Origin: an uncultured Flavobacteriales bacterium
GTDB taxonomy: Bacteria; Bacteroidota; Bacteroidia; Flavobacteriales_D; Parvicellaceae
Direction: 5' to 3'
Assembly: GCA_943788755.1 (NCBI GenBank)
Contig: CALSRM010000003.1
Location: forward strand, 1,302,001 to 1,366,000
DNA length: 64,000 nt
Shown: piece by piece, positions 1 through 64,000 of the stretch
Layout of the letters: the number at the start of each line of letters is the position of its first letter
Position numbering within the stretch: the first letter of the stretch is position 1
The notes under the pieces: model-generated
Seen by the model: only the letters and a program-made list of their open reading frames with translations
Told to the model about the DNA's origin: nothing
The model's database searches: none
Program-made: the position numbers and the translations under genes

Positions 1-357
1 ACTACTCTCTAAGTTTTGTAATCTTAAATAGCCAACTAATAAGTGAAGGAAAGCTGCACCTAAAGCGGTTGCGAGATAGTAAATTAAAAACCTTTTGGGA
101 CCCCAACTCTGTTCTAATTGACTACCAAACATTACCAGCGCGAACATGTTAAAGAAAATATGCATAAATCCTGATGTGCTGTGCATGAAAAAGTGTGTAG
201 CCAATTGCCAAGGTTTGAATTCTTCTGAAACTACTGGATATAGTTCAAGTTTATTCATTATACCAGGAACAGCAAATTGGGCTACAAAGAACAATACATT
301 AAGAATTAATAAATTCTTAACTACAGGTGACATATTTCTAAATAGGTTCTGTAACAT
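1..357 (-). CDS. Rhomboid family intramembrane serine protease (N-terminal part, cut by window edge)
   Basis: The 119 visible residues begin with a cytoplasmic stretch and a first membrane segment at about residues 13-32. They continue into a second segment holding an HxxxN pattern (His-Ile-Phe-Phe-Asn), the oxyanion-region His and Asn of rhomboids, followed by a third hydrophobic helix. Rhomboids cut membrane proteins inside the bilayer. The catalytic GxSG and final His would lie beyond position 1, so activity cannot be judged. The start ATG overlaps the mutL stop codon by one base (TAATG), so the gene is probably translationally coupled to mutL. Confidence 0.88.
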   Translation of the reverse strand, partial: MLQNLFRNMSPVVKNLLILNVLFFVAQFAVPGIMNKLELYPVVSEEFKPWQLATHFFMHSTSGFMHIFFNMFALVMFGSQLEQSWGPKRFLIYYLATALGAAFLHLLVGYLRLQNLESS

Positions 358-2207
358 TATTTTCTATCAAATCGTTGGTCTAATTCTTCTTCGTTTACCT
401 TTATTATAATTGGTTTCCCATTAGGAGAGAGGTAAGGTGTCTCACAAGCAAATAGTTGATCTACTAATGTGTTCATTTCCTCGGAGGATAATTTACGACC
501 ATTTTTAATGGATGAACTTCTAGCAAGTGACATTGCTAGTGCGTTTTTATTGTTAGCAGAAATTTCGTTGGCATTATTTTTTATTTGCTGTATAAATTCT
601 TCAATTATTTTTTCACAATTAGCTTCTTCCACGCCAATTGGAAGCCCATTAATAGCAAGCGTGTTTTTGCCAAATACTTCAATGTCAAATCCGATGTTTT
701 TTATTTCGTTGAGCACCTCTCTAATTAATTCAAAATCACTGTTGTTTAATTCAATTGTTTTTGGGAACATCAGTTTTTGTGTTTCAGCAGTATTTCTATT
801 TAATTCAAAAATAAATTGCTCAAACAATATTTGTTGATGCGCCCTTTGCTGATTGATGATTAATAAACCGGAACTCGTTTGCGTTAATATAAATTTTTGG
901 TGTAATTGATAGGTTTTAATCTCCGTTTCAGCATCTACTAGTTCTGTCCAATTTTGTTCCAAACCTCGGTTGTCTGAAATATTGTCAGCACTTTTACTAT
1001 TTTGCGACTTGTTTTGGTTAAGAAAATCCAAATTAGCAGTTAATTGTTGCTGTGAAATGTTTTTTTTCTTAAAAGAATTAATGGAACTTTCTTTGTTCGT
1101 TTCAAATGGATTGAAACCTGGATTTACTTTTATTACAGGTTGCACTATTGTTTGCCCTTCTTTAAGTGGAGGAACATTAAAGGATGTTTCTTGTGTGAAA
1201 TCTAATGAAGGTGCAATGTTGTATTTTCCAAGCGAATTTTTAACAGCTGAATGGATAATTGCATAAATCGATTTTTCATCTTCAAATTTAATTTCGGTTT
1301 TTGTAGGATGAATGTTTATGTCAATTGTATTCGGTTCTACTTCAAGATAAATGAAGTAGGAGGGGAATTGGTCTTTTGCAATGAGCTCTCTAAAAGCAGA
1401 AGTAACAGAATGATTTAGATATGTGCTTTTAATAAATCGATTATTAACAAAGAAAAATTGTTCACCTCTTGTTCTTTTGGAGAATTCAGGTTTTACGATA
1501 TATCCTGTTACATTTAGAATGTTGGTGTATTCTTCTATTGGGACTAATCTATCGTTGTATTTTTTTCCTAAAACATTAACAACACGCTGGCGAAGACCAC
1601 TTGAAGCGAGATTAAAAACCTCATTTCCATTGTGATTCATCGTAAAGTGAATGTCTGGATGAGTTAAGGCTACACGCTCAAATTCATCAATAATATGGCG
1701 CGTCTCAACACCATTGGATTTTAAGAAGTTTCTTCTTGCTGGAACATTGTAGAATAGATTTTTAATAGAAAGACTTGTTCCATTATTACAGCTAACGGGT
1801 TCTTGAGAAATGATTTCACTTCCTTCAATAATAATTTGAGAGCCCAAATCAATATCGACTATTTTTGTCTTTAACTCTACGTGCGCAATGGCAGCCATTG
1901 ATGCAAGGGCTTCTCCTCTAAAACCTTTTGTCTTAATAGCAAAAAGATCATCGGCATTTTTAATTTTAGAAGTTGCATGTCTTTCGAAACTCATTCGAGC
2001 GTCTGTTTCGGTCATCCCACAACCATTGTCAACAACTTGAATCAGTGTTTTGCCTGCATCCTTTATTATCAAGTCAATTTTTGTGCTTCCAGCATCGACA
2101 GCATTTTCCAATAACTCCTTTACAGCAGAGGCAGGTCTTTGAACAACTTCTCCAGCAGCAATTTGATTGGCAACATGATCGGGTAATAATTGAATGATAT
2201 CTGACAT
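357..2207 (-). CDS. mutL: DNA mismatch repair protein MutL
   Basis: 616 residues, normal for the family. The GHKL ATPase motifs are all visible in the N-terminal third: an ELLENAVDAG helix near residue 32, DNGCGM near 60, a HATSKI segment near 75 and GFRGEAL near 95. MutL couples mismatch recognition by MutS to strand excision. A low-complexity Asn/Ser/Lys linker follows (about 340-420), then the C-terminal dimerisation domain. In that domain the expected metal-binding endonuclease motif DQHAxxExxxxE reads roughly NQQRAHQQILFE, so the nuclease centre looks absent or altered. Upstream is a small membrane-protein gene and downstream the rhomboid gene. Confidence 0.97.
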   Translation of the reverse strand: MSDIIQLLPDHVANQIAAGEVVQRPASAVKELLENAVDAGSTKIDLIIKDAGKTLIQVVDNGCGMTETDARMSFERHATSKIKNADDLFAIKTKGFRGEALASMAAIAHVELKTKIVDIDLGSQIIIEGSEIISQEPVSCNNGTSLSIKNLFYNVPARRNFLKSNGVETRHIIDEFERVALTHPDIHFTMNHNGNEVFNLASSGLRQRVVNVLGKKYNDRLVPIEEYTNILNVTGYIVKPEFSKRTRGEQFFFVNNRFIKSTYLNHSVTSAFRELIAKDQFPSYFIYLEVEPNTIDINIHPTKTEIKFEDEKSIYAIIHSAVKNSLGKYNIAPSLDFTQETSFNVPPLKEGQTIVQPVIKVNPGFNPFETNKESSINSFKKKNISQQQLTANLDFLNQNKSQNSKSADNISDNRGLEQNWTELVDAETEIKTYQLHQKFILTQTSSGLLIINQQRAHQQILFEQFIFELNRNTAETQKLMFPKTIELNNSDFELIREVLNEIKNIGFDIEVFGKNTLAINGLPIGVEEANCEKIIEEFIQQIKNNANEISANNKNALAMSLARSSSIKNGRKLSSEEMNTLVDQLFACETPYLSPNGKPIIIKVNEEELDQRFDRK

Positions 2208-2225
2208 TGATTATACCTCCAATTA

Positions 2226-2558
2226 TTATTTGGTGAGAGCCGTTATCATACCATCTAGATTATTGAATATGAAGTAAAAGCCGATTAAAAGAATGCCAAG
2301 AATCACGAGTAATCGCAAGTTTGCGAAAACAGTGGCATTACTTCTGTATGCTGAAACTCCTTTATCTTTCAGATTCGCTCTAAAATTTATTTCCCTCTTT
2401 TTGCTAATATCATTTTGTGAAATTCCCAATTCATCAGCAATATTTTTTTTCCTTTTTTCAAAACGTTCTTTGTCCTCGTCAAAAACACGAGGAGTAAACT
2501 CAAAGCGTTTGTGCTTAGGAAGTTTAATCATGCTGAATTTGGAAAAGGGTGATTTCAT
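2226..2558 (-). CDS. Small single-pass membrane protein next to mutL
   Basis: About 110 residues. The N-terminal half is very basic and charged (a KHKRFEFTPR segment, then DEDKERFEKRKK), followed by one C-terminal membrane helix (about residues 85-105, LLVILGILLIGFYFIF). A protein of this type follows mutL in many Flavobacteriia and is sometimes mislabelled as riboflavin synthase beta; no enzymatic motif is visible. A TAnnTTTG element at 2565-2572 overlaps the most upstream ATG (2567), so I take the start as the ATG at 2558, which would make the message nearly leaderless. An internal ATG at 2531 is also possible. Confidence 0.7.
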   Translation of the reverse strand: MKSPFSKFSMIKLPKHKRFEFTPRVFDEDKERFEKRKKNIADELGISQNDISKKREINFRANLKDKGVSAYRSNATVFANLRLLVILGILLIGFYFIFNNLDGMITALTK

Positions 2559-2564
2559 AGTATA

Positions 2565-2572
2565 CAAAGATA
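2565..2572 (-). promoter_or_regulatory. Bacteroidota -7 promoter element
   Basis: Read on the minus strand this is TATCTTTG, a match to the Bacteroidota sigma-A -7 consensus TAnnTTTG. No TTG -33 box is obvious. Transcription would start close to the ATG at 2558. Confidence 0.4.
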
Positions 2573-2706
2573 ATGGTTATTTCCGATTTTTATTGTTATA
2601 AAATCACAACAAATACTGTTCCTTGTCATAAATTAAATTCTAATAGAGCACATCTCTGAAAGCCATGTAAATTATGGATATGCTATTGTAAATAAATAAT
2701 TACCGA

Positions 2707-3406
2707 TTACATTATTGTATAGAAAGCTTTAGTTAGCTCAATATACTGCTGACTGTAATCATGCCTTTTTCCTGTTTCAATAGTAAGTGATTCATTTATA
2801 GTTTGCGTTGGAGCTTTAGTTAGTTCGAATGCATATCGATGCGCATTTTTATACGGTACGGGCTTAACTTTACATATTCTTTTTAAATAATAGCCAGATT
2901 CAATTGCTATTTCGATACATTTTTCAGCATTTTCTGTTGGAAGAATCAGGTGTACTATTCCATTGCTAGCTTAGGTGCTTGCTGGCAAATGCTAAAATAT
3001 CTGAATAATGCATTGAATCGGCATGTCTAGCCTTTACTTTTTGATGAGAATTAGATTTTAAACTATTTTCGAAAAAAGGAGGATTAGAAATAATAGAATC
3101 AAATTTTAAAGTTGGGTTATACTTCTGAAGCGAACTTTCAATAATTTTTATTCTATTGGCCCAAGGACAGTTTTTAACATTAAAATTTGCATCGATTAAT
3201 GCTTTTTCGTCAATTTCAATAGCTGTTATTGCAGCTGAACTATTTCTTTGAGCCACCATCATTGCTATTATTGCAGTTCCTGTTCCTATATCTAAAATGT
3301 TATTTGCTTTGCTTACGTCACACCATGCGCCCAAAAGAGCTCCGTCTGTACCAACTTTCATAGCAGCATTCTCTTGTCTGATAGCAAATTGTTTGAAACG
3401 AAACAT
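2707..3406 (-). pseudogene. tRNA1(Val) adenine-N6 methyltransferase-like gene, frameshifted
   Basis: The first 146 codons (3406 down to 2966) encode an AdoMet-dependent methyltransferase: motif I reads LDIGTGTAIIAMM near residue 39 and the adenine-methylating NPPF motif is present (SNPPFFE near 107). The family (TrmN6/YfiC) methylates A37 of tRNA-Val. The reading frame then stops at 2966-2968, but the next frame continues without interruption from about 2967 to a TAA at 2707-2709. That piece adds 86 codons (SNGIVHLILPTE onward) that match the expected C-terminal part. One extra base near 2968 explains the split. It is either a recent frameshift or an assembly error. Confidence 0.8.
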
Positions 3407-3415
3407 GGAATAATT

Positions 3416-3940
3416 TTATTGATAAATGTCTAGAAGGCCTTCTGGGATATTAACGAAAAACTGTTTTTTGTCTCTATCTACTTTTATAAAGGTATGATCG
3501 TTTAATGGAATTAACGCTTCTGCACCGTTGATATCTACCTCTAGTAGCATGTTTCCTGGATTGTCGAGTACTGTAATGATACTCCCAATATTTCCTTTTT
3601 CGGAATCGACTAGTTCAAACCCTTCGATTTCGTAATAATAAAAATGTTTATTGTCTAGTTCGGGAAGTACTTCTATAGGAAGATAAGCTTTCTTTTTTAG
3701 AATTCTACTAGCTCGTTCTTCGTTGTCAACACCGTCAAACCGAATTCTTAATTCTTTCGCTTTATTAACCGAAGATTTTGTGATAAAAAATGGAATGAGT
3801 TGTTTATTTATTTCAAGAAACAAAGAGTCGAGTTCATAATATTTTTCGGGTTCGTCGCTATCGATAAAAAGGATGACCTCACCTTTAAAGCTAAAGAGCC
3901 TAGAAATTATGCCTAATTCAAAACAATCTTCTTTTTTCAT
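3416..3940 (-). CDS. rimM: 16S rRNA processing protein RimM
   Basis: About 174 residues, normal length. The N-terminal beta-barrel begins with the family pattern FELGIISRLFSFKGEV and the C-terminal PRC barrel carries ALIPLNDHTFIKVD. RimM binds ribosomal protein S19 and assists maturation of the 30S head. The gene lies directly downstream of rpsP, as in many bacteria, but a hairpin terminator separates the two. I chose the ATG at 3940; a TTG three codons upstream is in frame. Confidence 0.95.
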   Translation of the reverse strand: MKKEDCFELGIISRLFSFKGEVILFIDSDEPEKYYELDSLFLEINKQLIPFFITKSSVNKAKELRIRFDGVDNEERASRILKKKAYLPIEVLPELDNKHFYYYEIEGFELVDSEKGNIGSIITVLDNPGNMLLEVDINGAEALIPLNDHTFIKVDRDKKQFFVNIPEGLLDIYQ

Positions 3941-3954
3941 ATTTGTCAAAAATA

Positions 3955-3985
3955 AAAAAGGCTATCCAATACGGATAGCCTTTTT
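3955..3985. terminator. Bidirectional hairpin terminator between rpsP and rimM
   Basis: A 13-bp stem (AAAAAGGCTATCC with its complement) closes a 5-base AATAC loop. Flanking A and T runs make it able to act on either strand. For minus-strand transcription it would reduce read-through from rpsP into rimM. Confidence 0.75.
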
Positions 3986-4005
3986 AAAATTTATTTAGAA
4001 AGAAA

Positions 4006-4659
4006 TTATTTTCCTTTTTCTTCTTCTTTAGCTTCCTCTGCAGGAGCTTCTTCTGTTTTGGCTTCGGCTACTGGCTCTTCAGCTTTTGCTTCTTCAACAG
4101 GAGCTTCTTCAGTTACCGTTTCAGCTACAGGAGCCTCTTCAGTTGAAACTTCCGCCGCAACTTCTTCTGTTGTTTCTTCAGCAACTGGAGCCTCTTCAAC
4201 AGGAGTGTTCTTTGCAGCTACAGCAGCAGCAGTTTTCTCATTTTTAACTTTTTCAGCAGCTAATCTTTTTGCAGCATCAGCATTTGCATCTTTTACTAAT
4301 TGATCAGCTTTACCTTGAATCTTATCCGCTTTTTCACCTAACCAAGCATCAAATCTTTTGTCTGCTTCAGCTTCAGTAAATGCACCTTTAGATACACCAC
4401 CTAATAAGTGTTTTTTGTACATAATACCTTTGTAAGATAATAAAGCTCTTACCGTATCAGTAGGTACAGCACCTTTCATTACCCAGTCTAAAGTTTTATC
4501 GAAATTAATTTCAATTGTAGCTGGATTCGTATTAGGATCGTATACTCCTAATTTCTCGATGAATCTACCATCTCTTTTCGCTCTTTCGTCAGCTGCTACT
4601 AAGTGGAAAAAAGGTTTGCCTTTTCTTCCGTGTCTTTGCAATCTTAATTTAGTTGCCAT
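4006..4659 (-). CDS. rpsP: Small ribosomal subunit protein S16 with long acidic C-terminal tail
   Basis: Residues 1-85 form the S16 core (MATKLRLQRHGRKGKPFFHLV, then the YDPNTNPA turn), a 30S assembly protein. It is followed by a helical, charged segment (about 95-150). The last 65 residues are an Ala/Glu/Val/Pro repeat built from variants of EEAPVAE. Total length is 217 residues, against 80-90 in Escherichia coli. C-terminal extensions of S16 are usual in Bacteroidota, but this tail is long. The repetitive coding produces a spurious antisense reading frame, which I do not annotate. Confidence 0.96.
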   Translation of the reverse strand: MATKLRLQRHGRKGKPFFHLVAADERAKRDGRFIEKLGVYDPNTNPATIEINFDKTLDWVMKGAVPTDTVRALLSYKGIMYKKHLLGGVSKGAFTEAEADKRFDAWLGEKADKIQGKADQLVKDANADAAKRLAAEKVKNEKTAAAVAAKNTPVEEAPVAEETTEEVAAEVSTEEAPVAETVTEEAPVEEAKAEEPVAEAKTEEAPAEEAKEEEKGK

Positions 4660-4843
4660 AATTTAATTGTTTTATAAGGGTGTTCAACCCGGTTAATTAT
4701 ATGAAATCATCACGTGATTTCGTTTAACAGGGCGCGAATATCGGTTATTTTCTTTGATAACAAAAGGAATAGCTACAAAAATGGATATTTATTTAGATAA
4801 TAACAACAGATTAATAATTTCTACAGACCTTTACATTTAAGAT

Positions 4844-5497
4844 ATGGAAGGAAAAAGTAGAATAATTGAAGAAGTTAAAGTAGAAATTAAGAAACAATTT
4901 GAGGGAGAAGGAACGGGTCATGATTGGTGGCACATGGTTCGAGTGGTGAATAATGCATTGACAATAGGAAGAGCAGAAAATGGCAACTTATTTTTAATCG
5001 AATTATCTGCTTGGTTGCATGATATAGGAGATCATAAATTTCATAAAGAAACGGATGCTCAAGAAAGGTTAATTACGCAAATATTAGATGATGTTGGCTT
5101 GAAGAAAGAAATTCAAAAAGAGATCTTAGCTATTGTTGCATCTGTATCTTATAAAGGAGCAAAGGTAGAGACCTTGCCTTCCACGCTTGAAGGTCAGGTC
5201 GTGCAGGATGCAGATCGCTTGGATGCAATTGGAGCAATAGGAATTGCTAGAGCATTTGCTTATGGGGGAAACAAAGAAAGATTGTTATATCACCCAGGAC
5301 AACCACCTGTTATGCATAATGATTTTGAAGCCTATAAGAATGATAAAGGACACACGGTTAATCATTTTTATGAGAAACTCCTTTTACTCAAAGAAAGAAT
5401 GCAAACCAGTACGGGAAAAAAAATGGCGGAAGATCGCCACGTTTATATGGAGTCTTTTCTTTCACAGTTTTACAAGGAGTGGGAAGGGAAGGAATAG
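4844..5497 (+). CDS. HD-domain phosphohydrolase (YedJ-like)
   Basis: 217 residues. Metal ligands of the HD superfamily are visible: HDWWH near residue 25, the HD doublet in WLHDIGDHKF near 60, and a downstream DADRLDAIGAIG near 120. The family comprises metal-dependent phosphohydrolases; the exact substrate of this subgroup is not evident. No signal peptide, so cytoplasmic. It is a single-gene unit, divergent from rpsP, closed by a terminator at 5513-5549. Confidence 0.88.
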   Translation: MEGKSRIIEEVKVEIKKQFEGEGTGHDWWHMVRVVNNALTIGRAENGNLFLIELSAWLHDIGDHKFHKETDAQERLITQILDDVGLKKEIQKEILAIVASVSYKGAKVETLPSTLEGQVVQDADRLDAIGAIGIARAFAYGGNKERLLYHPGQPPVMHNDFEAYKNDKGHTVNHFYEKLLLLKERMQTSTGKKMAEDRHVYMESFLSQFYKEWEGKE

Positions 5498-5512
5498 AAA
5501 CTAATTTCCAAT

Positions 5513-5549
5513 AAAAAAAGAGGTTACAAATGAATGCAACCTCTTTTTT
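5513..5549 (+). terminator. Rho-independent terminator after HD hydrolase gene
   Basis: An A-run plus AGAGGTT pairs with AACCTCT followed by six T. The opposing A-run lets it also serve the convergent Na/phosphate transporter gene. Confidence 0.75.
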
Positions 5550-5571
5550 GGTTTTACTAAATTATTTAACT

Positions 5572-7257
5572 CTAGATTTCTCCAGCTACTGCTTCGGATA
5601 CATTAATAATGTGATCACCAATTTTCTCACAAGAAGAGAATATGTCATTGTAGACCATACCTCCTTTAAAAGAATAATTTTTATTCTGCATGTCTTTTAA
5701 GTGAGCTATTCTTAATTCATTTCTTAATTCATTAATTTCTTTTTCTTTCTCAACAGAAGATTCCATAAGTTCTGTTCCGTAATCAGACTCTAAGTTTTTA
5801 AGCATTATCTCGAAAGCCTCATCTACTTTAGAAAGGATTTTAATGACATTGTTTCTTTGCTCTGGAGTAAACCAAATTTTTTCTTCTTCTTTTCTTTCTA
5901 AAGTTTTACTCATTTGATAAAAGATGTCTCCAATTCTTTCTAAGTCGTTTACAATACTTAGCATTCCTCTTAGTCTTTGCGAGGTAAGAGTTGTCATTTC
6001 GTTTTCAGAAACTTTTGCCAAATAGGTTGAGATTTCAATTTCCATTTGATCTGTAATCTCTTCGTACTTCTTGATTTTTTCGTTAAGTTTCTTTTTCTTT
6101 TTCGGGTCAGACTCCAATAGTAAAGTCCTTATGAATCCTGACATTCTAACCGTAATTTTCCCAAACTTAGCCACCTCTTTTTTAGCCTCCATTATTGAAA
6201 GCTCAGGAGTTAGCATAATTCCCGTATCAATATATTCTAATCTAAATTCTTCATCATCTCCTTTAGAAGGAACCATCTTTGTTACCGTTCTAGCTATGAA
6301 ATCAACTAAACCGATTAAAAAGACAGCATTAGCTATGTTAAATACAGTATGGAAAATCGAGAGTGCAGCAGGAATTGCAGCAGCAGTTACAAATGGCGAT
6401 TGAGCCCCTGAAGCAACCATATATTTATCTATACCAGCGGTTACTCCATTGAATGCGACAACCATCCATATTACTCCAAATAGATTGAATATTAAATGGG
6501 CACGTGCTGTTCTCTTTGCATGAATGTTTCCTACCATTGCAGCTAAATTAGCAGTAATTGTGGTTCCAATGTTTTCTCCTAAAACCATTGCTGCTGCGGC
6601 TTCAAATGGAATGATTCCGTCTGCACATAAAACTAAAGTTAATGCCATAGCAGCACTAGAAGATTGAACAACAACGGTCACGATAGTTCCGATTCCAACA
6701 AAAAGTAAAGTTGATAGTATTCCCATACTAGTCCATTCTTCTAAAAAATGTAGTATTTCTGGGTTATTGCTTATGTCTGGCACAGCTCCTTTTAGAGCAT
6801 CTAAACCTAAAAATAAAAGTGCGAAACCTATTAGAAATTCGGAAAGCGCTTTATACTTGTTGTTAGATGAAAACATAAGAGGAAGTCCAAATGCTATTAT
6901 AGGTAATGCTAGGACATCCATTTTAATCTTGAATCCTAGAATTGTAATAATCCATGCTGTGATGGTTGTTCCGATGTTGGCGCCCATAATAACACCAATT
7001 GATTGACGAAGTGTAAGGAGTCCAGCATTCACAAAGCTGACAATCATTACAGTTGTAGCAGAAGAAGATTGAATCAGAGCAGTTGTAGTAAAACCTGTGA
7101 AAACACCAGCAAACCTATTAGATGTCATTGCACCTAAAAACTGTCGCATTTTATTTCCTGCAATTTTTTGAATTCCTTCACTCATAATTTTCATCCCGTA
7201 GATGAAAAAACCAAGTGCTCCAATAAGCTGTAATGCCCCTAATATAGAAAACGCCAT
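5572..7257 (-). CDS. Na/Pi cotransporter family protein with PhoU-like domain
   Basis: 561 residues. Residues 1-330 are a polytopic membrane domain carrying the duplicated signature of the NptA/PNaS family, with QSSSAT near residue 64 and QSSSAA near 200. Residues 345-560 are soluble and helical, resembling PhoU bundles. The family imports phosphate with sodium across the inner membrane. It lies downstream of a TonB-dependent receptor/lipoprotein pair on the same strand, with its own -7 element at 7280-7287. Phosphate as substrate follows from the family; the link to the neighbouring receptor is inference. Confidence 0.92.
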   Translation of the reverse strand: MAFSILGALQLIGALGFFIYGMKIMSEGIQKIAGNKMRQFLGAMTSNRFAGVFTGFTTTALIQSSSATTVMIVSFVNAGLLTLRQSIGVIMGANIGTTITAWIITILGFKIKMDVLALPIIAFGLPLMFSSNNKYKALSEFLIGFALLFLGLDALKGAVPDISNNPEILHFLEEWTSMGILSTLLFVGIGTIVTVVVQSSSAAMALTLVLCADGIIPFEAAAAMVLGENIGTTITANLAAMVGNIHAKRTARAHLIFNLFGVIWMVVAFNGVTAGIDKYMVASGAQSPFVTAAAIPAALSIFHTVFNIANAVFLIGLVDFIARTVTKMVPSKGDDEEFRLEYIDTGIMLTPELSIMEAKKEVAKFGKITVRMSGFIRTLLLESDPKKKKKLNEKIKKYEEITDQMEIEISTYLAKVSENEMTTLTSQRLRGMLSIVNDLERIGDIFYQMSKTLERKEEEKIWFTPEQRNNVIKILSKVDEAFEIMLKNLESDYGTELMESSVEKEKEINELRNELRIAHLKDMQNKNYSFKGGMVYNDIFSSCEKIGDHIINVSEAVAGEI

Positions 7258-7279
7258 TTTAAAAATTGAATGTTACGCG

Positions 7280-7287
7280 CAAATTTA
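7280..7287 (-). promoter_or_regulatory. Bacteroidota -7 promoter element
   Basis: Minus-strand TAAATTTG matches TAnnTTTG, 23 bases upstream of the Na/Pi transporter start. No clear -33 TTG. Confidence 0.4.
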
Positions 7288-7365
7288 AAACGAATGAAAA
7301 TGAAAGCTCTATTTGTATGTTAAGGAATTGTTAACAGTTAACAATTGTTAAATGATCTAAGCGTT

Positions 7366-10239
7366 TTATTTTAAAGCATATGCGAGGGTAGCACTAAAAG
7401 TCCTTCCTCTATAATAGTAATCGTAAATTTGACTTTCTGCATTAAACGATTCAAAAAATCGCTGTTTTTTGGCACCTAAAAGATTTTGAGCTCTTAAACT
7501 CAATTTCCATTGCTTTTCTTTTCCGAATTTTTTAGAAGCTTTAAAATTTAAACTGTGAAACGGTTGTTCAAAAACATCAGGGATATTTCCAATACCTATA
7601 ATAGACAATCTTTTGCCTTGAACATTGTAGCTTAAATTGATGTCTAACCCTAATGAATCTTGCGTGTAGTTAATAAAAGTATTTACAATGAATGGAGACT
7701 GACCAGACATGGGTCTGTATTGATCTATTGTTTGCCCATCTCTCGCAACTGACACTCTATAGTCGTATTCTGTAATAGTATCCAGCCCTTTTCTTAACAT
7801 AACTTGGTTCATGTCAACTCTAGATTGAACATATGTAAAGTTAAAACCAACAGTCAATTTGTTAGCTTTAGCTAAATCTGTGGTGTCATTAAAACCAATT
7901 CTTTTTCTTAGTTCAAATTCACCTCCAAATATGTCAGCTTCACCAGAGTTGATTGGCTGAACATTCGTTGGGCTGTTTGGTAAAAATACAATTTCAATAG
8001 GGTTTGTAAACTTTTTGTAAAACCCACTGAATGAAATCACCTCTGTTCTTCCAAAGAAGCTTTCCCATCTTAAATCCAGGTTGGTGATGTTTGTTTGTTT
8101 CAAGTTAATGTTACCATTATAAGTAGTTCCCAAAAGTGGGTCGTAAATTTGAGCAATAGAAATTTCTTTGAAAGAAGGTCGAGCTAGTGTTCTACTATAG
8201 GAACCTCTTAAATTAGTGTTTGTTTCTTTAGATTTCTTCAACGAATATACAAAGTTTGCAGCTGGGAGAAAGTCTATTTCGTTTAGCACTACAGAGTCGT
8301 TATATATTTCTGTTCCTTGATTGTTTTGTCCAGTGTATCTGTTTTGAACAGTTTCCATTCTAAGTCCGTAGATCGTTTTTAATTTTTTAGAAATAGGTAG
8401 TTCGTTCATTATGTATGCTCCTAAAACATTTTGCTTGCCGATGTAGGAGTTAGTCAACTCTCTTTCTCCAAATCCATAAGTTCCTGTATCTGATTCTGGA
8501 GTCCAAATGTTTTGTTCTTCAAAAAACCAGTTAGGATTGTTAACTACTTCAAAAGCATTTTCCATATCAAACTGATATTGTAATATCTCGTATTCTCTTT
8601 GCTTAGCGGTTTCTAAAACTCCAAATGATAATTTCGATTCAAGAGAGTCCCATTGCATAAATGAGTATTCAAAATCTAGTTTTCCGTTAATGTTATATTC
8701 TTTAAGAGATCTAAATATTCTTCTAATACCTGCACCTACAGCAACATTAAAGTAATAGTTTCCTTCCAATTCTTCAAAAACCGTAGATCTAATGTCTGGA
8801 TCTTGGATGCTGGATATAGTAGGAGATACTTTCCATGTCATTTTCCATTTTCTTAAGGAGTCAAGTGTATGTTTACCACTTAGATTAATGTTAGTTACAG
8901 ATCTCTGTTGGTATTGTAAATTTTCACTTAACAAAGTAGCATCATTTCCCTCAAAAATAGTTTGAGTAGAACGAGATGCTTTCGCATTGCCATTTTGAGT
9001 ATGGAAAGCTGTTAATGAAATTTTATGCTTTTTATTAATTTTTAAGGCTTGTCCAAGCATTGCAGACCAAATTACGTCTCTTTCTGCAAGTGTTCCTGTG
9101 GTAGTTCTCCAATGAAATAATTCGGTTACACTTGAATCTCCTTCTCTTTGAAAGTCATTGATGAAAGTAGCGTCCTGGTAGAAATTAGTATTGACTCTGT
9201 AATTTAAAAAGAAATTTATTCCATAGTCCAAATTTAAACTGTCAAAGTTGAATTGATTTCCAATTCCAAAAGAAAAGTTTTGGTTTAAAAAATTATTTTG
9301 ATTTTGTACAGCCATGGTTTTCCCAAAAGCGGAGGTTAAATCGGTTAATTGTTGATCATTTTGAGTTGGATCAGGAAACTCATCTGTTGCTCTTATTGGT
9401 AAAGCCCTGGTTCCATCATCAAATCCTAAAAAGTCTGTTTTTCCTCCTTCATATAAAAAAAAGTTTTTATTGAAGGTAGCTTCTGAATTATAGCTTCCTC
9501 CAATTTTAGCAACAAGTATTTTTCTAGAAGGAAAATCTTTAGTTCGGATATCAACCATTCCTCCAGTAAAATCTCCTTGTAGGTTAGGGCTAAATGTTTT
9601 GTAAACAATAATGTTATCAATCAGATTTGTTGGAAATATATCCATCTGAACAGAGTTCTTATCTGGATCTAGCCCAGGTAACTCCATGCTATTTAGGATG
9701 GTTTTAGTATATCTATCTCCAAGTCCTCTTACGTATACATGTTTCCCATCTACAACCGATACTCCCGTTACACGTTTCATTACTTGTCCTACATCGCTAT
9801 CTCCCGTTTTTTGCATTTGTTCAGAAGATGTTCCATCAATCATATTTCCAGTATTCATTTTTTCTCTGTCAAATGCGGCTTCAGTTTTTGCTTTTACAGC
9901 TTCAACTATTACTTCAACAGCTTTTAAAACGTCAGGAGAAGAAGAAAAGGTTATATCCTTTGTAATGGTTTCACCAGCAGCAATAGTTACTTCTTCTTTG
10001 TGGTCAGCATAAGAAACAAATGAGAACACAATTGTGTATGTTCCGGGATCGAGTTGTAACGCATAGTTTCCATCAAAATCGGATGTGGTTCTAACATTAA
10101 TATGATTTTCCCAGTAAACGTTTGCAAAGGGCACAAGTTCTCCCTCTTCATCGTGAATGACCCCTTTTAGTGTTCCTTTTTGAGCAACCGCCGAAATTGA
10201 AATTAACACGGTAAATGCGATTGTTAGAAATTTGATCAT
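7366..10239 (-). CDS. TonB-dependent receptor with N-terminal carboxypeptidase-like domain
   Basis: About 957 residues from the ATG at 10239, chosen because a signal peptide (MIKFLTIAFTVLISISAVAQ) starts there; an ATG ten codons upstream abuts a strong hairpin and is less likely. After the signal comes a carboxypeptidase-regulatory-like beta domain (about 22-105). A plug domain (about 150-240) follows, with VYVRGLGDRYTKTILN and FTGGMVDIRTKDFP, and then a long outer-membrane barrel ending in an aromatic-rich strand. Such receptors take up bulky nutrients using TonB energy. The upstream lipoprotein gene looks like its partner. The substrate is unknown; phosphate-containing compounds are possible given the Na/Pi transporter next door. 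Confidence 0.93.
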   Translation of the reverse strand: MIKFLTIAFTVLISISAVAQKGTLKGVIHDEEGELVPFANVYWENHINVRTTSDFDGNYALQLDPGTYTIVFSFVSYADHKEEVTIAAGETITKDITFSSSPDVLKAVEVIVEAVKAKTEAAFDREKMNTGNMIDGTSSEQMQKTGDSDVGQVMKRVTGVSVVDGKHVYVRGLGDRYTKTILNSMELPGLDPDKNSVQMDIFPTNLIDNIIVYKTFSPNLQGDFTGGMVDIRTKDFPSRKILVAKIGGSYNSEATFNKNFFLYEGGKTDFLGFDDGTRALPIRATDEFPDPTQNDQQLTDLTSAFGKTMAVQNQNNFLNQNFSFGIGNQFNFDSLNLDYGINFFLNYRVNTNFYQDATFINDFQREGDSSVTELFHWRTTTGTLAERDVIWSAMLGQALKINKKHKISLTAFHTQNGNAKASRSTQTIFEGNDATLLSENLQYQQRSVTNINLSGKHTLDSLRKWKMTWKVSPTISSIQDPDIRSTVFEELEGNYYFNVAVGAGIRRIFRSLKEYNINGKLDFEYSFMQWDSLESKLSFGVLETAKQREYEILQYQFDMENAFEVVNNPNWFFEEQNIWTPESDTGTYGFGERELTNSYIGKQNVLGAYIMNELPISKKLKTIYGLRMETVQNRYTGQNNQGTEIYNDSVVLNEIDFLPAANFVYSLKKSKETNTNLRGSYSRTLARPSFKEISIAQIYDPLLGTTYNGNINLKQTNITNLDLRWESFFGRTEVISFSGFYKKFTNPIEIVFLPNSPTNVQPINSGEADIFGGEFELRKRIGFNDTTDLAKANKLTVGFNFTYVQSRVDMNQVMLRKGLDTITEYDYRVSVARDGQTIDQYRPMSGQSPFIVNTFINYTQDSLGLDINLSYNVQGKRLSIIGIGNIPDVFEQPFHSLNFKASKKFGKEKQWKLSLRAQNLLGAKKQRFFESFNAESQIYDYYYRGRTFSATLAYALK

Positions 10240-10270
10240 TTTTTGTTTGTTAACTGTATATAAGTACAAA

Positions 10271-10294
10271 TGCCCCTCTGATATCAGAGGGGCA
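10271..10294. promoter_or_regulatory. Perfect 24-bp palindrome in the lipoprotein/receptor intergenic gap
   Basis: TGCCCCTCTGAT is followed immediately by its exact reverse complement, with no spacer. It lies between the lipoprotein stop and the receptor start, in the direction of transcription. No T-run follows on the minus strand, so it is not a simple terminator. It could stabilise the upstream mRNA segment, attenuate read-through into the receptor gene, or be an operator. Confidence 0.6.
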
Positions 10295-10321
10295 AAAGTA
10301 AAATATTATTTATTATATAGA

Positions 10322-11671
10322 TTATAGTTTTCCATTAATTGAAGACCAAGTCCAAGAGAATGATGAAACCGTGGCACCAATTGTAGCAGCGCTCACGATA
10401 GTAGCTCCTACTGTGGATTCTGCTGTTGCTTCTAAAGGATCTGTACAAATATCATTTCCTGAATCAATATAGGACTTTGTGTAAACATCTACTTGATCAA
10501 CGATTGTTGCCGACCCTGCAATTTCGCAAGATGTTACATTCAGCACACCTGCAATTAAGTTGGTGTAAGAATCTGTTTTGTCTGTGCAATTCACAGTATC
10601 AGAGAAACTAGCTCTAAATTTTATTGAATTACTAGAATAACCTTCCCATGAAATGTTAGTCAGGTCTCCTTGAGCTGCAGATTTCAAGTCAGCTCCAGAA
10701 CCAATCCCGTCAGATGATTTGATCGTACCGTTTGAAAGTGTGAATGATCCAGTTGTGTAAGTAGATCCCTCAGGTCCATCAATTTCTAGAGCTTCATCTG
10801 TGTCAACTCCATGAACAACCATAAAGTTGTTGACAGTTCCTGAGTAGTTTTGGTCAATATCAATTCCGTCATCACCTTGGTAAGAAACCAAAGCATTACT
10901 TACGTTAACAGATCCTCCGAAAAATTCGATTCCATCATCAACATTGGCTAAAACCTCAATGTTGCTAATTGTAGTTCCAGTTCCAACACCACCAAGTGTT
11001 AATCCGTTGATTTCGTTTCCAGCTCCAATTAAAGCTCCACCATGTCGGATTGAAACATAAGATATAGTTCCAGAATTGTCAGCGTCGTTAGAGCCTCCAT
11101 ATGTACCATAAGTATCAGTTGCAGGAATTCCTTCAATTTGACCTTCTGTATCACCATTGGCGTCTGAAACTTTTGCATATCCTAAAACAATTACTCCTCC
11201 CCATTTACCTCTATCGTTTTCGTCAAGGTTTGTACCACTTGTTTGACCCATTTCAATGTTATCTAAAACAGTTGTAAAGATGATTGGAGCAGATGATGTT
11301 CCCACAGCATTAATTTTAGAACCTCTTGCAACAATAAGAGCAGAAGCGTTTGTTCCTGTTCCTTGTTCTCCTTTGATAATAGTACCAGCTTCAATCGTTA
11401 AAGTAGCGCCACCGTCAACTACAACTTTCCCATCAAGAATATAAGTCATATTTGCAGTCCATGTTGTGTTAGCAGTAATTGTTCCACTTACTCTTTCTTC
11501 TGTTGAAGGCTCTTCAGGATCGAAAGTACATGACCCGTCATCTTTTTTTGCTTTTTCGTTGTAGTTATTTGCTAGAGGATCGGTACATCCTTTCTTTTTA
11601 CAAGAACTTAAAGTAATAGTTCCCACTACTAGTATTAAAATTCCGATTTTTGATAATATTAAATTTTTCAT
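10322..11671 (-). CDS. Secreted lipoprotein with beta-helix-like repeats, partner of the receptor
   Basis: 449 residues. A lipoprotein signal ends in LSSC near residue 24. Next comes a short Cys-containing motif (GCTDPLANNYN, then DDGSC, residues 33-48) that recurs in Bacteroidota surface proteins. The rest is rich in Gly, Thr, Asn and Asp with segments such as GGATLTIEAGTIIKG that suggest a parallel beta-helix. No catalytic motif is recognised. Its position directly upstream of a TonB-dependent receptor suggests a surface-exposed binding partner, by analogy with other receptor/lipoprotein pairs; this is inference. Confidence 0.8.
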   Translation of the reverse strand: MKNLILSKIGILILVVGTITLSSCKKKGCTDPLANNYNEKAKKDDGSCTFDPEEPSTEERVSGTITANTTWTANMTYILDGKVVVDGGATLTIEAGTIIKGEQGTGTNASALIVARGSKINAVGTSSAPIIFTTVLDNIEMGQTSGTNLDENDRGKWGGVIVLGYAKVSDANGDTEGQIEGIPATDTYGTYGGSNDADNSGTISYVSIRHGGALIGAGNEINGLTLGGVGTGTTISNIEVLANVDDGIEFFGGSVNVSNALVSYQGDDGIDIDQNYSGTVNNFMVVHGVDTDEALEIDGPEGSTYTTGSFTLSNGTIKSSDGIGSGADLKSAAQGDLTNISWEGYSSNSIKFRASFSDTVNCTDKTDSYTNLIAGVLNVTSCEIAGSATIVDQVDVYTKSYIDSGNDICTDPLEATAESTVGATIVSAATIGATVSSFSWTWSSINGKL

Positions 11672-11912
11672 TTTTCTGGTTTAATTTTCGATTTAGTTGT
11701 TTATCTTTTTGTTTATGGTGCAAATAAAGGGCGTTAATATTAATTACAAATAAACAAGCAATTACCAAAACATTAGATGTTTGTTACCGTAAGGTTACCA
11801 AATGAAAAAAATGAGTTAATACTCCGGTAAGTACAGAGGCTTAAAGTACTGATAATGTTGTGGTTAATAGGTATTTGTACTATTTTGTTTAAGTAAGTTT
11901 AAATAGACGAAT

Positions 11913-11947
11913 AAAAAAAAAGCCATCATTTCTGATGGCTTTTTTTG
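11913..11947. terminator. Hairpin terminator
   Basis: AGCCATCA pairs with TGATGGCT around a TTTC loop, flanked by A-run and T-run. It lies between the minus-strand YwqK-like gene (stop at 11966) and the lipoprotein gene start (11671), and would end the former's transcript. The rest of the roughly 290-base gap shows nothing I can assign. Confidence 0.75.
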
Positions 11948-11965
11948 TTTAAATAAATACTAATT

Positions 11966-12427
11966 TTAGTAAGACTTTTCGTTTGTTAGTTCTCCATTTT
12001 CATTCCAAACTTTCCAATTTCCAGTTCTAGATCCATTCTTATATTCCATAGAAGCTCTTTTGATTCCGTTGTCATCCCAGATTTCCCAAACACCATCTCT
12101 TTTTCCTTTTTTGTTAAAGTTAACTACTCCAATAACTTTACCATTTGAAGACCAAGATTTCCACTTCCCGATTTTAGTTCCGTAATCGTAAGTTCCTACT
12201 TCTTTCACTTTTCCATTTTCGTGGAAGAAAGTAGTGGCCCCATTTTCTTGACCATCTAAGAAGTTATATTCAGCTTTTACATTTCCGCTATTGTAAAATG
12301 TTTTATATGTTCCATTTGCTTTAGCCCCATCATCAGCTAAAAACTCTCCTTCAACACTAACTAAATCTTGTGCATTGAAAGTAAGTGTGAATAAACCTAT
12401 ACCTAAAAGAGAAAATAACTTGCGCAT
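11966..12427 (-). CDS. Secreted MORN/YwqK-like repeat protein
   Basis: 153 residues from the ATG at 12427. An N-terminal signal peptide (MRKLFSLLGIGLFTLTFNAQ) is followed by five or so repeats of the type 'G-x-W-x-x-W-x-x-N-G-K' (for example GKWKSWSSNGKVIGV and GVWEIWDDNGIKR). The repeats form a beta sheet used as a scaffold or for lipid/protein contact. Database names of the 'toxin-antitoxin YwqK' type are not supported by any toxin gene here. A -7 element at 12464-12471 sits over the more upstream ATG, which supports the chosen start. A larger relative is at 18755. Confidence 0.82.
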   Translation of the reverse strand: MRKLFSLLGIGLFTLTFNAQDLVSVEGEFLADDGAKANGTYKTFYNSGNVKAEYNFLDGQENGATTFFHENGKVKEVGTYDYGTKIGKWKSWSSNGKVIGVVNFNKKGKRDGVWEIWDDNGIKRASMEYKNGSRTGNWKVWNENGELTNEKSY

Positions 12428-12463
12428 AATTGTAGTATTAATTGGTTGTTGTAAATTGTTATA

Positions 12464-12471
12464 CAAATATA
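12464..12471 (-). promoter_or_regulatory. Bacteroidota -7 promoter element
   Basis: Minus-strand TATATTTG, a full match to TAnnTTTG, 37 bases upstream of the MORN-like gene's ATG. The -33 box is not evident. Confidence 0.45.
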
Positions 12472-12656
12472 CGTAAATTTTTGTAATTGTTACATTAAAG
12501 TTAGTTTAATGTTAAGCCAATGTTAAGAAATATTCATTATAGCCTGAAAGTCAGTAATTTATGACTCAATAAATAGCCGGTAAGGAAGTGGTATTTTGCT
12601 AAGAAACTACCAGCCTGGTTGAAAAGAAGTGTTAAAAAGTGAAGAAATGTGTGAGA

Positions 12657-12989
12657 CTAACTAGGAAATAGCCTGATGTTTACATCAGATTTCTTTTTCA
12701 ATACTACAGCTTTAACTGTTTTAGTTGAGTAACTAGGGTATTGAATTTCTAAAGAATATTCTCCTGCTGGGAATTGAGATAATGAAAACTGACCATCAAT
12801 ATCAGTATAGATAGTTTTTCCTAATTCAACGATGTTAATTTTTACTCCTACTAGGGGCTCAGCGTCGCTAAAATTAACAACTTGACCGGTAAAAGAAACT
12901 AAGCTCTTTTCGGTTTTGTCTTTTTTATCTGTAGCAAAGGATGCGAAGGATAAAAAACTAAGTAGTGAAACAATAACTATTTTTTTCAT
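12657..12989 (-). CDS. Small secreted carboxypeptidase-regulatory-like domain protein
   Basis: 110 residues. A signal peptide (MKKIVIVSLLSFLSFASFA) precedes one carboxypeptidase-regulatory-like beta-sandwich: FTGQVVNFSDAEPLVGVKINI, then TDIDGQFSLSQFPAGEYSLEIQYPSY. This domain normally sits at the N-terminus of TonB-dependent receptors or surface proteins; here it stands alone. The start at 12989 is favoured by the signal peptide and by a -7 element five bases upstream (12994-13001). Function unknown. The 229 bases between it and the next gene hold nothing recognised. Confidence 0.75.
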   Translation of the reverse strand: MKKIVIVSLLSFLSFASFATDKKDKTEKSLVSFTGQVVNFSDAEPLVGVKINIVELGKTIYTDIDGQFSLSQFPAGEYSLEIQYPSYSTKTVKAVVLKKKSDVNIRLFPS

Positions 12990-12993
12990 GGTG

Positions 12994-13001
12994 CAAATGT
13001 A
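12994..13001 (-). promoter_or_regulatory. Bacteroidota -7 promoter element, near-leaderless
   Basis: Minus-strand TACATTTG ends only four bases before the ATG at 12989, so the transcript would be leaderless or nearly so. Confidence 0.4.
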
Positions 13002-13231
13002 GAGCAGGAAAGTTATTCTAGTGTTTACCAATTATCATGTAATCTTTATTTTAATGTTAATCCAATGTTAAGTCATTTTTGTTTACCTGTAAACAGAGAG
13101 ATGAGGTATCATAGTTTAGTATTGATTTTACCTGCTTTTAATGGGGATAAAAAAGATTAAGGTTAACTTAATACAGGTTTATGATTATTGAAATGATATT
13201 CTATTTACATTTACATAATAACAGGATTGAT

Positions 13232-13900
13232 ATGAATAAGAAGGTACTATTAGTAGATGATGAGCCAGATATTATTGCGATTTTAAAGTATAATCTGGAA
13301 AAGGAAGGTTTTGATGTAAGGACAGCTACAAACGGTAAAGAAGGGATTGCAGTAGCGAACGAGTTTGTGCCAGATATAATAGTATTGGATGTGATGATGC
13401 CTGAAATGGATGGGATTGAAATGTGTATTGAGCTAAGGTCTTTGCCGAAGCTTCAGAATATTTTGATTGCATTTCTAACTGCAAGAGGTGAGGATTATTC
13501 TCAAATAGCTGGATTTGATTCTGGAGCGGATGATTACATTACAAAGCCGATTAAACCAAGAGTTTTAATTAGTAGGTTGAAGGCATTGCTCAGAAGAGGA
13601 GGAGTTGAAAAGGTAGTAGAGGAAACAACAAGTGGCTTGAGAATAGATAGGAATCAATATGCTGTGTTTTCAGGGGATAATGAAATTACACTTCCAAAGA
13701 AGGAGTTTGAATTATTGGCTTTGTTAATGTCAAAACCCGGAAATATCTTTACGAGAGAGATAATATTAGATACTGTTTGGGGCAGTGATATCGTTGTTGG
13801 AGACAGAACGATCGATGTTCACATTCGGAAATTGAGAGAGAAAATTGGTGATCATTATATAAAAACCGTTAAAGGAGTAGGCTACAAGGTGGTTATTTAA
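13232..13900 (+). CDS. OmpR/PhoB-family response regulator
   Basis: 222 residues from the ATG at 13232. The receiver domain (1-120) carries the acidic pair DDEPD near residue 8, the phosphoacceptor in VLDVMMPEMDG near 52, the Thr in FLTARGEDY and the Lys in DYITKPIKP. The DNA-binding winged helix (about 130-222) ends with GDRTIDVHIRKLREKIGDHYIKTVKGVGYKVV. In related bacteria this type is followed by its histidine kinase, but here a chromate-transporter gene follows, so it is an orphan in this window. PhoB-like control of phosphate genes is possible; the nearby Na/Pi transporter fits but does not prove it. Confidence 0.93.
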   Translation: MNKKVLLVDDEPDIIAILKYNLEKEGFDVRTATNGKEGIAVANEFVPDIIVLDVMMPEMDGIEMCIELRSLPKLQNILIAFLTARGEDYSQIAGFDSGADDYITKPIKPRVLISRLKALLRRGGVEKVVEETTSGLRIDRNQYAVFSGDNEITLPKKEFELLALLMSKPGNIFTREIILDTVWGSDIVVGDRTIDVHIRKLREKIGDHYIKTVKGVGYKVVI

Positions 13901-13924
13901 CAGTTGTTTTAATTCAAATTTGTT

Positions 13925-15052
13925 TTGAAAAGCAAAGGAAATTTATTTGAAGTTGCTCAAGTGTTTTTTAAAATGGGATGCATTGCATTTGGTGGTCCTG
14001 CTGCGCATATTGCCATGATGGAGGAAGAGGTGGTCAATAAAAGAAAGTGGATGAGCCGGCAACATTTCCTTGATTTAATCGGTGTTACCAACTTAATTCC
14101 TGGACCTAACTCTACAGAAATGACTATGCATTGTGGTCATGAAAGGGCAGGTATTCCGGGTCTTTTTGTGGCAGGTTTTAGTTTTATTTTTCCAGCAGTT
14201 GTAATAACAGGGTTTTTAGCATGGTTATATGTAAGTTATGGCAGTCTGCCTAACGTGGAGCCCTTTGTTTATGGAATTAAACCTGCTGTTTTAGCAATTA
14301 TAGCAGGAGCAGTTTTGAAGTTGGGAAAAAAGCTTTAAAAGGTTGGGAGTTAGGGTTTTTAGGAGTGCTAGTCATTGCAGCAAGTCTCCTCGGATTCAAT
14401 GAAGTTACGTGTTGTTGATTGCAGGAGTATTAGGAACAATTTATTTTACTTCAAAATCAAAAGTTAATGATTCCCTAAAATCAATTGTCCCATTTTTTGT
14501 TGCAATTCTTCAAGCTGCATTATTGAAAATTACTTCTGTAAAGTTTTTTGGACTTTCTTAAAAGTAGGTTCAGTATTGTACGGAAGTGGTTACGTTTTGT
14601 TTGCTTATCTAGATGCTGAGTTAGTTACTGCTGGATGGATGACTCAGCAGGAGCTGATGGATGCAATAGCTGTAGGTCAGTTTACGCCAGGTCCAGTGCT
14701 TTCTACAGCGACTTTTATTGGTTACCAATTAACAGGTTTCTGGGGTGCAGTTGCAGCAAGTTTAGGTATTTTTCTTCCTTCGTTTTTGTTCGTATTACTT
14801 TTGAATCCACTAATTCCGAAAATGAGAAAATCTAAGGTATTAGGTTATTTTTTAGATTCAGTGAATGTGGCAGCTGTTGCCGTGATGGCGGGTGTTTTGA
14901 TTGAGATGAGCAGAGTTGTTTTAATAAATGATTGGAGAGCAATTGTAATTGCTGTAATCAGTATTGGAGTAACTTTTGGATTGAAGAAAAGTAATGCTAT
15001 GTGGACTGTTTTAGGCGGTTCTATTTTAGGTTATTTATTACTTCTATTTTAA
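13925..15052 (+). pseudogene. Chromate transporter (CHR family), broken by three frameshifts
   Basis: Both halves of a two-domain CHR transporter are clear. The first half (13925-14338) has FGGPAAHIAMMEEEVV and LIPGPNSTEMTMH. The second half (14576-15052) has LYGSGYVLFAYLDAEL, FTPGPVLSTATFIGY and a membrane-rich end. Between them the coding continues in other frames: KALKGWELGFLGVLVIAASL from about 14333, then LLIAGVLGTIYFTS from about 14414, then KFFWTFLKVGSV. Two of the three breaks are in runs of six A (near 14328) and six T (near 14545). The first codon appears to be TTG, with a stop shortly upstream. The function would be chromate or sulfate-like anion transport. Confidence 0.85.
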
Positions 15053-15691
15053 TCCATTGATTAGCATCTGTCGGACTTCACTTAAGATAGTTGCAGTTGC
15101 TCCCCAAACAGTATTGTGGTTTAAATCAAAATAAGGAACATCTATTAATACAGGTGTCTCCGTGTATTTGCCTACTTTTATTTTCTTTTGTTTTATATTG
15201 CTATCGTCTGTCAAATCTGAAATTTTCACTTCAATTATTTCCTCGACTTCTTTCACTTCTGGAGTAAATACAGGTTCAAAATCCACAAAACCAACGAAGG
15301 GTGAAACTAAAAAGTTACTTGGAGGAATGTAAATTTGCGTTATTTCCCCAAGAACTTGAATTTTGTCAGGTGCAACGCCAATTTCTTCAAAGGTTTCTCG
15401 AAGTGCAGTTTCTTTTAAAGACTCTTCTGCTTCTTGTTTTCCCCCTGGAAATGATATTTGTCCTCCATGTGTTCCTTCATAGGCAGTTCTTTGAATTAAA
15501 GTGAAATGTGGAATGTCATTTCTTAGGGTAGATTAACATCAATACAGCCTAACTTTGCTTTTTGGGATTGTTTTATGGAATTGATGAAGTTGGCTTCTTT
15601 TGTAAGGAGCCATTAATTCATGAGCGCTGTCACCGGGAAGGTTGAAATTTATTTCTTGAAAAAGTAAACTTGTCAATTCTGATAATGTCAT
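15044..15691 (-). pseudogene. Nudix hydrolase, CoA pyrophosphatase-like, broken by two frameshifts
   Basis: Three pieces in two frames make one roughly 215-residue Nudix protein. The N-terminal piece (from the ATG at 15691) reads LPGDSAHELMAPYKRSQ and is followed by AVLMLIYP in another frame near 15540. The remainder returns to the first frame through to 15044. The Nudix box is intact (GGKQEAEESLKETALRETFE then EIG), as is an upstream QISFPGG. The family hydrolyses CoA and related nucleotides. The start ATG overlaps the msrB stop codon by one base. The end overlaps the convergent chromate-transporter gene by nine bases. Confidence 0.83.
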
Positions 15692-16147
15692 TAATCTGCT
15701 TCTAGTTTAAGAGAAGCCGAATTTACACAATATCTTAAGCCTGTAGGTTTTGGGCCATCATTAAAAACATGCCCTAGATGACCATCGCACTGGGCGCAGT
15801 TAATTTCAGTTCTCGTCCAACCATTTGAGCTATCTGTTGTTTCGGATACATTATGCTGCAATCTCTCGAAAAAAGCTTGGCCAACCTGTACCTGATTTAA
15901 ATTTGGTGTCTGAATTAAATAGTGGTAAGCCGCATGCTTTGCAGCAATAGGTTCCTTTTGTGTTTGTGTCCCAATATTCTCCAGTAAAAGCTCGTTCAGT
16001 GCCCTTTTCTCGGATAATATGAAATTCGCTGGGTGTAAGTATTTCTTTCCATTCAGCTTCCGTTTTTATTACTTCAGCCACTTTGTTGTCTTGACAAGAT
16101 ACAGACAAAGAGCCGACAATAATAAAAATAAATAATATGTTTTTCAT
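15691..16147 (-). pseudogene. msrB: Peptide-methionine (R)-S-oxide reductase MsrB, exported, frameshifted
   Basis: The first 98 codons give a lipoprotein-type signal (ending VSCQ near residue 19) and the MsrB domain, with the first zinc CxxC ([10 protein letters not shown]) and SGTGWPSFF. The frame then stops at 15851, but the next frame carries on with [14 protein letters not shown], the second CxxC ([14 protein letters not shown]) and the catalytic Cys in RYCVNSASL, ending at 15691. One surplus T in a run of six T near 15868 explains the break. MsrB repairs oxidised methionine; the signal suggests periplasmic action. The stop overlaps the Nudix start (TAATG). Confidence 0.87.
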
Positions 16148-16296
16148 GATAAAGAATTTTCTAATAGAACTAAGATAATACTTATTATAGTATGGAAATC
16201 TTAATATTTTAGTTGATTAAGTAAATAGATTTTTAAGCAGAAAGCTATAATATCTTAAAAAAGGGAATATTTTTACAAAAAAACATTATTTAAGTT

Positions 16297-16719
16297 ATGG
16301 AGGAGCTTTGGGGAAGCGGACCAGTGGGAAGAATTGCTGTGAATGTAATATGGGCTAGCTCCTTTTTGGTTGCTGCTTATTTGTTATACGTTGCTTACAA
16401 AAAAGTCTTGAATTTAATTGCTACGGGAAAAGTAAAAAAAGTTACGGTTAAATATGCAGAATTATTTGATGTTAACCCCCCATATGCGAAAGGAGAAATT
16501 CAATTTGGATTTCAGCTACCCGAAAAAATGGATGTGCAATTTAGGATTGTAAATAGAGATGATGATTTGATCAAAGAATTAAAAAACGGAGAGCTTGAAG
16601 AAGGCGTATATCCTATTCTTTTTGACACAAGTTCAATCGCTGATGGAGAGTATTACTATCAAATTATCACAAATTCCCAAAAGACGAGCAAGAAATTTTT
16701 CGTTGTAAATAAGTCATAA
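16297..16719 (+). CDS. Small membrane-anchored protein with beta-rich C-terminal domain
   Basis: 140 residues. One membrane helix lies near the N-terminus (about residues 15-35, VIWASSFLVAAYLLYVAY). It is followed by a mainly beta domain with VYPILFDTSSIADGEYYYQI and a final KFFVVNK. This resembles the Ig-like fold seen at the ends of T9SS cargo (FlgD/sorting-domain type), but here it is anchored by an N-terminal helix instead. No known function. It precedes a barrel-like protein gene after a very short gap, so the two are likely co-transcribed. Confidence 0.68.
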   Translation: MEELWGSGPVGRIAVNVIWASSFLVAAYLLYVAYKKVLNLIATGKVKKVTVKYAELFDVNPPYAKGEIQFGFQLPEKMDVQFRIVNRDDDLIKELKNGELEEGVYPILFDTSSIADGEYYYQIITNSQKTSKKFFVVNKS

Positions 16720-16720
16720 T

Positions 16721-17380
16721 ATCATAAGTAAGTTCAGACATATTCGATTTTTAGTTTGTTTACTGATAGGAGCAATTTCCTTTTTACCTAAATCTTCTTT
16801 CTGCCAGGAAAGTACTCCTGGAGAACATTCTGTAATAATGGCTAATTTTAAATTGCCAAAAACCTTAGGAAATAAATCTTTCAAGGGTTTGATGAGTGGT
16901 TTGGCGAATATTGATTTAATTTATCAATATAATTTAGCGAATGGAATTGGGTTTGGAACAGGGTTCTCTTATTCTTATTATGAATTAAATGGTTCGGTTT
17001 TTCAGGGCTCTGTACTTGGCCAAATGGAAGCCTATAATCCCTTTCTGAAAATATCCCAAAGAAAGGAAATGAATGAAAATTCATATGTTGAACTTTCGTT
17101 AAGTGGTGGTTATAATGTCCTTAATACAACTGGAAATCAATGTTCAGGTATTTTTAGGCAAGAAGCATTCAATGTTGCTCCACAATTGGGATTTTACATG
17201 GTGAGTTCTGAGTTTTTATCTTTTGGTATTGTTGTTTCGTACAATTATTTTGCTGCGGAATTTTCCCCGGCTAATATTTGTATGACAAGTTTCCCAGGAA
17301 TAGATCCTGCCAATAGTGTTGGTAATTCTCATGTGTTTTCAGTAGGGTTTGGTTTTTCAACCTACTTACCTACAAAATAA
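16721..17380 (+). CDS. Outer-membrane beta-barrel-like protein with unclear start codon
   Basis: The first ATG in frame is at 16838. However, the same frame is open from 16709 and encodes a convincing signal peptide before that ATG (FLVCLLIGAISFLPKSSFCQ, about 16743-16808). No ATG, GTG or TTG occurs in the open stretch upstream of the signal, only ATC, ATA and ATT codons. The start is therefore uncommon or was altered. The mature part alternates hydrophobic and polar residues (GIGFGTGFSYSYYEL and VFSVGFGFSTYLPTK), typical of a small outer-membrane barrel. I placed the start at the ATC at 16721 only as a placeholder. Function unknown. Confidence 0.6.
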   Translation: MISKFRHIRFLVCLLIGAISFLPKSSFCQESTPGEHSVIMANFKLPKTLGNKSFKGLMSGLANIDLIYQYNLANGIGFGTGFSYSYYELNGSVFQGSVLGQMEAYNPFLKISQRKEMNENSYVELSLSGGYNVLNTTGNQCSGIFRQEAFNVAPQLGFYMVSSEFLSFGIVVSYNYFAAEFSPANICMTSFPGIDPANSVGNSHVFSVGFGFSTYLPTK

Positions 17381-17389
17381 ATAATCTAT

Positions 17390-18262
17390 TTAGGTCAATT
17401 GTCTTTGTAGCTCTTTTGAAGTTCTGTTTTCTCCATCATGACTCCAACCGGGAGGGTTAATTAGATATTTTATTTTATCGGATAACTTTTTAGCTCTACG
17501 TATATCTTGCCAAAGACTAATGTATTCATGGCTGGCTATTTTGAGCGGGCTAAATGAGTTAATATTCTCGGTAATACCGTAAATAGGTACTTCTATTTCT
17601 TTCTGAAATGTACCAAACATCCTGTCCCAAATAATTAGTATTCCTGCATGGTTTTTATCCAAATATTGAACTTGTGTAGCATGATGCACTCGATGGTGCG
17701 AAGGGGTGTTGAAAATCCATTCAATAGGACCTAGCTTACCAACCAACTTTGTGTGCGGAAAAAATTGGTAAACCAAGCTTATTGCTTGCATAATAAGAAT
17801 ATAAACAGGGTTAAAGCCAATAAATGGCAGCCATATGTAGAAGAGGAATTTAATGAAAGGTTCTCCCCAACTTTGACGCAATGCTACTGAAAAGTTCATG
17901 TGTTCGGATGAATGATGTTGAACATGTGCTGCCCAAAAAAAGCGTATTTGATGCGCTAATCTATGGTACCAATAAAAAGTAACGTCATCTGCCAATAGAA
18001 GTAAACCCCACATCCACCATGTATTTGGAATTTCGAATAATCGAAATTGATAAATCCAAAGGAAAACGAAAAAGGCAAATGTTTTAGTAAGTAGACCAAT
18101 TACTACAGACCCTAATCCCATGGTAATGTTTGCTGAAGAGTCTTTAAATTTATATAAATTAAGATTCTTTTTCGCGTTAATTACGACTTCAATAATAATA
18201 AGTGCAACAAAAACAGGTATAGCAAATACTGTGGGATCGTTCGTTATGGCTTCGTTAAACAT
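17390..18262 (-). CDS. Sterol desaturase / fatty acid hydroxylase family protein
   Basis: 290 residues with several membrane helices and the diiron His clusters of the family: HRLAH near residue 100, HVQHHSSEH near 115 and HRVHHA near 190. Members hydroxylate or desaturate lipids in the membrane; the substrate in Bacteroidota is usually not known. A -7 element lies at 18290-18297. It forms its own unit, convergent with the barrel-protein gene to the left. Confidence 0.9.
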   Translation of the reverse strand: MFNEAITNDPTVFAIPVFVALIIIEVVINAKKNLNLYKFKDSSANITMGLGSVVIGLLTKTFAFFVFLWIYQFRLFEIPNTWWMWGLLLLADDVTFYWYHRLAHQIRFFWAAHVQHHSSEHMNFSVALRQSWGEPFIKFLFYIWLPFIGFNPVYILIMQAISLVYQFFPHTKLVGKLGPIEWIFNTPSHHRVHHATQVQYLDKNHAGILIIWDRMFGTFQKEIEVPIYGITENINSFSPLKIASHEYISLWQDIRRAKKLSDKIKYLINPPGWSHDGENRTSKELQRQLT

Positions 18263-18289
18263 TATTTTAAATACGTTATATTATAATTA

Positions 18290-18297
18290 CAAAGATA
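18290..18297 (-). promoter_or_regulatory. Bacteroidota -7 promoter element
   Basis: Minus-strand TATCTTTG matches TAnnTTTG, 28 bases upstream of the sterol-desaturase-family start. Confidence 0.4.
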
Positions 18298-18324
18298 AAT
18301 GGAAACTATGGAAGTTGTTTTCGT

Positions 18325-18753
18325 TTAGTCTTTTAATCTTCTAAATTCCTTTACCTCTATTATTTTTCCGGTTTCACCCTTTTTTAATGTAATCAAAAGT
18401 GCATCGGGGCTAATTATTCCATCAAACTCAACGAAGTGAATGTTTTCACCACTTCCCCTATTAAAAGAGAAGGATATTTCAAGGCTGTCAATTTTATAGG
18501 TAGTTTTTTTAGCTGTTTGGCAATTATCGTTTTCAACGCAAGAAACTAGATTTCCTTTTGCTTTTTTTCTTTTTTTAGAAATAATAATAGCAATGTTTCC
18601 TTTGTTGTCAAAATACAAAAACTCTTTGGTTTTGTTTTCTGTCTGCAATTGATAAAATCCTTGGAGTGTTTTTCCTTTTCTAACTTTTATTGTCTTTTGA
18701 GCGTGAGCTAATGAAGATGTCAGAAAGAAAGATATAATAAGGAATATGCGCAT
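18325..18753 (-). CDS. Small secreted protein, third gene of the chaperone operon
   Basis: 142 residues with a clear signal peptide (MRIFLIISFFLTSSLAHAQ). The mature part is basic and mostly beta, with two Cys (VSCVENDNCQ) that could form a disulfide. I do not recognise a family. The start lies one base after the stop of the MORN-repeat gene, which itself overlaps the chaperone gene, so all three are almost certainly one transcript. A role in the same surface system is inferred from this linkage only. Confidence 0.72.
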   Translation of the reverse strand: MRIFLIISFFLTSSLAHAQKTIKVRKGKTLQGFYQLQTENKTKEFLYFDNKGNIAIIISKKRKKAKGNLVSCVENDNCQTAKKTTYKIDSLEISFSFNRGSGENIHFVEFDGIISPDALLITLKKGETGKIIEVKEFRRLKD

Positions 18754-18754
18754 T

Positions 18755-19951
18755 TTATTTCAAAGGAAGATCTTTGATTTTTACGTTATTCTGATACTCA
18801 GCTTTTTCAATTACCGCACCTTTTTCATTATAGGCAATGGCGATTCCATTTCTTGATCCATTTGAATAAAGGTTGTGAACTTTTAATTTACCCGAAGGAT
18901 AGTAGAATTTCCAATTTCCTTCTTTTATTCCATTTTTGTATTCACCTGTATGTGAGAGAAGACCACTTATTCTTTCGTAAAATTTAAATTCACCCGTTTC
19001 TTTATCGTTACTATAATTACCTACCTGCTTTTTTATCTTATTTGGGTAAAACACTTCCCATTTCCCATTATACATATTATTAAGGTAGGTTCCTTCATAA
19101 TATTTTTCGCCATTTGGATAAAATGTTGACCATGTACCCGTTTTTTTTCCTTTGGAATAAATTCCTGTTGTATATATTGCTAAGGAATCAGTGTCAAAAT
19201 ATTCGGTATAGCCTCCTTCGATATTGTCGTTAATATAGCTGCATTCATTCATTAAATTTCCACTCGGATAAAAGCCTTGAAACTTTCCAGTCAAAACTCC
19301 ATTTTCATAAAAACATATTTTCTGCACTGTGTCTTTGTGTTCTTTGTGATAACCAATGAATTTACCTATATATTTTCCGTTGGCTCTTTCGGCTTTTTCT
19401 TGGAGATTTCCGTTCTCATAAAATTTCTCACTGGGCCCGTTTTCAATACCTTTAACCATAGTGTATGATTGACGAAGTTTGCCGTTTTGGTAGTATCCTT
19501 TACAAATTCCGCTTGGCAAGCCATGCGAGTAATTCGTTTCTTCCATCAAGTTTCCATTCTCATGGTATATGATAACTTTGCCATGTAGAATATCATTTTT
19601 GTAATTTGAAATTTGATGAAGGCTTCCTAATGGATAGTAAGACTTTATTTCCCCTTCTAGAAAATTATTTGAAAAGAAGAGGTCTTGCTTTAGTTGCCCA
19701 TTGTAATGATTGTCAATCCATTTTCCTGTAAGCTGGTTGTTTTCGAAATTTCCTTTTTGCCAAAGGTTTCCGTTTTTGTGATAGATTAAATAGTTGCCAT
19801 TTTTGATTGTATCACCTCGTTTAATTTTCGCAAAATAAATCTCTTTTGGTTGGCTATTTTCACTGTCCCAGAAGGTCTTGATTTTTTTCTGAGCAAGAAA
19901 GAATAAGGGAGAGATGGTTATTAGTATTGTCAATAACAATTTCATTATCAC
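18755..19951 (-). CDS. Secreted MORN/YwqK-like repeat protein, second gene of the chaperone operon
   Basis: 398 residues. After a signal peptide (best read from the second ATG, at 19945) come about fourteen repeats of roughly 23 residues with the pattern 'G-x-x-x-x-Y-x-x-N-G-x-L' (YHKNGNLWQKG, YPLGSLHQISN, FYPNGEKYYEG). Such repeats stack into a long beta ribbon. The start codon overlaps the chaperone stop in an ATGA arrangement, indicating translational coupling. The neighbourhood suggests a periplasmic or surface accessory protein of the fibre system, not an antitoxin. Confidence 0.82.
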   Translation of the reverse strand: MIMKLLLTILITISPLFFLAQKKIKTFWDSENSQPKEIYFAKIKRGDTIKNGNYLIYHKNGNLWQKGNFENNQLTGKWIDNHYNGQLKQDLFFSNNFLEGEIKSYYPLGSLHQISNYKNDILHGKVIIYHENGNLMEETNYSHGLPSGICKGYYQNGKLRQSYTMVKGIENGPSEKFYENGNLQEKAERANGKYIGKFIGYHKEHKDTVQKICFYENGVLTGKFQGFYPSGNLMNECSYINDNIEGGYTEYFDTDSLAIYTTGIYSKGKKTGTWSTFYPNGEKYYEGTYLNNMYNGKWEVFYPNKIKKQVGNYSNDKETGEFKFYERISGLLSHTGEYKNGIKEGNWKFYYPSGKLKVHNLYSNGSRNGIAIAYNEKGAVIEKAEYQNNVKIKDLPLK

Positions 19952-20739
19952 AGGTCAATAAGTATTTGCGTGCCTTCTAAGTTAGTTCCGTGACCATAAT
20001 CTAAAATAGCTGCTAAAGCATGTTTCCCTGTTCCAATAACGCTTGGTAATTCAAGTGTAAAGGTTCTTTTTTCCCCTGGGTACACTCTTTCCATTTTCGA
20101 AGGAAATTTTTGCTCCTTTGCGGTTTCTAGATTTGCCAATGCAAGTTGAACCCTTGCTTCAATAATCTTGTCTCCAATATTTTCTACAGTTATAGCAAAA
20201 CTTCTAATAGAATCGCTTTCTTCCGTCTTTTCAACCAGGTTACCTATGGTAGCTTTAAATTTATCATTTGTTTTTGGAGATTGATTTACCAAAATAACGA
20301 TCCGTGGAGTAATTTTTATTCCAGTTGCTAATTCTTTGTCAATTGGGTTCTCATTCTGCTCAGAAGCTGCTTGTACATATATCATTCCCCATTTTGATGC
20401 GTTCTCACCTTTTGGCACAGTCATAATAACTGTTATTTGTCTTTCTTCGTTTGGGTTTAATTCAATGAAAGAAGGATTAACTGTAATCCAGTTTGCACAA
20501 GATCTATTAGAGGATCCAGCTGGCATTCTTTTTTTTCTCCCATCTACATCCATTTCAAAATCACCTAAATTGAACGTGAATGCTTGTTTAATGTTTGCAT
20601 GATTTCTAATAGTTACTGTTGATTGCTGAATTTCTCCAGGGTTAGTGCTGTAATTTAATACGACTGGAGCCACTTCAAAATCTTGTGCATTAACAAAGGT
20701 GATTCCAAATAAAAAAATAAAGAAGAATGAAAATCTCAT
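19948..20739 (-). CDS. PapD-like periplasmic chaperone
   Basis: 263 residues from the ATG at 20739; the start is fixed by a signal peptide (MRFSFFFIFLFGITFVNAQ) and by a promoter just upstream. Two Ig-like domains follow. Domain 1 shows the fimbrial-chaperone plan: APVVLNYSTNPGEIQQSTVTI, NWITVNPSFIELNPNEERQI and then KWGMIYVQ. Domain 2 ends in GTGKHALAAILDYG. PapD-type chaperones hold fibre subunits in the periplasm by donating a strand. It is transcribed divergently from two pilin-like genes and a giant outer-membrane protein gene, as expected for a chaperone/usher-like system. The family assignment is by pattern only; a general Ig-like envelope protein is the alternative. Confidence 0.72.
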   Translation of the reverse strand: MRFSFFFIFLFGITFVNAQDFEVAPVVLNYSTNPGEIQQSTVTIRNHANIKQAFTFNLGDFEMDVDGRKKRMPAGSSNRSCANWITVNPSFIELNPNEERQITVIMTVPKGENASKWGMIYVQAASEQNENPIDKELATGIKITPRIVILVNQSPKTNDKFKATIGNLVEKTEESDSIRSFAITVENIGDKIIEARVQLALANLETAKEQKFPSKMERVYPGEKRTFTLELPSVIGTGKHALAAILDYGHGTNLEGTQILIDL

Positions 20740-20754
20740 AAGATTGGTTTTGTA

Positions 20755-20784
20755 CAAAAATAACAATTGTTAAACAAAAAACAA
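20755..20784 (-). promoter_or_regulatory. Promoter of the chaperone operon (-33 TTG, -7 TATTTTTG)
   Basis: On the minus strand a TTG (20782-20784) is separated by 19 bases from TATTTTTG (20755-20762). This fits the Bacteroidota TTG-N17-23-TAnnTTTG promoter well. The predicted transcript would begin near 20748, leaving a leader of about nine bases before the ATG at 20739. Confidence 0.6.
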
Positions 20785-20959
20785 TTTTAATATCGCAGAC
20801 AAATAATCCCCTAGTATTTGTAATTCAAAACTAACTATCTGGTTAATGAAAATTGTTAGTCACATAATTTTTTACCTAAAAAACGTAACCATTATTCCAT
20901 TTTATATGTATATTGTCATCAATTAATTAAAAAACATAAAAAAAATAAAAACAAAACTT

Positions 20960-21628
20960 ATGAAAAAGCTCACTTTTTTGTTGGCAGGTTTCCTATTGTA
21001 CGGAACAACTTCTAACGCACAAGCTGTAAGGGATAGAAATGTTATTCCTTTAGCAGTAAACCTAAATCAAGTATTGAGAATGTCAATTACTGATGGAGGA
21101 AATATTGAATTTACTTTTAACAGTATTGATGACTATCGTTTTGGTCTTTCTGGTGATGCAGCTACCTCTTTGTCTGCCAATCCTGCAACTTCTGATCCGA
21201 TGTATGTTTCTAACTTTATCATCGCATCTTCTACTAGATGGGAATTAAGTTATGGATCGGAAGAAGCTACTTTTATAGGGACTGATAATCCAGCTAATAC
21301 ATTAACTTTGGATAATGTAGGTTTTTCATTGGTAGCGAATACAATACATCAATTTGGTACTGAGATAACATCGGTTCCAACAGTTGACGGAGCAGAGGTT
21401 TCTGCTTTAGAACAATTTCCTGTTGTATTAATCACAGATAATGGAGATCCTTTGTCTAGTGCAGGTGATGTTTTGGATAATGATTTTACAATGACATGGA
21501 GAGCAGGTACTGCTGAAGCTGGTGCTGCACCAGCTCAAATGAATACTGTTGTTCTTTTGGAGCAAAGTCCATCTCCAGCACCGGATAGATATATTACTAA
21601 TGTGTTGTTTGAATTAGCGTCTTTATAG
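20960..21628 (+). CDS. Secreted pilin-like subunit A
   Basis: 222 residues with a signal peptide (MKKLTFLLAGFLLYGTTSNAQ) and no cysteine. The mature protein is beta-rich and acidic, with the segments NIEFTFNSIDDYRFGLS (about residue 50) and RWELSYGS (about 95). The 182-residue protein encoded next shows matching segments (HIEFNFNSLDKYNTGIT and GWHLDFQT), so the two are paralogues. No T9SS sorting domain is present. Size, export, pairing, the divergent chaperone and the hairpin after the gene all resemble a major pilin of chaperone/usher operons. I do not recognise a named family. Confidence 0.68.
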   Translation: MKKLTFLLAGFLLYGTTSNAQAVRDRNVIPLAVNLNQVLRMSITDGGNIEFTFNSIDDYRFGLSGDAATSLSANPATSDPMYVSNFIIASSTRWELSYGSEEATFIGTDNPANTLTLDNVGFSLVANTIHQFGTEITSVPTVDGAEVSALEQFPVVLITDNGDPLSSAGDVLDNDFTMTWRAGTAEAGAAPAQMNTVVLLEQSPSPAPDRYITNVLFELASL

Positions 21629-21654
21629 TATAAGATAGTTATAATAATTATTAA

Positions 21655-21686
21655 AATAATCAGCGGTTTGTTAACCGCTGATTATT
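21655..21686 (+). terminator. Intercistronic hairpin after pilin-like gene A
   Basis: A 14-bp perfect stem (AATAATCAGCGGTT with its complement) closes a TGTT loop. The following sequence has only short T stretches, so it may be a partial terminator or a 3' stabiliser. Either would give more subunit A than downstream products, as reported for major-pilin genes in pap-type operons. Confidence 0.6.
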
Positions 21687-21732
21687 TAATAGTTCATAAA
21701 TTGAACCCTATTAGAATATTTTACTAGTACTC

Positions 21733-22281
21733 ATGATTAATTCTTCTAAATGTCTTCTGTTATTAGGTTGTTTAATGTTTCATTTGCAGCAATTATCGGC
21801 ACAAGATAATGTTGCTCGTTTAACTACAATAATAGGTTCACATATAGAGTTTAATTTTAATTCACTAGATAAATATAATACTGGAATTACTGTCACAAAT
21901 GGAACAACTATTGGTATAACGATGTCAGAGATTGCTCCAGCCGTATTAACGGGCTGGCATTTAGATTTTCAAACTTGGATGGGACAGCCAAATATTGATG
22001 GAGCTGTAGGGAATACTTTACCTCTCAACACTATACAAATAGAAGCGACCGATGCAAATGGGAATCTAGCAGCTGCAGTTTTTAATGGATTACAAGATTT
22101 AGCTGTTTCTCCTGGAAACACTTTAATGTCAACTACGGATTTAGCCCATAGACCAGCAGATGCAAATACGCATCAAATTAACCTATCCTATGAATGTGGG
22201 ATAGCAAATGGTTCATTGTTAGGGCAATCTTCTGACTATTATACTGTTGAGGTAGAAGTGATATTAATTCCTGATTTCTAA
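21733..22281 (+). CDS. Secreted pilin-like subunit B
   Basis: 182 residues with a signal peptide (ending about LQQLSAQ at residue 23). The segments IEFNFNSLDKYNTGIT and TGWHLDFQTWMGQP match the neighbouring subunit A in order and spacing. The protein ends in a beta-like DYYTVEVEVILIPDF, reminiscent of the C-terminal strand of pilins. It follows the hairpin after subunit A and lies 17 bases before the usher-like gene. By analogy it could be a minor, tip or anchor subunit; that is inference. Confidence 0.65.
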   Translation: MINSSKCLLLLGCLMFHLQQLSAQDNVARLTTIIGSHIEFNFNSLDKYNTGITVTNGTTIGITMSEIAPAVLTGWHLDFQTWMGQPNIDGAVGNTLPLNTIQIEATDANGNLAAAVFNGLQDLAVSPGNTLMSTTDLAHRPADANTHQINLSYECGIANGSLLGQSSDYYTVEVEVILIPDF

Positions 22282-22298
22282 TAATTTCGTAGTGATAA

Positions 22299-25200
22299 AT
22301 GGATAAAAAAAGATATTTCTTTTTTATAGTATTGCTAGTTTTTGGAATGTTTGGGTATTCTCAAGCACCAGACTCATTAGGCTTGATTAGTGATAGTGTT
22401 AGCGTTGTTGATACTATGAGTAATGAAGCAGATAATGTTATGGATGATGTAATTTCCATTGATTCTGCAAAATTCAAAAAGATTCATATAGAGTTTATCA
22501 AAAAGAAGGTTGTGCAATCTGCAGACTCTCTCTATTTTAATATTTGTAAAATAACGAATACGACTTCTGAGGTTTATAAAGGAAACTTTGAAGTTAGAGC
22601 TCCAGCTGGCTGGAACCTCATTGGAGATCCTTCATCTGGAATCGTTTTGGCGGCAGGTGAAACTAAGATATTTCCCATTAGAATGTCTATGCCTGTTAAT
22701 GCAGTTGGGGGAATTGCTTACGTTTTAGATGTGTCATTTACAGCAAAAGATGGCATGTTTTCAGGGGTGTCTTACATTAAAATCCCGTTAAAAAGTGATT
22801 GGGATATGCGTGTAGAAAAGAATAGTTATTATTTTAATGAATATTTCGATGACATTCAGTTCAACATATATATATCTAATAAAGGTAATGCTGAAGAATT
22901 AGTAAAACTCAAATTCGAGATTGGCAAACTACTAATTATAGATGAGATAATGGAGGAAGAAATATATACGCAAATCCCGCCAAATACAGACACCATATTT
23001 ACGTATTCAGTTCGCAGAAGTAAGTTAAATGAAGAACAGAAGCATTTGTATAAGCAAATGTGGAATGAATCAATGGTTAATGTTACCGCATTATCAGGAA
23101 TTAAAAAAAGAGTAAGAGAGTCTATTCGATTTGTAGATTTAGATAATGAATATATTCATGAAAGACAAGAGCATGCTTCTCCTTTAAATGCTGATTTCTC
23201 AATATTCAATTTACTTTCATCTGCCAAACCAAGAATGAATATGATGTTGTTTGGAGAGTTGTTGTTCAATGGAGATCATGATTTAGGTTATGTATTCCAA
23301 GGAAGGAATTTATTTTATAATGCTAATTCTTTACCTAACTATTTTAATAATCCAAACAATACAACATTTAGAATTCGGTATAAATGGAAAGATAAAATAA
23401 AAGCCGAAATAGGAGAGGTAAGCAATTACTCTATGCACTCCATAAGAGGTTGGGGAGTAAGAGGCTCTTACCAAATAAATGATAAAGACAAGGTGAGTGT
23501 TTCTTATAATTTGGGGAAATATATGCCTACTTGGGGAATAAACGCCCGATATGACACTAAAATTAAAAAGGTAGGGCTTTATGCCTCTGGCACATACGAA
23601 GAGAATAGGTTCTTATTCTTTGATGGAATATCGACAGAATTAGGCAGTAGTTTTAGTTTATCAAAAAACCATTCCTTTCGAGCTTCAATAATGGGTACAC
23701 AGGCAGTTTATGATAAAAACCAAGGTGTTGGAACTCTTCTTGATACTACTGTTCTTGGTATGTCATATAGGTTCAGCTATAATGGTAAAGTTGATAAATT
23801 TAGATTTGGAGTTAATACCAAAAACGACCAGTTTAATTATTTAAGAATTAGACCGTCTAATACTATTTATGGATATACGCGGTTTATTATTGATCCAAAA
23901 AATAGAATAAACGCTACAGTAAATTATAATTCAATTAAATCTTCAAAAATTGTATTCAATCCATTTTTTAACGGGTCATATAATAGCCAACAAATATTTA
24001 GATTAACATTTACACATCAGTTTAATAAAACGCTAATGCTAGAAACCGGTCCTTCGGCAAGAGTATTGAACAGGGTTGTGATTGATACTTCAAGTACCAT
24101 ATCTTCAAATTTCGACAATTATTTTTACGGTTTGTATAGTTTGGTTAGAATTAAATTTAATGAATTTAATATTTTAACCCCTTCATTATCGGCAGGAGTA
24201 ACAGCTTTTAGGAATAGACTAAACACAGCTGAACAAATTAAACCACTGCCAACTGTCAATATTGGGGCTAACTTTACTTCAAGAAATTGGGGTGCTAGTT
24301 CTAGATACATTTATGGTCCAAATTTCTTCTTAACCGAAGGTTTCTTTGATTATAATCCAGCTGCTTTTGAAACAATCTATCTAAGGGCTAATATGAATAG
24401 GTATTTTTATAATCGTAAGGTAAAACTTACGGGTTACGGGACATATTATTTGAGGCTTCCAGCAAATTGGCAAAATTTTGTTGCTAGTGCCCGATTTGAT
24501 TTTCAATTACCACAGCGGTGGAATGCATACATAACTGGGAATTTATTCACAAACAGCATGGATGAAATAAATGAAGGAATTATTTCGCACAGGAGTTTTA
24601 GTTTAAATGCAGGTGTTCAGAAATCATTTGATATACCTCAACCAAGAATTAAATATTATGATTTAAATGTAGTTTGTTTCAATGATTTTAATGGTAATGG
24701 GGTAAGAGAAGATAATGAGCCATTACTTTCAAATATTAAAGTGAAGGTGTCTATGAATAGAAACATCCCGAATTTAAAAGGAATTCGTTTTGGAGAAAAA
24801 GAGTTAATTACAGATCCTGAAGGGCAACTTGGAGTAGTTGATATTCCAGAAGGTAATTATTTGTTAGAATTTGAACCACTAATGAATCTTGGTAACCTTT
24901 ATAATTCTAAGGGGGATATTCAAGAAATCTTAATGACCGAAAATATGACATTACAGATTCCTTACGTTGAAAGCTTTAAGGTAAAAGGAAGAGTTATATT
25001 AAACAGAGATGAGTATAGTAGTAATGGATTAATCAACATAGGTGGAATTAGGGTGGAAGCAAGCACGGTTGATGGTCAAGTTTTTTCTGCTCTTACTGAT
25101 AATGAAGGAAATTATTTAATTAACGTTCCACAAGCTGGATTTTACAAGATAAAAGTTAATAATATTTTTGGAGATAAATTTGAAATTGACAAAGAAGAAT

Positions 25201-25736
25201 TTTCAATTCAATTCAATGGTTTCAAAACCTTTAATGTTGATTTTACATTTTTTGAAGGGAAGCGAAAAGTTAATTTTGGTGGGAATAACTTTTTTAATTT
25301 TGGATCAGGAAGTGGTTCTGACGATTTTTCAAGTGACAATAATGTGGATGACATAGCGCCAATTAATGTTGATGAAAACCTAATGCAAAATAAAGACGAC
25401 CTTAATTTTATTATCAACGGAGTATCTGAAAGTAACATACGATCTATAACTGCAAATATCGACCCCAATAAAGTGAAATTTATGGTGGAGATTGGCGTGT
25501 ATTCTGATGTTGTTCCAGTGGAGGTAGCGAATAAAATGATAGAATTACGAGTAGTTCCAACTCCTATTGAATCTGCTGGTATAACCATTTATGCAACTCA
25601 GGTTGTTGCCACACATGATGAAGTTGTCAGACTTCACAAGAAAATTGTGGAAGTTGGTTTTACTCAAGCTCTAATTGTAGGAAGTTATAATGGGAAGGTT
25701 ATATCAGAGGCAAAAGCAATTCAGTATAAGAAATAA
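22299..25736 (+). CDS. Usher-like outer-membrane protein with Ig-like, barrel, SdrB-like and SPOR-like regions
   Basis: 1145 residues. Signal peptide 1-22. Residues about 60-280 are Ig-like with a NEW3-type pattern (APAGWNLIGDPSSGIVLAAG). Residues about 300-780 alternate polar and hydrophobic residues with many Tyr, Asn and Arg, as in an outer-membrane barrel. At about 790 a calcium-binding SdrB-like loop appears (FNDFNGNGVREDNEP), then a carboxypeptidase-like sandwich (about 890-960). An acidic Asp/Asn/Ser linker leads to a SPOR-like C-terminus from about 1058 (VKFMVEIGVYSD). Ushers also combine periplasmic domains, a large barrel and C-terminal Ig-like domains, so with the chaperone and pilin-like genes next to it I propose an assembly platform. 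Sequence homology to FimD is not evident by eye. Confidence 0.7.
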   Translation: MDKKRYFFFIVLLVFGMFGYSQAPDSLGLISDSVSVVDTMSNEADNVMDDVISIDSAKFKKIHIEFIKKKVVQSADSLYFNICKITNTTSEVYKGNFEVRAPAGWNLIGDPSSGIVLAAGETKIFPIRMSMPVNAVGGIAYVLDVSFTAKDGMFSGVSYIKIPLKSDWDMRVEKNSYYFNEYFDDIQFNIYISNKGNAEELVKLKFEIGKLLIIDEIMEEEIYTQIPPNTDTIFTYSVRRSKLNEEQKHLYKQMWNESMVNVTALSGIKKRVRESIRFVDLDNEYIHERQEHASPLNADFSIFNLLSSAKPRMNMMLFGELLFNGDHDLGYVFQGRNLFYNANSLPNYFNNPNNTTFRIRYKWKDKIKAEIGEVSNYSMHSIRGWGVRGSYQINDKDKVSVSYNLGKYMPTWGINARYDTKIKKVGLYASGTYEENRFLFFDGISTELGSSFSLSKNHSFRASIMGTQAVYDKNQGVGTLLDTTVLGMSYRFSYNGKVDKFRFGVNTKNDQFNYLRIRPSNTIYGYTRFIIDPKNRINATVNYNSIKSSKIVFNPFFNGSYNSQQIFRLTFTHQFNKTLMLETGPSARVLNRVVIDTSSTISSNFDNYFYGLYSLVRIKFNEFNILTPSLSAGVTAFRNRLNTAEQIKPLPTVNIGANFTSRNWGASSRYIYGPNFFLTEGFFDYNPAAFETIYLRANMNRYFYNRKVKLTGYGTYYLRLPANWQNFVASARFDFQLPQRWNAYITGNLFTNSMDEINEGIISHRSFSLNAGVQKSFDIPQPRIKYYDLNVVCFNDFNGNGVREDNEPLLSNIKVKVSMNRNIPNLKGIRFGEKELITDPEGQLGVVDIPEGNYLLEFEPLMNLGNLYNSKGDIQEILMTENMTLQIPYVESFKVKGRVILNRDEYSSNGLINIGGIRVEASTVDGQVFSALTDNEGNYLINVPQAGFYKIKVNNIFGDKFEIDKEEFSIQFNGFKTFNVDFTFFEGKRKVNFGGNNFFNFGSGSGSDDFSSDNNVDDIAPINVDENLMQNKDDLNFIINGVSESNIRSITANIDPNKVKFMVEIGVYSDVVPVEVANKMIELRVVPTPIESAGITIYATQVVATHDEVVRLHKKIVEVGFTQALIVGSYNGKVISEAKAIQYKK

Positions 25737-25753
25737 AGTTTAATTAATTTAAG

Positions 25754-25794
25754 CAACAAAAAAAAGACCGCTAAGTAGCGGTCTTTTTTTGTTG
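25754..25794 (+). terminator. Strong hairpin terminator after the usher-like gene
   Basis: GACCGCT pairs with AGCGGTC around an AAGT loop, extended by A8/T7 runs and by CAAC/GTTG. It ends the subunit/usher transcript. Confidence 0.85.
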
Positions 25795-25810
25795 AAATAT
25801 ATAAATTTTA

Positions 25811-26040
25811 CTATTCAATAATTATTTTTTGTGCAGTGGTTGTAAGTCCATCAACAATATTAATGTAGTACAATCCACTAGCAATATCTAAATTATAAAT
25901 AAGGGGAACCTAAATCGTAGTTAAATTCGTTATCTATAATATTTACGTCTTCTTTGGAAGCAATTTTTCTTGTAATACCTACAATTGTGATTTTGTGTTC
26001 TCCAGCTTAAATGTCATCTAGGTTAATTAAGAACCTTTTC
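25811..26040 (-). pseudogene. Relic of a T9SS-exported protein (C-terminal end only)
   Basis: On the minus strand, 25811-25900 encodes the typical end of a T9SS type A sorting domain: NLDIASGLYYINIVDGLTTT, then AQKIIIE and a stop. Upstream (about 25900-26030), in another frame and with an internal stop, LDDI-stop-AGEHKITIVGITRKI and EDVNIIDNEF look like an Ig-like domain. There is no start, and most of the protein is missing. It lies directly behind the terminator of the usher-like gene and accounts for most of the 376-base gap before the next gene. Confidence 0.65.
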
Positions 26041-26060
26041 TTTCTTCAATTTTAAGACAT

Positions 26061-26100
26061 AAAAAAGGGCAATTTTCAATAAGAAAACCGCCCATTTTGT
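26061..26100. terminator. Hairpin terminator after the secreted T9SS protein gene
   Basis: GGGC and TTTTC pair with GAAAA and GCCC around AATAA (two mismatched bases), flanked by A-rich and T-rich ends. It would end minus-strand transcription of the gene at 26114-27082. Confidence 0.6.
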
Positions 26101-26113
26101 TTAAATCAAAGCA

Positions 26114-27082
26114 CTATTTGATGATCAATCTTTTCGTTGCTTTCTGTCCATTAACTGAAACTTCAACTAAGTATATACCTGATGGATAATCAGTCGTATT
26201 TAAATTAATAACAGAAGATGTAGAAAGTATACCGTAGTTTTTAGTCGCTACTTCTTTTCCTAGTAAATCTAATACGCTAACAGCAACTTCTGATTCGTTA
26301 TCAAGAGAAACCTCGATAGAAGCAGATGTAGTTGCAGGGTTAGGAAATACAGTAAATACAGTAAATGAAGATGTATTATTCAACTCATCAAGACCAACTC
26401 CAGTCCAATCATTTATTTCAACATCGTCAATATAAAAATTAGATGTTATTTCTGCACCACCAGTACTTGCATATCCAACTCCGAAAATATCTACAGAGCC
26501 AAATCCAGATGCTGCTCCCCAGTTTCCATTGTTTACTGCAGTACCATTAATTGAAAGGCTAAAAGTAGATGCATAAAGATTAATCATTACACTTACAGCA
26601 TTCCATCCGTCCATGCTATAATTAAATGTACTATCATTATTCTGAGCATTGGTAATAAATCCGGTCCCATCTGCATTGAAAAAGAAATCTCCTCCATATT
26701 GGTAGTTAAGGCCATCTGGAGCCCATGTTCCTCCTAGATTGAAGTAACCCGAAGATCCAGAAGCAACATAAATTGCACAACTGTATTCATAAACTCCAGT
26801 TGTATACGTTTGCTGTGTTGCTAAAACCATATCATGAAGATAGTTTCCTTGCCCCGGCCCTGTGTTATAGACATTCATTGAATTAGTACCACTATTTGCT
26901 TGTTCTGCACTAACAAATGCATCTTCGGCTGTTGTTCCTCCCCACGTTTCCCATAGTCCTGAACTCTCTGATGCCACTGTATTTCCCGCAGTGTAGCTAT
27001 CAAAGTTGTCTGATAGAATGTTTGTTTGTGCCATTAAAATAGTTGGAGCAATTAGTAATGTTGAAAGTAGAATTCTTTTCAT
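26114..27082 (-). CDS. Secreted T9SS cargo with lectin/LamG-like domain
   Basis: 322 residues. A signal peptide (MKRILLSTLLIAPTILMAQ) is followed by a jelly-roll-type domain (about 22-225; SDNFDSYTAGNTVASES near its start, GYFNLGGTWAPDG inside). A linker leads to a T9SS type A sorting domain (about 245-322): VFPNPATTSASIEVSL, SVLDLLGKEVATKNYG, YPSGIYLVEVSVNGQ and KRLIIK. It is therefore exported through the type IX system and probably attached to or released from the cell surface. The domain type suggests carbohydrate or protein binding; no catalytic residues are recognised. Confidence 0.85.
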   Translation of the reverse strand: MKRILLSTLLIAPTILMAQTNILSDNFDSYTAGNTVASESSGLWETWGGTTAEDAFVSAEQANSGTNSMNVYNTGPGQGNYLHDMVLATQQTYTTGVYEYSCAIYVASGSSGYFNLGGTWAPDGLNYQYGGDFFFNADGTGFITNAQNNDSTFNYSMDGWNAVSVMINLYASTFSLSINGTAVNNGNWGAASGFGSVDIFGVGYASTGGAEITSNFYIDDVEINDWTGVGLDELNNTSSFTVFTVFPNPATTSASIEVSLDNESEVAVSVLDLLGKEVATKNYGILSTSSVINLNTTDYPSGIYLVEVSVNGQKATKRLIIK

Positions 27083-27141
27083 AATCTTTTTTTTTGGTTT
27101 TGTTTTTAGCCAAAGTAGTTAAAAACGAGTTATTTAAAGAA

Positions 27142-27603
27142 TTATTTTTTACTTATTATTGAATTAGGGAAAAGAAGAATAAACTTCTTTTCCTCTTCTT
27201 TCCCCTTTGCAGAGACATTTATTCCAGCACTGTCTGTTGTTGCTATATAAAAAAAATCGCTGATAGTTTCTTCACCATACATCGAATAGGTGATGGGTGA
27301 AATTCTAATTGAATCTTGATAATAAAAATATTTTCCTACGGAAGAATTTAATTGAAGCCATTGTTGACCTTGACAATTACTAATAATCTTTTTTTCTTTT
27401 AAGTTGGATGAAAAATAGTAAACATAGCCGCTTTTTTTAAAACAGTAATATTGATTCAGTTTTGTTTCACTAGATAAAGATTTATAAATGGCCTCTATTG
27501 TAGTCGATGTTTTTTTAACAGAAACAGTGTTCTGACCGTTGCTTTGTAGAGAGAATAATAGAATAGAAAGTCCTAATAATTTAGATGTCCAAGGGAATTT
27601 CAT
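27142..27603 (-). CDS. Small secreted protein of unknown function
   Basis: 153 residues with a signal peptide (about 1-23, ending QSNGQ). The mature part is basic and beta-rich, with two Cys (YYCFKKSG and SNCQGQQW) that might pair. I do not recognise a family. It lies between the T9SS cargo gene and the sigma-factor-associated gene on the same strand, 105 bases from the latter. Confidence 0.62.
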   Translation of the reverse strand: MKFPWTSKLLGLSILLFSLQSNGQNTVSVKKTSTTIEAIYKSLSSETKLNQYYCFKKSGYVYYFSSNLKEKKIISNCQGQQWLQLNSSVGKYFYYQDSIRISPITYSMYGEETISDFFYIATTDSAGINVSAKGKEEEKKFILLFPNSIISKK

Positions 27604-27708
27604 ATTTGTAAAGATAGGTGTCCAAGGTAGCTTTTAATGGCCAATAGAAATAAAAGTAGGAAGGAGTTATTAATTTTAGCAGGTGTTTTTTAAACTAAAT
27701 ACGGTTAT

Positions 27709-29447
27709 TTAAAGATTTAGTTTTTCTTTTATGTTTTTCACAGTCATAGCTTTTATATCAATAATTTCCATTTCAAATTGATGCTTTTTTTCTTTCGACA
27801 TATTTTTGAAATATAGTGGCTTAATAATCGCTATATCATTGTTTGCAGTAAAAGCAACAATTGTGTTTTCTTCTTCTGGATTGAATTTAAAATTATTAAA
27901 CTGTGATTCGTCATATGTAAAAACAGCATTTTTGTTTTTCTCAATAAGATTAACATTGTGCAATCCCAAATTTACTCCTACGTTGTCGGCGAAAGACGCA
28001 TTAACCTTAGCTCCACTTGGTTTAGATACGGGAGAGTCGCAATTCCATGTTCCGAAACGAGTTACTTCAAAAGCCCTTGCAACGATGTTAATTCCTAAAA
28101 TATTTTTTTGGTCTTGCTTGACTTGAGCAAAATAAGCAGCCTGATTCTTTTCGAAATCAGCTTGCCTTTTCTTCTCCATCGCAAGCTCAGATTCATAAAT
28201 TTTCATTTGCTTTTCATACTTCTCTTTTATGTTTTCTTCCTTAGAGATTCTTTTGTCTAATTCTTTCTCGTATAGCAGTAAATTTTTGATTGAATTCTAC
28301 CATTGCTTGTTTATAATCAGCGCCTTCAAATATTGGGAAGACTGAAAATGTTCTTTTTGCACTTCCCTTAAACAATGTTAAGTAATAAGATTTCCCCTTT
28401 TCTTTCTCCGATAATGAAATATCTTCCCATTCGATTTCATAAACATCCGCAGAAAAGTTTCTGTCATCCGTATCCACTTCAAAAGTTAATGAACTGTAAT
28501 TTTTTAGTTCTGGAAATTCTTTTGGATCCACGTCTAAATCAAATTGTCGGTCTTTGTTGATCGATGATTTAGGTTTGGAAGGCTGTGTTTTCTTATGCTC
28601 AATAACTTCCTTTTTCGCAATAGCTAATTCAGTTTTGGTTACTTCTATTGCTTCTTTGGTTTTCATTATATCAGTAATTACATCTTCATCTGAATCTTTG
28701 ATAAGTAACTGTAGGTGCACCAGTACTTTCATCCATGCCTTCAGATACGAGTTCAGTTTTTCCTTTATACTCCCAGTCTCCAGATGAAGTGTCCAGCTCA
28801 TATAGGTTAAACCTACTCGAACCATCTTTTGGATGCATTTCTATACGAATTGGCTTATCATTTGCCAATTCGATGGGTTGACCATTTTGATACCCATAAA
28901 TTTCGATCATTCCAGCAGATTCGAAAGTATATTCGGTTCCTGCACTATCATATGTCATTGGAATACCGGATAGCATGAAGTCTATAGGATCGTGAAACTC
29001 TCTGTATCGGAGTTCAATTTTTCCGTTTAATGAATTCCCATTAATATCTACAAATGCATTTTTTGGAACTAATATAGTACTACCCGAGCTGTGTGTAAAT
29101 TCACCACCAACTTCATTTTCACAATAATAAGAGTCGGATTGAATGTCCAGTTTTTTAATTGGAGGGTTAATACATGGGGTATCTTCATCATAAGTAATAA
29201 TACTTTCTGTCGTAAAAGGGGGGGGGGCGCTAACAATAATCTCTTTAGTGTTATTGCTTGAAAATAGTATGGCCGCAACGGTAACTAAAACAGCAACACT
29301 TGCAACTGTTGTAATAAACCATCCTGTTTTATAAAAAGGAAGTTTTATGTATCCTGGGAAATTTGTCAAGAGTTGATTGAAATTCATTCTTGACGCTATC
29401 TCCTCTCCATTAATTGGGTCTCTGTCAATGTTAATTTTCTTTTTCAT
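27709..29447 (-). pseudogene. Membrane protein partner of the ECF sigma factor, frameshifted twice
   Basis: Three overlapping reading frames make one protein of about 580 residues. Piece 1 (29447 to about 28700) has a short cytoplasmic start, a membrane helix near residues 43-63 (WFITTVASVAVLVTVAAILF) and a periplasmic beta domain (GEFTHSSGSTILVPKNAFVD). Piece 2 (about 28700-28245) continues with KDSDEDVITDIM, a Lys-rich coiled coil and VDPKEFPELKNYSSL. Piece 3 (about 28260-27709) restores a long coiled coil and ends in KEKLNL. The start overlaps the sigma gene by 17 bases. The layout suggests a membrane-bound anti-sigma or envelope sensor. The indels may be real or assembly errors. Confidence 0.7.
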
Positions 29448-30027
29448 AGTTGTAACTTTTTCTCATAGAAAAACGCTTTTTGAGTTTTTCAACGATCCGA
29501 TAAGCCTTCACTTTCGCATTATTCTCAGTCATCCCAAGAATATCCCCAATTTCACGATACGAACGCTTTTCAAAATACCTCATTTCAATAATTTGTAGTT
29601 CAATTTCTGGTAAATCACCAATTACTTCTATAAGGGCTTGTCTCATTTCTCCTGTATTATCTTGCTCCACTTCATCTATAATGTCTTCAACATTACTCGT
29701 GTCTACATTTACAGTTCGAGTTGATTTCTTATCCTTAAAAGATTGATAAACTTCACTCATTGCAATTCTATATAACCAAGATGAAAAAGGGACTCCTTTG
29801 TATTTATATTTTGGCAAATTTATCATTGCCTTTAAAAATACTTGAGAGGTAATGTCAAATGCCATTTCCTTATCATCCATTCGCTGATGTATGTATCTAA
29901 AGATCTGTTCGTAGTACTTTTTGTAAAGTGCTTCGAATTGCTTTGGATCCTTTTTCGCAGCTTCAACAATATCGTTTTCTGACAATAATTGCTTTTGAGA
30001 CTGATGATAGATACTTTTTCCCTGCAT
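29431..30027 (-). CDS. RNA polymerase sigma factor, ECF type (module 1)
   Basis: 198 residues. Region 2 is visible at about 28-95 (FEALYKKYYEQIFRYIHQRM and FDITSQVFLKAMINLPKYKY). Region 4 lies at about 125-185 (LPEIELQIIEMRYFEKRSYR, EIGDILGMTENNAKVKAYR). ECF factors redirect RNA polymerase to envelope or stress genes. The stop overlaps the start of a single-pass membrane protein gene, the usual place for an anti-sigma factor. It is divergent from a TPR/PP2C phosphatase gene. Confidence 0.92.
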   Translation of the reverse strand: MQGKSIYHQSQKQLLSENDIVEAAKKDPKQFEALYKKYYEQIFRYIHQRMDDKEMAFDITSQVFLKAMINLPKYKYKGVPFSSWLYRIAMSEVYQSFKDKKSTRTVNVDTSNVEDIIDEVEQDNTGEMRQALIEVIGDLPEIELQIIEMRYFEKRSYREIGDILGMTENNAKVKAYRIVEKLKKRFSMRKSYNYEKEN

Positions 30028-30285
30028 TAGCGAGCTTGGGTTTTATTAATTGCGGTTTTTTTACTACTGTTATTTCCTTGGTTTTAAAGGAATAACTGAA
30101 AATAGGTAATTCGTTACAATTATAATTAACAAATATTACCCCACTGAAACTTTTTCAGCAGGAACCTGTAAGTCAAGAAATTTAGTGTAAGGAGGTTGTG
30201 GTCTATTAAACAACGGAGAATATAATATAATGTTGCGTAAGAAAATATAATTCTAACTTAGCAATAATCAACGCAATATTAGTTG

Positions 30286-30293
30286 TATTTTTG
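30286..30293 (+). promoter_or_regulatory. Possible -7 promoter element for the phosphatase gene
   Basis: TATTTTTG matches TAnnTTTG, 43 bases before the GTG start at 30337. It lies in the 309-base divergent gap between the sigma-factor and phosphatase genes, which otherwise shows nothing I can assign. Confidence 0.4.
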
Positions 30294-30336
30294 AAAGGAA
30301 TTGGGCATTTTCTATTGCCATTATTAAGTAAGAGGG

Positions 30337-32472
30337 GTGTCGTTATATAGTTACATATCAGTTTGTTTACTATTGCTGTTAAACAATGTTGAGTTTCAAG
30401 CTCAAGCAGATCGAAATAAATTGGATAGTTTATTTCATCTACTTGGTCATGTTGAAGATACTTCTAGACTATCTACCTTAAAAGAATTATCTGAAGCGTA
30501 TATTCCATTTAGTTTAGATTCCGCACACCTATATGCTAACCTACTTCTACAAGATGCAAAAAGCCTGGATAATCTTTCTTTTACAGCCGATGGATTCAAT
30601 ATGATTGGATATGCGTTAAGGGAAATGGTCAGAATGGAAGAGTCATATGTCTATTTTCAAAAAGCGTTGGATTTAAGACTCGACCTAAAAGAATACGATA
30701 AAGCCAGTAATACATTAAACCTTATTGGAACTGCATACCACAGAACTGGAGATTTAGAAAAATCTTTAGATTATTATATGCAAGCTATTGAACAGGCAGA
30801 AATAAACGGAAACCCACAGTGCCTAAGTAGCCCGATTAGTAATATTGGATCATTGTATTCGGATATGGGAGATAATGAAAAAGCACTAGAATATGATTTA
30901 AGAGCTTTAGCAATTGCTAAAGGGGCTGATGATTTTGGAGGTATGGCCTTGGCATACAATAAGCTAGGTACATTTTACCAGGAGACAGGTCACCTTGATA
31001 CGGCAAAACTTTTTTACAAAGAAGCAATGAAGTTGTATGAAGAGACCAGGGATAATTCAGGAGCAGCTCATGTGTATAATAATATGGCGATTATTTATTT
31101 TATGGAAGGAAACACTGAAGAGTCGTTAATACATTTTAGAATGGCCATGAAAATGCGTTTAGCCAGCGGAGATATGATAAATTATTCTCAAAGTTTAATG
31201 AATATGGGGATTTATTATCAGATGTTAGAAGAATATGATAGTGCAATATATTATACTGATTCTAGTATTGTTATTGCCATTGCTCATCACGGTTTATTAG
31301 AACAGAAAGATTCCTACTTGGTTTTGTCTGAATGCCACGAATCAAAAGGAGATTTTAAAAGATCTCTTAGTGCATATAAAAGTTTTGTTTTAATTAAGGA
31401 TAGTGTAATGGATGAAAATGGCTTGAAAAATATCCAAGAAATGGAAACAAAATATCAAACCAAAGAAAAGCAAAAAGAGTTAGAGCTTAAAGATTTAAAA
31501 ATTAAACAAGAGGCGGAAGAAAAGCAATATGCTCAAAGCAAAAATAATTTTCAGTTTTTAATAATTGGTATTGCTGGAGCTGCTATGTTTGTTGTCCTAA
31601 TATTAATTGGTAGGGGTTATTTTACGAAAAGAAAATCAAACATAAAATTGGCGGAGATTAATGATGAATTAGAAAGTCAAAAATCGATTATAGAAGAAAA
31701 GAATAAAGATATAACGGATAGTATTTTATACGCGCAAAAGATTCAGGAAGCTATGTTGCACTCTCAAACAGATGTAAGTAATGTGTTTCCGGATTCTTTT
31801 ATTATTTATAAACCAAAGGATTTAGTTGCAGGAGATTTTTATTGGTGGGTAAATGAAGGCAATAGGTTTTATTTAGCAGCAGCTGATTGCACTGGTCATG
31901 GTGTTCCTGGGGCTATGATAAGCGTTGCCTGTGCTAATATATTAAACAAGTCATTAAAGGAGTTGGGGCTTTCTAAACCATCTGATATTTTAGATAAAAC
32001 TACGGAGTTGGTAATTGAAGCTTTTTCGGTTAGTGAAAACGAGCAAACCTATATAAAAGATGGAATGGATATAGCTCTTTGCGCAATTGAAAACGGGGAT
32101 AGGGATAATGTCACTATAGAGTTTTCAGGAGCAAATAATCCGTTGTGGATATTCCGCAAGAATGGTGAATTTGAAGAGATTCGTGGAGATAGACAACCGA
32201 TAGGTTATTTTGAAAATCAAAAACCATTTACGAACTCCTCCATTACTTTGGAGAAAGGTGATACGATCTATATGTTCTCAGATGGATACACAGATCAGTT
32301 TGGAGGAACAAAAAATAAAAAATATAAAGCTTCTAATTTTAAAAAGAAACTGAGTTCCATTCAATCCAGTTCGTTAGAAGTGCAAAAAGAAATTTTAGAA
32401 AAGGAATTTGAAGAATGGAAAGGTGATTTTGCACAAACAGACGATGTTTGTCTAATTGGACTCCGTATTTAA
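30337..32472 (+). CDS. TPR-domain sensor with SpoIIE/PP2C-type phosphatase output
   Basis: 711 residues from a GTG start. Signal-like N-terminus (1-24); TPR repeats from about 60 to 345 (for example EKSLDYYMQAIEQAE, EKALEYDLRALAIA). A coiled coil precedes one membrane helix (about 405-425, FLIIGIAGAAMFVVLILIG), and a second coiled coil leads to a PP2C-like SpoIIE domain (about 480-711). That domain has DLVAGDFYWW, ADCTGHGVPGAMIS and MFSDGYTDQFGG, covering the metal-binding aspartates. The plan is a periplasmic TPR sensor signalling to a cytoplasmic serine phosphatase. In Bacteroidota such proteins are common and their targets mostly unknown. It is divergent from an ECF sigma gene. Confidence 0.92.
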   Translation: MSLYSYISVCLLLLLNNVEFQAQADRNKLDSLFHLLGHVEDTSRLSTLKELSEAYIPFSLDSAHLYANLLLQDAKSLDNLSFTADGFNMIGYALREMVRMEESYVYFQKALDLRLDLKEYDKASNTLNLIGTAYHRTGDLEKSLDYYMQAIEQAEINGNPQCLSSPISNIGSLYSDMGDNEKALEYDLRALAIAKGADDFGGMALAYNKLGTFYQETGHLDTAKLFYKEAMKLYEETRDNSGAAHVYNNMAIIYFMEGNTEESLIHFRMAMKMRLASGDMINYSQSLMNMGIYYQMLEEYDSAIYYTDSSIVIAIAHHGLLEQKDSYLVLSECHESKGDFKRSLSAYKSFVLIKDSVMDENGLKNIQEMETKYQTKEKQKELELKDLKIKQEAEEKQYAQSKNNFQFLIIGIAGAAMFVVLILIGRGYFTKRKSNIKLAEINDELESQKSIIEEKNKDITDSILYAQKIQEAMLHSQTDVSNVFPDSFIIYKPKDLVAGDFYWWVNEGNRFYLAAADCTGHGVPGAMISVACANILNKSLKELGLSKPSDILDKTTELVIEAFSVSENEQTYIKDGMDIALCAIENGDRDNVTIEFSGANNPLWIFRKNGEFEEIRGDRQPIGYFENQKPFTNSSITLEKGDTIYMFSDGYTDQFGGTKNKKYKASNFKKKLSSIQSSSLEVQKEILEKEFEEWKGDFAQTDDVCLIGLRI

Positions 32473-33075
32473 CTATTTAATTATTTTCCGGATTGTTTTA
32501 AAAATCAGTTTAATATCCGTACCAAAACTTTTTTGTTCAATGTATTTAAGGTTTAATTGAAGCTTTGCAGGCATTATTTCTCCAATATATGTTTTTTCAG
32601 GATTGTCTGATTTTCCTAGCAATTCATTTTCATTGATATATTCAATAGATGCAAAATCTGATAATCCAGGCCGAACGGAAAGAACTTTTAATTGTTCTTT
32701 AGAATACATATCTACATATCTTCTGACTTCTGGACGTGGACCGATAATACTCATATCTCCTTTAATAACGTTTAGTAATTGTGGGAATTCATCTAATTTA
32801 AATTTACGTAAGAGATATCCAATTTTTGTGATCCTAGGATCTTTACCTCCAACTGTAATTTGTCCAGCTTTTTCGGAGTTGGAACGCATAGTTCTAAATT
32901 TAAATAATTCAAAATCTTTATTATCTTTTCCAACGCGCTGCTGTATGAAAAAGATTCCTCCTTTACTGTCTAATGCAATAAGTATAGATATAATTATAAA
33001 GAACGGAAAACCTATTGTTATTACAATTAAAGAAGATGTTATGTCGAATAAACGTTTCACTTTATTGCAAAACAA
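32473..33075 (-). CDS. Initiating sugar-phosphate transferase (PglC/WcaJ-type)
   Basis: 200 residues, the short monotopic form. One N-terminal membrane segment (about 10-35) is followed by FIQQRVGKDNKDFELFKFRT, then DEFPQLLNVIKGDMSIIGPR, the signature of bacterial sugar transferases. It links the first sugar phosphate to undecaprenyl phosphate. The first codon could be TTG at 33075, directly after the stop of the aminotransferase gene, or GTG at 33060 (MKRLFDI). With the aminotransferase upstream, the first sugar may be an amino-deoxy sugar (inference). Confidence 0.93.
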   Translation of the reverse strand: MFCNKVKRLFDITSSLIVITIGFPFFIIISILIALDSKGGIFFIQQRVGKDNKDFELFKFRTMRSNSEKAGQITVGGKDPRITKIGYLLRKFKLDEFPQLLNVIKGDMSIIGPRPEVRRYVDMYSKEQLKVLSVRPGLSDFASIEYINENELLGKSDNPEKTYIGEIMPAKLQLNLKYIEQKSFGTDIKLIFKTIRKIIK

Positions 33076-34281
33076 TTATCCCAACACTTCATCGACAGAC
33101 TCTGCAACTGCCTTAATAATCGTATCAACTTGTTCATTGGTTAAGTTATACCAAACAGGTAATGTGATTTCGTTATGGTAATTGTCAAATGTTGTAGGGT
33201 AATCATTTATGCCATAGCCCTTTCCTTTATAGAATGAAAGCATTGGTAACGGAATGTAATGAACATTTACGGCTACTTGTTTTTCTCCTATTTTGTTAAT
33301 AATCGTATCTCTTTGAAGCTCAGAACAGTTATTAATTCGGAGCATATATAAATGAAAAGAAGACTTTTTTTCTTCTGTTTCATAAAGAGGTGTATTTGCC
33401 CAACTATATTCAGCGAGTCCTGCAGTATAACGGTCAAAAATCTCTTTCCTCCGATTTAAAGTTTCCGTGTATCGTTCTAGTTCTACTAACCCAATAGCAG
33501 CTTGTAAGTCAGTCATGTTGCATTTAAAACCTGCTTCTATTACATCGTATCGCCATGCACCAATCTGTACTTTACTTAAAGCGTCCTTTGTTTGCCCATG
33601 CAGAGAACTAATTTTGAAGCGCCTTTTTAATTCTTCATGATTAAATTTATCCGCAACATTAAAGACAACTGCGCCACCTTCAGCCGTAGTCAAATTCTTA
33701 ACAGCGTGAAAAGAAAATGAACTCATATCAGCAACTAATCCAGCCTTCTTTCCTTTGTATGTAGAACCAATAGAATGTGCAGAATCAGAAACTAAAACTA
33801 TTCTTCCAAATTTTTCTTGGACATCATTTTTGGTAGAAAACATTCCTTTTTTCTCTTCAATGATGTTGAATAACTCTTCATAGTCAGCCGGCATCCCAGC
33901 AATATCAACAGGTATGATTACCTTTGTTTTTTCTGTAATTGCGTTTTTAACAGCCTCACAATTAATATTGAAATCAATACTATTGACGTCCACCATAACT
34001 GGTTTAGCTCCCGTATGAGTGACAACATTCGCTGTGGCAGTATATGTATAAGCTGGTATTATTACTTCATCTCCTTCTCCTATTCCTAGCCAATGTAAAA
34101 TTAGCTGCAATCCTGCAGTTGCTGAACCTAAAGCAACAACATGATCTGTTCCTAGGAATTGGGCTAAATTTTCCTCAAACTTTTTAGTTTTTGGACCAGT
34201 AGAAATCCATCCAGACTTTAAAGTATCAGTGACTTCATCAATGGTTTTCTGGTCTATTCTAGGTGGTGAAAATGGTATCAT
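33076..34281 (-). CDS. DegT/DnrJ/EryC1/StrS family PLP aminotransferase
   Basis: 401 residues. The PLP lysine lies in SFHAVKNLTTAEGGAVVF (about residue 190) and the substrate/PLP contacts in ALGSATAGLQLILHWLGIGE (about 52) and PAYTYTATANVVTHTGAKPV. The family transfers an amino group to keto sugars bound to UDP or dTDP. The gene ends immediately before the initiating transferase gene, so the pair probably supplies and loads an amino sugar. Confidence 0.94.
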   Translation of the reverse strand: MIPFSPPRIDQKTIDEVTDTLKSGWISTGPKTKKFEENLAQFLGTDHVVALGSATAGLQLILHWLGIGEGDEVIIPAYTYTATANVVTHTGAKPVMVDVNSIDFNINCEAVKNAITEKTKVIIPVDIAGMPADYEELFNIIEEKKGMFSTKNDVQEKFGRIVLVSDSAHSIGSTYKGKKAGLVADMSSFSFHAVKNLTTAEGGAVVFNVADKFNHEELKRRFKISSLHGQTKDALSKVQIGAWRYDVIEAGFKCNMTDLQAAIGLVELERYTETLNRRKEIFDRYTAGLAEYSWANTPLYETEEKKSSFHLYMLRINNCSELQRDTIINKIGEKQVAVNVHYIPLPMLSFYKGKGYGINDYPTTFDNYHNEITLPVWYNLTNEQVDTIIKAVAESVDEVLG

Positions 34282-34311
34282 ATAGTATATTATATTCTTA
34301 CAAAAATAGTG

Positions 34312-35583
34312 TTATTTAGACGTTTCAGGTTTGTACTTGCTAATAAATATAAATGTAACTACCATTACTAACAGGTAAAAGCAACTTTGTGCAATAGTAA
34401 ACCACCATAAACTGGTAAAGCCATCGTTGTATATGGTATGTGAATAATTTATACAGCCATAAACCAAAACAATATGAACAATATCAAATATTAACATTTC
34501 CTTTTGACGACCTAACTTTATGTAAATGTAAGATAGGGAAGAGGAGACAAACATTATTCCCATCCAGATGGACATAATTTTCATAATCTCTAAAGTTCCA
34601 TTCCAAGCTTTTCCCAATACGACTTCATCCCATGAATTTGGAATAAATTGCATCATAATTACACCGATAAAAGCAATTAAAAAAAGCCGTAAAAACCAAA
34701 AAGTATAATTTTTTCTGAGTTCTTCCTTTGATTCTATTGTGCTTAACTTACTATAATATACTTGGGCAAAAGATGTTGTGATTACCGCAATACTAATTCC
34801 TAGGTAATGATAAGCAGAACCAATTTTACCACTAAAGTCGTCACCGTAATATTTCATAAAAAGGTCAATGAGTAAAAAATTAACTACACCGCCAAGCAGC
34901 ACGCTTGGGGAAGTGAAGTAGATAAATTTATTGTGTTTTACGATCATTCTTTTTTCATCTCCTTTTTCTTTTTGTATTGCAGGTCTATTCTTTAGGTATT
35001 TAAAGAAAAATATAAAGTTTGAAACCAGTAATCCTATAGTTCTTCCGTAAATAAGCCCAAATGATTTTATGTTTGAAATTGCGAATACCACCTGACCAAA
35101 AAGAGAAGTGGAGTTTTGGGATACTTTATTTATACTCATTAATTTAAAAGAATTTTTTCGTGTAAACCATGAGTTGAAAACCTGTGTAAAGCCTAAAGAA
35201 ATAACGGTAACGGGTAGTAAAATTAATAGATAAATGTTATTTGTTATCTTCATTAAATTGCTGTCAAATTGCGAATATGCAATTAGCGCAATAAAACTAA
35301 TTAGTCCGGTAATTAGTACAAGTTTCAAGCTTAAATTAGTTAGCATCCGAGCAGCATTGTCATTCTTTTCCAATACGATTCCTGTTTCAAGTTTTAAAGC
35401 ACTTATTCCAACAAATATTGCAGCGAACTCATAGAATAATTTGAAATTAGCGAACTCCTCTGGACCATAGTAATATCGCTGAATATAGATTAGTCCTAAT
35501 AGTGAAATAATTTGGGCGATTACCGTTCCAGTTATTAGGGTGGCTACATTCTTTATGAACGATTTGTTATTTTGGAGATTCAA
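34312..35583 (-). CDS. Wzx-type lipopolysaccharide/oligosaccharide flippase (copy 1)
   Basis: 423 residues with about 12 hydrophobic segments spread over the whole length. It starts with the pattern SFIKNVATLITGTVIAQIIS common to polysaccharide flippases of the MOP family and ends in a charged tail. It moves lipid-linked repeat units across the inner membrane. The start codon appears to be TTG at 35583, as no suitable ATG lies upstream of the first helix. A second flippase gene lies at 38348. Confidence 0.88.
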   Translation of the reverse strand: MNLQNNKSFIKNVATLITGTVIAQIISLLGLIYIQRYYYGPEEFANFKLFYEFAAIFVGISALKLETGIVLEKNDNAARMLTNLSLKLVLITGLISFIALIAYSQFDSNLMKITNNIYLLILLPVTVISLGFTQVFNSWFTRKNSFKLMSINKVSQNSTSLFGQVVFAISNIKSFGLIYGRTIGLLVSNFIFFFKYLKNRPAIQKEKGDEKRMIVKHNKFIYFTSPSVLLGGVVNFLLIDLFMKYYGDDFSGKIGSAYHYLGISIAVITTSFAQVYYSKLSTIESKEELRKNYTFWFLRLFLIAFIGVIMMQFIPNSWDEVVLGKAWNGTLEIMKIMSIWMGIMFVSSSLSYIYIKLGRQKEMLIFDIVHIVLVYGCINYSHTIYNDGFTSLWWFTIAQSCFYLLVMVVTFIFISKYKPETSK

Positions 35584-35634
35584 TATTTTTGATTTATCCG
35601 TCTAGAACGCTAAATCTAGTTTATTATTTTCAAT

Positions 35635-36861
35635 TTAAAATAAATCTTGTAAACAGGATTTCAATTCTTTTGCTATTTGATTCCTATTAAAGTGGTTATT
35701 TACATATATCCTTCCATTTTCCCCAAGTTCTTTTCTAAGTGCATTATTTTCAGCAAGTTTTAAAACACCTGTTTTAAGATCTTCAGCGTTTTCTGGTTCA
35801 AAATACAGACCAGATTTTCCTTTATCAATAAACAAACCTTTTGCCTCTCCATCTACTCCTAAAAGGATGGGTGTTTCCATTGCTAAACACTCAAATATTT
35901 TAGAAGGAATAGCTCCAAGAAAAAGGTCTAGTTTTTTTAGAGGAATAATTGAACAGTCAATAGATGATATTATTGATGGCATTTGAGCTTTTGACACTGG
36001 ACTCATAAAAAACACATTCTCAAGTTTTAGTTTCTCTTTTAAAGCAAGTAATTTTTCTTTTTCCGGTCCACTGCCTAAAATAATAAATTTTACGTTTGAA
36101 TTGTTTTTTAATTCTTGAGCAGTATAAATTATTACTTCAAGACCTTGGGCATGTCCAATTATTCCCCCATAAAAAAAAAGGACATCATCATCATTGAATT
36201 TGTTTTGAATTCTCCATTCTTTAGAGAAATTATTGGGATTGTAGAAGTTTAAATCTACTCCGTTGGGTAGCCAATGCACTTTTTTATTTGGAAATCTTCC
36301 AGAAATATTTTTGGTAATTCCCTTTGTTTGACCTGTAATTAATGCTGCTTTCTCATATAAATATTCTTCAAGAATAGTTGCTAATTTAAGAAAGAATTTA
36401 TTTTTCACTATTCCTAACTTTTCAGCACTTTCGGGCCAGAGATCTGATACGTTAAAAATGAATTTAGCTTTTTTCTTTTTACCCAGACGATAAGCAGAAA
36501 AACCTAGAAATAGGGGCGGTGATTCACATAATACAATATCATAATTTTTGTCTAGCTTCTTCTTCCCTATTTTATAGGAGGACCAAACAAATGAAAAGTA
36601 GTTTAGAAGTCTTTTTGAAATGGATTTAGACTTCGTGATATAAATAGAAGATCGATGAACTTTTAACCCGTCCATTTCATTGTAACAATACTTTTTACCA
36701 ATAAACTCTTTATGGATTTCCATTTGGGGATAATTGGGCATTGCTGTGAGAACGGTAATATCGATTCCCTCTTTTTTTAATCGAATAGCTAATTCGAATA
36801 ATCTATTTTGTGGGGCTCCTATTTCTGGAGGGAAATATTGTGTGATAATTAATAGTTTCAT
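35635..36861 (-). CDS. Glycosyltransferase family 4 (WbuB-like)
   Basis: 408 residues from the ATG at 36861. The two-domain GT-B fold is indicated by MKLLIITQYFPPEIGAPQNR at the start and by NVSDLWPESAEKLGIV, HWLPNGVDLNFY, FFYGGIIGHAQGLEVI and PIIS-SIDCSIIPL. The pattern resembles transferases that add fucosamine-type residues (WbuB). A remnant of a close relative begins at 38315, just outside the next transferase gene. The 213-base gap downstream toward 37090 has a 38-codon open frame on the opposite strand (36942-37058), which I doubt is a gene. Confidence 0.92.
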   Translation of the reverse strand: MKLLIITQYFPPEIGAPQNRLFELAIRLKKEGIDITVLTAMPNYPQMEIHKEFIGKKYCYNEMDGLKVHRSSIYITKSKSISKRLLNYFSFVWSSYKIGKKKLDKNYDIVLCESPPLFLGFSAYRLGKKKKAKFIFNVSDLWPESAEKLGIVKNKFFLKLATILEEYLYEKAALITGQTKGITKNISGRFPNKKVHWLPNGVDLNFYNPNNFSKEWRIQNKFNDDDVLFFYGGIIGHAQGLEVIIYTAQELKNNSNVKFIILGSGPEKEKLLALKEKLKLENVFFMSPVSKAQMPSIISSIDCSIIPLKKLDLFLGAIPSKIFECLAMETPILLGVDGEAKGLFIDKGKSGLYFEPENAEDLKTGVLKLAENNALRKELGENGRIYVNNHFNRNQIAKELKSCLQDLF

Positions 36862-37089
36862 ATATAACAGAAGCAATATTACTTATTAAATGTTAGATAT
36901 TGCCGATGAATTTGATACTTTTCAAATGAAAAATTAATCTAATGTCAGAAATAAACTTGTTAGAAACGGGATGTAAAACATTATTCTTTTTACAAAGAAG
37001 ATGGTATATAATTATTGCAATGACAATTGTTGGCGGGGTGATGCCTCATATGAAATGAGTTATAAAATTGTTGGAGTTAATATTTGATG

Positions 37090-38172
37090 TTAGGATCGTT
37101 CTTTATGCAAACAATCTACGGAATACTCCAAAGAGTAATTATCTAAAACATATTGACGGCCATTTTGCCCAAGTTTTAGTCTTAAATCTTCGTCAGATGC
37201 AAATTCTAAAATAGCATTGGCTAGTTCTTGAGTATTTTCTGGATCAACGAGCACTCCTGTTTTTGAATTTTCAACAACCTCTTTTAAGCCACCTACATTA
37301 CTCGCTATTACAGGAATTCCACTTGAAGATGCTTCTAAAACAGAAACACCAAAACTTTCAAAGCGAGATGGGTTTATAAACAGATCTAGTTTTTGATATT
37401 CTGAAGCAATCTGATTATAGGGAACTCTTCCCACTAATGTTACGGCATCTTTTAAATTTAAATCAGAAATTAATTGTTCTATTTCTGTTTTTAAAGAACC
37501 ATCTCCAACAATTCTTAAATGCAGTTTATTAGTTTGTTTATAAGCAATAGAAAAAGCTTTTACTAAGATGTCAATTCCGTATATTTTTTCAATAGATTTA
37601 ATAAAACCGAGTGTAATGATGTTTGATTTTTCTTTATTCTTAGGAATGAAAATAGTTGTATCCACTCCAAAAGGAATTACAATCGCTTTTTTATCGGTAT
37701 ATAACTCAATTTCCTTGGCCATAATACGACTGGAAGAAAATATTTTATCAGCTGTTTTAAAAACTCTTTTAAGAATCCTTTTTGTTAGACTGGATCGTTT
37801 TGGGAATTCAAATACATCAGAGCCCCAAACGGAAACATAATAAGGAGAAAACTTTAATAAACTTCCCATTAAACCATAGCTAGATGCATAATGGGAATGT
37901 ATAATGTCAGGTTGAAAGTCTTTGACACATTTTTTAAGAATAGGTAAGCTTTTAAAATAGGTAAGCTTTGTTTTAGCAAATAAAGAAAAAGCTTTCCCTT
38001 TTTTATTATAGCCTAAACTGAGAAAACTGAAGTTTGAATATGACTTGTACCAATCACTAATTGGATCAGTAAATGAAAATAACATTACCTGATATCCATG
38101 TTTAATCATTGCACTCACCCATTTTTGAGTATGTGCTGAATTTATATCGGATAGTATTAAAATTTTATTCAT
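37090..38172 (-). CDS. Glycosyltransferase family 4
   Basis: 360 residues. N-terminal domain begins MNKILILSDINSAHTQKWVS and includes DIIHSHYASSYGLMG and SVWGSDVFEFPK. The C-terminal domain has IPFGVDTTIF, LRIVGDGSLKTEIEQLI and SRFESFGVSVLEASSSGIPV, the GT4 donor-binding pattern. It belongs to the polysaccharide cluster. A clearly related but degraded copy is at 44616-45539, and comparison of the two shows where that copy lost sequence. Confidence 0.92.
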   Translation of the reverse strand: MNKILILSDINSAHTQKWVSAMIKHGYQVMLFSFTDPISDWYKSYSNFSFLSLGYNKKGKAFSLFAKTKLTYFKSLPILKKCVKDFQPDIIHSHYASSYGLMGSLLKFSPYYVSVWGSDVFEFPKRSSLTKRILKRVFKTADKIFSSSRIMAKEIELYTDKKAIVIPFGVDTTIFIPKNKEKSNIITLGFIKSIEKIYGIDILVKAFSIAYKQTNKLHLRIVGDGSLKTEIEQLISDLNLKDAVTLVGRVPYNQIASEYQKLDLFINPSRFESFGVSVLEASSSGIPVIASNVGGLKEVVENSKTGVLVDPENTQELANAILEFASDEDLRLKLGQNGRQYVLDNYSLEYSVDCLHKERS

Positions 38173-38230
38173 GATTTTTCGATAAAATGCTTTGTCTATT
38201 TATAAGAGCAATTAAAATAAATAAACTGAA

Positions 38231-38315
38231 TCAATCTAAAAGCCAATTCAGACAATCTATTCTGTGGTGCACCAAACTTCGGTGGAAAATATTGAGTAAT
38301 AATTAGTAATTTCAT
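38231..38315 (-). pseudogene. N-terminal remnant of a second WbuB-like glycosyltransferase
   Basis: The minus strand from the ATG at 38315 encodes MKLLIITQYFPPKFGAPQNR then LSELAFRL. This is nearly the same as the start of the intact transferase at 36861 (MKLLIITQYFPPEIGAPQNR then LFELAIRL). The similarity ends near 38231. The DNA differs at roughly a fifth of positions, so it is an old duplicate or a piece from another strain and not a recent copy. It marks a recombination or deletion scar between divergent parts of the cluster. Confidence 0.75.
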
Positions 38316-38331
38316 TTTACAAAAATAAGAT

Positions 38332-38339
38332 TACTTTTG
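38332..38339 (+). promoter_or_regulatory. Possible -7 promoter element for the right arm of the polysaccharide cluster
   Basis: TACTTTTG matches TAnnTTTG and ends eight bases before the ATG at 38348, so a transcript would be nearly leaderless. No -33 TTG at the right distance. Confidence 0.35.
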
Positions 38340-38347
38340 AGCGCTTG

Positions 38348-39616
38348 ATGATACAACGCATAAGAAATAGCCAATTTGTTAAAAACACAGCCCTTTTACT
38401 TTCAGGAAATGTTATTGGACAACTCATTTCTATTTTGGCTAGTATTTTACTTACAAGATTATATTCTCCCAATGATTTTGCTGTTTTAGCTTACTTTTTA
38501 ACCATCACGGGAATAATTAGTGTCATAGCTGGCGGAAGGTATGAACTCGCAATAATGCTTCCCAAAGAAAATGTGAAAGCGAACGCATTGTATTTAATTA
38601 GTATAATTTTCACTGTCACATTTACTTTTCTTGTGACTCTTTTGTGTTTTCTTTTTGGGGAGAAATTCGCTTTGATTTTTAATGTTAAAGAATTGATTCA
38701 GTTTCTTTATTTAATACCTCTCTCCATTTTTTTAATAGGTATATATCAAGCATCTAATTTTTATTCTAACAGACTTTCTAAATATAAACTAATGGCAGGT
38801 ACATTGGTTACAAGAAGTATTTTTACGTCATCTTCTAATGTAATTATTGGATGGTTAAAGTTATTTCCAGGAGGATTAATTCTTGGAACAATTCTTGGCC
38901 AATTTGTTGCAGCTGTGTTTCTTACTTTAGGTTGTTTTAAAGAATTTTTAAAAGAACTTCCTACTAAAGAGGATGTTTTCTTGAGTATGATAGAATACAA
39001 AGATTTTCCTCTTAAAAATGGATTTAGTATTTTTTTTAATTTACTTGCAAACCAACTTCCTATACTGTTGATTGGATATCTTTTTCAGAATAACGATATA
39101 GTTGGATATTATGCTCTGGTATTAAGAGTTTTAAATTTACCTTTAATGACAGTTGGTAAATCTGTTTCTCAAGTTTTTTATCAGCAGACCAATCAGGTTG
39201 AAAAAATTAGTCATGCAAACTTATTTATCAAAACATCTAAGGCATTGTTTATAGTGATTTTAATTCCATCCCTTTTGTTACTTTTTGCAGGACCATCTTT
39301 GTTTGGTTTTGTTTTTGGAGATGTTTGGGAAGTTTCAGGGTATTACGCTCAAATTTTTATTTTATTTTATGTTTTGAGATTTATTTTCTCTCCTCAAAGT
39401 ACATTATTGATTAGTTCTGGCCGATTAAAGACAGAATTGATTTTTAATGTTTCATTTTTCATTTTTCAAATTCTTTCTGTTATAATTGGATATTATATGG
39501 GGAGTTGTGAATATTCTTTTATTTTTATGTCTTTTACAGGGTTTTTACATTTTCTAATTCTTGGAAGAATTTTATTAAAATCGAGTATTCAATTGGACAA
39601 TGAGAAGATTAATTAA
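38348..39616 (+). CDS. Wzx-type oligosaccharide flippase (copy 2)
   Basis: 422 residues from the ATG at 38348 (an in-frame TTG precedes it by one codon). About 12 membrane segments; the start SQFVKNTALLLSGNVIGQLI matches the flippase pattern of the MOP superfamily. Two flippases in one cluster may mean two polysaccharides, or that one arm was acquired separately. The last 17 bases overlap the start of the acetyltransferase gene. Confidence 0.88.
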   Translation: MIQRIRNSQFVKNTALLLSGNVIGQLISILASILLTRLYSPNDFAVLAYFLTITGIISVIAGGRYELAIMLPKENVKANALYLISIIFTVTFTFLVTLLCFLFGEKFALIFNVKELIQFLYLIPLSIFLIGIYQASNFYSNRLSKYKLMAGTLVTRSIFTSSSNVIIGWLKLFPGGLILGTILGQFVAAVFLTLGCFKEFLKELPTKEDVFLSMIEYKDFPLKNGFSIFFNLLANQLPILLIGYLFQNNDIVGYYALVLRVLNLPLMTVGKSVSQVFYQQTNQVEKISHANLFIKTSKALFIVILIPSLLLLFAGPSLFGFVFGDVWEVSGYYAQIFILFYVLRFIFSPQSTLLISSGRLKTELIFNVSFFIFQILSVIIGYYMGSCEYSFIFMSFTGFLHFLILGRILLKSSIQLDNEKIN

Positions 39617-40139
39617 AAATATTCTTAGGTTTTTTAAGTTTATCCCTTTTGTAAATAATTTCTTCTTCGAGTGGAAATTATCAAGAGTTCCATTTCCCAT
39701 TTTAGGGGTTAATTTTTTATATCAACGAATTTTTAGAGTTAATTCAAAAGTTAAATTTCCTGTGCATTTCACTTCCAGGGTGATTGGTTTTGATAACATT
39801 AAACTTCATAAAGATTCTAATACTGTTGGTAGTTTTTGTCTGAGTAATAATTGCTACATACAAGCATTGCAAGGTATTCATATAGGGTCGAACTTTTTAT
39901 TTGCTCCTGGAACAACAATTATTTCAGTTAACCATGGTGTGAACAATGAATTTAAAGATGATCAAATTAATCCAGTAGTTATTGGTGATAACGTGTGGCT
40001 AGGAGCTAATGTAACTATCCTACCTCAGGTTAAGTTAGGTGATAATGTTGTTGTTGGTGCAGGTTCTGTTGTAACTAAGTCGTTCCCGAGTAATTCTATA
40101 ATTGCAGGTAATCCTGCTAAATTGATTAAACCTTTATAG
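39600..40139 (+). CDS. Left-handed beta-helix acyltransferase (hexapeptide repeat)
   Basis: 179 residues. The C-terminal two thirds hold hexapeptide repeats, with PGTTIISVNHGVNN, VVIGDNVWLGANVTILPQVK and LGDNVVVGAGSVVTKSFPSN, ending in IIAGNPAKLI, typical of sugar O-acetyltransferases (WcaF/XAT group). The His in SVNHG is in the place of the catalytic base. It overlaps the flippase gene by 17 bases and is followed by a glycosyltransferase gene after one base, so it is part of one operon. Confidence 0.92.
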   Translation: MRRLIKNILRFFKFIPFVNNFFFEWKLSRVPFPILGVNFLYQRIFRVNSKVKFPVHFTSRVIGFDNIKLHKDSNTVGSFCLSNNCYIQALQGIHIGSNFLFAPGTTIISVNHGVNNEFKDDQINPVVIGDNVWLGANVTILPQVKLGDNVVVGAGSVVTKSFPSNSIIAGNPAKLIKPL

Positions 40140-40140
40140 G

Positions 40141-41388
40141 ATGTCAAAAAAGATATTATTTATTAGCGGTATAGATTTTAAAGAAAAATCTATACAAGTT
40201 ATTCGTAAAACTCCTCAGGCTTATGTTGATAGAGGCTGGGAGGTTGATTATCTAGTGCTCAGAGATGTGTCTCGAAAGGGCAATTACTACTATGAAAAAC
40301 CGATTTTTCCAAAAGGTATAAACGTTTATAGGTATAATTATAAAATGTCTTTTTTGTTGGATGTTATTCCATTTCAACTTCCAAGAACGATACTAAATAA
40401 AATGATTTCATATTTAGGTGTTTTACAACTTCTTTTTTATGCACGGCGGTTACTCAAAACAAATAATTATTCTGTACTTTATGGCTATGAACATATTGGA
40501 ACTAGAGTGGTCTCAATTTTAAAAAGACTGAGGAAAACTAAAAATAAAGTTCTTGTTTCTAGGTTTCAGGGGACATGGATGACTTTGTATTATAAGAGAA
40601 AAAAATATTTAAAGTTGCTGTTGAATTTTGATTTTTATATGGCTATGCGTTTTAAATCTGATTTATGCATTATGACTGATGACGGAACTCAAGGAGACTT
40701 TATTATGCGTAAAATTCAGCCCAAACACCTTGATTTTAGATTTTGGGTTAATGGTGTTGATAGGCACCAATTTAATAAAGAATTAGTTGATGAAATAGCT
40801 AATAAATATAATTTGGATAATAGGTACTCTCTAATCTCAGTAAGCAGGCTAGAGGGTTGGAAAAGGGTTGATAGAGTGATTAATATTGTTCGAATATTTT
40901 GTGAGCAATACCCAGACTATAAAAATCAGTTAACTTATTTAATTGTTGGTGAGGGTGTTGATAGAGAAAGGTTAGAAAATATGGTAAAGCAATATAATTT
41001 AACTAGTCAAATTCATTTTGTTGGAGCAGTGCCGAATAATCAGGTTTCTAGTTACCTTAAAGCTTGCCAAGTTTTTATGTCGTTTTATGATTTGTCTAAT
41101 GTTGGTAATCCATTACTAGAAGCAATGAGGATGAATAAAGTAATAATGACTCTTTCTAATGGTGACACATCTAAATGGATAAGTCATAAAAAGACTGGTT
41201 TTATATATTCTCCAAAAAATGATTTTTATGAAGAAGTAGCTAATGATCTAGCTCTACTTATTAAAGATGATGAATTAATTGAAAATATTACTGGTGAATT
41301 ATTGAGTTTTTCCGACAAAAATCTTTGGACTTGGGAGGAAAGACTTGATGAAGAAGTTAAAACTGTTGAAAGTAAATTAAAGTGTTGA
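40141..41388 (+). CDS. Glycosyltransferase family 4
   Basis: 415 residues. GT-B fold: N-terminal domain starting KKILFISGIDFKEKSIQVIR and C-terminal domain with FWVNGVDRHQFNKEL, ISVSRLEGWKRVDRVINI, LIVGEGVDRERLENMV and GNPLLEAMRMNKVI. The Glu in LLEAM fits the conserved donor-binding site. The gene starts one base after the acetyltransferase stop and overlaps the next gene by seven bases. Confidence 0.9.
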   Translation: MSKKILFISGIDFKEKSIQVIRKTPQAYVDRGWEVDYLVLRDVSRKGNYYYEKPIFPKGINVYRYNYKMSFLLDVIPFQLPRTILNKMISYLGVLQLLFYARRLLKTNNYSVLYGYEHIGTRVVSILKRLRKTKNKVLVSRFQGTWMTLYYKRKKYLKLLLNFDFYMAMRFKSDLCIMTDDGTQGDFIMRKIQPKHLDFRFWVNGVDRHQFNKELVDEIANKYNLDNRYSLISVSRLEGWKRVDRVINIVRIFCEQYPDYKNQLTYLIVGEGVDRERLENMVKQYNLTSQIHFVGAVPNNQVSSYLKACQVFMSFYDLSNVGNPLLEAMRMNKVIMTLSNGDTSKWISHKKTGFIYSPKNDFYEEVANDLALLIKDDELIENITGELLSFSDKNLWTWEERLDEEVKTVESKLKC

Positions 41389-42668
41389 AGCTTAAAGAAA
41401 ATAGTGTTAATATTTTTTTAGCTGCAGCACTTATCGGGTTGGGTCTTTCTTTCGGGAAAATTTATGCATTTCATCTTATTTTTGTTGTTTCTTTTATACT
41501 TTTTCCTTTTAAAAAAGCAAAATATTTTTTTCTAAATAAACCTGCCTTTGTACCGTTTTTTCCAGCATTAATGTTTCTGTTTTATTTTCTATCAATGTTT
41601 TGGGCACCGAACGTCTTTTATGCAATTGAGTATTTGGGATACTTGTTTTTTGGAGTAGCTATAATTTACATCACATTTTTCAGTATCAATAACACAAAAC
41701 AGTTGAAAAAGGTTTTCATCTTTTTAGGTTTGGTTTTATTGTTGGAAATAATAATTTGTTTGTTAGAAATGTATTCAAGTTTTAGATATCCAATCTCCCC
41801 ATACTCTGAGTTGGTTAGCTATTTTGGTCATGGATATAAAATAGATCTTAACATTAGTTCATCTGTTAAATCTTTGATATTGTCTGTTCCTACTGGCTTT
41901 CATTGGAATCCAAATAATTTAGCAACGCTAATTAGCTTAGCTATACCTTTTACTTTACTAAATACTAATAAATGGATTAAATATACAGGTACTTTATTAT
42001 TGTTACTTGTTCTTGGCGCAACTAATTCTAGAGCTGGAATGCTTTCTGTTTCAATAATGATTTTATATATTTTTTTTACAAAATTTATTGTTTCAAAAAA
42101 AGCATTTTTAGTTATATTTGGTTTGTGTCTTGCTCTTTTTATTATTCCTAATAAATTAAATCCATTTAGTTCAGTAAGTAATAGAATTTCTGATTCTATA
42201 GAAGCAGTTTTTGGAATGTTTGAAAATCAAGAAAATACTAATTCTCTTGGAGCAAGGCAGGAGCTTATGAAAAATGCCTTAGATGAGTTAGATAATAACT
42301 TATGGTTAGGCACGGGGGCTGGAAATTCTAAATTTATACAAGAAAAAAATGGAAAGGTGGCAAATAAATTAACAAGTCTTCATAATTTTTGGTTAGAAAT
42401 AGTAGTAGATGTAGGGATTGTTTTTTTCTTAATTTTTATTGGATGGTATTTTCTAATTGTAAACAAATTATTTAAGATTTCTGTTAGTAGTGATAATGAC
42501 TCTTTTCTTTCATATGTTGCTGAATCTTCAGCTATAGCTTTGTCAGGATTATTAATAAGTGCGATTAGTTGTAGCTCTATAATCTATTTTTTTCCTTTCT
42601 GGATACTTCTTTCTATTTCATTAGTTGTGTTAAAAATTCCTGAAAATAAAACCTTAAATATTAGCTGA
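41382..42668 (+). CDS. O-antigen polymerase/ligase family membrane protein (copy 1)
   Basis: 428 residues with about 11-12 membrane helices and a larger soluble loop around residues 275-330 holding SLGARQELMKNALDEL, NLWLGTGAGNSKF and the His-containing LTSLHNFWLEIVVD, as in the Wzy_C/WaaL family. It either polymerises repeat units (Wzy) or ligates them to lipid A core (WaaL). The start appears to be GTG at 41382, inside the end of the previous gene. It converges on the Wzz-like gene with an eight-base overlap. Confidence 0.85.
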   Translation: MLKLKENSVNIFLAAALIGLGLSFGKIYAFHLIFVVSFILFPFKKAKYFFLNKPAFVPFFPALMFLFYFLSMFWAPNVFYAIEYLGYLFFGVAIIYITFFSINNTKQLKKVFIFLGLVLLLEIIICLLEMYSSFRYPISPYSELVSYFGHGYKIDLNISSSVKSLILSVPTGFHWNPNNLATLISLAIPFTLLNTNKWIKYTGTLLLLLVLGATNSRAGMLSVSIMILYIFFTKFIVSKKAFLVIFGLCLALFIIPNKLNPFSSVSNRISDSIEAVFGMFENQENTNSLGARQELMKNALDELDNNLWLGTGAGNSKFIQEKNGKVANKLTSLHNFWLEIVVDVGIVFFLIFIGWYFLIVNKLFKISVSSDNDSFLSYVAESSAIALSGLLISAISCSSIIYFFPFWILLSISLVVLKIPENKTLNIS

Positions 42669-43371
42669 TTTTATTTCTGAAGTTTAAAATAATTATTAGA
42701 ACAATACTTAACGAAAAGAAGCATTTGAAAAAGTTTTTAATAAAATTTATTCTTGTTTTTTCAATTATAACAGGGACCCCAAGACTCTTTTTAATGGGAG
42801 TGTAGTTTTGAAGAGAAACGAGTAATTGTTGTTTTTCAATTAATTTTTCTGTCAATGAAAGTTTAATGTTTTTATTTCCAATAAATCCATTATTTTCAAT
42901 TATTGAGTCATTTGATAATTGTTCATTTAAAAGTTTTATAATTTTTGCAGTGCTATTGGTTTGGTTATGAAGAGAATTTTTGATTAAAGAATCCGATAAG
43001 ATATATTTTAAAAGTTGCCTTTCTATTTTTTCAGTTGAGTTAGAAAATAGATAGAGGTCTAAATAAAACCTTGTGCTTAATTTAAATGTGTCAGATCTTA
43101 ATTGATGATTTTTAATATCTAAATTATCTTCTGATTTAAAAAAGTCATGCACTATTTCTTTCATGACATCTCTTTTAACTAATTCTTTACTATCTAAAAT
43201 ACTAGTGCAGGTATATAATTGTTTATTATTGTATTCCATGTAGATTGAATATGAGATAGCAAGAGTTAAAATAATTAGAATTCCTAATTTGTTGTTTTTT
43301 GAAAATGTGATCAAATGAGATGCTATACTTAAAGATTGATCATGGTTTGGATTTTGTTTATTACTATTCAT
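42661..43371 (-). CDS. Wzz-like chain-length/polysaccharide co-polymerase protein
   Basis: 236 residues with the Wzz topology: a short cytoplasmic start, a membrane helix at about 31-47 (LGILIILTLAISYSIYM), a helical periplasmic region (50-205) and a second helix near the C-terminus (about 210-230). No kinase domain. Overall family identity is inferred from this layout and from the position between two Wzy/WaaL-type genes. It is the only gene in this stretch on the minus strand. Confidence 0.65.
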   Translation of the reverse strand: MNSNKQNPNHDQSLSIASHLITFSKNNKLGILIILTLAISYSIYMEYNNKQLYTCTSILDSKELVKRDVMKEIVHDFFKSEDNLDIKNHQLRSDTFKLSTRFYLDLYLFSNSTEKIERQLLKYILSDSLIKNSLHNQTNSTAKIIKLLNEQLSNDSIIENNGFIGNKNIKLSLTEKLIEKQQLLVSLQNYTPIKKSLGVPVIIEKTRINFIKNFFKCFFSLSIVLIIILNFRNKIS

Positions 43372-43435
43372 TTATTTAATTTTTCTAATTTTAAGCAAAA
43401 TATGTACTTATCTTTTCAAATCAAAGAATTAAATT

Positions 43436-44677
43436 GTGATTAATGCTTCTCAAATAGGGTTTAGGAACTTGTCAAAATGGATTACTTCAAAAGGAGCAGC
43501 TATTTTTGCATTTGCTCTGCCGTTACACTTTTTGGCATCTTCATATGCTTTGGTAATTTGGTTGTTATTCACACTTTTTTATTTAATGTTTGGTGGATGT
43601 TCATGGAAAAATTTTGTTTTTAATGCTCGTCATTCAAAATCAATTTTTTTAATCATTTTTTTATACTTGTTGTTGATTTCAGGTTTGCTTATTTCAGATA
43701 ATATTGCTGTAGGACTAAATAAAATAGAAGTATCTATTCCTTTTTTTGTTATTCCTATTTTGTTTTTGATTAACAAAGGGTTCATTAATGTCAGTTTAAT
43801 TTTTAATGCATTTATTGGTGGTTTGTTGCTTTCAATTATTCTTTCATTTATTAATTTATCAATCAAGGGAACCATTACTTTAGATGGTTTTTATGCTGAT
43901 TTTAATTTGTTTCATCACTCGTCATATTATTCCATGTTAATGAATATAGCAATAGCTGTGTTTTTATTTACATTAGAGAAAATTAATTTTTCTAATTTCT
44001 ATAGCTTTATTTTTGTTGTAGTTTTTTCGGTTCTAATTTTTTTAATTTCATCAAAAGCAGGTGTTACTATTTTAATTTTTTTGTTTTTCATCAAATTTAT
44101 TCAGGTTGTTAAATCATCTTCAAGTTTATATCCTAAGTTCTTTTTTCTCTCGTTTTTAATTTTTTTTTCGATTTTATTGGGTATCAATAAAAGAGTTCAG
44201 AATATGGTTGTAAATTTTGAAAATATAGTTAAACAAGATACCCCTTTGTATCCTACTGAAAGTACAGCCATAAGGTGGAAAATTTGGGAGAAGTCAGTTA
44301 AATTAATTTCACAATCAATTGTTTTTGGTTACGGAACAGGAGATGCAAATTCTGAATTGTTAAAAGCATATAATGAAGAGCCTTATCTTTTAAGGCACAT
44401 CATTAAGAAGAGATACAACGCTCATAATACATTTTTCCAATTATGGATTATGCTTGGGATAATGGGTCCATTGATAATCTTTAGTTTGTTGTTTTTTACG
44501 CTTAGAAGTCACCATTATTCCTACTTTAGTGTTGGTGTTGTTGTTATTTTTCTAATAAATTTTTTTCTGGAATCAATGTTGGAAAGACAAGCTGGAGTAA
44601 TGACTTTTACGTTTTTTATTTGTTTACTAATTGCTTGTAGAGATTCACCTTTTTTTCAACGCAAGCTTGCTTACTAA
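43436..44677 (+). CDS. O-antigen polymerase/ligase family membrane protein (copy 2)
   Basis: 413 residues, about 10-12 helices, with a periplasmic loop containing IRWKIWEKSVKLIS, VFGYGTGDANSELL and a His in YNAHNTFFQLWIMLG, the core pattern of the WaaL/Wzy_C family. The start seems to be GTG at 43436. Its end overlaps the degraded glycosyltransferase gene on the other strand by 62 bases. Together with the protein encoded at 41382 it could form the polymerase/ligase pair; which is which cannot be decided here. Confidence 0.85.
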   Translation: MINASQIGFRNLSKWITSKGAAIFAFALPLHFLASSYALVIWLLFTLFYLMFGGCSWKNFVFNARHSKSIFLIIFLYLLLISGLLISDNIAVGLNKIEVSIPFFVIPILFLINKGFINVSLIFNAFIGGLLLSIILSFINLSIKGTITLDGFYADFNLFHHSSYYSMLMNIAIAVFLFTLEKINFSNFYSFIFVVVFSVLIFLISSKAGVTILIFLFFIKFIQVVKSSSSLYPKFFFLSFLIFFSILLGINKRVQNMVVNFENIVKQDTPLYPTESTAIRWKIWEKSVKLISQSIVFGYGTGDANSELLKAYNEEPYLLRHIIKKRYNAHNTFFQLWIMLGIMGPLIIFSLLFFTLRSHHYSYFSVGVVVIFLINFFLESMLERQAGVMTFTFFICLLIACRDSPFFQRKLAY

Positions 44678-45539
44678 ATAGCTCAATTACTCTTTTTCTG
44701 GCTTTTTGCGCTTTGTCTTTATGAATATTTGGATATTGTATGCAACCTTTGATTTTAAATGCTAAATCAGCTAAATTTCCTGCTTCAAAGTAAGTTATGG
44801 TTTCAGATGTTCCAACTTCATTAAAAATACTGATGTCTGAAGCAATAACTGGTATTTCGTAACACGCGCCTTCAAGAATAGAGATGCCAAAACTTTCTCT
44901 AATAGAGGAGATGACCATAATGTCCATTTTTTGATACTCTGGATGTAATTGATCATTGCAGATGAATCTTGTAAAATTTATACAATCAATTATTCCTAAT
45001 TTATTCTCAAGTGTGATATAATTATTTCTTTCCTCTCCATCTCCAATAAGTAGTGATTTTAAATTTGAATATTTTTCTTGTTGTTTAAGAATAGCAAATG
45101 ATTTAATAAGGGTTTCAATTCTATAAATCTTTTTGAAATGCTTAACGATTCCAATTGTTACGGAATCACTTTGGAAATTCAAAAACATCTGATCCCCAAA
45201 CTAAAATTACAAATGGTTGAATTGAGCATAAGGGGCCTATCCGGCCATAGCTACTTGCTTAAAATGAATGTAAAATATCTGGTTTATCCTCTTATTATTA
45301 TTTATTTTAAAAAGATGTTTGAGGATAATTAATTTATTGAGATCCAGTTTTCTTATTTTTACGAATCTCTATTAAACTATGCAGCATTAGCAAGTAACAT
45401 TGGGGACATTTTTATACAGCGATGCTGGTCTATAGCTTATGCCAATTAGTAGAATATGGAAACCTCTTTTGGATAGATTTTTCACCCATTTTATAGTATA
45501 TGTTGAGTGTGGGTCTGCAAGAATAGCCAGTTTAGGCAT
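44616..45539 (-). pseudogene. Degraded GT4 glycosyltransferase with internal deletion
   Basis: The start (ATG at 45539) reads MPKLAILADPHSTYTIKWVK and runs into a stop near 45387. Further along, KPDILHSF-stop-ASSYGRI and VWGSDVFEFPK correspond to DIIHSHYASSYGLMG and SVWGSDVFEFPK of the intact enzyme at 37090. After that Lys the sequence jumps, in another frame, to SVTIGIVKHFKKIYRIETL. That matches the intact protein about 75-80 residues later, so an internal segment is gone. The C-terminal donor-binding half is still an open frame (44616-45188). Several independent lesions make this a true pseudogene and not an assembly slip. Confidence 0.82.
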
Positions 45540-45813
45540 ATTTAATGGTTTTATCTAATTTATTAATCACCACGATTAAAACCTAAACAATTGGTTTTGA
45601 TTAGGTTGTTTATTTATTTTATTTCATTTTTTATTTAATCCTTTCTTCCATTTTACCGGCAGCACTTGCTGATATTTTTTACTCAAATCAACGTGAATAT
45701 TTAACTTTTTTTAATTCATTTATCCCCTTATACCAGTTGGGTATATTACTCCAAGCAAAAATCTGTTACATGAAGTGTGCATGATTTGTTAATACTAATT
45801 ACTCAAAAATAAG

Positions 45814-46791
45814 TTATAAATTCTCCCAATACCAATCAATAGCTTCTTCTAGGCCTTTGTTTATACTATGTGTTGGGTTGTATCCTAAATTCCGTTTAGC
45901 TTTATCTATAGAAGCTAAGGAGTATCGAACGTCTCCTAGTCTTTCAGGTCCATGCTCTGGTTCTACATCCTTAATTTTAGGATCATGCGCAGAAAGTAAT
46001 TCTCTTAATTTATTGATAAGGTCTATCAAAACAGTTTCCTCTCCAAAAGCAACGTTATACACTTTGTTACACGCATCTTTATTCGTTGTGGTTGCTGCTA
46101 ATTCATTTGCCTGAATAACATTGTCGATATATGTAAAATCTCTCGTTTGTGTTCCGTCTCCATGAATAATTGGGGCCTTGTAACTCATAAAGGCTAAAAT
46201 GAATTTTGGAATCGCAGCAGCATACGCGCCATTAGAATCTTGTCGTCTTCCAAATACATTAAAGTATCTTAAACCAATAAGTTCCATGCCGTATAATGAT
46301 CCGAAAACATGTGCATATAATTCATTTACATATTTAGTCACGGCATATGGAGATAGTGGCATTCCAATGTTCTCTTCAATTTTTGGAAGTTCTTTAGAAT
46401 CTCCATAAGTGGAAGAACTGGCCGCATAAACAAATCGTTTTATACCCTCTTCCTTTGCTGCTAAAAGCATGTTTAAAAATCCAGAGATATTTATTTCGTT
46501 GGTCGTTCCTGGGTCTTCAATAGATCGAGGAACAGATCCTAATGCAGCTTGATGTAACACTATATCCGCTCCAGAGACAGCTTTTTTACAGTCATCAAGG
46601 TTTCGAATGTCCCCTTCAATAAAGGTGAAATTACTGTTATTTAATAAATGTGCAATATTTTCTTTTTTACCAGTAAGTAAATTGTCTAAACAAACAATTT
46701 GGTTGTTTTGAGCTAATAATTTGTCACAAAGGTTAGATCCTATAAACCCTGCTCCTCCGGTTATTAAAACTTTTTTATTGGTAAGTATCAT
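45814..46791 (-). CDS. UDP-N-acetylglucosamine 4-epimerase-like SDR enzyme (WbpP/TviC type)
   Basis: 325 residues. Rossmann motif GGAGFIGSNLCDKLL at residue 11; catalytic Ser in YAASSSTYGDSKELP and the YxxxK pair in SPYAVTKYVNELYAH; NVFGRRQDSNGAYAAAIPKF and GDGTQTRDFTYIDNV fit the extended SDR epimerases acting on UDP-HexNAc. It would supply a UDP-amino sugar for the cluster. The 274-base gap between it and the degraded transferase holds no gene, only AT-rich sequence. Confidence 0.93.
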   Translation of the reverse strand: MILTNKKVLITGGAGFIGSNLCDKLLAQNNQIVCLDNLLTGKKENIAHLLNNSNFTFIEGDIRNLDDCKKAVSGADIVLHQAALGSVPRSIEDPGTTNEINISGFLNMLLAAKEEGIKRFVYAASSSTYGDSKELPKIEENIGMPLSPYAVTKYVNELYAHVFGSLYGMELIGLRYFNVFGRRQDSNGAYAAAIPKFILAFMSYKAPIIHGDGTQTRDFTYIDNVIQANELAATTTNKDACNKVYNVAFGEETVLIDLINKLRELLSAHDPKIKDVEPEHGPERLGDVRYSLASIDKAKRNLGYNPTHSINKGLEEAIDWYWENL

Positions 46792-46938
46792 TTTGCAATT
46801 TTTTCAAATGTAATTAATTTATCAGCTATGCGGTGAATGATATATCATCTTTCATTATGTATATCTTTCCCTTTGGATAAAAAAACAATTTCTTAACCCG
46901 TCATATTTTTTGTGCCCAACTCCTTCTTTGTAGAATAA

Positions 46939-48471
46939 TTATTTAGCGTAATTAACGGATCTCTTTTCTCTAATCACTGTTATTTTTACCTGACCTGGAT
47001 AGGTCATTTCTGTTTGGATCTTTTGCGAAATCTCAAATGATAACTCATCAGCTCTCTTATCAGCAACTCTTTCGCTTTCTACCATTACACGCAATTCCCT
47101 ACCTGCTTGAATAGCATAAGCCTTTGTTACTCCTTCATAAGATAAAGCTACGTTTTCAAGATCTTTGATTCTTTGAATATATTGATCTGCAACTTCTCTA
47201 CGAGCCCCTGGCCTTGCACCAGAAATAGCATCACAAACTTGAACGATTGGTGAAATTAAGGTTGTCATTTCCACTTCATCATGGTGCGCTCCAATTGCAT
47301 TACAAATATCCGGTTTTTCACCATGTTTTTCAGCTATCTTCATTCCTAGAACTGCGTGTGGTAATTCGGGTTCATCTTCAGGAACTTTGCCTATATCATG
47401 CAAAAGTCCAGCTCTTTTGGCAACTTTTGGATCTAAACCTAATTCAGAGGCCATTGTAGCACAAAGATTCGCTACTTCTCTAGAGTGTTGTAGTAAGTTT
47501 TGCCCATAAGAAGAACGATATTTCATTCTTCCTACCATTTTAATTAACTCAGGGTGCAAACCATGAATACCTAAATCAATACAAGTTCTTTTACCTGTTT
47601 CGATTATTTCTTCAGTTAATGTCTTTTTTGTTTTAGCAACCACTTCCTCAACACGAGCAGGGTGAATTCGTCCATCACCAACTAATTGGTGTAAAGATAA
47701 CCTTGCAATCTCTCTTCTAATTGGGTCAAAACAAGAAAGAATAATTGCTTCAGGTGTGTCGTCAACAATTATTTCTACTCCCGTAGCAGCTTCTATTGCT
47801 CGAATGTTTCTACCTTCTCTACCAATAATTCGCCCTTTCATTTCATCACTTGCGATGTTAAAGACAGAAACCGAATTTTCAATTGCATGCTCAGCAGCAA
47901 CCCTTTGAATGGTTTGAATAACAATTTTCTTGGCTTCTCTAGAAGCATTTAATTTAGCTTCCTCTTGAATCTCATTAATTGAAGCCATTGCATTTGTTCT
48001 AGCCTCGTCTTTTAAAGATTCTACCAGTTGCGCTTTAGCATCTTCCTTAGAGTAACCACTTAGTTTTTCTAATTCAGAAACTACCTGCTCATGAGATTTA
48101 GCAAGATCATCTTGTTTTTTATTGACAATTTCTAGCTGTCTCTCAAGGGTGTTCTTGGACTGGTTCAGCTGCTTGTCTTTCCGATTTGCATCTTCCAATT
48201 TATGATTCAAAGATTTTTCTTTCTGACGGAATGAATTTTCACGTTCATTTAATTTCCTGTCACGATTATTAATTGCTTTTTCGTGCTCTTCTTTTAAATG
48301 TAAAAATTTCTCCTTCGCTTGAAGGATTTTCTCCTTTTTGATTGCTTCTGCCTCATTTTTAGCTTCCTTTAAGGCACTTGCTTTTTTTGCCTTTAAACCG
48401 CTATTTAGAGCAATGTAGGCTAAAATACCTCCTAAAACTAAACCTATTAAGGCTCCTATTACTATTTCCAT
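46939..48471 (-). CDS. rny: Ribonuclease Y
   Basis: 510 residues, normal length. An N-terminal membrane anchor (residues 4-24) is followed by a long coiled coil (25-200). Next comes a KH domain ([20 protein letters not shown]) and an HD domain with [20 protein letters not shown] and [10 protein letters not shown]. RNase Y starts mRNA decay at the membrane. It lies downstream of zapA with a 70-base gap; the order coiled-coil protein, zapA, rny suggests a shared transcript from the promoter near 49160. Confidence 0.97.
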
Positions 48472-48541
48472 AATTCAATATTAAGTGTGTTTTTAAATAA
48501 GCCCTTTGCTTATTTACTAATATTGATGGAGAATTAGAAGA

Positions 48542-48826
48542 TTATTTCTCAAGGAAATCACTCAACTCTTTATCAAGAGTCTTTAATTCATTAGCAACCT
48601 TATCATCTTCAACTTCTTTCGAAATTGTATTTGATTTAGTACTTAGTTGTAAAGCTGTCATAGCAAGTAAATCTTGCATGTCCTTTACAGCATAGTTTTC
48701 TTTTAAGTCATTAATGCTTGCGTTAATATTGTCAGCAGCCTTTCGAATCATCTCCTCTTCAGATCTTTCAATCGTCAAAGGATAAGTTCTTCCAGCTATA
48801 TTTACTTTTATAGAAAGCTGACTCAT
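48542..48826 (-). CDS. zapA: Cell division protein ZapA
   Basis: 94 residues. The N-terminal half shows the ZapA pattern (LSIKVNIAGRTYPLTIERSE, then IRKAADNINASINDL), followed by a helical coiled-coil half. ZapA bundles FtsZ filaments at midcell. It is encoded seven bases after a small coiled-coil protein gene that may be its partner. Confidence 0.92.
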   Translation of the reverse strand: MSQLSIKVNIAGRTYPLTIERSEEEMIRKAADNINASINDLKENYAVKDMQDLLAMTALQLSTKSNTISKEVEDDKVANELKTLDKELSDFLEK

Positions 48827-48833
48827 TACCGTT

Positions 48834-49118
48834 TTATTTATTTAAGAGTGAAATACACTTGTCAATTTCTCTAACCAACTCATTTATCTTTAGTTTCATT
48901 TCTGTGTTTTTTTCAGAATCTCCAACTAAAGATTTTGCCATCTTCAACATTTTAACCTTTCCATTAAAATTTTCAATCTCTGATTTTTGTTGTTTTAACG
49001 TATTTTTAAGTTCAGATACTTTTGTCTCAAGTTGAATGTTTTGTTCTTTGAGTGAGCTATTGTTGCTCATTAGCGTATGAACTTTTTTCTTTATACTATT
49101 TAAAACAGCATTTTCCAT
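48834..49118 (-). CDS. Small coiled-coil protein upstream of zapA (ZapB-like by size and position)
   Basis: 94 residues that are almost entirely heptad-like (LKEQNIQLETKVSELKNTLK), with no membrane segment. Its size, coiled coil and position before zapA recall ZapB, which bridges ZapA and the chromosome terminus in Enterobacteria, but direct homology is not shown. A good promoter lies just upstream. Confidence 0.75.
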   Translation of the reverse strand: MENAVLNSIKKKVHTLMSNNSSLKEQNIQLETKVSELKNTLKQQKSEIENFNGKVKMLKMAKSLVGDSEKNTEMKLKINELVREIDKCISLLNK

Positions 49119-49153
49119 TTATTCAAAATCCTTTTAAAAAGATTAATTCCCTA

Positions 49154-49183
49154 CAAAGTTAATATTGTAAAAGGACTAAACAA
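49154..49183 (-). promoter_or_regulatory. Promoter of the zapB-like/zapA(/rny) unit (-33 TTG, -7 TAACTTTG)
   Basis: On the minus strand TTG (49181-49183) is followed after 19 bases by TAACTTTG (49154-49161). Both boxes and the spacing match the Bacteroidota consensus; the ATG is at 49118. Confidence 0.6.
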
Positions 49184-49293
49184 ATTTTCACGAAACTGTG
49201 TGCATATCTAAGCCATAATTAAATTTTACAGATTGTGATTAATATTACCTTCATGGCTTGATATTGGTATAAATCCCAATAATATTGAATTGT

Positions 49294-51021
49294 ATGAATA
49301 TTTTGAATAGATTTTTAATTGTGGTAGTTTTTTTGTTGACTTTTCAACAATATTACACACAAGTTGAATATGATAAAACGGATTTCGTTGCGCCAATGCA
49401 TATACCATTGATTCTAGCGGGTAATTTTGCGGAATTAAGATCGAATCATTTCCATACAGGATTAGATATTAAAACAAAAGGTTCTGAAGGATATCGAATT
49501 TATGCTGTTGATTCTGGCTATGTTTCTAGAATAAATATTTCACATTGGGGCTATGGCAAAGCAATTTATGTAACGCATCCAAATGGATATACTTCGGTGT
49601 ATGCTCACCTGAGTAGATTTCCCGAAAAAATTGAGAAGTACTTGCGTAAAAAACAATTCGAAAATGAAACAGAGACTATTACCGTTTATCCGGATAGTTT
49701 AGGTTTATTGATTTCAAAAGAAGAAATAATCGCGTATTCGGGCAATTCGGGCAGTTCTGGTGGCCCTCATTTACATTTTGAAATAAGAGAAACGGAAACA
49801 GAAAAAGCAGTTAACCCTTTACTCTTTGGGTTTGATGTTAAGGATGATATACGACCAACCGTGAGTAACATTAAACTATATCCTTTAGAGAACGGGTTCA
49901 TAAATGGAAAGGATATTGCGAAAGTCTATCCAACCACTGGGAGTATAGGAGAATATAGGTTAAAGGATAATCCTATAATTGAGGTTGATGGTGAAATTGG
50001 AGTAGGAGTGCATACAATCGATAAATTAAATGGAGCTGGTAATAAATGTGGTATTTATACCATAGAGTTATTTGTTGATGCTAGTTTGGTGTTTCGGCAA
50101 ACAATGGAAAAAATAGATTTTTTTACGAATAGATATATAAATGCACACAAAGATTACAAAGAATATCATAATAATAACAGAAGTATCCATAAGTCTTATG
50201 TGTCGGATAATAACAAACTAGAGCTATATGATGGATTGATAAATAATGGGAAGTTGTTTTTTAATGATGATGCTATACATCAATTGAAATATATCATTAA
50301 AGATACATATGGGAATACTTCAACTGTAAAGTTTCAAGTTAAATCGAATACAAAAATGGCTAAGACGCTAACACAAACGCAATTGATTGGTGATACAATC
50401 CTTATGGCTGGAGATGTTGTAATTGAAAAAGAAGGGTTTAAAGCTTATTTACCAGAAAACTCTGTATATAATGACCTCCGCGCAAAATATAAGGAAGAAG
50501 AAATGGCTAAAACTGCTTCGGGTCTGCATCAATTTGGGAATTCTAAAATACCTATTCACCATTATTTTATAATGAAAATAAAAACGCAAAATATTGCGAA
50601 AAACATGGAAAATAAAGCAGTAATTGTTTCTATTAGTGGTGATAAAAGAAAAGTGTATGCAAAAGGAGGTGAATATAAAAATGGATGGGTTGAGACCAAA
50701 GTCAGAGCATTTGGTAATTATGCAGTTAAAATTGATAGTGTTGCTCCCGTTGTTACAGCTGTAAATATTTCAGAAGGAAAAAATCTAAGCTCAGCTAAAA
50801 ATATACAATTCAAGATATCCGATAATTTGAGTGGGATTGAAACTTACGATGCTTTCATTGATGGAAGATGGGTGTTAGGCAGGTATGCTCCAAAACGTGC
50901 TACTTATACAATTTCATTTGACGCGTATAATAATATTTCAAAAGGTAAGCATTTGTTAAAAGTGTTGGTGACAGACGAAAGAGGAAATGAGTCAATGAAA
51001 GAATATAATTTTACTCGGTAG
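49294..51021 (+). CDS. M23-family metallopeptidase, secreted
   Basis: 575 residues from the ATG at 49294. After a signal peptide (about 1-22) comes the LytM/M23 domain. Zinc ligands are visible in HFHTGLDIKTKGSEG (His and Asp near residue 55) and GGPHLHFEIRET (HxH near residue 165), with GYTSVYAHLSRFP between. The remaining 380 residues are beta domains without a known function. M23 enzymes cut peptidoglycan cross-links or, without activity, regulate other hydrolases; here all ligands are present. The next gene, trxB, is 194 bases away. Confidence 0.92.
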   Translation: MNILNRFLIVVVFLLTFQQYYTQVEYDKTDFVAPMHIPLILAGNFAELRSNHFHTGLDIKTKGSEGYRIYAVDSGYVSRINISHWGYGKAIYVTHPNGYTSVYAHLSRFPEKIEKYLRKKQFENETETITVYPDSLGLLISKEEIIAYSGNSGSSGGPHLHFEIRETETEKAVNPLLFGFDVKDDIRPTVSNIKLYPLENGFINGKDIAKVYPTTGSIGEYRLKDNPIIEVDGEIGVGVHTIDKLNGAGNKCGIYTIELFVDASLVFRQTMEKIDFFTNRYINAHKDYKEYHNNNRSIHKSYVSDNNKLELYDGLINNGKLFFNDDAIHQLKYIIKDTYGNTSTVKFQVKSNTKMAKTLTQTQLIGDTILMAGDVVIEKEGFKAYLPENSVYNDLRAKYKEEEMAKTASGLHQFGNSKIPIHHYFIMKIKTQNIAKNMENKAVIVSISGDKRKVYAKGGEYKNGWVETKVRAFGNYAVKIDSVAPVVTAVNISEGKNLSSAKNIQFKISDNLSGIETYDAFIDGRWVLGRYAPKRATYTISFDAYNNISKGKHLLKVLVTDERGNESMKEYNFTR

Positions 51022-51215
51022 TCTATTTCGATTTATATTAATTACAAGCCGTTCAGTCTAAATTTACTAAATCGGAATATTAAACGACCCCTTAATCTTA
51101 TTTTGGTTTTACGATTACAATTTTGAATGAAATAAGGACATCAAATTGTATCATAAATTACAGCTCTATCAAATGATAATAATTACATTTGTTTGCTAAA
51201 ATTAAAGTAAGAGTA

Positions 51216-52166
51216 ATGAGTGAAGAAATAGAAAAAATTAAATGTTTGATAATTGGTTCGGGCCCTGCAGGTTTTACAGCTGCAATATATGCTTCAAGAG
51301 CTAATATGGCCCCAGTATTGTATCAAGGAATGCAGCCAGGAGGCCAATTAACAACAACAACAGAGGTCGATAATTTTCCCGGATACCCGGATGGAGTTAA
51401 CGGGCCAGAGATGATGATGCAATTGGAAGCACAGGCGAAAAGGTTTGATGCGGATATACGATCAGGATATATTACAAAAGTGGATTTTACAGGACCAGTT
51501 CATAAAGTTTGGGTCGATGGAGACAAAGAGATTCATGCGAATACTATTGTTATTTCTACTGGAGCTTCGGCTAAATACTTAGGATTAGAATCTGAGCAAC
51601 ACTATTTAAAAATAGGCGGTGGAGTTTCTGCTTGCGCTGTTTGTGACGGTTTTTTCTACAAAGGACAAGAAACAGTAATTGTTGGAGCAGGAGATTCGGC
51701 ATGTGAAGAAGCACATTACCTTTCCAACATTTGTACGAAAGTAACTATGTTGGTGCGCAGAGATGAGTTTAGAGCGTCTAAGATAATGGCTGAGCGTGTT
51801 AAAAACACTGAAAATATTACCATTTTATTTAATACTGAGACTGAAGAGGTTTTAGGAGATGATAATGGTGTGACAGGAGCGAGAACGAAGAATAACCAAA
51901 CAGGAGAGGTTATGGATATACCTTGCACGGGGTTTTTCGTGGCAATAGGTCATAATCCGAATACAGAAATTTTCAAACCTTATATTGAAATGGATGAGAC
52001 AGGATATATTATAAATACCCCAGGTTCTTCTAAAACAAATGTTGCGGGAGTTTTTGTTTCAGGAGATGCTGCGGATAAAGATTATCGTCAAGCAGTCACT
52101 GCTGCTGGCACGGGATGCATGGCTGCTTTAGATGCTGAAAGATACTTAGCGGCATTAGGGCACTAA
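51216..52166 (+). CDS. trxB: Thioredoxin-disulfide reductase
   Basis: 316 residues from the ATG at 51216, preferred over an upstream TTG at 51189. FAD motif GSGPAGFTAAIYASRA at the N-terminus, redox-active CAVC in SACAVCDGFFYKG (about residue 140), NADPH motif GAGDSACEEAHYLS, and the C-terminal FAD motif VFVSGDAADKDYRQAV. It reduces thioredoxin using NADPH. A TACATTTG at 51184-51191 could be its -7 element. Confidence 0.97.
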   Translation: MSEEIEKIKCLIIGSGPAGFTAAIYASRANMAPVLYQGMQPGGQLTTTTEVDNFPGYPDGVNGPEMMMQLEAQAKRFDADIRSGYITKVDFTGPVHKVWVDGDKEIHANTIVISTGASAKYLGLESEQHYLKIGGGVSACAVCDGFFYKGQETVIVGAGDSACEEAHYLSNICTKVTMLVRRDEFRASKIMAERVKNTENITILFNTETEEVLGDDNGVTGARTKNNQTGEVMDIPCTGFFVAIGHNPNTEIFKPYIEMDETGYIINTPGSSKTNVAGVFVSGDAADKDYRQAVTAAGTGCMAALDAERYLAALGH

Positions 52167-52180
52167 AAGCGCAGAGCCTC

Positions 52181-52633
52181 TTACATTATTTTACCTATAG
52201 TAACGACATCATTTCTACTGGAAATGGTGTCGTTTAGTTTCAGGAATAATTTAGATCGAAGTTCGAGGGGTCTTATTTTTTTTGGGAACTTTCTGATTAA
52301 TAATGTCAGTTGCAATAATGCGTGTTCGCAAAGCGTATCATTTTTAATACATTGCTCATGGAAAATCTCAGCAAGCAGCATTCTACTGTTATAGTCATTA
52401 GGGTCCATTTTAAGAAGTTGGTCTAATAGTTTTTCTGCATTATCTATTTCTCCTTTCTTATAGAGCTGTGCTGCTTCCATAATTGGAGTAGGGTTTCTAA
52501 TTATACTTTGCTGGGCGTATTCTTCCCTATCTTGTTTTAAATCCATGGTAAGTGAATACATTATCCATAAAATACCAAATAGAAATATTGAAGATTTTAA
52601 AATCGAAAAAATGATATGCGGTTTTTTCTTCAA
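52181..52633 (-). CDS. Small membrane protein with TPR-like region (third gene of sigma module 2)
   Basis: 150 residues. One membrane helix near residues 12-28 (SSIFLFGILWIMYSL), then a TPR-like helical region (MEAAQLYKKGEIDNAEKLLD). The start codon appears to be TTG at 52633, one base after the stop of the preceding gene. It forms a unit with an anti-sigma-like protein and an ECF sigma factor. Function unknown. Confidence 0.7.
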   Translation of the reverse strand: MKKKPHIIFSILKSSIFLFGILWIMYSLTMDLKQDREEYAQQSIIRNPTPIMEAAQLYKKGEIDNAEKLLDQLLKMDPNDYNSRMLLAEIFHEQCIKNDTLCEHALLQLTLLIRKFPKKIRPLELRSKLFLKLNDTISSRNDVVTIGKIM

Positions 52634-52634
52634 A

Positions 52635-53813
52635 CTAAATATTATTTAACATTTCACTTGCTTTTTTTGCATAAAACCCATTTTCAGTAGCTATTTCATT
52701 CAATATCGTTATACACTTGCTTATTTTATCTAATTCATGCAAGCTCATCGCTTTGTACCATTTTGCTTCCTCATAAAAAGTATTGAAATCATGGTTTAAT
52801 ACTCTGTCAAAATGCTGAATGGCCTTCCTTTGTTTATTGATATTGAAATAACAAAGAGCCATATAAAAGTGCGCATTCACATCATTTGAATAGTGATTCA
52901 AAATGGTTCTGTAATCTTTTAATGCATCTTTAAATTTATTCCTTCTGAATTTTGCTTGTGTCTCCTCTAAAAAATCCACATAAGTGATTTTTTGAGTATA
53001 GCTATTTACAGCTAATTCACTTGCGCCATTATCGCTTTTATTTTCTTTGTCAGCCGCTGTGCCGGTTAGTTCAAAGTTAGGGATAGTGATTTCCTTTGTG
53101 TATATATTCGTGTAGTCAACAACCAATAGTCTTGAAAGAAACAAAGTCCCTATGTTACTACTTATAACATTTGTGGTATTCACTTCGGTGATTTCTTTTT
53201 TGTCATCTGATTTAGCGTTAATTATTTCTTTCTCTTCATTAATTAAAATGATTGCGCTATCAATTTTAGCTGTTTCATTAATAGAATTATCCATAACCAT
53301 AATTAGGGGAGCATTAAAAATAATTCTATCAGAAGTTAGTTGTTTACTTTCCTCCAATGGAGTTGCATCTTCTATCTCTTTATCGTCTAATTCTTCGATT
53401 GGTTGGAGATTAAGATCAGCGAAACTTGAATCATTTATTACCTGTGTGGTTAATTTACTTTCATCAAATTTAATTTCGTCTAAATCAATTTGATCTAGAA
53501 AATGGTGCCCAATAAAATAGAGTCCTGTAGCAACAGCAATTATAAGAATAAATGAAAATTCGAATCTCCAAAATTTACTAGCCACTTTTCGAGGAAGGTT
53601 TCCATGAAACTGACCTTCTAATTCATTGAACCCTTCCATGGCACCAGGAGTAGATTCAAAACCCTCCATAGCGTCGCTGTTGAATTCATTCCCAGCAATT
53701 TTCTGCTCAAGCTGATATTTGTCTTTTTGTGACATATCACCTTTTAAATAAGCGTCCATTTCCTCTTTGGTAAGCGGAGTGTTGCTTTCGAATATTTTCT
53801 TTTTCCTGTTCAT
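52635..53813 (-). CDS. Anti-sigma-like membrane protein with periplasmic TPR repeats (sigma module 2)
   Basis: 392 residues. The cytoplasmic part (1-80) is charged and includes LTKEEMDAYLKGDMSQKDK and two 'MEGFESTPGAMEGF' type units. One membrane helix follows (about 84-105, FSFILIIAVATGLYFIGHHF), then an acidic linker and TPR repeats near the C-terminus (KDALKDYRTILNHYSNDVNA). The gene lies six bases after an ECF sigma gene, the standard place for an anti-sigma factor, but no conserved zinc motif is seen. The TPRs could sense a periplasmic partner. Confidence 0.78.
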   Translation of the reverse strand: MNRKKKIFESNTPLTKEEMDAYLKGDMSQKDKYQLEQKIAGNEFNSDAMEGFESTPGAMEGFNELEGQFHGNLPRKVASKFWRFEFSFILIIAVATGLYFIGHHFLDQIDLDEIKFDESKLTTQVINDSSFADLNLQPIEELDDKEIEDATPLEESKQLTSDRIIFNAPLIMVMDNSINETAKIDSAIILINEEKEIINAKSDDKKEITEVNTTNVISSNIGTLFLSRLLVVDYTNIYTKEITIPNFELTGTAADKENKSDNGASELAVNSYTQKITYVDFLEETQAKFRRNKFKDALKDYRTILNHYSNDVNAHFYMALCYFNINKQRKAIQHFDRVLNHDFNTFYEEAKWYKAMSLHELDKISKCITILNEIATENGFYAKKASEMLNNI

Positions 53814-53818
53814 TTTAT

Positions 53819-54388
53819 TCAGGTATGATTTTCAGTTAGAATGATCTTTAAATTTCGTTTACCATTTTGGATATAACTTTTAACGGTTTTTTTTTCGTAA
53901 CCTGTTAGATCTGCAACTTCATCGTATGTTTTTTCTTTCAAATAGAATAAATCAATACACTGTTGTTGCTCGTCTTTTAGTTTTTTTATTGCTTCTTCAA
54001 GGTTTTTTAATTGACTTTCTTTAATGAACACATGCTCCGAATTGTGGTTGTCTTCGAGTTTGTATTCTAATTCAGCAATGTTTTCAGTCTCCGCAGGTTT
54101 TTTCTTTCTTAATTGCATTAGGCAATGGTTCTTGGACACCATATACAACCAAGATTTAAAATTCTTCACATCCATTCTAAGTAAGTCAACCATCACCTTT
54201 TCAAAAATTAAAGATGTAGCATCTTGACTTTCCTGTATATTCTTTAAATACTTTAAACAAACACCATATACAAGGTGTCCATACCTTTCGAATAAAATAC
54301 CAATGTATTTATTGTTCTTACTTTTCTTATACTGAATGATTAGTTCAGTATCAGGAAATTGTTTGATATTTTTTTTCGTTTTTCTCAA
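53819..54388 (-). CDS. RNA polymerase sigma factor, ECF type (module 2)
   Basis: 189 residues from a TTG start. Region 2 (about 25-95) includes LVYGVCLKYLKNIQESQDAT and FKSWLYMVSKNHCLMQLRKK; region 4 (about 125-180) includes LKDEQQQCIDLFYLKEKTYD and the helix-turn-helix VADLTGYEKKTVKSYIQNG. A full -7 element lies 18-25 bases upstream, which agrees with the TTG start. It heads a three-gene unit with two membrane proteins. Confidence 0.92.
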   Translation of the reverse strand: MRKTKKNIKQFPDTELIIQYKKSKNNKYIGILFERYGHLVYGVCLKYLKNIQESQDATSLIFEKVMVDLLRMDVKNFKSWLYMVSKNHCLMQLRKKKPAETENIAELEYKLEDNHNSEHVFIKESQLKNLEEAIKKLKDEQQQCIDLFYLKEKTYDEVADLTGYEKKTVKSYIQNGKRNLKIILTENHT

Positions 54389-54405
54389 AAAATACGTTTG
54401 AATTG

Positions 54406-54413
54406 CAAATATA
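54406..54413 (-). promoter_or_regulatory. Bacteroidota -7 promoter element
   Basis: Minus-strand TATATTTG, 18 bases from the TTG start of the sigma factor gene. No -33 TTG at the expected place. Confidence 0.45.
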
Positions 54414-54511
54414 CTAAACTAGTTATGGCTTTGTAAAAAGTTTAATTCATCATGGTTATTATGGAATAACAAAACAGCGAGAATGAAACGCTGTTATGTT
54501 ACTTAAGTTTA

Positions 54512-55267
54512 TTAATCAACTACTTTATTTTGACTTTCTTTGTATGCTCTCATTTCTTGTTCTCCTTTCCAGATTGAGTAGTAATCAAAGTAACTTTTTG
54601 TTTCTACCATGATTACTCCTCCCAGAACATCGCCATATTTAGCAGGAACTCCACCTGTATACACGCGCATAGCTTGAATTGCAGCACTAGGTAAAGTCGG
54701 TCTTCCTCCTGTTATTTTTACTCCATCCACAATATACATCACATCTCCGTTTCGTGATCCTCTGAAGTATATTTCATTACCATCTTCGGATACTTTTATC
54801 TCAGAACTCATTGTTCTTGCTATCTGATTTATGTTCGTTCTAACCGGAAGAACTGCAATTTCTTTAGCTTTGATTGTAACAATTTTAGTGTCTTCTGGAT
54901 CTATTAATTTTTCTCTCCAAGTATGGATTTCGATAACTCCTAAAAGTCCTTTTGTCATAACCAGATCGTTGACAAATGTGATTTTGTCTGCATTAATTTG
55001 TATTCCATTCTGTTTGAGTGTATCAATTCCAGATGCTATCATTAAGTTATAGGTCCCAGGATTTAAGGGCTTAATTGTGAACTTTCCGTCAAAATCGGTT
55101 ATTGTTTGTACTTTCTTTCCAAGAACATCTAGTGTTACCATTGCTCCTGGTATAGGGTCGTTTGTTTCGTTTTCTACTATTTTTCCTTTCAGGGTTCCAA
55201 AATTAGCTTGTGCTAACAATGTCGTTGTCCCAAATAGTAGAAGTGTTGTGTAAATTAAATTTTTCAT
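54512..55267 (-). CDS. Receptor plug-only protein (carboxypeptidase-like domain plus TonB plug, no barrel)
   Basis: 251 residues. Signal peptide (about 1-20), a carboxypeptidase-regulatory-like domain (about 22-105; GKIVENETNDPIPGAMVTL) and a TonB-receptor plug domain (about 130-235; DVMYIVDGVKITGGRP, AKYGDVLGGVIMVETKSYF). It then ends in a short charged tail where a receptor would begin its 600-residue barrel. The stop is clean and I see no barrel-coding sequence downstream in any frame: the next gene on that side is a sigma factor. It may be a self-standing surface or periplasmic protein, or the remnant of a receptor. Confidence 0.8.
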   Translation of the reverse strand: MKNLIYTTLLLFGTTTLLAQANFGTLKGKIVENETNDPIPGAMVTLDVLGKKVQTITDFDGKFTIKPLNPGTYNLMIASGIDTLKQNGIQINADKITFVNDLVMTKGLLGVIEIHTWREKLIDPEDTKIVTIKAKEIAVLPVRTNINQIARTMSSEIKVSEDGNEIYFRGSRNGDVMYIVDGVKITGGRPTLPSAAIQAMRVYTGGVPAKYGDVLGGVIMVETKSYFDYYSIWKGEQEMRAYKESQNKVVD

Positions 55268-55345
55268 GTCTCTTATTTTTTAATTGGTTCTCTATTGTGA
55301 TGCAGTTAGGAATAAGATTCCACAAATAGTATTTATATTTTTTCA

Positions 55346-55393
55346 TAAAAAAGCCGACTCCTTCCGATAGGTATCGGAACGGAATTGGCTTTA
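55346..55393 (-). terminator. Hairpin terminator belonging to the T9SS relic
   Basis: TTCCGATA-GG-TATCGGAA forms the apex of a longer imperfect stem (AAAGCC with GGCTTT at the base), followed on the minus strand by six T. It lies just after the end of the relic at 55413-55565. Confidence 0.7.
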
Positions 55394-55412
55394 AATAAAG
55401 AGGTATTCTACT

Positions 55413-55565
55413 TTATTTCTTTATTAAAATTTGCGAAGAAAAAGCGTTGTTGTTTGAAATTGAAACGACATAGCCTCCACTTTCAAGAGAAGAAACATCG
55501 ATCATTTAAATAGTGTTGTTTGTATGAGTATTTAGCACAATTTGGTCTTTACAATTTAAAAATTC
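55413..55565 (-). pseudogene. Relic of a T9SS-exported protein (sorting-domain end)
   Basis: On the minus strand, 55505-55413 encodes MIDVSSLESGGYVVSISNNN, then AFSSQILIKK and a stop, the classic end of a T9SS type A sorting domain. The same frame upstream, across an in-frame stop at 55506-55508, reads NCKDQIVLNTHTNNTI, which fits the preceding strands. Nothing further upstream is recognisable. A terminator follows the relic, as for a former gene. It lies in the 778-base gap between two divergent genes. Confidence 0.65.
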
Positions 55566-55798
55566 TTACGCTTGTTCTAAATCGAAATCCATCAACTCTT
55601 CAGGAAAAGTGAGTGATCTAAATATCTCTTTTAAGAGATTAAATGTGGGAATTAAAAAAGTATAAAACACTGAAAATAAATTAGTTGATTCTGTTTATAA
55701 TCTACTTTGCCCAATTAGTTAGGAAAAAAATAAGTAAAGAACGATGAGGTGGTATTTTTTAATGTTTGAAACATTTATTGATCATTAGTAATTTCGTA

Positions 55799-55830
55799 TT
55801 GTCTTCCGAGTAATAATATTACTATATTTG
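55799..55830 (+). promoter_or_regulatory. Promoter of the nuclease locus (-33 TTG, -7 TATATTTG)
   Basis: TTG at 55799-55801 is followed after 21 bases by TATATTTG at 55823-55830, matching the Bacteroidota consensus and spacing. The predicted leader before the ATG at 56046 is about 210 bases, long for this window, and contains a 40-codon open frame. Confidence 0.55.
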
Positions 55831-55919
55831 TTTTGTTGCCTTGTTGATTTATTTTCTAGCTCAATAGGAATACTGAAACTACTAGAGAAACATAAATTGA
55901 GAACAATTGATTGATGCTT

Positions 55920-56042
55920 ATGAAAAAAAAATTATCTACTTGCCTAAGTAAACGATTCTTCTCAGCTCAATTGTCAACTAATAATATGTGTCTTTCTGTT
56001 GGTTCCCTAATATATTTATTCAATTATCAATTAAATTTTTAA
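55920..56042 (+). other. Short open frame in the leader of the nuclease locus
   Basis: A 40-codon frame starts ATG-AAA-AAA-AAA and ends with TAA three bases before the ATG of the lamin-tail protein gene. The peptide (MKKKLSTCLSKRFF at its start) has a weak hydrophobic middle and no known family. It could be a leader peptide that controls the following gene, or chance. There is no further evidence for translation. Confidence 0.25.
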
Positions 56043-56045
56043 ATT

Positions 56046-57002
56046 ATGAAAAAAACATTACTTCTTATTGGATTTTTTGCGAGCACATTAACGTATGCTC
56101 AAGATTGCTCTGATTTGTTTATCTCAGAATATGTTGAGGGATGGTCTAATAATAAGGCGATCGAAATTTATAATCCTACAGATGACCCGATTGACCTATC
56201 TCAGTATATGATTATTCGTTATTCAAATGGGGCAACTTCTGCAACATCAGGGAATGCTGTTCAATTGGAAGGTATTTTGGGCGCAAAGGATGTGCATGTA
56301 GGTGTTCTTGAGAAACTAGACTCACTTGGAGTGGACCAGGAGGCCCCAATTTGGGATTCTCTTCAAGTTAGAGCAGATCAGTTTTATTGCCCGGACTACA
56401 ATACATCAAATGCATTCTACTGGAATGGCAATGATGCTTTAGCTCTCGCTAAAGGCTCAGTTGACAATATTTCGGATTCTGAACTAGTAGATGTTTTTGG
56501 TAAAATTGGTGAAGATCCTGGAGATGCTTGGTCGACCGACTTTCCATATACTGGAGCGGGAAACGCAGTGACTAAAGATCATTCGATGATCAGGAAGTCA
56601 ACTATCCTTAAAGGAGAAACAAGTCCAGTAATTTCTTTCTTTGATCCATTGTTAGAGTACGATTCGATTCCAGCTGTAGTAGATATAGGAGGTTTAACTT
56701 ACGGTAATTGGTTCTCTCTGGGAGAGCATGTTTGCGATTGTAATATAGTTTCTATCAATGAAGTTACTAGCAATGAAGTTATAATATATCCAAATCCAAC
56801 AACAAACGGTTCGTTCGTTGTTAAAGGAATTGATAATGCTGATAAGATTGAAGTATTCAATGTGCTTGGTAAGTTGAAATACTCTGCTACGATAAATAGA
56901 GATATAATTACTGTTGAATTGGAAGATATGAAAGGTATTTATGTTGTGCGTCTTTCTGGTCCAAATGGAATAGTTGCTACAAGAAGAGCTATTTTGAAAT
57001 AA
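56046..57002 (+). CDS. Secreted lamin-tail-domain protein with T9SS sorting domain
   Basis: 318 residues. Signal peptide (MKKTLLLIGFFASTLTYAQ); lamin-tail-like domain (about 20-225) with DLFISEYVEGWSNNKAIEIY and LSQYMIIRYSNG; then a T9SS type A sorting domain (about 243-318) with IIYPNPTTNGSFVVKGI, VFNVLGKLKYSATI and GIYVVRLSGPNG. Lamin-tail domains often accompany secreted nucleases and phosphatases in Bacteroidota. It is followed after 52 bases by a TonB-dependent receptor gene and heads the nuclease locus. Confidence 0.88.
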   Translation: MKKTLLLIGFFASTLTYAQDCSDLFISEYVEGWSNNKAIEIYNPTDDPIDLSQYMIIRYSNGATSATSGNAVQLEGILGAKDVHVGVLEKLDSLGVDQEAPIWDSLQVRADQFYCPDYNTSNAFYWNGNDALALAKGSVDNISDSELVDVFGKIGEDPGDAWSTDFPYTGAGNAVTKDHSMIRKSTILKGETSPVISFFDPLLEYDSIPAVVDIGGLTYGNWFSLGEHVCDCNIVSINEVTSNEVIIYPNPTTNGSFVVKGIDNADKIEVFNVLGKLKYSATINRDIITVELEDMKGIYVVRLSGPNGIVATRRAILK

Positions 57003-57054
57003 CTAAATTCACTAGGGATGCGGTCTACGTTTCCTTTTTTTTTGACTATTTTAA

Positions 57055-59799
57055 ATGAATTCAATTCGATTACTTTTCATATTGCTGCTGTTATGTTTGA
57101 CGTTGGCTTCTAGCGCTCAAAAAGCTACGGTTAGCGGAAAAGTGATAGATAATTTCACAAATGAGCCTGTGCCTGGTGCAACGGTTACCCTAACCCTTGA
57201 ATATAGATCTAAATCAGATTTTGATGGTATATATAGCATATCAAGTGTTCCTTTTGGTAAGTATAAAATGGTTGTTGCAATGCTTTCATTCGATACAATC
57301 TCTTATGAAATTTACGTTGACGAGGAGGATTTTGTGTTTGATGTTCTTCTTAGTGGAAGCCAAGAATTGGCAGAGGTAGAAGTGATTGCAAATATTGCAA
57401 TTGATAGAAAAACACCAGTGGCTGTAACTACATTAGGGAAAAAAGAAATTGCGGAAGAGCTTGGCTCACAGGATCTTCCTATGGTGCTTAATTCAAAGCC
57501 TGGTGTTCATGCTACGCAAGCTGGAGGTGGTGACGGAGACGCCCGTATTACTATTCGAGGTTTTAGTCAACGTAACGTTGGTGTTATGATTGATGGTGTT
57601 CCCGTGAATGATATGGAGAATGGCTGGGTGTATTGGTCTAACTGGTTTGGACTTGATGCCATCACAGGTCAGATGCAGGTGCAGAGAGGTTTAGGTGCTA
57701 CTAAATTAGCAATGCCATCGGTTGGAGGTACAATAAATATTCTTACTCAAAACACGGGTGGTAAGAGAGAGATAAATGTGCGACAGGAATATGGAATAGC
57801 AAATTTTCTCAGAACATCACTATCATACAAATCAGGAACATTAAAGAATGGATGGGGGATTCTCTTCTCAGGTTCTTATAAGCAGGGAGACGGATGGGTT
57901 GACGGACTATTTACACAGGGAGCATTTTATTACTTAAAAGTTCAGAAAAGAATAGGTAATCATGTATTATCGTTGAGTGGGTTTGGTGCTCCTCAGCAAC
58001 ACGGTCAGCGTTCGTATTCTCAACCAATAGAATACTGGGATTCGGATTTTGCTTCGAAAGTTGGTATTCCCGATAGTTCGTTAGATGTAACGCGTGATCG
58101 TGGAATACAATTTAATGAACATTGGGGGAATAAAACAATAGATGGTAAAAAGGAAGTTTTTTCCGAAAGAAGAAATTATTATCACAAGCCACAAATCACC
58201 CTAAAAGATTTTTGGAAAGTGAATGAAAAATTGTCTTGGTCGAATATTATATACATGTCTATCGGGCGCGGAGGTGGTCAGCGTTATTTTAACTCGGCGA
58301 GCACAATAATAAGAGATTCACTTGGATTAATTGATTGGGATGAAATCGTGTACAATAATCAATACAAAACACTTTTTGGTCAGACATATTCAACTGAAGA
58401 CGTTGCTTATCATCCAACATTATTGAAGTCATCGCAGATACTTTCAGCTTCTGTAAACAACCATTTCTGGTTAGGGGGATTGTCTCAATTTGATTATGCA
58501 GTAAATGACAAATGGAATATTGCTGCTGGACTTGATTACAGATACTACAGTGGAGAGCATTATACAGAGGTTATAGATCTACTTGGTGGGGATTATTTTG
58601 TAAACGAAGCTGATTTAAATTCAGGAACAAGTATGAAGGTGGTAGGCGATAAGATTGCGCGTGAGGATCGACCTTATCAAAATCACAGAGTTGGACTTGT
58701 ACAGTGGGCCGGAGGTTTCGGACAAGCTGAATATTCAGAGGGAAGATGGACAGCATTTGCCAATTTATCTGTTGTGTCCAACTTCTACAAAGGAATTGAT
58801 TATTTCCGTAAACAGCAATTAAGTATTGGAGATACTACACTTGAAATAGGTTACAATGATACGGTCTTATATAATGGTCAGACGTATGACATAAATTCAG
58901 ATGGTTTGGAGTATAATCAGACGGATTGGGTGAAGAGATTCGGTGCTACATTTAAAGTTGGAGCCAACTTTAATGTAACGGAATCATCTAATGTATTCAT
59001 TAATCTTGGTTACTTGAGTAGAACACCGCAACACGCAAATGTTATCAATAACAATCGAAACCAAGTATTTGATAACCTTGTAAATGAAAATATTATTGCT
59101 ACAGAATTAGGTTACGGATACCGTAGTAAGAAGCTTAGTATGAACGTTAATGGATATTTTACTATGTGGGAAAATAGACCCTTACCATTTGGACTATCAA
59201 TTCCTGATCCGCTGGATCCAACTGAATTTATTAGTGTAAATGTTCCAGGAATGGATGCGTTACACATGGGAATTGAAACAGATATTTCTTATGTGATCGC
59301 TAAACGACTTACATTAGAAGGAATGGTCAGTGTTGGTGATTGGAGGTGGGCGTCGGCGGAAGATATTGAAATCTATGATGATACAATTTCTTTCGATGCA
59401 AGGGGAGTTCATGTTGGAGACGCTGCTCAATCTACATATGCATTAAGCCTGCGTTATGGATTCGGTAAAGGAGGTTACATTAAAATGAAATATACATACT
59501 TCGATCGTTATTTCAGTAATTTTGATCCGAATTCATTGACAGGAGCCACTGCAGGAACAGATTCTTGGAAAATTCCTGGTTATGGATTGATGAGTGTGCA
59601 TGCGGGTTATCGATTTAGGTTTGAAAATAGTTCGCTTAACCTTAGAGCAAACATATTTAATGCGTTAAACACAATGTATATATCTGACGCACGAAATAAT
59701 TATCATTTAGATGGGACGAAAGATTTTGATGCAAATTCAGCAGTAGTCTTTATTGGGCAAGGTTTGAGATTTAATGTTTCTATTGGTTTTCAGTTTTAA
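57055..59799 (+). CDS. TonB-dependent receptor of the nuclease locus
   Basis: 914 residues. Signal peptide (about 1-21), carboxypeptidase-regulatory-like domain (about 24-105; GKVIDNFTNEPVPGATVTL), plug (about 120-235; ARITIRGFSQRNVGVMIDGV and LAMPSVGGTINILTQ), then a barrel of about 670 residues ending in GLRFNVSIGFQF with the terminal aromatic. There is no partner SusD gene. The position between a lamin-tail protein and a secreted endonuclease suggests that it imports products of nucleic-acid breakdown or phosphate esters; this is inference. Confidence 0.93.
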   Translation: MNSIRLLFILLLLCLTLASSAQKATVSGKVIDNFTNEPVPGATVTLTLEYRSKSDFDGIYSISSVPFGKYKMVVAMLSFDTISYEIYVDEEDFVFDVLLSGSQELAEVEVIANIAIDRKTPVAVTTLGKKEIAEELGSQDLPMVLNSKPGVHATQAGGGDGDARITIRGFSQRNVGVMIDGVPVNDMENGWVYWSNWFGLDAITGQMQVQRGLGATKLAMPSVGGTINILTQNTGGKREINVRQEYGIANFLRTSLSYKSGTLKNGWGILFSGSYKQGDGWVDGLFTQGAFYYLKVQKRIGNHVLSLSGFGAPQQHGQRSYSQPIEYWDSDFASKVGIPDSSLDVTRDRGIQFNEHWGNKTIDGKKEVFSERRNYYHKPQITLKDFWKVNEKLSWSNIIYMSIGRGGGQRYFNSASTIIRDSLGLIDWDEIVYNNQYKTLFGQTYSTEDVAYHPTLLKSSQILSASVNNHFWLGGLSQFDYAVNDKWNIAAGLDYRYYSGEHYTEVIDLLGGDYFVNEADLNSGTSMKVVGDKIAREDRPYQNHRVGLVQWAGGFGQAEYSEGRWTAFANLSVVSNFYKGIDYFRKQQLSIGDTTLEIGYNDTVLYNGQTYDINSDGLEYNQTDWVKRFGATFKVGANFNVTESSNVFINLGYLSRTPQHANVINNNRNQVFDNLVNENIIATELGYGYRSKKLSMNVNGYFTMWENRPLPFGLSIPDPLDPTEFISVNVPGMDALHMGIETDISYVIAKRLTLEGMVSVGDWRWASAEDIEIYDDTISFDARGVHVGDAAQSTYALSLRYGFGKGGYIKMKYTYFDRYFSNFDPNSLTGATAGTDSWKIPGYGLMSVHAGYRFRFENSSLNLRANIFNALNTMYISDARNNYHLDGTKDFDANSAVVFIGQGLRFNVSIGFQF

Positions 59800-59820
59800 A
59801 GTATAAAAGAATAAATAAAT

Positions 59821-62103
59821 ATGAAAAAGGTATTATTATCATTTATTGGGTTGACATTATGTTGGAGTGCAATTGCGCAAACAGATATTCTTGACGCAAG
59901 ATCTTACGGTATTGGACAAACAGTAACTGTTACAGGAATCGCTTCAAATGGCGCTGAGTTGGGAGCAATAAGGTATATGCAGGATCTTTCAGGAGGTATT
60001 GCGGCTTATGGAAGTTCATTGTCTGGTGTAGCAAGATATGATTCGATTACAGTCACTGGAGAGATTTCTGAATTTTCAGGATTGTTAGAAGTTGCGCCTA
60101 TTACAAATGTTGTGAATCATGGACCTGCTATCGTCGTGCCGATGCCTGCTCAAGTTCCTATTACATCAGTCGATGAGACTTGGGAATCAGAATTAATAGA
60201 GATTCAAAATGTAACATTTATTCAAACTGGAAACTTTTCAGGAAATTCAACTTACACGATTACCGATGGAGCTAATAATTTGGATGTACGTATTAATAAT
60301 GGGATAGATCTTGTTGGTACGGCCATTCCAACGGGGCCTATTACGATTACTGGTATGACCGGTCAATTTAATGCGAACTATCAAATTGTTCCGCGCGATT
60401 TGAATGATATTACTGCTTACGTCGCTCCAGCAGAAGAGATTAACGTTATGTTGGAAGGATTAACGGTTCTTGATGGTTCAAATTACTTCATTGGTAATGC
60501 AACTTTAATCGATGTAACAATTCAAAACTCTGGTATAAGCGACTTGACTATTACAGGGCATTCTTTCTCTGGAGTGGATATGGGAGATTTTTCCTCGGAT
60601 ATTGTTGCAGGAATAGTTGCTGGAGGTTCTTCTCAGGCTTATACAATTAGTTTTTCGCCCGTTGGAAACGGTTCTAAGTTTGCGTCAATTGAGATCGGGT
60701 CTAATGATTCAGATGAAAATCCTTACATCATTAACTTCGAAGGTGTAGGAACGGATAATTTGGCTACTGAGCCAACAGCAAATCCAACCGGATTGACTTT
60801 TCCTATAGTTGAGGCATATACCCTGGGAGGTCAATATACTGCTGGTTCGGGTGCTGATAATTACCTCGTTTTATGGAAGGTAGGAAGCATGATTACAGGA
60901 GTTCCGGCAGATGGAACAACTTATTTAAGAGGAGATGCTGTGGGTGACGCTAAAGTTGCTTATGTAGGGGCAGGAACAGCTTTCACACCTCGGGGTATTG
61001 TTGCTAATCAGGAATATTACTTCGCTATATACGCCTTCAATGGTCAGGGAGGATTTGAAAATTATTTAACAGCTGGTCCGGTAACAGGGAGTGCAAGTTC
61101 ACTTGGAGCTAATATAGGTGCATACTATAATGGAATTGATATAAACAGTGGAACATTATCAAATGATCTTAACTCTTTGATTAACCCACATACATTTATT
61201 TCTTACTTTTTATATAAGCAAACGCTTATGCAAGAGTTTGAAGTAAGAGATACGACAAACGGACAGTCTGTTATTACTTGTGCTTACTCCGGTGAAAAAA
61301 TGATCTTTGATGATCCTTTTGACTGGACAGCGACAGGTTATAGCCGGGAGCATACTTTTGCGCACTCTTGGATGGCAACATGGCCTGCCGATAGCCCGGA
61401 GCAGCCAGAATATACTGATCAACACAATCTTTACCCAGCGAATCTGCAGGAAGCAAATATACCGCGCAGTAATCTGCCTTTAGGTGAAATAACTGGAGCG
61501 GTTTTAGATACCTATTTAGAAGGAAATGTTGGTGAATCAATTCCAGGAGGACAGCTCGTGTATGAGCCTAGAGAAGCCCAAAAAGGAAATGCAGCAAGAG
61601 CAATCTTTTACATGTCCACAGCATATAACTTCCCTCTAAATGGAAATGTGAATTCTAGCAAACAGAATCAGGATCTTTTGAAGAGTTGGCACTTTGCAGA
61701 TTTACCAGATAATTATGAGATTGCAAGACACGAGTACATTTTTGATCTTCAGGAAAACAGAAACCCATTCATCGATTCTGTTGAATTTGTTTGTTACCTA
61801 GATTTTGATGATAATACGCATATAGGAAACCCAACAGATTGTTCATTGTCAATTGATGACATTATTCAAATGAATACGATTGTGTTTCCAGTACCTTCTC
61901 AGGATAAGGTGTTTATTCAGGTAAACTCGCAAAATATCACAGGGTATGAAGTAATGGATATGCAAGGAAGATTAGTGAAGAGTGATTTTGACATGAATAC
62001 TTCTAAACTTACATTGACAGCGAATGATCTTCAGAGTGGAGTTTATTTGATACGCGTAATTACACCAAATGGTCAATCATTGGCAAAAATCATTATGCAA
62101 TAA
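59821..62103 (+). CDS. T9SS-exported endonuclease I family nuclease with OB-fold-like and Ig-like domains
   Basis: 760 residues. Signal peptide (about 1-19). OB-fold-like region (about 20-200; VTVTGIASNGAELGAIRYMQ), as found on other secreted nucleases. An Ig-like 'choice-of-anchor' domain follows (about 205-310; TITGHSFSGVDMGDFSS) and then a fibronectin-like stretch (to about 420). The endonuclease I domain (about 430-655) has the catalytic His in GYSREHTFAHSWM and the metal-binding DQHNLYPANLQEAN. A T9SS sorting domain (about 688-760) ends in GQSLAKIIMQ. The enzyme cuts DNA or RNA without strong sequence preference outside the cell. It is preceded 21 bases upstream by the receptor gene. Confidence 0.92.
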   Translation: MKKVLLSFIGLTLCWSAIAQTDILDARSYGIGQTVTVTGIASNGAELGAIRYMQDLSGGIAAYGSSLSGVARYDSITVTGEISEFSGLLEVAPITNVVNHGPAIVVPMPAQVPITSVDETWESELIEIQNVTFIQTGNFSGNSTYTITDGANNLDVRINNGIDLVGTAIPTGPITITGMTGQFNANYQIVPRDLNDITAYVAPAEEINVMLEGLTVLDGSNYFIGNATLIDVTIQNSGISDLTITGHSFSGVDMGDFSSDIVAGIVAGGSSQAYTISFSPVGNGSKFASIEIGSNDSDENPYIINFEGVGTDNLATEPTANPTGLTFPIVEAYTLGGQYTAGSGADNYLVLWKVGSMITGVPADGTTYLRGDAVGDAKVAYVGAGTAFTPRGIVANQEYYFAIYAFNGQGGFENYLTAGPVTGSASSLGANIGAYYNGIDINSGTLSNDLNSLINPHTFISYFLYKQTLMQEFEVRDTTNGQSVITCAYSGEKMIFDDPFDWTATGYSREHTFAHSWMATWPADSPEQPEYTDQHNLYPANLQEANIPRSNLPLGEITGAVLDTYLEGNVGESIPGGQLVYEPREAQKGNAARAIFYMSTAYNFPLNGNVNSSKQNQDLLKSWHFADLPDNYEIARHEYIFDLQENRNPFIDSVEFVCYLDFDDNTHIGNPTDCSLSIDDIIQMNTIVFPVPSQDKVFIQVNSQNITGYEVMDMQGRLVKSDFDMNTSKLTLTANDLQSGVYLIRVITPNGQSLAKIIMQ

Positions 62104-62381
62104 ACGCCCGGTCATTTTATTTACATATTATGCTTCTAAAAGCGTTGAAATAGATAGGTTAAATGGTAGTAGCGTTTTAACAACACTTTCCATAGGACTA
62201 CATTTTTATTTAGTTTAAGTTATTGATAAAGTTTTGCTTACAATATATTCGATCAAGATTAGTCGATTGAAAAGTTTACTAAATTGATGGTTGTTTTTGG
62301 GGAGTTTGGTTTTGGCTATATATTTGCTTAATCGGTTCAATAATTATTTTAACATTAAAGTCAATTAAAATTTCAATTCTT

Positions 62382-63452
62382 ATGTCGCTATTTAAATATG
62401 CTTTTTCAACGCTTTTATTGCTATTTTGTTTCACAACTTTAAAAGCCCAAACACTGAATCCAGACAAGAGTTATGAATTTGCGTGTGTTGGTTTTTATAA
62501 CCTTGAGAATTTATTTGACACCATTGTTGATCCGGATACAAATAAAATTCTCCAAGAAGATTTTACACCAAAAAGTAGTAAGCAGTGGGATTCAAAAAAA
62601 TACTATGGTAAGCTAGATAATATGGCTGAGGTAATTAGTAAAATTGGTGTTTCAAAATCTGTTCCACAAGGAGCAGCTGTTCTAGGCGTCTGTGAAATAG
62701 AAAATAAATCGGTATTAGATGATTTAGTAGCGCACGAAAAACTTCAAGACAAAAATTATCAGATTGTTCATTATGATTCTCCGGATAAAAGGGGAATTGA
62801 TGTAGGATTTTTGTACCAGCCAAAATACTTTACAGTCACATCAAGTAAATCTTTTACCTTAAAACTTCCTGATAATCCTAATTGGGCAACTCGCGATCAG
62901 TTGCTAGTTACAGGAGAGTTAAATGGACAAAAAATGCATTTTATTGTTTGTCACTGGCCTTCAAGGAGAGGAGGGCAAAAAGAGAGTTCATATAAACGTG
63001 TTGCAGCAGGTGAACTGGCTAAAAGTATTGTTGATTCATTAACAAAAGAAGATCCTCTAGCAAAGGTTTTAGTGATGGGAGATTTAAATGATGATCCGGT
63101 TGATCCAAGTGTTAGAGAGACAATGAACTCAGTTGGAGAGATTGAAAATATGGTGACAGGAGATATGTTTAATCCTATGGAGTCACTTTTTAAATTAGGG
63201 ATAGGCACCCTAGGTTACAAAGGTGCTTGGAATTTATTTGACCAAATGGTGTTGACGCCTAGTTTTATTTCTTTGGATAACAGTTTTTCTACTTATTCTT
63301 ACTTTACTGCTAAAGTGTTCAATAATTCATTCTTGAAAAATAGCTCAGGAAAATTTGAAGGCTTTCCATTTAGAACCTATTCTTATGGGAAATTCATCAA
63401 TGGTTATAGCGATCATTTTCCGGTTTATTTGTATTTGGTTAAACAAAAGTAA
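62382..63452 (+). CDS. Secreted endonuclease/exonuclease/phosphatase family protein
   Basis: 356 residues. Signal peptide (about 1-24, ending TTLKAQ). The EEP fold is shown by VGFYNLENLFDTIVDPDTN (the metal-binding Asn and Glu region), LGVCEIENKSVLDDL, HFIVCHWPSRRGGQKES, VMGDLNDDPVDPSVR and the final SDHFPVYLYL with the catalytic Asp-His. The family cleaves phosphodiester bonds, in DNA or in phosphate esters. There is no T9SS domain, so it is probably periplasmic. The 278-base gap before it shows no gene or hairpin that I can name. Confidence 0.92.
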   Translation: MSLFKYAFSTLLLLFCFTTLKAQTLNPDKSYEFACVGFYNLENLFDTIVDPDTNKILQEDFTPKSSKQWDSKKYYGKLDNMAEVISKIGVSKSVPQGAAVLGVCEIENKSVLDDLVAHEKLQDKNYQIVHYDSPDKRGIDVGFLYQPKYFTVTSSKSFTLKLPDNPNWATRDQLLVTGELNGQKMHFIVCHWPSRRGGQKESSYKRVAAGELAKSIVDSLTKEDPLAKVLVMGDLNDDPVDPSVRETMNSVGEIENMVTGDMFNPMESLFKLGIGTLGYKGAWNLFDQMVLTPSFISLDNSFSTYSYFTAKVFNNSFLKNSSGKFEGFPFRTYSYGKFINGYSDHFPVYLYLVKQK

Positions 63453-63482
63453 TACGCAATTAAAACACCTTTATTTCATTTT

Positions 63483-64000
63483 ATGAGGAATTTGAAATTA
63501 TTGATTGTTGTTGTGTGCGTATTTTTTGCCAACACTGGAAGAACGCAGGAAACACTGAAAGTTATGTATTATAACTTGTTGAATTTTCCATCAACATCTC
63601 AGGAAAGAGCAGATACCTTAAAAAAGATTGTGCAACACGTCTTACCCGATATGTTTTTGGTTAATGAATTAGATAATCAATTTGGAGCAACCTTAATATT
63701 AAATAATGCATTAAACCAAAATGGAATTACGCATTACCAACAAGCTTTGTTTGTGGATGGACCTGATACTGATAATATGTTGTTTTATAACTCGAATAAA
63801 TTGGGGTTAATTTCTCAAAATGAGATACAGACAGCTTTAAGAGATATAAATGAATATGTTTTGTATTACAAAGCTCCAGATTTATCTACGACATTGGATA
63901 CGGCTTTTTTCTATATGTATTCATGCCATTTAAAAGCAGGAAGTACAGATCCTAATCCAGATTATCGATTAGCCGAAGCACAAGTTTTTAAAAACTATTT
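63483..64000 (+). CDS. Second secreted endonuclease/exonuclease/phosphatase-like protein (cut by window end)
   Basis: The 172 visible residues run off the window. Signal peptide (MRNLKLLIVVVCVFFANTG, about 1-20) is followed by the EEP start KVMYYNLLNFPSTSQERADT, MFLVNELDNQFGA with the metal-binding Glu, and FYMYSCHLKAGSTDPNPDYR, in which the HLK/His region fits the family. It begins 30 bases after the preceding EEP gene and is not a close copy of it. The two probably act together in the nuclease locus. Confidence 0.8.
   Translation, partial: MRNLKLLIVVVCVFFANTGRTQETLKVMYYNLLNFPSTSQERADTLKKIVQHVLPDMFLVNELDNQFGATLILNNALNQNGITHYQQALFVDGPDTDNMLFYNSNKLGLISQNEIQTALRDINEYVLYYKAPDLSTTLDTAFFYMYSCHLKAGSTDPNPDYRLAEAQVFKNY

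Follow-up and report, generated by a model that had tools for sequence, protein, structure and literature searches.

We found that a set of genes in the window, the whole stretch of 64,000 nucleotides analyzed here, likely encodes a fiber (pilus) assembly system of Bacteroidota that works in the manner of chaperone/usher pathways with a different outer membrane pore. Donor-strand exchange and surface fibers are inferences in this reading, and no experiment stands behind them. All six open reading frames of the locus are intact. The minus strand carries a PapD-like two-domain periplasmic chaperone of 263 amino acids (19948-20739), a secreted protein of 398 amino acids with eight MORN_2 repeats (18755-19951; PF07661, E 6.9e-37), and a secreted protein of 142 amino acids (18325-18753). 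The chaperone and MORN genes share 4 bases (19948-19951), and the MORN gene is separated from the 142-amino-acid gene by 1 base. The chaperone and MORN genes point away from three genes on the plus strand, which encode the candidate main fiber subunit (sub1, 222 amino acids, 20960-21628), its paralogue and candidate tip or end cap (sub2, 182 amino acids, 21733-22281), and a candidate outer membrane pore (OMP, 1,145 amino acids, 22299-25736). Between the divergent start codons at 20739 and 20960 lies an intergenic region (20740-20959) in which we found no site with the simple Bacteroidota promoter pattern, matches to which were not above chance. Judged by eye, all six proteins start with Sec-type signal peptides, and none has a T9SS C-terminal sorting domain of the Por_Secre_tail type. 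The neighboring gene at 26114-27082 encodes a T9SS cargo protein that does carry a sorting domain. This layout agrees with the sequence-only reading, which had claimed a PapD-like gene coupled tightly to two secreted-protein genes, two related subunit-like genes and a 1,145-residue outer membrane protein opposite them, and no T9SS sorting domain on the subunits. Sub1 and sub2 share approximately 23% identity.

At the profile level of sequence, the chaperone is a member of the PapD/FimC chaperone superfamily. When aligned by HHalign with Escherichia coli K-12 FimC-type chaperones, its family scored a probability of 94.6 (E 6.6e-8) over 194 columns spanning both domains, whereas controls with permuted or reversed columns reached no more than 2.8 and 0.7, respectively. 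Removing the signal peptide left a probability of 83.1 (E 8.8e-6). An HHalign match of 80% between chaperone and pilin was rejected as a signal-peptide artifact, given that it fell to 0.3% without the signal peptide. The PapD_N Pfam domain was absent from the chaperone of this locus and appeared in its relatives only below the cut-off (0.0025 and 0.021), a PDB search with the chaperone as a single sequence returned nothing useful, and a profile search gave chance-level matches only. Domain 1 of the superfamily has an invariant proline (PMC4654587). Pro89 of the chaperone falls on the TPP-motif proline of FimC in a firm alignment and on the LTPA-motif proline of EcpB in a weak one; it is invariant in our nine-sequence branch alignment and is not retained in all distant relatives. 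In chaperones of the FimC type, an Arg8/Lys112 pair (FimC numbering) holds the subunit C terminus. The equivalent residues here are V and L, and both R and K occur at these positions in five distant relatives (L085, L087, L089, L090, and L092). Arg89 of the archaic/alternative type was not seen in the chaperone of this locus, again in a weak alignment, and the archaic-type anchor residues Arg89, Arg148, and Tyr169 of EcpB could not be placed in it with confidence.

The subunits connect the locus to filaments of solved structure. A combined sub1 and sub2 profile matched the PDB entries TLP-2 (9ikk, E 1.9e-8) and TLP-1 (9ikj, E 1.9e-7), which, by name, we take to be the CryoSeek pond-water filaments solved by cryo-EM. 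TLP proteins share approximately 39 to 44% identity with sub1 of sibling clusters, including 39.5% over 238 amino acids between TLP-2 and sub1 of L039, whereas the one-to-one match to sub1 of this locus is weak (E 0.088). The closest TLP-2 relatives that we found (42 to 44% identity) sit in a chaperone-sub1-sub2-OMP operon, the one at 44% in a further genome. When 395 genomes from the whole phylum were searched with TLP-2, one weak match emerged; the good matches came from searching the order. We concluded that, by sequence, sub1 and the solved TLP proteins are members of one family.

Sub1 also meets the hallmark of a polymerizing subunit, although at the sequence level only, in that it combines an N-terminal extension, AVRDRNVIPLAVNLNQVLRM, with a conserved C-terminal strand, RYITNVLFELASL. 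Among Bacteroidales orthologues the extension is 85 to 90% identical, compared to 50 to 55% for the body, and it is tied as the top-ranked 20-mer for conservation. The solved TLP chain starts at this extension, which we infer, again at the sequence level only, to be a donor-strand candidate. In our alignments sub2 lacks the residues preceding NVARLTT, that is, it has no N-terminal extension, and it retains the C-terminal strand, YYTVEVEVILIPDF; its counterpart in L052 is a two-domain protein of 441 amino acids. No Pfam family was significant on sub1 or sub2. HHalign comparisons of the pilins with K-12 pilins were weak (16 to 34%) and covered the C-terminal strand only, so they were not used as proof. 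The claim that the subunits are missing a strand has indirect support only, from the conserved extension and the homology to a solved filament protein: an AlphaFold2 model of sub1 built on 20 sequences was too poor (pLDDT 38) to show either the subunit fold or a missing strand.

The chaperone-sub1-sub2-OMP core recurs across Bacteroidota. Chaperone and OMP were present together in 10 cases, each was found without the other once, and neither was present in 48 (Fisher p=1.6e-9). This co-occurrence, together with the recurrence in other genomes, shows that the gene arrangement is not due to chance. In three Paludibacter genomes the chaperone and MORN genes are unlinked from those of the subunits and OMP, and where sub1-sub2-OMP clusters had no chaperone nearby, exactly one chaperone was found elsewhere in the genome, beside a MORN gene, as co-occurrence predicts. 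Distant clusters have classic layouts, with several pilin paralogs (up to five), a chaperone, an OMP, and an adhesin-like gene of 340 to 480 amino acids. The chaperone, sub1, sub2, and OMP thus form one conserved gene set by sequence. The sequence-only reading had expected all six genes to co-occur, which held for these four, even where the chaperone is unlinked, and not for the full set. The MORN gene adjoins the chaperone gene in 12 of the 13 chaperone loci examined within the branch and was not seen in distant clusters, so its proposed role as an accessory part held for one branch only. The 142-amino-acid gene is probably no conserved part of the system, because a relative (31%) was found only beside the L032/L045 cluster.

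To characterize the OMP, we modeled it with AlphaFold2 from a 12-sequence alignment (mean pLDDT 72, pTM 0.43). The model predicts two Ig-like domains (residues 62 to 280), a barrel of about 26 strands (297 to 776), and C-terminal beta-sandwich domains (about 788 to 986), and a SPOR-like domain occupies residues 1059 to 1145. The expected center of 20 or more strands was therefore met as a prediction. In a Foldseek search of the PDB, FimD ranked 1 to 4 and PapC 10 to 11, with E values down to 4e-10 and low TM scores (0.18/0.28 to FimD). VIA comparisons of the model gave a Z of 16.7 against MtrB (6r2q_B; rmsd 6.4, 437 aligned), 13.1 against the FimD pore (3ohn; rmsd 8.2, 352 aligned), and 12.3 against PapC (2vqi; rmsd 8.7, 351 aligned), so that large non-usher barrels score as well as or better than FimD. 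Between the strands of the predicted barrel, inserts do not exceed about 20 residues, and the model has no plug. PF00577, the usher family, was matched neither by the OMP nor by anything else in the whole genome, and HHalign against K-12 classical ushers found no sequence similarity (1.2%). That test is insensitive, given that the accepted ushers EcpC and FimD-type reach only 5% with each other; the C-terminal region of the OMP weakly resembles EcpC (29%). Membership of the usher family is therefore not met as tested. Because the HHalign match of the chaperone to the OMP N terminus dropped from 95% to 70% once the signal peptide was removed, we regard the N-terminal domains as only likely to be PapD-like. 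SdrD_B and CarboxypepD_reg matched the OMP weakly, a PDB search with it as a single sequence gave nothing useful, and a profile search yielded chance-level matches only.

In the mechanism that we propose, Sec would export all parts into the periplasm, where the chaperone would cap each subunit and the complex would be passed to the roughly 26-strand OMP, whose N-terminal Ig and C-terminal beta-sandwich domains may stand in for the periplasmic domains of an usher. At the pore, the extension of an incoming sub1 would, by donor-strand exchange, take the place that a chaperone strand holds in the subunit added before it. Since sub2 has no extension, it would only receive a strand and so would sit at an end of the fiber, with the tip as the simplest choice. 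The SPOR-like domain would probably anchor the pore to peptidoglycan, and the MORN protein, whose gene follows that of the chaperone, would be an accessory.

The earlier proposal of a fiber assembly system thus largely held, supported by chaperone homology, co-occurrence, the TLP match, the classic distant layouts, the extension confined to sub1, and the pore model and its fold ranking. Against it stand the undemonstrated missing strand, the lack of usher sequence similarity, the low TM scores and the equal or better scores of non-usher barrels, and a chaperone that lacks the Arg8/Lys112 anchor and shows no archaic Arg89 in a weak alignment, from a family that resembles WxLIP, which is not a pilus chaperone. 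The system appears to work like chaperone/usher, but our tests do not support usher-family membership because, despite FimD ranking first, they detected no sequence link to PF00577. A bolder reading, which could as readily prove wrong as right, is that Bacteroidota have chaperone-dependent pili with an outer membrane machine of their own instead of an usher. This machine would be a barrel of roughly 26 strands that lacks a plug, begins with PapD-like/Ig domains, and ends in a tail that binds peptidoglycan, and the TLP filaments would both come from this system and be assembled by it.

We considered whether the locus could instead encode surface anchoring of the WxL/WxLIP type, in which the PapD-like protein permanently completes the fold of sub1 and sub2 and holds them at the envelope, the OMP is a mere anchor, and no polymer forms. 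WxLIP_PGBD (PF06030) matches the chaperone of one distant relative above cut-off (1.2e-7) and several others weakly, and an AlphaFold2 model inserts a WxLIP strand into WxL (PMC10599100). This explanation seems unlikely, however, given that the subunit family includes proteins solved as filaments, that sub1 and not sub2 has the extension, that distant clusters carry multiple pilin paralogs and an adhesin-like gene, that no WxL Pfam match was found on the subunits, and that the FimC match spans both chaperone domains.

The OMP might also be the base or receptor of the fiber rather than a secretion pore, with subunits exiting by another route, such as T9SS without the usual tail. Its lack of usher sequence similarity and of a plug, its barrel resemblance to MtrB and LptD, and the adjoining T9SS cargo gene all speak for this. 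We nonetheless consider it improbable, as the OMP closely tracks the chaperone, has an usher-like series of periplasmic domains, large barrel, and C-terminal beta-sandwiches, and has FimD as its top Foldseek match, while the subunits have no T9SS tail. Type V (FimA/Mfa1) pili, assembled from lipoprotein precursors, occur in the same phylum and are likewise built by strand complementation. They are all but ruled out: no fimbrillin Pfam matched the subunits of this locus or its relatives, the subunit signal peptides are plain Sec peptides ending in A-Q type sites with no cysteine (no lipobox), and type V pili are not known to use a PapD-like chaperone or a large OMP.

Returning to the fiber assembly reading, we asked how the system compares with known ones. 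Chaperone-usher pili have been described for Proteobacteria, Cyanobacteria, and Deinococcus-Thermus, with Bacteroidota not named (PMC4654587), and the structures for which Bacteroidota are noted are type V pili and T9SS adhesins. The TLP filaments, a 2026 review states, could not be identified conclusively through either proteomics or metagenomics (PMC12967142). In the literature that we searched, which did not include the CryoSeek paper, we found neither a description of this gene system nor assembly genes tied to TLP filaments. The locus gives these filaments a gene cluster and candidate producers, along with assembly genes that can be put to the test. If the reading is true, a chaperone-dependent pathway that spans the phylum and uses a different pore would show that the logic of chaperone and subunits also functions with another outer membrane machine.

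Type V pili of Bacteroidia share the phylum and strand-complementation fibers with this system, whereas they have a different fold and are not known to use a chaperone/usher. The WxL/WxLIP proteins of Gram-positives share the PapD-like first domain, small and large partner proteins, and a proposed strand insertion, but WxLIP has a transmembrane anchor and neither outer membrane nor OMP. The chaperone here has no transmembrane helix and stops directly behind domain 2, and no WxL domain was found. With classical and archaic/alternative chaperone-usher pili (FimC/FimD/FimA, Csu, and ECP) the locus shares gene clustering, a two-domain chaperone of the PapD superfamily, a large OMP with C-terminal beta-sandwiches, and small secreted subunits that carry an extension at the N terminus and a conserved strand at the C terminus; its relatives also share the adhesin-like genes. 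Ushers have barrels of 24 strands, into which a plug domain is inserted. The OMP here differs: its model has about 26 strands and lacks a plug insert, its sequence gave no match to PF00577 and none detected to K-12 classical ushers, and it adds two N-terminal Ig domains and a SPOR-like domain. A chaperone without Arg8/Lys112 and a MORN accessory are further differences.

The sequence-only reading had set out six open reading frames (18325-25736), and their positions, intactness and orientation, together with a 4-base overlap and a 1-base gap, were all as it described. On the minus strand lie genes for a 142-residue secreted protein (18325-18753), a 398-residue secreted protein with eight MORN_2 repeats (MORN; 18755-19951) and a 263-residue PapD-like chaperone (19948-20739); the plus strand carries two paralogous subunit candidates, sub1 (222 residues; 20960-21628) and sub2 (182 residues; 21733-22281), and a 1145-residue outer-membrane pore candidate (OMP; 22299-25736). 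No curated family scored above its cut-off for sub1, sub2 or the OMP, the last of which gave weak SdrD_B, NEW3-like and CarboxypepD_reg matches. Searching the genome recovered sub1 and sub2 as the only members of the subunit family, and no PF00577 usher was found across it.

The chaperone, subunits and OMP form a conserved gene set. Across 60 relatives, OMP orthologues were 44-51% identical and distant ones ∼22-25%; 10 genomes carried both chaperone and OMP, 1 the chaperone alone, 1 the OMP alone and 48 neither (Fisher p 1.6e-9, uncorrected for shared descent, which matters because the genomes compared are related). A chaperone-MORN pair divergent from sub1-sub2-OMP recurred at loci L031, L032/L045, L033, L040/L050 and L041. 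Paludibacter/Bacteroidales genomes kept the sub1-sub2-OMP block, and the chaperone-MORN pair either follows this block on the opposite strand, as in L047, or is encoded at an unlinked site. We had predicted that OMP-bearing genomes without a nearby chaperone should nonetheless have one, and every one of the nine genomes examined carried exactly one. MORN adjoined the unlinked chaperone in 3/3 Paludibacter genomes and, with these included, 12 of the 13 chaperones examined among the closer relatives (the window branch). Because MORN tracks the chaperone gene in this way, it is perhaps a chaperone partner.

Surveying 395 Bacteroidota genomes revealed more distant clusters (L083-L093), in which OMPs of ∼920-970 residues mostly sit beside a chaperone of the same family and one to five pilin-like paralogs, frequently with an adhesin-like gene of 340-480 residues, a layout that is that of an ordinary pilus operon. 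One further locus (L094) held an OMP-like gene only. Two distant clusters (L088, 6303-9530; L091, 914-4461) have tandem arrays of four to five pilin genes that closely resemble one another, a possible source of subunit variation.

The window chaperone is a member of the PapD superfamily. Aligned by HHalign with seven FimC-type chaperones from E. coli K-12, a set of 20 Bacteroidota chaperones reached a probability of 94.6 (E 6.6e-8) over 194 columns spanning both domains, compared to 0.4-0.7 for reversed controls and at most 2.8 for 20 column permutations; without signal peptides the values were 83.1 and 8.8e-6. The window branch alone scored 61.5 and distant members alone 91.1. Pfam placed WxLIP_PGBD above its cut-off on distant chaperones (1.2e-7) and PapD_N below. 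One proline is said to be invariant throughout the superfamily (PMC4654587), and Pro89 of the window chaperone aligns with it. FimC Arg8 and Lys112 are both kept in five distant chaperones, and neither is present in those of the window branch; the window chaperone would have to hold the subunit C terminus without them.

The subunits belong to the TLP family. A profile of sub1 and sub2 matched two PDB sequences, TLP-2 (9ikk; E 1.9e-8) and TLP-1 (9ikj; E 1.9e-7), whose entries each contain 16 chains, as for a helical filament; judging by the name, we take these to be the CryoSeek filaments from pond water. Compared over its aligned part, as recovered in the profile match, TLP-2 was 39.5% identical to sub1 of L039 (238 residues) and 31% identical to sub1 of L036/L052, genes that sit in chaperone-sub1-sub2-OMP operons (genomes G042 and G035; sibling G058). 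Among 299 genomes searched within the order, G585 held a TLP-2 match at 44%, and its neighbourhood, retrieved after the match, was once more chaperone-sub1-sub2-OMP. The sub2 counterpart in L036/L052 (4010-5335, plus strand) is a 441-residue protein with an extra N-terminal domain; its C-terminal half matches TLP-2 (29%, E 1.6e-20), and its layout resembles that of a tip adhesin.

Directly after its signal peptide, sub1 begins with AVRDRNVIPLAVNLNQVLRM, a stretch absent from sub2 in the alignment. This extension is 85-90% identical in four Bacteroidales orthologues, against 50-55% for the body, and was the top-ranked 20-residue window for conservation, tied with an overlapping stretch after it. 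A C-terminal strand with alternating hydrophobic residues is common to the subunits. Extension and strand together are the pattern predicted by a donor-strand mechanism, although the subunit fold was not shown because the sub1 structure model failed.

An AlphaFold2 model of the OMP (12 sequences, pLDDT 72, pTM 0.43) contained two Ig-like domains (residues 62-280), strands summing to ∼26 (residues 297-776) with no plug inserted among them, and a C-terminal part of beta-sandwiches and a SPOR-like domain. Foldseek against the PDB ranked FimD at 1-4 and PapC at 10-11, with low TM-scores, and a second structural comparison gave Z scores of 16.7 for MtrB (6r2q_B), 13.1 for the FimD pore and 12.3 for PapC. 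HHalign found no sequence link to classical ushers; accepted ushers, EcpC versus FimD-type, themselves reach only 5%. The SPOR-like domain (residues 1045-1145) is absent from distant OMPs. It is common to other outer-membrane proteins with open frames of ∼700-760 residues, and such proteins with several tandem copies occur in many genomes of the order (L015, L020, L021 and L023).

Directly adjoining the cluster is a T9SS type A cargo gene (26114-27082, minus strand; C-terminal sorting domain E 3.5e-13), and the organism therefore probably also uses T9SS. Farther downstream (28686-30027, minus strand), two genes were assigned by eye, without a family search: one for a sigma-70 family regulator and one for a membrane protein, perhaps the corresponding anti-sigma factor. 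On the other side (13913-16216), three adjacent genes named by eye are each split by frameshift, through either assembly indels or local decay: a ChrA-like chromate transporter (13913-14338/14471-15052) and, on the minus strand, a NUDIX-like hydrolase (15539-15706/15044-15532) and an MsrB-like reductase (15851-16216/15691-16065).

We infer a mechanism in which the chaperone would cap the subunits, which would pass through the OMP and join by strand exchange, with sub2 as a putative end subunit and the SPOR-like domain probably anchoring the OMP. The sequence-only reading had also compared the OMP with ushers, and the OMP did not qualify as a member of the usher family by sequence or by its predicted plug and strand count. 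Its broader idea of a fibre-assembly system likely holds in the sense that the cluster works like a chaperone/usher system, and it is as plausible as not that this is a separate pathway in its own right that makes TLP filaments.

Follow-up and report, generated by a model that had tools for sequence, protein, structure and literature searches.

Chaperone-usher pili have been studied mainly in Proteobacteria. The usher barrels of FimD and PapC have 24 strands, the cleft of the PapD chaperone has two basic residues, and CsuE is a two-domain tip protein; to our knowledge, the proteobacterial usher itself is not tied to the cell wall. The type V (FimA/Mfa1) pili of Bacteroidales, which belong to the same phylum as the bacterium analysed here, are strand-exchange fibres as well, but we know of no chaperone or usher in their pathway. 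Among the matches listed in a literature search whose scope excluded subscription papers and preprints, there was neither a Bacteroidota chaperone-usher system nor a paper for the PDB entries 9ikj and 9ikk ('TLP-1' and 'TLP-2'), and one survey excludes chaperone-usher systems (PMC4793230).

Here, we analysed a 64,000-nucleotide stretch of DNA (the window) from an uncultured Flavobacteriales bacterium, in which a pilus locus comprises genes for a chaperone, pilin A, pilin B and, as the last gene, an usher-like outer-membrane protein of 1145 residues (22299–25736, plus strand, ATG start), delimited by its open reading frame, structural model and structure matches. We computed the gene set and its co-occurrence, the predicted chaperone and barrel folds, the homology of the pilins to TLP-1 and TLP-2 with their two classes of N-termini, and the SPOR homology of the protein's end. 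Because of the accompanying chaperone and pilin genes, the TLP homology and the co-occurrence, the 1145-residue protein is very probably the usher of a Bacteroidota pilus working in the manner of chaperone-usher pili, with the role of assembly platform in the outer membrane. The first-pass annotation had singled it out as an odd domain fusion standing by itself; this reading is ruled out by the conserved gene set around it.

The gene set, its chaperone and its pilins

The chaperone gene lies on the minus strand (19948–20766) and encodes, when read from the listed TTG, 272 residues with a signal peptide; the likelier start is an ATG that lies nine codons further on, near 20739. Its model (pLDDT 85.1) matches WxLIP 9i1y (E 3.6e-12), CfaA (2.2e-10), CsuC (9.1e-10) and FimC (9.6e-9), and VIA, the structural alignment, gives Z 14.8 for WxLIP, 14.2 for CfaA and 13.4 for FimC. 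Since eukaryotic PapD-like proteins (axonemal, OCRL, CEP192, MSP) are matched as well (VIA Z 11.6–13.2), the fold by itself is no proof of function. Among 17 chaperones of this kind, Pfam finds fn3_5 in 14, the WxLIP domain in 10 (best E 2.2e-9) and, weakly, PapD_N in 5 (best E 0.0025); the second basic residue of the PapD cleft is Arg or Lys in 11 of the 17, and the first is absent in the window's chaperone. The model predicts a two-domain PapD-fold chaperone, encoded beside pilin genes as in chaperone-usher systems, and is close to CfaA and CsuC of the archaic and alternative types (Csu, CFA/I). WxLIP, from the WxL/WxLIP clusters of Gram-positives, is what the chaperone resembles most closely in structure, and its Pfam domain recurs among the chaperones, but Gram-positives have no outer membrane, and no WxL family is among the Pfam matches listed for the pilins.

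Pilin A (222 residues, 20960–21628, plus strand) bears a donor-strand-like N-terminal extension, and pilin B (182 residues, 21733–22281, plus strand) does not. In the PDB, the pilin profile matches 9ikk ('TLP-2', E 1.2e-27) and 9ikj ('TLP-1', E 4.5e-26), entries of 16 chains each. As compared by entry names, chain count and alignments, both pilins are homologous to these proteins (E about 1e-27), with alignments that take in the N-terminal extension, and a description of the filament and its locus may already exist in the TLP work. With signal-peptide ends set by a simple rule (a small residue before Gln), 31–33 residues precede the conserved Phe in nine A-type pilins and 16–20 in eight B-type pilins, and each of eight loci holds one pilin of either type. 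This division, as judged from sequence, is what a chaperone-usher system would present, in which pilins carry an N-terminal extension and the tip subunit lacks it, and pilin B is probably the tip subunit. Distant loci encode two-domain tip-like proteins resembling CsuE. In contrast to Csu and CFA/I, the pilins yield no Pfam fimbrial family, and their sequences match neither CsuA/B nor CfaB chains; they also lack a match to the solved Mfa/FimA chains, which sets them apart from type V pili.

In 21 loci picked for the presence of the usher (the window and L078–L097), the same stretch holds a chaperone in 18 cases and a pilin in 20; of the three loci without a chaperone, one (L092) starts at a contig end and two (L094 and L095) are contigs shorter than 7 kb. 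Within the 39 genomes of family f1, the usher body is found in 11, the chaperone in 12 and the pilin in 11, with all three in 10 genomes, none in 27 and two exceptions (usher versus chaperone: Fisher p 7e-9, uncorrected for kinship). The gene for the 1145-residue protein is present in one copy in the genome of origin, and the protein, used as a query, found no relative in a scan of the genome contigs. Phage origin was rejected, as the four proteins had no PHROGs match at E ≤0.01.

Adjoining the chaperone, a MORN_2-repeat protein (18755–19951, minus strand; Pfam and locus comparison) recurs in seven of nine window-type chaperone stretches, the window counted, and is absent from L120 and L121. 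On the other side, a protein with a T9SS-type end is encoded at 26114–27082. Between them and past the usher-like gene, a terminator-like stem-loop of 14 pairs with a T run (25759–25790), symmetrical and so usable from both sides, was found in a scan of the minus strand and read from the sequence on the plus strand. It alone is listed, because sigma-70-like and terminator-like elements in the window are no more numerous than in shuffled sequence (26 versus 27.4 and 2 versus 2.2, respectively). Rfam yields nothing at gathering scores. A Bacteroidetes-type promoter pattern occurs at 14 places in the window, one of them before the chaperone (20784, minus strand), and carries no evidential weight.

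Domain order and the SPOR-type tail

Behind a signal peptide placed by eye at about residues 1–21, the 1145-residue protein opens with two Ig-like domains on the plus strand. The first, NEW3-like (residues 62–161, 22482–22781), is presumably periplasmic and is traced by model strands and a weak Pfam NPCBM_assoc match (88–139, E 8.6e-4); the second (about 168–286, 22800–23156) is seen in the model strands (pLDDT 79–91 by blocks of ten). An outer-membrane beta-barrel (296–779, 23184–24635) follows, and then two C-terminal sandwiches, one SdrD_B-like (about 786–902, 24654–25004; Pfam match at 793–859, E 7.8e-5) and one carboxypeptidase-regulatory-like (about 903–986, 25005–25256; CarboxypepD_reg at 914–954, E 6.6e-3, and the model). 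All three Pfam matches fall under the curated cut-off; at E ≤1, CarboxypepD_reg is matched in 24, SdrD_B in 22 and NPCBM_assoc in 11 of 27 members of the usher family, the window protein counted. A linker modelled mostly at low confidence (about 987–1031, 25257–25391; pLDDT below 50 at 989–1017) leads towards the SPOR-type domain (about 1058–1145, 25470–25733). Pfam, the AF2 model, VIA and the SPOR profiles together bear out the order that the first-pass annotation had proposed. Its SdrB-like repeat also stands: the modelled sandwich 1 aligns with SdrD 8vdk (VIA Z 12.1, rmsd 2.2, 98 residues, 24% identity) and has an Asp/Asn-rich loop at about 794–808, so that in predicted fold and loop it resembles an SdrD B domain.

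Pfam gives the protein no SPOR score. A profile of 13 SPOR repeats, built without the window's tail, nevertheless matches residues 1059–1142 (E 8.8e-10, scaled to one genome), and a profile-profile comparison of the tail with SPOR repeats agrees (hhalign E 2.6e-10). In the AF2 model, residues 1059–1130 run strand-helix-strand-strand-helix-strand (pLDDT 84–94); the SPOR fold is beta-alpha-beta-beta-alpha-beta. By sequence match and predicted fold order, the tail is therefore most simply read as a SPOR domain that lies under the detection of PF05036 and is, unlike the described family, joined to an usher-like protein. The suggested check of the last 90 residues thus came out positive by the SPOR-repeat profile and hhalign, and negative by Pfam.

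Six other tails share 26–45% identity with that of the window, and the closest relatives of the 1145-residue protein have none. Other, divergent usher-like proteins of the phylum bear a wall-binding domain behind the same sandwiches: SPOR over the cut-off in L042, L045, L117 and L141, and OmpA in L137. The comparison with loci of a second kind, which encode putative usher-like proteins, covered nine hand-picked from a longer list and two more, the two places in G774 being among the omissions. Given its absence from the closest relatives and the SPOR or OmpA domains of other divergent usher-like proteins, the tail looks like an optional wall anchor, acquired repeatedly; these domains also strengthen the idea of a barrel tied to the wall. 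The tail probably grips the cell wall by binding peptidoglycan. Its role might be placement, through binding to bare glycan where the cell divides, instead of mechanical anchoring, a possibility that we consider real but doubtful: SPOR domains are known to collect at septa and to bind glycan that lacks stem peptides, but the OmpA domain, a general wall-binding module, behind the L137 sandwiches suits anchoring better. That a SPOR-derived tail has lost peptidoglycan binding and persists for decoration or stability seems unlikely. The silence of Pfam, the low identity of the six other tails to the window's and the nearest relatives that manage without one would agree with such a loss, but the tail retains the order of the fold elements and resembles SPOR repeats over its full length, and several usher-like lineages have SPOR or OmpA domains.

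The barrel and proposed pilus assembly

The AF2 model of the protein (27 rows, pTM 0.56) has 26 barrel strands at 296–779 and no plug, the longest gap between strands being 18 residues. The solved structures ranked highest by VIA are all outer-membrane barrels (an Mtr complex chain, OprC, PapC, TonB-dependent receptors and FimD), in keeping with the barrel proposed for the middle; a beta-propeller or a pure Ig array there, which, like a non-SPOR end, would have spoken against the first reading, is ruled out by the model and these matches. The best VIA match is the Mtr complex chain (Z 18.2); a cytochrome conduit was rejected, no cytochrome having been noticed in eight Pfam-scanned neighbours. 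FimD 9fw9 aligns over 439 residues (model 291–985 with FimD 136–833, Z 14.7) in the same order, and OprC, FoxA, FecA and BtuB (Z 14–16) tie with PapC and FimD but span less of the barrel. FimD is also the top Foldseek match (E 2.9e-12), with low TM-scores (0.22/0.32), and ranks 2, 4 and 6 are axonemal Ig-array chains. The model suggests the chaperone-usher arrangement of a large barrel followed by two C-terminal sandwiches, with unrelated barrels tying in Z.

By sequence, a canonical usher is ruled out: PF00577 has no match in the protein at E ≤10 and, across 247 genomes from the phylum, passes its cut-off in none (two weak matches; E. coli alone positive among 14 controls). Run against the PDB with phmmer, the protein returns only chance-like matches (best E 0.008). 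With FimD and PapC, the locus shares the PapD-fold chaperone, the pilins and the barrel with its sandwiches, but the protein differs from them in the missing PF00577 match and plug, the SPOR tail, the two Ig-like domains before the barrel and the 26 predicted strands instead of 24.

In such a pilus, the chaperone would hold both pilins in the periplasm and deliver them to the usher, whose N-terminal Ig-like domains and C-terminal sandwiches would receive the chaperone-pilin complexes. Each following pilin would displace the chaperone strand with its N-terminal extension, and the chain would pass through the barrel. Pilin B, which has no extension, would emerge first and form the tip. On its flexible linker behind the periplasmic sandwiches, the SPOR-type tail would bind peptidoglycan and so either keep the platform fixed to the wall or position it at bare-glycan sites. 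That the protein is instead a porin or a passive anchor in the outer membrane, serving surface fibres exported otherwise, for instance by the T9SS, is very unlikely, for although its barrel is plug-less, silent to PF00577 and best matched in VIA by a non-usher, and a T9SS-type end is found next door, its domain order parallels FimD, a PapD-fold chaperone with pilins of both N-terminal classes indicates periplasmic strand-exchange assembly, and the window's two pilins have no Pfam T9SS tail family.

A possible wall-tied usher in Bacteroidota

If the protein is an usher with a wall-gripping tail, it would be an unusual form of a machine that has been described mainly in other bacteria. A phylum in which none of the 247 genomes tested passes the Usher model has clear clusters of chaperone, pilin and usher-like genes, some with wall-binding domains, and the fold match in VIA ties PapD chaperones to the WxLIP proteins of Gram-positives. 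We see about even chances that Bacteroidota have a large chaperone-usher branch of their own, which the standard usher model misses and in which platforms can lack a plug and have repeatedly been given a peptidoglycan-binding end (SPOR or OmpA), with the base of the pilus tied mechanically to the wall as a wall-anchored usher. Two questions thereby become testable: how an usher without a plug is gated, and how the base of a pilus resists pulling.

Domain architecture and probable usher identity

The first-pass annotation, made from sequence alone, had described the protein encoded at 22299-25736 (forward strand, 1145 residues) as a barrel fused to SdrB-like, carboxypeptidase-like and SPOR-like parts, and this domain order is borne out by Pfam and by an AlphaFold2 model (27 sequences, mean pLDDT 82.4, pTM 0.56). 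In the model, two Ig-like domains (residues 62-161 and 168-286) are followed by 26 strands (296-779; longest gap at most 18 residues), two sandwiches (786-902 and 903-986), a linker modelled mostly at low confidence and, as the tail, a compact C-terminal domain (1058-1145). The Pfam matches to NEW3, SdrD_B and CarboxypepD_reg are weak in this protein, and within its family they occur in 11, 22 and 24 of the 27 members, respectively. The gene is present in one copy in the 3.17 Mb genome.

This protein very probably acts as an usher. In its favour are the set of genes at the locus and the best Foldseek match of the model, FimD (E 2.9e-12); VIA aligns FimD 136-833 to model residues 291-985 (Z 14.7, rmsd 9.4 over 439). 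Counting against an usher are the Foldseek TM-scores with FimD (0.22/0.32) and axonemal Ig arrays at Foldseek ranks 2, 4 and 6; moreover, the top VIA match comes from the Mtr complex, the matching chain being taken to be MtrB (Z 18.2, 431 aligned). TonB-dependent receptors (Z 14-16) are level with PapC (15.4) and FimD, yet cover a smaller share of the barrel. The same mode of working as in the chaperone-usher pathway is proposed, but two classical usher tests fail: the model holds no plug (no strand gap above 18 residues), and the protein has no PF00577 match. We therefore class it as a chaperone-usher variant rather than a plain member. At the cut-off, PF00577 was found in none of 247 genomes of the phylum, and among 14 control genomes E. 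coli alone was positive. The titles listed by a full-text literature search, whose scope lay outside SPOR-bearing ushers, included no publication on a chaperone-usher system of Bacteroidota.

Chaperone, pilins and their co-occurrence with the usher

The 272-residue putative chaperone (19948-20766, reverse strand) is divergent to the pilins and the usher, and its model (pLDDT 85.1, pTM 0.74) has a two-domain PapD-type fold. Its closest structural match by Foldseek is the Gram-positive WxLIP, followed, among other matches, by CfaA, CsuC, Caf1M and FimC; VIA gives Z 12-15 for these five and 11.6-13.2 for eukaryotic PapD-like proteins. Judged from the model, a WxLIP-like chaperone fold could possibly link WxL clusters to chaperone-usher systems.

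Two pilin-like genes, A at 20960-21628 and B at 21733-22281, precede the usher in the same orientation, with 17 bases separating B from the usher. Neither has a Pfam match under E 0.06, and no fimbrial Pfam family was found among 28 pilin-type proteins. The pilin profile matches PDB entries 9ikk (TLP-2, E 1.2e-27) and 9ikj (TLP-1, E 4.5e-26), of 16 chains each, over nearly the whole chain; these sequence homologues were compared by entry names and alignments alone, and no publication for them was among the titles listed in literature searches.

In strand exchange, every subunit except the tip needs a donor strand, which predicts the pattern observed at the pilin N-termini. From the presumed mature N-terminus, placed by a simple rule, to a conserved Phe there are 31-33 residues in nine A-type and 16-20 in eight B-type pilins, and at eight loci with one pilin of each type the A-type surplus is 11-17 residues. 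By eye, this surplus stretch shows alternating hydrophobic positions, as the N-terminal extensions of known pilins do. Proteins of 339-478 residues with a pilin-profile match occur at 7 of 20 usher loci from other genomes, L078-L097 (L078-L082, L090 and L097), and at L145 and L146; the match lies in the C-terminal half (in all except L097 judged by eye), an arrangement that by analogy would resemble two-domain tip adhesins. Close to the chaperone, L080 and L081 each have four genes for pilin-like proteins of 178-212 residues, several almost identical at the start, possibly reflecting pilus-shaft variation.

Across 21 usher-holding loci (the window and L078-L097), the same stretch holds a chaperone in 18 and a pilin in 20; the chaperone profile was built from 17 of those 18 chaperones, and the count measures adjacency, not independent discovery. 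Two of the three chaperone-less loci (L094 and L095) are contigs below 7 kb, and the third (L092) starts at a contig end; the genome of L095 (G035) has a chaperone on a separate contig. Counted independently in 39 family genomes, usher body (the protein without its tail), chaperone and pilins occur in 11, 12 and 11; 10 genomes have all three and 27 lack them all. Two genomes depart from this pattern: G014 (63% complete), where the usher and the chaperone each lie at a contig end, and G033, whose contig stops directly past pilin B. Usher and chaperone co-occur with Fisher p 7e-9, genomes being counted as independent despite kinship.

A MORN_2-repeat protein (18755-19951, reverse strand) adjoins the chaperone in most window-type loci and is in none of the more distant loci compared; 6 of 34 other loci carry a window-like one (L086-L088, L091, L096 and L122), while L120 and L121, also window-type, are without it in the stretch compared. 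Between the usher and an intact protein with a T9SS tail (26114-27082) sits a broken remnant (25800-26080, reverse strand); by eye, one frame of it resembles the C-terminus of a protein exported through the T9SS.

The SPOR-type tail and recurring wall-binding domains

The window usher receives no SPOR score from Pfam, but the SPOR-like end suggested earlier is supported by other results. Profile A8, built from 13 third repeats of proteins that match the tail only, finds usher residues 1059-1142 in the genome (E 8.8e-10, third among six places); seven usher tails match A8 in profile-profile comparison (E 2.6e-10, probability 96.8); and the modelled strand/helix order agrees with that of SPOR domains. 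The alignment with A8 extends to residue 93 of 95, suggesting that the tail possibly arose as a copy from a protein of this type. A search with the window usher gives tail-only matches in other ORFs (269-856 residues) in 27 of the 39 genomes of the family; of two put through Pfam, that of L012 scores 58.4 bits for SPOR over three stretches and that of the window genome (L119) 35.9 bits. Contig C4 of this genome encodes an 887-residue protein (L119:2811-5474, reverse strand) with barrel-like, TSP_3 and SPOR matches, and relatives with a similar end are present in most family genomes; a protein of this type is a possible source of the tail.

Weak PF00577 matches in two genomes (G571 and G631) led to a second kind of usher-like protein, for which 11 loci were examined (L116, L117 and L136-L144). 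A neighbour matches the chaperone profile in ten (E 8e-11 to 3e-15 in eight, 9e-13 for L116 and 2e-11 for L117) and none does in L140. PF00577 is weak in L116 (20.1 bits; cut-off 27.1) and weaker in L140 (15.2), and the alignment of L116 with the window family is limited to the two sandwiches, SdrD_B-like and carboxypeptidase-regulatory-like (hhalign E 1e-7). Together, these similarities indicate that the two kinds probably have the C-terminal sandwiches and the chaperone in common, and that the second kind appears to touch the classical usher model. Some second-kind proteins have weak PF00577 or Cu_amine_oxidN1 matches.

In the window's usher family, two distant members exceed the Pfam cut-off for SPOR, L042 at 26.4 bits and L045 at 24.9. 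Among second-kind proteins, L117 (51.9, with 400 more residues after it) and L141 (61.1) exceed it for SPOR and L137 (61.1) for OmpA; these domains are always C-terminal to the sandwiches. SPOR stays below the cut-off in L140 (15.2 bits) and L142 (15.3), the latter matching A8 at E 2e-9. TPR is above the cut-off in L136 and L140 and weak in L116 and L138; L139, L143 and L144 have no Pfam match to SPOR, OmpA or TPR behind the sandwiches. Most members of the window's usher family are tailless: ten of 27 have more than 140 residues after the sandwiches and the rest 0-22; the 192-residue tail of L040 has no Pfam match. Predicted wall-binding domains (SPOR, OmpA) recur on usher-like proteins.

Distribution, history and proposed mechanism

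The distribution of the usher is patchy: the family profile exceeds 150 bits in 12 of 390 genomes across the phylum, and the usher body matches (E up to 0.001) in 21 of 399 genomes of the order, in one of which (G234) the SdrB-like loop alone is covered. The body is absent from three genomes of the window's own genus (82-94% complete), and the closest ushers, in L032, L033 and L034 of another family, are 53-58% identical; apparently the locus is mobile between lineages. On a tree of 25 ushers (L040 and L042 left out as too short, tailed L045 on a long branch), the tail requires three changes. The closest relatives, three genomes of family f8, genus g32, all without the tail, are nested with starred support in a clade otherwise of f1, the window's family, which suggests transfer of the locus between families and a tail lost or gained late. 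L130 (G400:C1:1949675-1952509) has an usher-like gene that the profile matches across one in-frame TAG stop.

Most likely, chaperone-bound pilins would be passed to the N-terminal Ig-like domains and sandwiches of the usher, where the N-terminal extension of the next pilin would take the place of the chaperone strand; the chain would exit via the barrel with pilin B as its tip, and the SPOR tail would fix the usher platform to peptidoglycan. We hold the role of the tail as a wall anchor with less confidence than that of the protein as an usher. The TLP entries mean that a related filament has already been solved by others.
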